Shown here: piece by piece, positions 1 through 26,473 of the stretch
Layout of the letters: each line of letters begins with the position of its first letter
Numbering within the stretch: position 1 is the stretch's first letter
DNA from: Ectocarpus siliculosus
Taxonomy: Eukaryota > Sar > Phaeophyceae > Ectocarpales > Ectocarpaceae
Length of the DNA stretch: 26,473 nucleotides
Reading direction: 5' to 3'
Assembly (NCBI GenBank): GCA_000310025.1
Contig: FN648564.1
Coordinates: 837,620-864,092, forward strand
Program-made: the position numbers and the translations under genes
Notes under the pieces: generated by a model
The model's database searches: none
What the model was told of the DNA's origin: nothing
What the model saw: only the letters and a program-made list of their open reading frames with translations

Positions 1-1
1 T

Positions 2-24
2 CCCCCCCCCCCCCCCCCCCCCCC
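2..24. repeat. poly-C tract
   Basis: This is a 23-base run of C at the window edge. It is probably the pyrimidine tract of the intron preceding the first visible DCC1 exon. C-rich runs also occur in later introns of the gene (around 1613-1622, 1709-1719 and 3222-3233). Homopolymers of this length are prone to sequencing and assembly error. Confidence 0.7.
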
Positions 25-48
25 TCCATGTGGAAACGACGCCTACAG

Positions 49-3000
49 TTGTCTAAGAAGACCCCCTCACTGGAGCAGATCCGGGTGATCTTGGAAGCGT
101 GCTTGTACAGGGGTAATGTGGAGGAGGCGGCCACGGACCGGGGACGGCTTGAGGCGTTAACCCTCGCAGAGCTGCAGGTGCGCACGGCATCCGTCTGCCG
201 CAGCAATTTTCGGTCGAATTTGCTCGGGGCACCGGGACGTAGACAACGCTTGACTGAAAAACATAACTTGGCTTGGCAGATGGCAAGATGAACCCAGAAG
301 AGAGGGCGGTCTGTTTCCTCCGCCGTGTGGCCAAGCCGTGCGGAAGGGGGATAGACCATGCGCGTGGGAGGTTTTGAGACAGAAAAGGGGGGGGTTGCCG
401 ATTCCTGGGATGGAAAATTTCGGCCAGCTTGGCTTGAGAGACACGCCCCTTCTCCCTTCCTGCTTCTGTGTGTGTGATCTCACCGCTCGGTAAAGCTTCC
501 CATCGATCCATCCGAGAGTCTACCCCGGAAGATTCCGCGCGTACTGGGTATGTCTCACGATACAAGTTATCCGTTTGCGTCGTCTTGAAGAGGCGGTCGA
601 CCACGGTCTCATGGTAGACAATCATCCCCACCTCCCGGTCGGTCTCGCGAGGCACATGTTGGAGGATGGAACACCGCCGTAACCGTGCTCCTTTTTCTTG
701 CTTTGTTGAGAGGGCTTTGTTTTTTTGTTGACGCGACGAGTTTCGCTATCAAGATGGGGACGTGTGTTCTGTCAGTGCGAGGTTTCGCCCAATGCTTACT
801 CCAACCCGTGGTCACATAGAAGGGGTTCCCCCTACCCACCCCTAAGGCTCTATAGTTGGTCCCTGCTTTGTTGTACGGCCCTGGTTTCGCCGATGCCATG
901 CTGGGCATCATTCACAACAAACCCTCGGGTAGAAGGCGGACGAAGTTCGTGTTCAGGATGACAAATTCGTGCTACTTGGTTTGGGAGCGGTAACTCTCGT
1001 TTTTTGGTGCAGTTCGACTTCCTCTCTTGAGGGTGTAGATTTGCTATGTGCCGCACGAAACGTTGGGTGTGGCATGGGATCCTGGGCGTTGGCCATGCCG
1101 AAAAATGTACTTACCTCCTACACGAAACCTTTTTTTTTTCCTTTTCCGTTTTACCTGTTCTTTTGTTTGGTCTCTCTCCACGTACACCGTGCAGACGAGA
1201 GTCCAGTTTAGCCGCCGGGAGCTGTTGCAGGGTCTCAAGGAGCTGGATGCCGTAGAAATCGATGGTAAGATGTACGCCAACAGCAACGACACCAGCTTGT
1301 GTGGTGGGTTGGGACGACTTGAGCAAAGCCCTTGCTTACCTGCCTTGGCAATGTCCAAACGTACCGGCGATGGTACGAATCGGTGTGGTTTCGGAAGAAG
1401 AGCGGATGATTTCCCCAAGACACCTCGAAACGCCCCAAACGCCTCCCATTGCTTGACGACGAAACCATCTTGTGCCAGCGGTTTCTTCCTCCCCCTCCCC
1501 TCCCCCCGCCACGGGCTCTTGTCCTTCGCATGGTGTACGTAGCCGTAGATTTTGATTGGTCCGTGGACCGTGAGTTGCGTCCGCTGCCTACCTACCTTGA
1601 CCTATTCTTGTTACCCCCCCCTCTGTGGGAACAATGCTCCGTCCTCTCGAGGACGCGTGGTCAATGGTCTAACCGCTAAGACATGCAAAACATAAGAGTA
1701 CCCCACCCCTCCCCCCCGCCCCTGTCGTTTCGGTTTTTGAATCTGTTTCAAAGCCCCACTCTCTCTCCACACACACACACACACGCACGCATCTAGACCC
1801 CTTTGCGACCGCCTCATCCCGTCTGCACTCTCACTCACCTCGCCGCCGACTGTGATAAAATGCGTAAAACCAGGGCGGTGGCGAATGGTGGACCCGGCCC
1901 TGATGGAGCGCACCGCGGACGCGCTTCTGGCGGCAGTGGTGGAGGAAGACATACCGCTCGACAAGGTCCGAGGAGTCGAGACAGAGACCGACAGAGGGAG
2001 AGAGTGGCGGAGGGGGCGGGGGGGGCGGGGGGGGGGAGCCAGATGGGGTCAATCATTTTGTCGAGTTGAAGGTCTTTTGCTTTTCTCCCTGGGTTTTGTT
2101 CTGTTATGTGTTCGAGGAAAACATACCGCTCGCCAGTGTCACATGTTGACCTTGTTTTTTCCTTCAAGGGAGGGACACGAGGGAGGTAGTGGCCTGGGCA
2201 CTCTCGCTAGTGCTGTATTCTCCCAGCCTTGTCCGTTGAAAGTCAATTGTTTTTCTTCCTGTCTCAGGTCGACAGCAAGGCTTGCATAGCCGCCCTGCCG
2301 GACTGCGAGTCCCTGGTGCTGGAGCACTGCCTACGTACGTATTCCCTGCCCTCCGACAACGTTGAAGAGCAAAACGGAGCTCCCAGCGAGGTACGGAGAG
2401 GCGGTCGTGGTGACGCATCTCTTAAACTTCTTTCGTGTTTTGCCTGTTCAAAGAAAGTCAAGGTTCACCTTTGCAGTGTACGTGCATACTGGAATCGGGG
2501 CGGCTTTCCCGTCTAGCTGGGCCACGGTTCAGGTTCCCGACTGTCGGCAGATGAGTCAGCCGGATTAATGCGCCCCGCGCGGCTTCCGCCTTGCAGCCAT
2601 GTTGACAAAGCGCTCCGCGTTCACTGTCCCCCGCCTGTCTGTTTGCGCTCTTTCTTGCCCCCTTTGCCGTCGCCCTCATCCGAATCGCTCCCTCCGTTCC
2701 CTCCGCCCCCCCACCGTCACCGTGCCCCTCACAATTGTTTTGCCCCGGTTATTGTCCTCCGGCGTAGACGGCTCCCGCTGCTGCCGACAGCGTCGCCGAC
2801 CAGACAGTTGCTCCTGCGTACTTCCGGCTGGATCTAGCCAAGGTGGCGCGCCTTCGAGCTCACCAGATCATGCGCGCGCACGAGGCGGAGATAAACGGCG
2901 GCGGCGGTGGCGGCAGCAGCAGCAGCAGCCTTCACGGCAGCGGCGGACCGATTTCACTGGGGGAGTTCATGGACCGGTGGGCGGCTAGCATGCCCGGGGT

Positions 3001-3522
3001 GGACACGCCTTCCCAAGATTTACTCAAGGTACTGCCTCCGACTGGGTCCGCACTTTCAGCCCAAACAGAAGCTCCCGGGGGTTTTTTGGCCGCAAGAAAG
3101 AAGAGAGCCAGGCCTGCAAAATATTACGGGAACACCCAATCCTTTCACTCCTCGTGTCTGAAAGACCGCTCACCATACGGCCTTTCGGGAGACTCTGAAT
3201 TTGCACTCCCCCGTAACGCCTCCCCCCCCCCCGCGTGAGGTCAATGGTCTAACGACTACGGCATGCACGACTATGAGTACACCCCCCCGCGCGCATTGCT
3301 CTCTCGTGCACCCGGAATCCCATTTTCTTGGGGCGATTTCGTCGGGGGCAGGGCATCGCTCTGGTGGAGACGAGAGACGCCAAGAGCGAGGACAAGAACG
3401 CCTCGCTGGTGTCTTACGTCCCGGCATCCGGCCTGCCCTTCTCCCCGGCCGAGCGGCTGGCTGCGCTGTTCCGGATCAAGCCCAAGTGGCCCATGGCAGA
3501 GCTCGAGCCCTACATATCGTGA
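49..3522 (+). CDS. DSCC1: DCC1-like sister chromatid cohesion protein (Ctf18-RFC subunit), 3' part, 6 exons
   Basis: Exons: about 49-177 (start uncertain; 28 is also possible), 1195-1264, 1874-1965, 2268-2390, 2768-3028 and 3352-3522 with TGA. They join in frame (intron phases 0, 1, 0, 0, 0) to give about 281 residues. DCC1 binds Ctf8 and Ctf18 in the alternative clamp loader that places PCNA on DNA and supports S-phase sister chromatid cohesion in the nucleus. The assignment rests on collinear family motifs: LKELDAVEIDG running across the intron into RWRMVDPALMER; then LVLEHCLRTYS; YFRLDLAKVARLRAHQIM; ISLGEFMDRWAASMPG; and the C-terminal winged-helix signature LFRIKPKWPMAELEPYIS. Human DCC1 has about 390 residues, so roughly the first 100 residues should lie upstream. 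The ATG at 28 is probably not the start: a C-rich tract ending in CTACAG at 48 looks like a splice acceptor, and homology begins mid-protein. An Ala-rich stretch and a Gly6-Ser5 run (around 2898-2932) interrupt the conserved core. Confidence 0.85.
1657..1701. repeat. dispersed repeat copy 1, in DCC1 intron 2
   Basis: A segment of about 45 bp sharing the core GGTCAATGGTCTAAC, then a diverged stretch containing CATGC and GAGTAC, with the copy at 3237-3280. Both copies are intronic, in the same orientation, and next to C-runs. This suggests copies of a short interspersed element, or two ends of one. Confidence 0.5.
3237..3280. repeat. dispersed repeat copy 2, in DCC1 intron 5
   Basis: Second copy of the repeat at 1657-1701. 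It matches the core GGTCAATGGTCTAAC exactly and shares CATGCA and GAGTAC downstream. It lies about 70 bp before the acceptor of the last DCC1 exon. The core vaguely resembles a pol III A-box, but no matching B-box or clover-leaf was found, so a tRNA origin is only a guess. Confidence 0.5.
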
Positions 3523-4091
3523 GACAAGTAGATAGATAGATGCACATCAGACAGCATGCTTTGTGGCAAATGGCTCGGTGGCTAGCACGTTATCTTAGCC
3601 CTGTCAACGACGGGACGAATGCGGGACAGCTGGAGCCCCTAGATGCTTGAGACAACCGACGACCTGTTTGGCGCGTGTGCGGTGTTTGGCACTGCCACAA
3701 CGGTATGTAATGCGCACATGGATCTTTGACTTGCCCATCCACGACACGACCCCCGTCTCGCAGTGCCTTGCCGCCTCTTGTGTGGTTGGCGGAAACCCGA
3801 TCTGTGCCTTCGCTTGCTTATTTCTTTGCCGCGGTGGCCGTGCGTGTCGCTGAGGGCCCTTTCACACCTCTCTCTACCCCCAATATTGTGTCCGCTGTGG
3901 GAAACACGCAGGGAGGCTGACAGGAAAGCCGGGTTCCTCCTCAAGAATACGCGTGCTAGCACCGATCCGGGTACCGGCCAGAAGCTGTTCAGCGCAAGAT
4001 AGGTAGAACGATAAAACCTGCCGAGGAGATCAAATACATACCCGGTGCTCCTGAGGCGAATCGCTCGGTGACTGCTGTTCTTTGACCGATA

Positions 4092-4223
4092 CTAGAAGAG
4101 CTTCGGCTGTGGAATCAGTCCGCGTAAGATATCAATGGGTGGCACATATAACACGCCGGTCTTTGTGAAGGTGTCGCGCCCCTCGTTGGGACGAAGGGCT
4201 TTCTTTCTTTCCGTACGGGCGGA
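4092..4223 (-). CDS. possible C-terminal exon of an unidentified minus-strand gene
   Basis: Read on the minus strand, a long C/T-rich tract ends in CCCCGGCAG, a very good splice acceptor. It is followed by 43 codons and a TAG. The peptide is hydrophilic at first (ARTERKKALRPNEGRDTF) and ends in TGVLYVPPIDILRGLIPQPK followed by LF. The strong acceptor and protein-like composition are why it is listed. I could not assemble upstream exons: a candidate 5' exon (ATG at about 5505, METTEKT then a GTGAAG donor) and an open stretch at 4784-5044 are on the same strand, but no joining is compelling. No family is recognised. It may be chance. Confidence 0.25.
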   Translation of the reverse strand, partial: SARTERKKALRPNEGRDTFTKTGVLYVPPIDILRGLIPQPKLF

Positions 4224-5323
4224 CTGCCGGGGAGGGGGTCGGGGTAGGCAGGGGGGAGGGGTACAGTAGATCATGAGGATGGCTCTCGTGTGCACTTGCT
4301 GAGATGTCGGTTGAGCTTGTCGGCGTGTCGACTATACCATATAGCGGAGGGCATGACATTTTTTGCGAGTAGCCCAGGTTGTGAGCGTGAAGATGCATAT
4401 ATATATATTCTGCGTTCCAGTTTCCTTTGGTGTTGATTGCTACGGACAGCTACCCATTTAGAAGACTGGAGCGTTGTGGTCTTTGCATCGCAGCATGTTT
4501 TTTTTTTTTTCTTAGTATGACACAACGAAACCATCTCTATCATAGAAAAGAGTCTGAGACAGATTAGCAATGGATTCATAGCGTCAGAAAGTACCTGTAT
4601 GTCTACGATTTCCCAGACAGCATATAGTTTTTTCGATTGTTCTTCACCAACAACGAGTTGACGACACGCGGAGCAATTGGTGGCGTTTTATTACCTCGAG
4701 GTGAAGACTTGTCTTTACTGCTTCCCCGACGAGGGGCGGGAAGAGGGGGCTTCTGCTACTTGAAATGTATCGGCCACGTATTTTCAGGGGCATGTATGGA
4801 GCAAAGAAAAAGGTGAAGGGTACGGCACAAAATTGAAACGCGAGACCATTGATCGACAAGGAGATCCGGGCCCGGCAAAGGGTAGATAGTGGGCGTCGGG
4901 TTTGGGTACGCTCACGGCTACGGCCCCGGATCGGTTGAAGCAAGATGGACGGGAGGCATTATTTGAACCCCTTCGAGTCTTTATCTTTTTGCCCCTGGGG
5001 ATGGTTTTGCTTAGAAAGGGCCACTGCTGCACAAGTTGGCACAAATGTGTTCGACTTTCCTCTCATGCTTCTTGTTCTTGCGCGGGTTCACTACGTATAC
5101 TGTTAAGGCGTCCTACGTGTAGACCCCACGCTCATACTCTCAGGTCCCAGGGAGCCCTGTGCGGACCTCGGCATCTGCCTTCGGGGGCCCAAAAGCTCAC
5201 CCCGGATGCATCGTCGGTAGTTGGTACCAATCTTATTCAGGGAAGCACCAAGTAGATTAGTAGTACTTCTTGTACACGTTTTGTTGGGCCTGCGCCTTGT
5301 TTTCGGCTGTACCCTTCAACGGG

Positions 5324-5350
5324 TGTTGTTGTTGTTGTTGTTGTTGTTGT
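5324..5350. repeat. (GTT)n microsatellite
   Basis: Nine perfect trinucleotide units (TGT x9). The same motif recurs at 15137-15157, 17207-17241 and around 24368-24381, so it is a common simple repeat of this genome. Read on the minus strand it would give a poly-Gln or poly-Asn run, which makes spurious open frames here. Confidence 0.9.
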
Positions 5351-5689
5351 GTACCAATAATCAATGGTGGTGGTGAGCTGGCCCGACACCCCGGGTGTCT
5401 ACTGCGTTACAATTTTCACCGCCGCGCTACACACCATCGTGTACACCCCATCATCCGTTGATTATAGGGCACCTTCACCGCGTTTTTTCCGTGGTTTCCA
5501 TGGGGAGCGAAAAAGAGGCAAAGCACACACGTACGTGCAAGAAGAAGAAGTAGGAAACAGTCGCGACAGCGAGAGATCGAGAGATGCAAGTTGAGAGATA
5601 GATGTGCGGGGCGGGGATAATTTCGGACCATCCCCGGGTGGAGGCGTGTTTTTTCGTGACGATCATCCACGTCCGTATCTCGTGCGTCC

Positions 5690-5789
5690 CCACCTGCTGT
5701 GCCTCCCTCTCTCGCTTCCAAACACACCGGGCACACGACTCTCTCTCGATATCTACCCCACGTCTCTTCGAAGCAGCCGAAGTTGTAGC
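5690..5789 (+). promoter_or_regulatory. FBPase 5' leader, CT-rich
   Basis: The 100 bases before the FBPase start are rich in CTCTCT and CCCC and lack a TATA-like box. This resembles an initiator-type leader. The limits and the transcription start are not determined from sequence. Confidence 0.3.
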
Positions 5790-8700
5790 ATGAAGGTCGC
5801 TTACGCACTCGCCTCTGGGGCGGCATTGGTAGGGACTAGGTGAGTGCCCAAGTCGGGATCGCGAGAGCGCCGGCTGAGACGTAGTAGCAGCCGATACGTC
5901 AAGTACGTGTGCGATCATGCTGTCGTCTCCTTTTTTCCTTTTGGCTGAAAGGAAGAAGCAACCAAGCTAGTGACGTGCTTCGCGCGTAGCTGCGCTGCTG
6001 GTCCATTGAAAGGAAGTGGGGTGCGGCCGAAGCTCATTGGGTGGACTTCGGTGCTCGGTGCCCTCGTTCAGACGGAGAAGCCTGGGGATGGGTTTTACGC
6101 TGGAAAACACATAAACAGCTGGCCAGTCCGCTCTTGACATGCGGGTGGGCCGCATGTGTTGTATGTAGCCCCCACCCCATGCGTGTACTTGTACAAGCAT
6201 CGACACACACAGGATCCTTTTGACGCGAGAGAGATGACAACACCAAACCTCGAATCAACCCTCTTTGTCTTCTCCTTGCACGCCCCACAGCGATGCGTTC
6301 GTTGCTCCGGCAGCCGTGAGGTCACCGTTGCAGCAGCAGCGAACGTCGTCGCGACCTAACGTGGTCATGGCGGCCACGGCGGAAAAGCCCGCGACCTCGA
6401 AGGAGGCCCAGGCGGTGCCCGGTGGCGTGATGACGCTGTCCAGGTACATGCTCGACCAGGCCAGGATTAACACGGACTACCAGGTGTGTTGCTGGGTGGT
6501 GGTGGTGGCGGTGGTGGTCAACTCGTTGTTGTTTTGGGGTGCATTTGGGTGGAGTGCGATACGGAGCGTGTGTGTGTGTTTTGCGGTCGCATCCAGAGCT
6601 CAGTCGTTTTCCCGATTGACATGTTTCGCAAGGTCTGCTGCAGACAACGATGGCGTACATACCCACCACCGCCATGGCTGACGACAGCAGTTCTTTCTCC
6701 CGTCATCAGACTATGCTGTGATGGCCAGAGAAACATAACGCTGTCGTTCTGCAGCGGTGCACAGAGCACGTGCTGCTGGGACTTTCGCAACGTCGCTACT
6801 GCTGAACTACACTTGCCCGTTGTTGGCACGACGAATGATACGTACACTCCAGCACAGCAGCTGGTAGGAATGTGCCTCTCTTCGTTGAATCTTCTATTTT
6901 TGTGTTTGAAGTGAACGTGCTCCTCCCTCTGACGTTGGGCAACGTCCGTTTCGACCTATGACGACGACTTGCGGCTGCTGTGCTGTTACTAGTCTCAGCT
7001 GAAACACTTTTTAGCGCAATGTCCAAATCGCAGCCACTTCCAAATGGTGCAACCCTACAGCAGTCCTCGTAGCGTCCGGCGCACATGTTGGTACAGCAGA
7101 CGTTACTGCTATTTTAGCCATGTGCTTACGTACACCTGCGTACACGAGAGAGTCTTGTGCAACCCGTTCCCACACAAGATAGGCAGCGTGAACTTGGAGA
7201 AACTTGCCTCCTGCACGCTACTGCTGCGTGAGAGCAGGCCGCTTTGCCTACGATTTCCATGAGTACATACCAAGCTATTGCCCATCAAGAGAGTACAAGG
7301 GAAAGACTCCCCGCTTAAACGGTAGCGAGCCCGAGGGCCTTTTGCGACGGGGACAATTTTATTTTTGAGGTTTCGGTGGCTGTTGGGTGGTGCGCGGGTG
7401 TATTTCAGAACTTTGCGCTAGACCGCTTGCAACAACTGGTGGAAATACGCGTGCAGGGATCCACACCTTTTTCTTTCTTTCGAGCACGGCAAGCCTGTAC
7501 GTTCTTGCTGTCCTCTTCTTCTCCCCCTGGTACTACAAACCGCTTGTAGTGTGGTACCTTGCACACCAACACTGGGTACAAGAGAGCTTTGACCGATACC
7601 TGTTCCACAATACACGGCTTGCCAGATGCCGTTGACGGGCAGAAGCAGTGGTTCGTGGCTCTCCTTGTCAGCTCTTTGCCCAAGCCAGCAGATACAGCGG
7701 TTGCTTATTTTCAGGTATTCGGTCAACAGGACAGGCATGATTTTCCCACGGGTAAAAAACAAAGATACAACATGAAAACAGCACAATGAGGTGGCGGCAA
7801 GCATCGCCAACGAGCGGCAGGTTTAAGGCTCCAATCTAGTCTACTGAACGTTGGTGAAGTACGATAGCCTCATATTGCACATCCCTTCCCCGCCCCCCTC
7901 CTTGCCGCTTGTTCTCCCTTTGTTTCATCGTTGCTGCATCTACCTGTACACGACGGTTCTCTCTCCCGCCAATCCCCTGATTCACACCAAACCGACCACG
8001 CCACAACGACGCCTCGCTGCTCCAGGACCTCGAGCAACTGATGGGGTCCATCCAGTACGCGTGTAAGACCATCGCCAACTTGGTCAGCCGCGCGGGCATC
8101 TCGGACCTCACCGGACTCCAGGTAACAAGCAAAGTCTGATAGACCAAGTGTGATCACCCTCGCCTGAAGGCTGCGATAGGTTATCAGACACACGGGCGTG
8201 CGCAGATCGATCGCACGTGCACACCTTGCAGCAGTGCTGGAAACGCAGTAGAAAATGCCCGCCTTTTCTTGTTGTTTGCTTGTTTTGGCAACAGCACTCG
8301 CTTGCTACAGAGGCATTGTTACGCTTGTTTGTCCCGTGTACTTAAGAGCGTGTCGTTTTTCTCTTGGTGCGGCGCTGTTGTTGCACATGTGCTTGTGCCC
8401 ATCGCAAAACTCTTTGTCCGTTTCTGATCAAACGTATTGTCTGTTGTGATTTCTTGTTTCGCGCGTGTGGTGTGTGCGACAACCTTTCCATTTGCAGGGG
8501 GACGGAGGATCGGTGAACGTCCAGGGGGAGGAGCAGAAGAAGTTGGACGTCATCTCCAACGACGTTCTCAAGAACGCCCTTCGGTCGAGCGGTGAGACAC
8601 GCAAGCCGTACCGAGCGCCGTTCGATGCGCATCTCCTGAAGGGTTGATTTATCTGCGCACGTACCCGCTACGGCTTGTGCCTTTTGTTGGTAGACCCGCG

Positions 8701-11700
8701 CTCAGGCACCCATCAACGCCCTACATTGGTGCCGACGAGAGAGCTCGACGGCGCAAACATAGCTGCGAGGGCACGTCACCAAAACCTGCGGAACAATACC
8801 CTTGGAGGGAAAAACTGTTGGGGCTCGCAACGTGGATGCTACATGTTTTTTTCAACGAAATCGGAAAGTGTTTTTTTTTTCTATACTTGTGGGAGCGGGG
8901 CGAGGAGAAACTTTTCAAACAGGCGGGAAGAAGAGCCCTCGGGACACCTCGCGTCCACCTCTCCCGTTTTGAAAAGGGCAGCCAAGCAGCCGTCGTGCGT
9001 TCGTTTCCCCCTCATTCGCATTGGAGCATCTGGTCGTTCCCTTGTTGGCAATGTCACTGTCGTCACAACGCAGAAAGTCCCGTCCGCCTGGTTGCCACCG
9101 CCCTCCTCTGCTACAATCAACAAATCAACATGTGAAGGCAAGTGTTGCGCCGACAGTAACATCAACTCCCTTTCGCGCTGACTGCTTCCGCCTTTGTACT
9201 AGAAACACAAAAAAATGAATGCGTGAAGGCAAAGTCTTGCCAACGACGAAAACAACAGCAGCAACAGTAAGCCCCCTCACGCTGGCTGCTTGCGCCCTTC
9301 TTGCGAAAACACACAAACAAATCATGACTGCTGTATAAAGGCAAGCTCGGCGTCATCGCGTCCGAGGAGGAGGACACCCCCGTCCTCGTCGAGGAGGCGT
9401 TCAACAGCAAGTTCGTCGCCGTCTTCGACCCCCTCGACGGGTCCTCCAACATCGACGCTGCCATCAGCACCGGAACCATCTTCGGAATCTTCGAGGAGAC
9501 TGAGGTGAGCCAAGGGGGGGGCACAGCAGATTGCTAGGAAGCGTGCCGAGGTATGGGTGGTTCTTGTTGGCTTGTCGAGGTGCTGGGCGGTCGATTGGTC
9601 GTCTTTTTTGCCGTGGTCGACGTTGCTGCTGCTGTTGCTGCTGTTTTCGCTGGCTTGGTTGTCTACCTAGCGGTGCCCGCGCTTAACGGCTAACATACGG
9701 AAATAAATACACCTGTATGCGCGGGGCCAAATTCGCTAGAACGCCGTATTCTCCACGTCTTGCCGTCCCCGTGGGGTGCAGTGTTGTGTATTGATGTTGC
9801 CCTTATTTTTTTCGTTGTGGTGACATCCATCGTGCGCGTGCATTGAGAAGTAACGACAATTGACATGGTCGAACCCGACCCTCCGCAACCTCCCCTTGTG
9901 CTTTTTGATGGTATCGTCATGGTCTATGTTGTTGTTTTTCAACTGGTGTGGTTTCCTCTGTGGAATTTGGTGTTGATGTTTGCGTGCGGCTATTGTCGTG
10001 GTGATGTTGTTGCCACACCAGGAGTGCATCGTCGACGACGACGCGGACATGGACGAGGCGTCGCAGGTGTGCCTGCTTAACACCCTCCAGCCCGGAGGCA
10101 GCTTGGTCGCGGCCGGTAAGCAACCAACCTAGGCACCAGTATCGATTTGTAGCAAGCAAGCTAGCAGGCGAGATAGAGGACAGCCCGCCTGGCTGCAATC
10201 TCGCACGCAACAGATACCGAAGAGGAAATTGGCCGTACGTTAGTGCATTGCGTGGATGTTTTTGGTCTGGAGCTGGCACAAGGGCAGCGGTTGAGTGGAT
10301 TTTACGTCGCAAGACCAGGTACTAGGTGCTGCTGCTCCCGCTACCGTTGTACATACTTGTGTGCATTTGGCGTGTTCCGACTCGAGCATACCGATTCATG
10401 AGCCGAGCCGGATTGAAGTATATTTCATGGGAGGTGGGACAAAGGAAACTGACGTGGAGCGGAGCGAACGAACGGTGCGGTGGCAGACAGTACGCGTGTG
10501 TGCTACCGGTTCCTGCCTCTCGTGAGCAGACGGAAGTAATGACCACCGGGTCGACTTTTGTTCTCTCTGGTCGCTCCGCGAGGAAGACGGAGGTTTCTCG
10601 CGTGGGAAGTAGTGGCATACGTGCCCGGTGTCTCATGTGTCTTGTGTCACGTTCACCTTGTCATTTTCCTTTAGCCAGGTGGGCATTCCACGGATCCGTT
10701 GTGCGTTTGCCTTGCTGCTGGGGTGCTGGTTGACGACCATCTCAGGGAATCATCCATCTCTTGGTGCCAACTCGTTCCTTGCCGGCGCAATTTCATACAA
10801 CCGGTGCAGCAAGGCCTTTTTTTTGTGAGTTTGTGTTTTTGTTCTATGCATGTTCCTGATTCCTGTTGTACGTCGTTCCCGTGGTGCAGGGTACTGCATG
10901 TACTCCTCCTCGACCATCCTGGTGTTCACCATGGGCGACGGCGTGAACGGCTTCACCCTCGACCCCCAGATCGGAGAGTTCGTCATGACCCACCCCAACA
11001 TCCAGGTCCCCAAGCGAGGAAAGGTGATAACAGTTTGTTCGTTTCGCGTCCGTTTCCGACAATACTAGGACTTGCAACGCAAAGAAACATCGGTTATTGC
11101 GAAACGATCCGGGAGGGCATAACCCTAAAAACCCTGACCCCACCCTCAACTTTCCCGATTCTAAACTTCATCCGGTATGTTTCTTCCCTTGAACCTGCGT
11201 AGACTGCGGTACCGAGACCGCACCAGCATCGTCGTCTTGCAGCCTCCCTGGTGTGATCATGTGTGCGCCTTTGGAGTATGGGGAAGAAATTTGTTTTAGG
11301 AATCTATAGAAGGGTCATCCTTGTTGCTGCTATCCGGATCGGAGGGCGGTGTCGGGAGTGGTATATTAGCCCCAAGAGGCGTTGTCTTGCCAGGGGATCC
11401 AGTCTGCCTCTCTCACTCCGTCCCGCGACCCTAAGAACAGTTCCCGCTTGATTTGTGCGTGTGCGTCTTTTGTTTGTTCTTATTTTTGGTACCGCACAGT
11501 TGAGCCGTTTGCTTTCGAAGCTTGTCCTTCTAGAACAGGTCTCTGCTTGACCCTTCTTGGTCAGCACTGTCGAAACATGTGCCCACCCACCCCTCCGCTT
11601 GTCGTGTATCTGCACTCCCCCCTCTGCTGTTGATGGACGTTGCTGTGCATGCCCCCCTCCCCCCTTTGTCTTCGGCTCGTGCCCAACCCACCTCTCCTCG

Positions 11701-13219
11701 TGTCTCCTTCCGCACGGCTTTCTTGCTGCCGTGTTGTTCCAGATCTACTCCTTCAACGAGGCCAACAGCCCTGACTGGCCCGAGAACCTGCAGACCTACG
11801 TCACTGACCTCAAGAACGTAAGACCTATTTGGAATGATATTTTCGTCGATCCTTCCTTCTTTTGGACAAGAATGCTGTCCGCATATCATATGCTTGCCCG
11901 GATTTTTCGCCGCGAATGGATCTTGTCGAGCTGGTGGCATGGATATGCTCGCATCTTTTGTCCACCCCCCTCTGGCTGACGGCTCTATACCTGGTACGTT
12001 TTTTTGTTTTGTTAATAATCAGGGCGATGGCGAGAGCGGCGAGAAGTACTCGTCCCGCTACATCGGGTCCATGGTGGGCGACGTGCACAGGACTCTCTTG
12101 TACGGTGGCATCTTCGGCTACCCCGGGGACATCAACAACCCCAACGGTGAGGAGCTGGGTTGGGTTTGGTCTAGTTTCCCTGTTGCTTTCTTCTCCCCCC
12201 ATCCCCCCCTCCCCGAAAGCATCTTGATTTCATCAACTCCATTACGATGCTGCAGCCTTCTTGGAAACAATTCGTGTTGTGCCGCCATGCTTCTCAGTGA
12301 GTTTTATTTCCAGGCGCTCAACCAGTCCGTGGCCCTAGAAGTTGTGGGCATGGATGTATTTGTTGTTTTGTATGGGGCTTGACGTTGGAGACGAGCGAAC
12401 GGCAAGAGGACCCTTGTGTCGAGAATTTTCTCCTCCTCTTCCTCTACACTGCGGGTGCGGTGGATGACCCGTCTATGTGGCTCCGTGCATTGTCGTTTTG
12501 TCGGGCGCGTGAGAACTCGGTCTCCCCCCCCCCCTGGGCCCCACCATGTACTCGCATTCTTTGAAGACTCACGCCTACATGTCTTTGTCCGTCCCTCTCC
12601 GTCATGGACTCGCGCATGACCTCGACAGGCAAGCTGAGGCTTCTGTACGAGGGCGCGCCCATGGCCTTCATCTGCGAACAGGTGCGCAGTCTTCCCTGTT
12701 GGCGCCTCTCGCTCACGATCGCCTCTGCGTCGTTGATGGCGGCTCGTACACGGCAGTGTCTCTCCCGCTCTTTTTGTTTCCTAACCCTAATGTCGGGTTA
12801 GGGTTTCCTAACCCTAATGTCGGGTTAGGGTCAGGGTTACGTACACAGCAGTGTCTCTCCCACTCCTTTGGTTTCTCCTCGATTTCTCGTTTGCAACGTG
12901 GTTTAGTTAGTCCTATCCATCTGTCTCACTTGGGCTTGTTATCGTTTGTAACGTGGTTTTGTTGTCCTATCCATGTATCTCGCTTGGGTCTGTTAGCACC
13001 TACATGTATCGTCGCACGCACGTGGGCTGATGCATTGGTCGTCCGCTTGTTTGGTCGCTTTCCGTCGCGCCGCAGGCGGGGGGCATGGCAACGACCGGCA
13101 CGCAGCGCGTCATGGACATCAACCCGGAGAAGGTGCACCAGCGCGTGCCCACCTACCTCGGCTCCGCAGAGGACGTGACCGAGCTCATCAACGCCCTCAA
13201 GAAGGAGAAGGCTGAATAA
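5790..13219 (+). CDS. FBP: chloroplast fructose-1,6-bisphosphatase, complete, 11 exons, 406 aa
   Basis: Exons: 5790-5839, 6291-6483, 8026-8121, 8498-8591, 9341-9504, 10022-10115, 10890-11023, 11743-11817, 12023-12146, 12629-12681 and 13076-13219 with TAA. Intron phases are 2,0,0,1,0,1,0,0,1,0, and the sum is exactly 407 codons. The enzyme hydrolyses fructose-1,6-bisphosphate to fructose-6-phosphate in the Calvin cycle. Family marks in order: [18 protein letters not shown] (about 89-106); [20 protein letters not shown], the metal-binding catalytic motif (173-183); GTIFGIF; the redox loop ECIVDDD onward (200-216); [96 protein letters not shown]. The start is the ATG opening a short hydrophobic signal peptide ([16 protein letters not shown]), followed by [12 protein letters not shown]. 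This fits stramenopile plastid import, with Phe after the cleavage site. Cys201 and Cys216 match two of the three regulatory cysteines of plant plastid FBPase; the third is Leu221. Length is normal for a plastid FBPase precursor. Confidence 0.96.
9044..9340. repeat. degenerate tandem repeat at the 3' end of FBPase intron 4
   Basis: About three diverged units of 86-110 bp start near 9044, 9131 and 9221. Shared landmarks include (GA)AGGCAA near the start of each unit, a pyrimidine-rich stretch with CTGCTT or close variants, and an A-rich end (AAACACAA, AACAAATCA). The same AAGGCAAG string is the acceptor and first bases of exon 5 (AAAG then GCAAGC at 9341). The repeat therefore runs into the functional splice site and supplies look-alike acceptors at about 9136 and 9226. 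Confidence 0.5.
12745..12997. repeat. nested duplications filling FBPase intron 10
   Basis: Two pairs of repeats are visible. A 36-bp unit beginning CGTACACGGCAGTGTCTCTC occurs at 12745-12780 and 12840-12875, on either side of the telomere-like block. A 55-bp unit beginning CGTTTGCAACGTGG is tandemly duplicated at 12888-12942 and 12943-12997. Copies differ at scattered bases, so the events are not very recent. Confidence 0.75.
12777..12830. repeat. two 27-bp telomere-like inverted-repeat units
   Basis: Two identical 27-bp units lie head to tail at 12777-12803 and 12804-12830. Each contains CCTAACCC, a 7-base spacer (TAATGTC) and GGGTTAGG, so each unit is itself a perfect 8-bp inverted repeat of the TTAGGG telomere motif in both orientations. 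Further GGGTTA bases follow at 12834-12839. The block sits inside intron 10 of FBPase. Confidence 0.85.
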
Positions 13220-14241
13220 GTACAACAGCCTGATTTTTTCGAAAGAGATAACTCATGCTGTGTATGAACGCAGCAGCGCTCGTCGGGGAAGTTATTTTGC
13301 TCTTGATGAAATGTTAAAGATAGAAATCAAGAGAGTAGGAGCAGGCCTGTTCTTGTTTTTCGTATTTAGGCAGGCAGGCTTGCCCGCGAGCGGGAGGGAA
13401 GGGGCACGAGAAACAGCTGAGAGGCCCAACTCGTGAGTGACACGCTGTCAATATTTTTGAGTCTCGTGTGTACGGTTGTAGAGGGTACGTGTTGTAGTGA
13501 TGGATTTGGTCGGTCGTGCCAACGTCAGTGGCGGGGGCTGTGGGACCGATCCGCATCGCCGGGACAAGGGGAGAGGTTTTGGAAGACGACCTACCTACCT
13601 CGTTTTTCACTCCGTCTCTTCCTCCCTCTTGCTTGTAGCTGTTGGCTGTGGTAGAATCATCGTCTAAGGATGGAGCCATGAGGCGCGTATTGGAGAAAAA
13701 AATCCCGCAGGCGACGCAGCAGCCGTAGTGCTCGTGGGACTTCTGTTGTAGTTCTTGTAGCTGACGCGCCTTCAGTGGTGTGGTCTGCTCGTATGTGGCG
13801 CTCTCTTTGGATAGATTACCTTACCCAAGAGCACTTTCCTTAGAGGTGTGCGTTATTTCTGGAGAGCATGGGGCAGGACAGTGACGGGCGTCCAGCCTGC
13901 AAGTCGGTGGAAACTCGATAACCACTGAAGTCAAGAATGCATCGAAAGCTGTGTTTTCTCTCTTCGCTTTTAAACGATGATTTCTGACTATATATCGATC
14001 GTGAGCCCCCGTTTCCTTTCTTCTCGATTCCGACAACGAAAGGAGTGCCGAAATGGCTACAAGATTTGTGGGGAGGTTTCATAATAGAGAGTTTTGCGGT
14101 GGTCAATGAATCCGCTGAGGAAGGGCTTGCGTGCGACGGGTGAAGGGGGGGAAACTTGTGTCGTTTTTATTGTCACGGGGCCCGTCTTACAGAACATGCA
14201 TGAACATGCGTTCATCCAGCTCCTTTTGTTGCTGGCTCTTG
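13220..14241. other. FBPase 3' region, no gene seen
   Basis: About 1 kb directly downstream of the FBPase stop. Open frames here are short, lack family motifs and have no gene-like context. Part of it is likely the 3' untranslated region. I see no dependable polyadenylation signal. Confidence 0.5.
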
Positions 14242-14707
14242 AACCCTCCTAGTACCCAGTCCCTCCGCAAATACAAAATGTCGCAAAAATGTTTTGTCAG
14301 CCATTGGTCGAGGGCCTACACTCCCTCCAAAGAATCTGAGCTCCTTGCCAGAAAACGAGTGACTTGGCTTCAGTATGAAAAGGGTCACCAAAACACGTGG
14401 GGACACTCTTCATACTGAAGCCAAGTCAGAAAAAAATTCCAGTACCAGGCGATGTTCAGTTTACGACCTAGCTAGGGGATACGCGGGTTTGGGAGAGGTA
14501 TACAGCAAAGAAGAGGCCGGGGAGAGGCATCCATCACAGAGCACATCACACAGCGTACCACCTCAGCCAAGCATGATAGACCAAGGGTTCTTACGTGCGG
14601 TGCACACAGCGGAGCCTAGAGTGACTACATCAGTGCGGTCAATAGGCAATTTGAGTGCTGTGTCCCAAAAATGTCCCCTTTTGGGCTTCCAGTACTAGGA
14701 GGGGGTT
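14242..14707. mobile_element. possible small non-autonomous element with terminal inverted repeats
   Basis: The left end AACCCTCCTAGTAC (14242-14255) is matched in inverse orientation by GTACTAGGAGGGGGTT (14692-14707), apart from a 2-base insertion. The interval of about 466 bp contains a strong internal hairpin (14360-14428) and no recognisable transposase. A 107-codon open frame at 14375-14698 resembles nothing known. A clear target-site duplication is not visible. Size and structure fit a MITE-like element, but a chance inverted pair cannot be excluded. Confidence 0.35.
14360..14428. repeat. perfect 20-bp inverted repeat (hairpin)
   Basis: The arm TGACTTGGCTTCAGTATGAA (14360-14379) is exactly complementary to 14409-14428, with a 29-base loop. 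Transcribed, it would form an uninterrupted 20-bp stem, comparable in length to a small-RNA duplex. It lies centrally in the candidate element at 14242-14707. Confidence 0.85.
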
Positions 14708-15498
14708 AAGCGCCTGAAGCACACGTGGTTACTTACCTTATCGAAAACGAGTGATATCTTCCCTCTCATCAGACAACTGCCCACATCCATTTGGGTGCCG
14801 TCCATTTGTGCATAGGTGGGTTCATACAGCGGAAGCCAGTGCGCCGAACGGTTGCTGCTTGCATGATTGGACTGAAGCATTGCCATACGCGCGAGTGAGT
14901 GACAACAGAACGTGTCAAGGCGATGTCAGCCGGTGTTTACTGGGGGATTTCCCCAGGACATTTTCCCATCCATTCTGGCTGGCTGGTCAAATATACTCAC
15001 ACGCGGCGGGGCTCAATCTTGATCACTGTCGCTGCCACCGTCAGATTGTTGTTCCCGCTGGTGGTCTGGGTGTAGATGTTTATTTTGCACTGCCTGTTTC
15101 GTTATTCGATTCATTCATAACCCCCAATCTCTGTCGTTGTTGTTGTTGTTGCTCTTGTTTTCACCGAAAAAGTCAACAATCGTTCCGCCGGACGTCTTTT
15201 TTTGTCGTAGAGGCAGAGGCACTACTGCGTGCAACGCTCAGCAACAAAATGTGGCCGACTGCCTACAACGTAATTTCGTCGTGATGCACACAATCAATCC
15301 AAAGCTACGCTCGTTCATAATTATCCCGCGCCCGCGCTGTTTACCGCATACTAGTATTAGTGAATGAGTGAGTGAATTCTGAGAGCACCACCGCACGCAG
15401 TCTCAAGGCGCACAGACGTGGGAGAAGTTACCTTCGGATTTTCACACACGGCGACCGCTTGATCGAGTGATTCGTACCACACGGCACACATTTAGACA
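14708..15498. other. intergenic stretch without identified gene
   Basis: No supported coding region. It includes a GTT microsatellite near 15137-15157. Longer open frames here (for example 14751-15284) are low-complexity or lack any family resemblance. Confidence 0.45.
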
Positions 15499-15645
15499 AT
15501 GCGAACGGCTAGCGGAGGTTCGTTGACAACATTCAACGAAAAAACAAACAGAGCCGAAAAAAACAACATTTTGATCCGCAAGACGGAACGGCACGCACGT
15601 GCAAAAAAAGAAAGAGCATCCGACGATGCAAACATGATGAATGAT
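15499..15645. repeat. diverged dispersed repeat, copy 1
   Basis: It shares the string GGCTAGCGGAGGTTCGTTGA with 18445-18464. Downstream, both copies keep an A-rich, similarly spaced pattern including CGAAAA, TCCGCAAGACG and GCACGTG followed by an A-run. Read on the plus strand, both give a short Lys/Arg-rich frame starting ASGGSL. The shared boundaries are fuzzy, so the element type is unknown. Confidence 0.55.
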
Positions 15646-17163
15646 GAACAAGAAATCGCGGGTACATCGGGAGCCGCCGACTGCGCTGTCCGTGTTGTCT
15701 TTATCAGAATTAACACAACCAACTAACTGTTGGAGTAGCAACGTCAGAGAGAAACAACACCAGAACTGCTTGAAAGTTTTGGCTATCTGGTACAAGAAGT
15801 ATTGTCAAGGAAATGTTGTGTATGTCTCATGTTCACCCTCTGCTCTGTCAATTACTTGAGTATGTGTACATATATATGGTGTAGTACATACAGTAGTGAT
15901 ACGACATGTTATCGCGAATACAACAACGATAACAGCATGGATGGAATCCGATGCCCGGGTGGGGACAAAAGGGTTCACTTCCTGCCGGGCACTGAACCAT
16001 GGGGCAGTTACTGTTTTGCAGGAAGTCACACTCGATGCGCTCGATGGACTGGACTGCATGTTTCCAAGACGATAGCCAAGAGTAGCAGTCTACGTCCACA
16101 GCGCGATATCCGACTCTGATGCATGGACACAGTCATCGTGGCTTCATCGCACGACGTTGGATTTGCGAAGACGAATGATGACCAAGAGGTGGCACTTTCA
16201 CTATTCATTGCAACATGCATTCATTCACCCTAGGGCAGCCGGTGGGGGAATGAACGAATGAATGTGGACCCGTGATCTACCTCAAATACCGCAAGTGTTT
16301 GAGCGAGGCGACCGAGAGAATCAACTAACAACAAAGGAGCTGTATCATGAGTCCAAAAAGTGAGGGCCGATGCGCTCGACTCATTGCACTTTTTCCTACA
16401 ACTTTCAATATGTTACAGCTGCTGAAACCACCTTGTACTGCGTGATGAGTGTGCTGGGGGTCTTTCCCCCCTCACTCCTTCTGCATCGACAAGCGACGCC
16501 CGGCAGCTGATAACCGATGAAAGTACGGCACGCCCCCGCCTCTCCCGTGAGTACGTGCTGTAATGCGCCAACGGTGTGATCCAAACTCACAGTTTTCATC
16601 GCCGTCCGTCTGAGCGCCGCCAAGGGCTACTCTTGACGCTCCCCTCACATTGACTTTTCACCTGCCGATCCCCACATGATTTCGGATTGGATGAAATACA
16701 AATACCCACCTGTCATATCTCTCTTTCCAGTGGAATATTTTGGTACCCCTCCATGTGGCTGACCTTTGACAAACTGAAATATTCAGGGATTGTACCTTAG
16801 ACGTGTAGCATAGAACATGTCAACGAAACCCCGGTGTTTCAATAGTGGCTACGTGGCGCCTCGGTTGGAAACGAACCTCGTATGCCCTCTGGCGTCATTG
16901 CTGTAGGTCGGGTCCGAATCCCTCCGGAGCGACAAGATTCGCCATTTAGAAATAAACCGCCGAACCTCTGCCATGATTTTCCGTAGAGACAACAAAAGAA
17001 GATGGGGCTATCGCATAATGTACCCCCCTTTGCGTCCAACCCTAAGGGCAGTCTACGGGCAGGAAACGTGAAGGGACCCTCCTGTGTGACTGGTGAGTCA
17101 GAAGCAAGGTGGTCTACACCTAAGAGTAGAAAATAGGCTTCTACAGTGGACTAGTTAGAACAG
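15646..17163. other. intergenic stretch without identified gene
   Basis: No coding region with family support. Visible elements are a small (AT)n patch at 15870-15877, a CATTCATTC/GAATGAACGAATG imperfect inverted repeat at about 16215-16265, and a B-box-like string GGGTCCGAATCC at 16910-16921, which does not fold into a convincing tRNA. Confidence 0.45.
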
Positions 17164-17206
17164 ATGGCACCATCCTCGTTCACCGTAAATCTGTATCCAT
17201 CCGTGC

Positions 17207-17241
17207 TTGTTGTTGTTGTTGCTGTTGTTGTTGTTGTTGTT
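17207..17241. repeat. (GTT)n microsatellite, interrupted
   Basis: GTT units are broken by one GCT near 17221. The repeat lies in a 109-codon open frame (17164-17493), where it encodes a Val-rich run that mimics a signal peptide. I regard that frame as probably spurious. Confidence 0.8.
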
Positions 17242-18145
17242 TTCGGATTTGTATCCGCCGATTGCAATGAAAGCTATCTATCCCAAAACACACTTCTACA
17301 GGGGGCGGAAGCGTCCGCGAAGCCCCAGCGCGCGAGGGAAGTAGAATCAGAAAGTACGGCCATCTCGGGACCGAAGAGAAAGAGAGTCGGGGAAACAGCG
17401 GTGGGAGGGAAGAAACGCGACCGGGCACTACACACTGTAGAAGCGAGTAGGGCGGCCGAAGCAGCACCTGTGGCGAACTATGTATCCGGCTGAGGTTGAT
17501 GCGCCATGTTCCCCTCCCTGCTGTACGCTACACTCCCGTTGTATGTCCTTTGTATTGCCTTTATCTCTGTGCTGTGCTTCTTTTTTCCTGCCCTCCCTGC
17601 CTATTGTACCTTGTTGGGTACCTTGATCTCCCTTTGGCTGTTGCTTTTGCTTCTATTTTTCTGGCTGTCTGCCCATCTGCCGCCTCGTTAACATTGTCCA
17701 CGAGGGGGCGGACGGTTAATTTGCGATGGAAGTTTCGTACTGAAGTTAGACTTTGGAAAACCGAGATATGCAGGCGTTTCCTGGATTTGGAACAGGAGGT
17801 ACTGCGATCCCCAGTGCGCCCTAAAGTGGTTCAATTCGCTTCCCATATAGTCTATTTCGCAACGTATTTCCATTTCGTTTCTTAGGTTTCGAAGATATTT
17901 TCCCTCAGTTCACCCAAAGTCAGCGAAGGGGACGTTTTCTATCTCTGGCTTCTTCTGAAGAAAGCCGCGAAATGCGCGGTGTATTGACATACACACAACA
18001 CGTTGAAGATGTTTACACAAGACGATGCTGGGAGCGACCGCATTACGCCATATCCGTCACCGACGCGCGCGCCCCAACCCGTCCTTGACGGTCTTTTCAA
18101 CGCATGTAACCTACTTGGTCCCTGCTCATATAAACACCTCTTTCT
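17242..18145. other. intergenic stretch without identified gene
   Basis: Two back-to-back open frames (17164-17493 and 17496-17885) cover part of this stretch. One is dominated by the microsatellite-derived Val run and the other by Leu/Cys-rich sequence. Neither has recognisable domains, and I do not call them as genes. The rest shows no feature. Confidence 0.4.
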
Positions 18146-18289
18146 TGAACCACACTGCTTAAAGCATCGACCTGCTATTCAACCTAACCACCTTCAATTT
18201 GCGATTCGGCCCCTACGCCCCCTGAACCACACTGCTTAAAGCATCGACCTGCTATTCAACCTAACCACCTTCAATTTGCGATTCGGGCC
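18146..18289. repeat. 77-bp tandem duplication
   Basis: A unit beginning TGAACCACACTGCTTAAAGC starts at 18146 and again at 18223. The two copies are identical for about 66 bases, ending in GCGATTCGG, so the duplication looks recent. The second copy runs into the GC-rich palindrome at 18284-18317. Confidence 0.9.
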
Positions 18290-18317
18290 CCGGCGCCCAC
18301 TGGGGGCGTAGGGGCCC
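18208..18317. repeat. GC-rich inverted repeat around the duplication
   Basis: GGCCCCTACGCCCCC at 18208-18222 is exactly inverted as GGGGGCGTAGGGGCC at 18302-18316. In addition, 18284-18317 is an imperfect palindrome of its own, starting GGGCCCC and ending GGGGCCC. This may be the end of an element or a fold-back structure. Confidence 0.7.
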
Positions 18318-18436
18318 TAGTACTCTATTGACAAGGGAGAAGAATGACCACCATCGGGTTATTGTCAAACATTCCGGTAGCTCGGTCGATTTTCAACACA
18401 CGTCCGGCTCATCACATGCAGTATATATATATATCA

Positions 18437-18598
18437 ACTCGAATGGCTAGCGGAGGTTCGTTGATGATGTACTCGACACGAAAACGAACGGAAAAAACAG
18501 CCGGTAAGACAAGAGATGAGGTCCGCAAGACGTCAGTGACTGCACGTGAAAAAATAAAAAAGATTGTCCGGCGACACGAAACAAAATTTGGCGGGTGA
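18437..18598. repeat. diverged dispersed repeat, copy 2
   Basis: Counterpart of 15499-15645, in the same orientation. It shares GGCTAGCGGAGGTTCGTTGA and the following A-rich pattern (ACGGAAAAAACA, TCCGCAAGACG, GCACGTG). An (AT)n patch at 18421-18432 precedes it. It ends about 390 bp before the start of the modular secreted protein gene. Confidence 0.55.
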
Positions 18599-18983
18599 AC
18601 GGGTGAATGCGGAGCGGCGTACTTCACCCGTCAGTGTTGAATCCTTCCAAGGTTACCACGGAGAGAAACACTTCTCTTTGGGCTTCCCGTTTCTCATGTC
18701 TGCCGCACATGCCCCCATCTATCGGAGGCGCACGACCGGTGCGCACCGTCGGTAGTTTTGGGTCTGGGAACCACAGCGAATTTGCGTAAGGGTCAAATTA
18801 TTTTATGCAAGAATGAAAATTGATTCCAAGTTGTGGATCCCACCTACCTGTAGCCCGTTCCTCCGATGATGTTGCCTGTTGCTCCACCCCTACACACTGC
18901 CTTGCCTCTCACTCCTCTCTTTTGCTCTCCACCGAAAGCAAGAAGATTGATAGAAGCAACCAAAACACGGATAACACCGCACC

Positions 18984-21900
18984 ATGATGAGCACTGTCAT
19001 CTCCTCTCCTCGGCGAGGCTGCCGCCCTCCGGGCCTCGTCACGGTGGCGAAGAACCTTCTTCGGCTGCTGGTCGTGCTAGTGGTGCTCATCACCTCAGCC
19101 GCCGCTGACACCCCTGCCCAAGACGGGGGGGAGCCAACGTCGGAGGACACCACCACCTACATCTACAGCTGCGACGATCTCGCGATGGACACGACACTCG
19201 TCCGCGGCTCCGTTGCCATTATGGGCGACATCATCTGCGATAAGACCAAGGTGTGTGAAAGTCGCAGCGGCAAAAAAAGTGCCATGATTTTTTTCGGTTG
19301 CCTGCATCCTCTGCGTGTGTGCATGTCTCTTTCTCCAGTCGTGCTTTTGGAGTTCGTTGCATCTTGTCGAGGTGTCGGGCTTGATTTAGCCCCTGGTGCA
19401 TTGAACCGGCTCATGAACCTCGAACGTACGCTCGGAGATCTTTGGCAGACTCAAAGCCAACCGCCCGCGTTGCGATCCACGCCAGGTTCCACCGTGCATG
19501 ATTTCGTCCATCAGTGATGGGGGAAGAATGTTGATCGATTGCCACATCCTTCGCTCTCTCTACCTTCTTTGCTCATCTAATGTATTGATGAGAGTACAGC
19601 AGTACAAGAAACAAACAGGCGCAATTCGGCGTACATGATTTTGTCTGGCGCTGCCATACCATGGGATCGGAAATAACGCCGCAGGCCTTGGTAGTACATG
19701 TACGCATCAGATCAGTGGTGAAATGACAGCAGCTTCATTTTTGTTCATCATGCCCTCCTGTTCTCTTGAAATTTTTGGCATTCGGAAAGCTTTCTCCCGT
19801 AGAATTGTTTCTCATAGGCGATGTATACCGCAGATCAGAAGGTGCTGCGGCTCTCCTGGATTCGGCTGCTGCTGCTGGAGATTGCTGCTGTAACATCATT
19901 ATCTATGCCGTTGTGTTGGATCGTAAACTCGGTGCTTGGCAAACTGTAGCGCTCAGCGCACTCGCGGCGCGCGCCGCACCCCACAACAAAGCCACCTCCA
20001 GGAAAGGGCGGTTCCACGCACTCCGTTCTTTGCTCGCCCTCGCCTTTGCGCGACGCAACGAAGATTGTCATCTGTACGGACGGATTGTGGATTCCGACCA
20101 ACGGTAACTTTCTGTGGTGTCGCAGATTGTAATGAAAAAGAGAAGGGAGGTGGTGAATGATCCACCGAGCTCCGTGAGTTGGATTGCCCCGCCGCCGCCG
20201 ACATGGCTCCACTCCGCAACAAGAAGTGCAGTAGTGCAGCCGCCACCGCCACTCCCTCTCTCTCTCTCTTCCATCTGTCTCTGTCCCACTCAGAGTCCTG
20301 GCAGCCAAGCTCAATAGACACGTTCACGTGTAAAATCGAACAATGATTGTATTGCTGCGACCAACAGATCATCGAGGTGGCTCAGGGCTACGGCGACGTC
20401 CTCATCTTTGCAGACACCATCATGTGGACCAAGGGCGTCATCTTCGAAATCCCCAAGGGAACCAGGGTCGACTTCGGAGCGCCTGCTTTCGTCTTCGTCA
20501 GCAACGAGGTATGTATGGCATACGCACAGCCGGCAGCCAATTGTCCATGAGCCACATGGTTTCAGTTCTGTTTGCACTCTGTCGAGGCCGAGCCCATCAT
20601 TAGCATGGTCTTCCAATACGACAGCAGCAGCAACAGCATTTTAGGGGGCGGCGCAACATTTTTTTTTTTTTCTCCACGAAAACATGTCGCAGCCAGCGAG
20701 GAACGTGTCATGCGGATTACCCCACACACTGAGTTGTTTGGCCTGACTTGCAGCGCCTTCAGAACACGGCAAAACAGCCTTCGTTGCCCAACGCAATATC
20801 CCTCGCCCCCCTCTCTCCGTTTCGGCTTATTCGCTATTGTAACTTCGTTGCCCTTGTGGGGTACATATGGGTGTTGGTGTTGGTGTTGGTGCGTTACTGC
20901 TATACTATGTAAGGACAACAAGGACGGCATCTTCCACGTGGACGGGATCCTGGGGTTCCTTGCCGAAGACCCCGGCTTCGAAGCCCCTGACGACGCCACA
21001 CCGGTAAGGGTGTCTGTCTCTCGTCGGCTGTTCTTGGTATTGTAGTGGTTGCAGCGATATTTGGTGGTGGCCGTGGCGGTGGTATTGATGATTTAGCTCC
21101 TGTTGGTGCTGTTTTATTGTGTTGTTGGTATTACCTGCCGTCATCGTGGCCTACGGGATGTCCGTCCGCGTGGTTCTAGGCTTTGCAGTCGAGAAAATTT
21201 GAGACTCAACGAAAACGCACCAGATATATATTTTTCGTGATTCCTCCGCAAGATGTGACGTTCGGTCTACTGCTGTATTGCACCCATGAAACATCCCGAC
21301 ATCTTGACGAAGCTTTACTCGGTTCTCCACTCTTATTTTTGTCCGAAAGTTTTAACGCACCCGGTGTCATTCCCCTCTTGTCGCGTTTACCTGATATTTG
21401 GTTTTTGCCGATTTTTTCATGCCACCGCTCCCCCTCGCTTCGGCTCAAGGGTGAATTCCACCAATGCCCAAAGCTTGTTCTCCCCTCCCGCCTCCATCGA
21501 AGCATTGATGCTAGTCCCCGGTGTTGGCTCCCATGACTCCCTGTCCCGATCCAGTCTTGCGTAAAAGTGCAAGAACTCGACGTTACGTCTATCGTATGCA
21601 TACAACACCAAACAAATGCTTGGCCAAATTTCAAGTATAATGTCCACCATCACACGCGGCTTTATTTAGCACCCGGAACTGGTCGTTATAGCCCCTTTAC
21701 GGTCCGACCATCGCATGCTCTTGTTCCTGCTTGTTTTAACCAAATTTGTGTGTTGCCTCTCGAGAACACGGTTGTGACAGTACTGCAGGCGGAACAGGCC
21801 AGCGCCTTCCCCTTCCTGATCAATGGCCCCTCGCTCTTCCCCTGTTTGCGTCAAACGGTTTCCGCTGGTCGTTGCGATACACAAACGAACCTCTCTCAAC

Positions 21901-24900
21901 AAACAGGAGGACCTGCACCGGATGGTCCGCCTTGCCCCCGATGGCACCGTACGGGCTCTCGGTGATGAGGCCATGTACTTCACCGACTCCGCGGTGTTCG
22001 TAGTCGCAGAGCCCAGTACCGACAAGAACGACAACAGCAACAGCAACAGCGAGGCAACCGGTGGCTCTCAGGGACACTCTGCAGGCCTCGCTCAAGAGCA
22101 GCAGCGGCGGGAGTTGGAAGCGAGCGGCATGGACTTCGTGACGTACCTGAACTCTTGCGACGACCTCCCGAATGAGCGAACCCCTTTCGAAGGGGTCGTG
22201 TCCGTTACGGCAGACATTGTGTGCCCCGAGCCCAAGGTGCGCGAGTGTGTCTGGTTCGGGCATGCCAGGCTCTGTTGTGTTGCAGCAGGCCGTGCATGTC
22301 ACTGCATGAGGCCTGTTGGGTTGTGGCAACATCAAAACACTTTGGCTGTAGCCTCTTGTCCCTGAATCGGGCAGTCGACCCAAAGGTACATATTGACGGT
22401 TACAATCGACAGGTGACGTTTGTGTGTTCGTGTGCTTTACTTCAAGTGATTGGGTGTTCGGTGCTTGACAACTACGAGTGTCGCATCTCGGCCGATTATG
22501 TATCTCCCCCACTTTTTCGCCGTGTACTATAGTACTGTTGCCGAAAGTAAGGTAGCCCATCCCGTAGAAAGGCCGATAGGCAGGCAAACCGCCAACAACG
22601 TGCTTTTCGACCAACCGGTCCTGATAAAGATGAATGCACGAACACAGCGCACAGCCGATGAGCACCAGAGTATGTAAACCAAGAAAATACTCGTAGGCAG
22701 TACATACGGCGGAGGAGCACCATTAACCTCTATCGCCAACCATGGATCATTGTCGGAGCAGGTGATCGAGATCGCCGAGGGAAGCAACAATGTCCTGTTC
22801 GTCGCCGTCGACACCCTGTACACCAGGAACGTCCGCTTCAACGTGCGGAAGGGCGAAACGATGCACATCCGGGCCCCGGCTCTCACTTTCGAGAGGGAAC
22901 AGGTATTGTAGCTGTTGAGCGCTGTTTTCGTCTGGCATATCTCTCTATGCTTCTCCAGCGGGTGTGGCACCTATTATTTTGAGGTCAGATGTCACCGCTG
23001 ACGTCCGTTCCTGTTTTTTTTTCTGTGCTCGCGAGACCCTCCTGCCCTTTCTCTTCCTAACTTTGTCGATGTCGAGGTGAGACGATTACCTCGCCCCCAG
23101 GACTTTTTCTTGCTATGTACACACGTCTCGTCAAATTGTCATATTTTCCCAAGGACATTGTACTGTTTTGTCATATTTTTGGACCGGAGATGTATTACCT
23201 ACTTCCCGTCACTCGCGAAGTCCATCCATTTCGCAAAGATCTTTCTTGCTTGCCCTGATCTCCTCCGTCTCCCCGCATTCCTCCCCCTCTTTTCCCTTGC
23301 GGTATCTATTTTTTCCAACGCCCCTGCTTTCCTCTTGTCCAACATCTGCTGTGACTATCGCTGGGTAATTTGTCCAGGGGGATTCGGTTGAGATCTTCAA
23401 CTTGCACGGCGAGTTGCACCTCCGCGGCGACCAGCACCGCTTCGACGATCTGGTCGACACGAGGACGGTGAGCTCTTGTTGGCTGTCCTTGTTGTTGTTG
23501 TCGTTGTCGGTGGTGCTTTGTTAGCGACCCCATTGCTCCATGTCTCATGGTCAGGACTGACTTGGTCTACCTAGTGTCTCTATCTGAACACCTGCCTCCA
23601 CGATGTTTTTGGCCGACCTAACGTGTGCCGCCGGCAGTGCTGTGCTGCTTGTTCAGTTCTTTTCAACCGGAAACGCACCTGATCTGCCAGGAGCTGCCGT
23701 GCCTTGCACTTATTTGGACCTGACAAGGCTCAAGCACCAACACGGTTGCGACTCAAGGGTTTACGTTCCCACCGCTCCAACACCAACCCAAGCAGCTTCA
23801 CACATACATACACCTTAGCACCGTTTTCCCCTCACGCGTAGGATAGTCATGTTCAGTTCAGCTCCCTCCATCTCACGTTCCGCAACCTATCCCTCACACA
23901 GACACACTGAAGCTTGTCCTCTGGCTGTGATCGCCCCAAAGCCTAACCTCCCCTTCGCACCCCTTCTGCCGTCGTGTGCCCGCGTGCTGTTGGCCATGTT
24001 GCAATGTTTACTCCACAACCCTAGGACGACCCACACGATACGATCCACGGTTCCCCCGATGGCGATATCATCACCTACGGCGGTTCGATGCTACGCTTCA
24101 GCGAGACCTCCGTCATCGTTGATGCTGCACCCACCGACACCGACACCAACACCTACGACAAAACCTACGACAACACCTACGACAACAACAACAACGACAA
24201 CGACAACTTCCTCGAGCAGGGGGACTCCGCGGAATTCTTTACGGTCGAACCGCAAGGGCACCTGGGGCTGTACGCCGACAGAAGTGGTCCCTTGCTCGAC
24301 GATGGAATGGCGGTGAGGAACAACGTTGTTGTCTGGTCGGTGGTGTTGTTGCTGTTTTTGCGAATTTTGTTGTTGTTGTTGTGTGTGTGTGTGTGTGTGT
24401 GTTTTAGCATCGACCGTGCCAACCCGTTGACCAATGAAAATACATCGGTGTCAGCGAGTGGAGTTCAAGAATGTCCGCCTTCCAGAATACCACAGTTTGT
24501 ATTTATCTCTCTACAAACCTTTTGCGGGGTAAACAACCCCAAAGCTTGACGCGAGTCCAGAGCGTGTGTACGTCTTGCATCGCCCCCGTCGTCGCCCCGG
24601 AGAAGGAATGCTTTCGGGGGGGTCAACAGCAGTCGCAGCAGCAATACATCGGCAAACACTGCCCCCATCTCAATGATGCCTCTTCGAGCCGTGCCTTGCT
24701 TGTTGCGCGGTGGTATCCGGTGCACGGGAATGCCGCGGTTTCGACGCAGATGCGGTCGGCAAGCTCGTTTCACTACAGTAGCTGGTTTTGCACTTAAAAC
24801 TATTGGAGAAACTGGGTGGCAATTACCAACCCCTTGTTCTACTCTCCCCATCGCTTCTTGTCTGTCTGTCTGTCTGTCTAATTCATTTCCTCTCCATGCC

Positions 24901-26237
24901 ATGTCTCCCTGTATCGTCGCGAAGGAGGACAAGCACTCCAGGGAACTGGTGAAGGAGGGAGGAGCGTTAGACGTCGATGGCCAGATCCGCCATACGGCCT
25001 CGGGCATGAGAGCCGTCCTTGCGTTCGATGTCCAGCAGCCGGAGAAGAAGCACACAGTCCCCATCCGTCAGCTAGTTGAGACCGTCGAGCAGCCGAAAGA
25101 GCAGGACACAGTCCCCATCAGTCAGCTCGTTGAGACCGTCGAGCAGCCGGACGACCAGCGGAGAGCTTCCATCCCTCAGCTCGATGAGACCGTCGAGCAG
25201 TCGGAGGAGCAGCACACAGTCTCCATCCCTCAGCTCTTTGAGAACAGCGACAACGACAACCCCCCCACCTCTCCCGCCATCCGCCCCTTACCTACCCCAG
25301 GGGACGAACACAGCACCGCTGCCAATGCCGGCACCGGTGGTTCCTCCAACGGTACCCCGAAAACCACCGCTACTTCCACCGCAACCGAGAGTGACCGCCT
25401 AACCTCAGGGCTTGCCGTCGTCCATGACGTCCTCCCGCTGTATACCCTGGAGTCCTGCAACGAGCTCCGGTTCGAGCGAACGCCCGTCCAAGGCGTGTCC
25501 GGCGTGCTTCTCCTCGACGATGATATCAAATGCACCGAGAAACGGGTGAGCGAGCTGTTAGCTTTATCATCGCTGTCGCAGTATCATTGTCAATGACAAT
25601 GATGGGCTAGCCCGGTTTCGTCTCTTGTCTCTGTTGCTGCCTCTCGATAATGTATCTTTGCCTCTCTCTCTGTATCTCGTGGGAACTTTTGGTGGCAGCG
25701 AAGAATAGCGCTGGAGCGTACGTTGATGTACGTTCCACATTGCCCGGTACTAGCCCGAGGTTTGCCACTGGTGGCTGCCGTAGAGCACGCCCCCCACCCC
25801 AATCGGACAAGAGTTTTTGTTGTCCTGCACGGAATGGGAAAAGTATCCGTTACCACTCTTACACGAATGAGACAGGACCACGTTGGCATGAGCGTATCAT
25901 TTCTACGATCGTCATTATCCTTGTTCGTTCTCGTCGCCAGCATCAGATGGTGCACCAGAGAAGCAGCAAGAGCACCGTCATCGACGAGAAAGACCTTGAA
26001 CCATATTTTTTAACAGCTTTCGTTCCTTGTTCAATCTGTGTCGCGGGTGCCCTGTTTCCTCGCCTTGCACCCTCTCCCTTCCGACGTCCACGAATATCGC
26101 AGATCCTCGAGGTCGGCCACGACTTGATCATCGTTTCCGATAAGCCCGATCTCCGCTTCAAGGGCGTGCACTTCGTCGTTCAGGAGAAGGTCTCGTTGAC
26201 CTTCATGGTGGCCACGATAGTCTTGGAGAAGATCGAG
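18984..26237 (+). CDS. secreted modular protein of unknown family, 9 exons visible, 3' end beyond window
   Basis: Exons: 18984-19250, 20368-20508, 20914-21003, 21907-22236, 22762-22902, 23378-23467, 24025-24312, 24925-25545 and 26103-26237. All are phase 0 and give 701 residues without a stop. Residues 24-41 (NLLRLLVVLVVLITSAAA) form a signal peptide, so the protein is secreted or enters the endomembrane system. Four modules recur. A is a cysteine-pair segment, SCDDL...D-I-x-C (Cys63/85, Cys250/272, Cys627/652). B has about 47 residues starting IIEV, VIEI or ILEV (90-136, 277-323, 657-701). C has about 30 residues (137-166, 324-353, and about 419-449 starting GDSAEFF). D starts [ED]D-x-H (167-, 354-, 450-). 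Linkers are Asn/Asp/Ser/Thr-rich. The alternating hydrophobic pattern suggests a beta-rich fold, perhaps a beta-helix, but that is inference. No catalytic motif is seen. The ATG at 18984 is followed by a second ATG; either leaves the signal peptide intact. I do not recognise the family. Confidence 0.8.
24368..24402. repeat. GTT then (GT)n microsatellite in intron 7
   Basis: A short GTT run passes directly into about 11 GT units, a few tens of bases after the exon 7 donor of the secreted modular protein gene. A (TGTC)n run follows at 24860-24879, in the pyrimidine-rich part of the same intron. Confidence 0.85.
25042..25257 (+). repeat. four 54-bp (18-residue) tandem repeats in exon 8
   Basis: Four consecutive 18-residue units occur within exon 8 of the secreted modular protein. 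The first two read EKKHTVPIRQLVETVEQP and KEQDTVPISQLVETVEQP; the third and fourth (starting DDQRRASIPQL and EEQHTVSIPQL) are more diverged. Consensus: two charged residues, Q/K, H/D/R, T/R, V/A, P/S, I, x, Q-L, then usually E-T-V-E-Q. They sit between a D module and a Thr/Pro/Ser-rich linker, so they may be an extended or helical spacer. Confidence 0.9.
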
Positions 26238-26473
26238 GTACGCACTTATGCGAGTAAACCCATCTTGCGCTTGCGGGGATGATGATGCTGGAAACTGAGC
26301 ATTGGGGGGGGTGTAGGGGGGCATTGCGGGGGATGTACCGCACAATTTTTGTGTTTGAACATAACCAGGACGTTAGGATGTATGGTTGGGTGAAACCGTG
26401 TCTGAACACTGCACCCAGGGGGGGCGGGGCGCCCCCTCCCCAATCTTCTCGTTCCCCTGATTGAGCGATGGTT
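26238..26473. other. start of intron 9 of the secreted modular protein gene
   Basis: GTACGC at 26238 is a good donor after the third B module. The remaining 236 bases include G-runs (26305-26311, 26409-26415) and C-runs. They show no C-module-like exon, so the gene should continue beyond the window. Confidence 0.6.

Follow-up and report, generated by a model that had tools for sequence, protein, structure and literature searches.

The closest described parallel to the gene reported here is found among the brown-algal ROCO (LRR-ROC-COR) genes, in which symmetric exons encode pieces of a repeat and shuffle with the reading frame kept (PMC11378527). In the parts of that account on which we draw, tandem 72-bp exons in phase 2, each encoding one 23-residue LRR, lie beside the ROC-COR domain (PMC11378527). 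The gene in the window (the whole stretch analysed here, 26,473 nucleotides of Ectocarpus siliculosus, FN648564.1) is likewise brown-algal, and its symmetric exons encode repeat pieces that would be able to shuffle in frame. Unlike the 72-bp phase-2 exons of that account, they are in phase 0 (135-141 bp for the piece designated B, 90 bp for C) and are parts of a unit of about 139 residues. The protein also differs from ROCO proteins, as far as that account describes them, in its signal-peptide-like start and in having no LRR or GTPase match; Pfam gave no LRR or ROC match to the 701-aa product or to 23 units.

Two other systems invite comparison. Right-handed parallel beta-helix proteins are similar in that the predicted models of the unit are beta-rich and many of its weak structural rows are solenoids. 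They differ in that the unit has no profile match, credible internal period or confident fold match. Beta_helix (PF13229) and Chlam_PMP (PF02415) matched none of the 23 units at E ≤ 1; in the genome PF02415 had no match at E ≤ 0.01, and the 16 matches to PF13229 all lay outside C464, C22 and C138, the contigs that carry the family described below. The EsV-1-7 cysteine-motif proteins (PF19114), a hallmark of brown algae, likewise form a large family of the same genome, with at least 150 scored motif matches as against none in any of 14 control genomes, which supports the brown-algal host that had been proposed. Their motif has 35 positions, unlike the unit of about 139 residues, and PF19114 was absent from the Pfam matches of the window product to E = 10 and of the 23 units to E = 1.

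The part of the gene that lies in the window occupies positions 18984-26237 of the forward strand. Its nine predicted exons, at the same coordinates as in the original prediction, join into 701 aa without an internal stop in the reading-frame check. All are in phase 0, with lengths of 267, 141, 90, 330, 141, 90, 288, 621 and 135 bp, all multiples of three. AG and GT edges flank the nine open exons, exon 1 having no AG edge since the ATG is its first codon. The encoded pieces follow each other in the order A B C D A B C D C D A B, one exon being common to the second D and the third C. Internal exons 2-8 are symmetric (0-0), so that the frame would survive the loss or exchange of exons or units. 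Scans of the whole window with Rfam (gathering scores) and for tRNAs gave no matches. The features are as follows.

18984..19250, + strand: exon 1, with start codon, signal-peptide-like N-terminus and A1 (19164-19250); from frame, piece HMMs and hydropathy
18984-19106, + strand: signal-peptide-like N-terminus, residues 1-41; end placed by eye
20368..20508, + strand: exon 2 = B1, 47 aa, phase 0-0; from frame and piece HMMs
20914..21003, + strand: exon 3 = C1, 30 aa, phase 0-0; from frame and piece HMMs
21907..22236, + strand: exon 4 = D1 (21907-22014), 45-aa linker and A2 (22150-22236); from frame and HMMs
22762..22902, + strand: exon 5 = B2, 47 aa; from frame and piece HMMs
23378..23467, + strand: exon 6 = C2, 30 aa; from frame and piece HMMs
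24025..24312, + strand: exon 7, composite, = D2 (24025-24132), 29-aa Asn/Asp/Thr-rich linker and C3 (24220-24312)
24925..25545, + strand: exon 8 = D3 (24925-25023), 142-aa linker with a 54-bp tandem repeat, and A3 (25450-25545)
25030..25243, + strand: coding minisatellite in the exon-8 linker, 4.0 copies of 54 bp (18 aa)
26103..26237, + strand: exon 9 = B3, 45 aa; the gene carries on past the window, across an assembly gap

Exon 7 thus contains a third unit without A and B. The 12 bp ahead of C3 (24208-24219), which read FLEQ, are similar to the intron end before the C exon of paralogues. Stretches related to the minisatellite occur eight times in the genome, all inside genes of the same family on C464. 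A 3.1-kb run of N adjoins the end of the window, within which the gene is incomplete; further pieces and the tail of the gene were found on the far side of this run. Tail motifs were present in eight of the nine downstream regions searched, and the search of the region downstream of gene III gave none. Pfam coverage beyond the gap extended to one complete unit (among the 23) and two paralogue tail pieces, the latter without a match.

At the N-terminus, hydropathy rose above 1.6 solely within residues 16-46 of the window's 701 aa, and this peak is compatible with the signal peptide originally proposed, taken as a signal-peptide-like sequence. The call was made by hydropathy for the window protein and by eye for the paralogues, hydrophobic N-termini being seen in the ten first-A frames compared. 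The window protein is probably secreted.

Iterated HMMs found 30 copies of A, 29 of B, 28 of C and 29 of D in the DNA of C464 and C22 examined, counting matches with E < 0.05 over at least 60% of the profile and leaving out weaker or shorter ones. At the same limit of E < 0.05, and with no coverage filter applied, five block-shuffled controls together gave 0, 1, 1 and 3 matches to A, B, C and D; the recurrence of the pieces exceeds chance. The copy counts and the linker, alignment, dN/dS and mosaic sets are exclusive of the C138 genes, the C464 fragments at 902-904 kb and C22 at 40.5-48.5 kb, while one B fragment in inverted orientation (C464 595952, + strand) counts among the B copies but does not enter the unit-mosaic comparison. 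The near-fixed order noticed in the window is general: the succession A>B>C>D>A was kept in 97 of 105 neighbour steps on C464 and C22. Of the eight steps counted as breaking the order, two or more were missed through the threshold: in the expected places there is a D of E 0.085 at C22 1976335 and a C of E 0.066 at C22 52995, both weak.

The sequence motifs given for the pieces were recovered too. In the A copies of the window the cysteines are 22, 22 and 25 residues apart, as had been stated, and family-wide the spacing is 22 in 25 and 25 in five of the 30 copies. Both cysteines are kept in all 30, and one copy has a third. The window B copies begin IIEV, VIEI and ILEV, and the pattern I/V-I/L-E-V/I holds in 29 of 29. 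The C copies of the window have 30, 30 and 31 residues, where about 30 had been estimated. D begins EDLH, DDPH and EDKH in the window, and its acidic-D-x-H start is found in 25 of 29 copies overall. The phase-0 edges are equally regular: GT follows A (30/30), AG precedes B (29/29) and D (29/29), both AG and GT flank C (28/28), and GT follows B in 28 of 29, the remaining copy having GC. The rule applied to these edges tolerates a shift of a few codons and succeeds at random in 0.23 (AG) and 0.28 (GT) of cases (20,000 random positions).

On one point our results depart from the original prediction, which saw four module types. A, B, C and D are better read as consecutive pieces, and are most likely the successive parts of a single domain of about 139 residues (A29+B46+C31+D33) split by three phase-0 introns. 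The grounds for this reading are that no spacer occurs within A|B|C|D, that linkers lie between D and A (the composite D-C exon apart) and that the pieces mostly travel as unit types. At the A|B|C|D junctions, zero residues separate the pieces, which are joined at introns. A hydrophilic low-complexity linker of 45-255 residues is present in 19 of 20 within-gene D>A pairs; the reading frame is not kept in the remaining pair, in gene IV (C464 592347/591185), and three further adjacent D>A pairs merely bridge neighbouring genes. Residues C3, G15, C25, F55, F83, G87 and D108 are invariant in the alignment of 23 complete units. It might be thought that the pieces are instead four independent mini-modules which shuffle freely, since B, like C, consists of a single symmetric exon and since D-C and A-D junctions occur; indeed, the D-C of the window without A-B is not predicted by a strictly indivisible domain. 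We consider this improbable in view of the conserved order and of the in-frame linkers at D-A, again with the composite D-C exon apart. As to the exceptions, some lie in the seemingly part-deleted copies III and IV, one is a deletion common to the window gene and its inverted copy, and the others reflect a missed weak piece or a missed gap region. That the product consists of a repeated unit with linkers, split by phase-0 introns, can be proposed with high confidence.

The combination had not been recognised when the window was originally read, and the searches of Pfam, NCBIfam, PDB sequences and viral and prokaryote sequences bear this out; a strong match of the whole repeat to a named family was looked for, and there was none in the libraries searched. 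Pfam had nothing credible for the 701-aa product (best EutQ, E 0.16, 12.2 bits against a cut-off of 21) or for the 23 units (three weak families, best E 0.069), and NCBIfam gave two weak matches (best E 0.07), none credible. Among PDB sequences the unit profile matched two chains at best E 1.4, and Speedy protein A, the chain with this value, was rejected as a relative. In PHROGs, phrog_1997 matched five of 23 units (best E 0.0017); on a re-scan of eight units, from which the best-scoring one was absent, it matched two, over 28 and 16 residues with E 0.014 and 0.091, and was judged noise because of the short coverage and weak E in the re-scanned units. A one-protein query gave eight pattern matches in viral contigs and 155 in prokaryote genomes, none of either upheld by tblastn. 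In a literature search by titles and abstract openings we found no description of the family, which does not thereby establish novelty in print.

AlphaFold models of the unit, from four rows each, had mean pLDDT of 58.8 and 64.7. The repeated beta fold originally anticipated is partly supported: over residues 1-80, successive blocks of ten average pLDDT 65-92, values for the final third fall below 50, the D part is unconfident, and there was no confident fold match. Foldseek against PDB and viral models gave nothing at E ≤ 0.001, and VIA-align reached Z ≤ 4.2 and ≤ 3.4 for the two models. Its weak rows include phage tailspikes, the MinC C-terminal domain, pectate lyase (Z 3.0) and PL6 alginate lyase (Z 2.2); many such rows, the first three named among them, are beta-solenoids. 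Compared with itself, the unit profile gave a single off-diagonal match with a probability of 0.4% and no credible solenoid-like period. The unit is predicted to be mainly beta, with a disulphide joining its two cysteines, and its fold is perhaps a short beta-solenoid.

Ten genes or remnants were found, eight on C464 and C22 and two more on C138. Neighbouring tandem genes, among those with several units, have differing mixes of unit types. The assembly gap inside the gene, the rearranged or incomplete copies III and IV, and an inverted copy of the window gene lying some 180 kb from it within one contig (92.7-94.5% identical) might suggest remnants of a decaying or misassembled gene without a product. 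This we regard as very improbable: all nine window exons are open and in phase, dN/dS between the window modules and the inverted copy is 0.39, and the tail past the gap is conserved. The coding pieces look mostly constrained. The exon-8 linker differs from that of the inverted copy by 34 nonsynonymous and 6 synonymous changes, a high dN that is unreliable because the linker holds the minisatellite and its alignment is unsafe there. The family appears to be a small one built on an unrecognised domain, the shuffling of symmetric-exon repeats itself being already known from the brown-algal ROCO genes.

As the best explanation overall we propose, at about even chances, a secreted multi-domain protein whose units on linkers make it a multivalent binder. 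The protein would reach the cell surface or wall by export, and there its several units, spaced by flexible linkers, would attach with avidity to a ligand that is itself repeated (matrix polysaccharide or partner surface); shuffling of the units might tune specificity or reach. The function taken by itself, that of a secreted matrix or glycan binder, is offered tentatively as one possibility. More doubtful is a secreted recognition protein of defence or mating, a ROCO-like but extracellular repertoire of binding proteins diversified by shuffling units between tandem genes. The symmetric exons and the differing unit mixes of the tandem cluster would suit such a role, as would the precedent of LRR-exon shuffling in brown algae, to the extent described (PMC11378527). 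First-unit pairs with a defined ratio gave dN/dS of 0.44-1.45 at dS 0.07-0.14, the ratios above 1 depending on 2-7.3 synonymous changes and carrying no test of significance, whereas none of 98 unit pairs at dS 0.1-1.0 exceeded 1 (median 0.56) and between gene I and the window gene the first unit differs solely by a single nonsynonymous change. Positive selection is not claimed, given the lack of ratios above 1 at dS 0.1-1.0 and the few changes behind the higher low-dS values. A repeated carbohydrate-active enzyme of beta-helix type, epimerase- or lyase-like, would agree with the beta-rich model and the weak pectate lyase and alginate lyase rows, but the set of invariant residues (C, G, C, F, F, G, D) seems unlike a catalytic one and Pfam enzyme families had no credible match, which makes this quite improbable.

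Brown algae evolved complex multicellularity on a path separate from those of animals and plants, and the matrix and recognition proteins that they secrete are little known. Even if the product were merely a structural wall protein, it would represent a domain family for which the libraries we searched gave no match. It is conceivable, though unlikely, that phase-0 exons and the shuffling of units among tandem genes give this lineage-specific secreted family a changing set of extracellular binding proteins; with the same low probability, the family may parallel, outside the cell, the brown-algal ROCO and NB-TPR candidate immune receptors, whose exons are shuffled. With its symmetric exons, its visible turnover of units and a repeated domain that was not recognised, the family offers a concrete and testable case for the origin of secreted matrix and recognition proteins.

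The gene in the window begins with nine exons (18984-26237) whose lengths are all multiples of three and whose edges read AG and GT, apart from exon 1, which starts at the ATG and is hence exempt from the AG edge. Joined, they encode 701 residues, bearing out the phase-0 structure of the original prediction, which was also correct, for the window copies, about the cysteine spacing of piece A (22, 22 and 25), the starts of B and D and the length of C. At the N-terminus an Arg-bearing start leads into a hydrophobic run and then an Ala-rich end (from hydropathy, not a signal-peptide prediction); the remaining printed first-A frames resemble it by eye, and export of the protein is predicted. Exon 8 holds a coding 54-bp minisatellite (25030-25243), to which eight stretches genome-wide are related, all inside genes of this family on contig C464 (FN648564.1), the contig of the window. 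Upstream, on the plus strand, lie exons of a fructose-1,6-bisphosphatase gene at about 9200-12400 (E 3.3e-17 and 9.8e-10 for PF00316, 1.5e-15 for FBPase_C) and an open frame at 2768-3238 that weakly matches PF09724, the sister chromatid cohesion protein Dcc1 (E 0.00036; its 20.5 bits fall short of the 22.9 cut-off).

Two genome-wide protein searches (189 Mb, 492 contigs), which weak matches may escape, confined the relatives of the window protein to C464 and two further contigs, C22 and C138. Ten genes or remnants of genes were counted, to which the fragments in the last line come in addition:

C464, minus strand: four tandem genes (I-IV), first A at 669934, 643245, 620139 and 599548
C464, plus strand: the window gene
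C22: three genes or remnants
C138: two genes or remnants of two units each, some pieces weak
C464:902-904 kb, both strands: A and B fragments, probably remnants of another copy

Profiles built from the window's own A-D copies and iterated over the C464 and C22 DNA around matches found 30 A, 29 B, 28 C and 29 D pieces; five block-shuffled controls together gave 0, 1, 1 and 3. Neighbouring pieces no more than 3.5 kb apart made 105 steps, of which 97 kept the order A>B>C>D>A. The exceptions were C>A, D>C and A>D (two each), B>D and D>D (one each). The threshold accounts for at least two of the eight: a D at C22 1976335 and a C at C22 52995 occupy the expected places but are weak, with E 0.085 and 0.066 respectively. 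Same-phase splice dinucleotides were present at almost all edges: GT follows A in 30/30 copies and B in 28/29 (the remaining copy reads GC), AG precedes B and D in 29/29 each, and C has both edges in 28/28. Random positions satisfy the rule in 23% (AG) and 28% (GT).

The near-fixed order of the pieces thus stood, but the claim that they are four modules is better replaced. A, B, C and D abut with zero intervening residues to make a whole of about 139 residues, whereas the linkers from D to the next A span 45-255 residues, are rich in Asp, Asn, Gln, Ser, Thr and Pro and are nearly free of Cys and aromatics. (These figures come from 19 of 20 within-gene pairs, one gene IV pair being out of frame; three further adjacent pairs merely bridge neighbouring genes.) Alignment of 23 complete units revealed seven invariant columns, C3, G15, C25, F55, F83, G87 and D108, and the cysteine pair, spaced by 22 or 25, was kept in all 30 A copies. 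The simplest reading is that each unit is one domain, presumably disulphide-bearing, split by three phase-0 introns and strung on flexible linkers; the four modules would then be its exon-sized pieces.

Two structure models of the unit, built from window rows only, were both beta-rich, with mean pLDDT of 58.8 and 64.7. By ten-residue block, residues 1-80 scored 65-92 and the last third below 50. Foldseek gave no match at E<=0.001 against PDB and viral models. VIA-align gave top Z scores of 4.2 and 3.4, and many rows were solenoids such as tailspikes, MinC and pectate lyase; at such Z they may reflect merely a common arrangement. Self-comparison of the unit profile showed no credible period. 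The repeated beta fold originally suggested is partly supported, as a predicted beta-rich domain modelled with more confidence in its first 80 residues than in its last third; that the unit is a short beta-solenoid is a guess. No credible match was found in Pfam, NCBIfam, PHROGs or PDB sequences, in agreement with the original description of the protein as undescribed, and single-protein queries of viral contigs and prokaryote genomes found no relative. The EsV-1-7 motif, a brown-algal hallmark, had at least 150 scored matches in the genome (880 candidates) and none in 14 control genomes, which supports a brown-algal host.

Units grouped by single linkage at 62% identity, a coarse cut-off with type names of our own, recur across genes in differing mixes. 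Gene I reads T1 T2 T3 (C-D only) T4 T3 T7 and gene II T1 T2 T3 T5a T5b T6; genes III and IV are without parts of units, and a gene IV B piece is broken and partly inverted (C464:595952-596168). The window gene, which matches the gene I series as far as readable, is an inverted copy of that gene (identity 92.7-94.5% across window positions 15894-26473, about 10.6 kb). Directly past the window a 3.1-kb assembly gap (C464:864093-867191) interrupts the gene, which resumes with more pieces and a tail, at 89.9% identity to gene I over 5.5 kb; an incomplete B piece in the opposite orientation (C464 867281-867349) adjoins the gap. Tail motifs were present in eight of nine downstream regions searched, being missing from that of gene III, and two tail pieces of gene II had no Pfam match. 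In both the window gene and gene I the second D and third C share a single exon. The 12 bases preceding this C resemble the intron end before the matching C exon of gene II, so that the composite exon probably arose by an in-frame deletion joining linker to intron end. The first-unit pieces A1-D1 (window 19164-22014) have zero synonymous differences from C464:669.9-667.1 kb over about 97 synonymous sites, although the 8.4-kb stretch differs by about 5.5% overall; conversion and hidden constraint are candidate readings.

Between the modules of the window gene and those of gene I there are 17 nonsynonymous changes (dN 0.018) and 13 that are synonymous (dS 0.045), a ratio of 0.39. Among the 98 of 253 unit pairs with dS of 0.1-1.0 the median ratio was 0.56 and none exceeded 1. 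Ratios of 1.05-1.47 occurred in three first-unit pairs (dS <0.1) and one T6 pair, on 2-7.3 synonymous changes, and we make no claim of positive selection on the units.

In genetic design the nearest precedent is that of the brown-algal ROCO genes, whose LRR exons are shuffled (PMC11378527), but the two differ in the size and phase of their exons, in domain and in predicted location. Beside the observed architecture, phases, copies and unit mosaics we can set only a best guess at function, in which binding by the units and its purpose are inferred: the protein would be exported and bind a matrix or cell-surface ligand multivalently, and recombination would vary the number and mix of its units.
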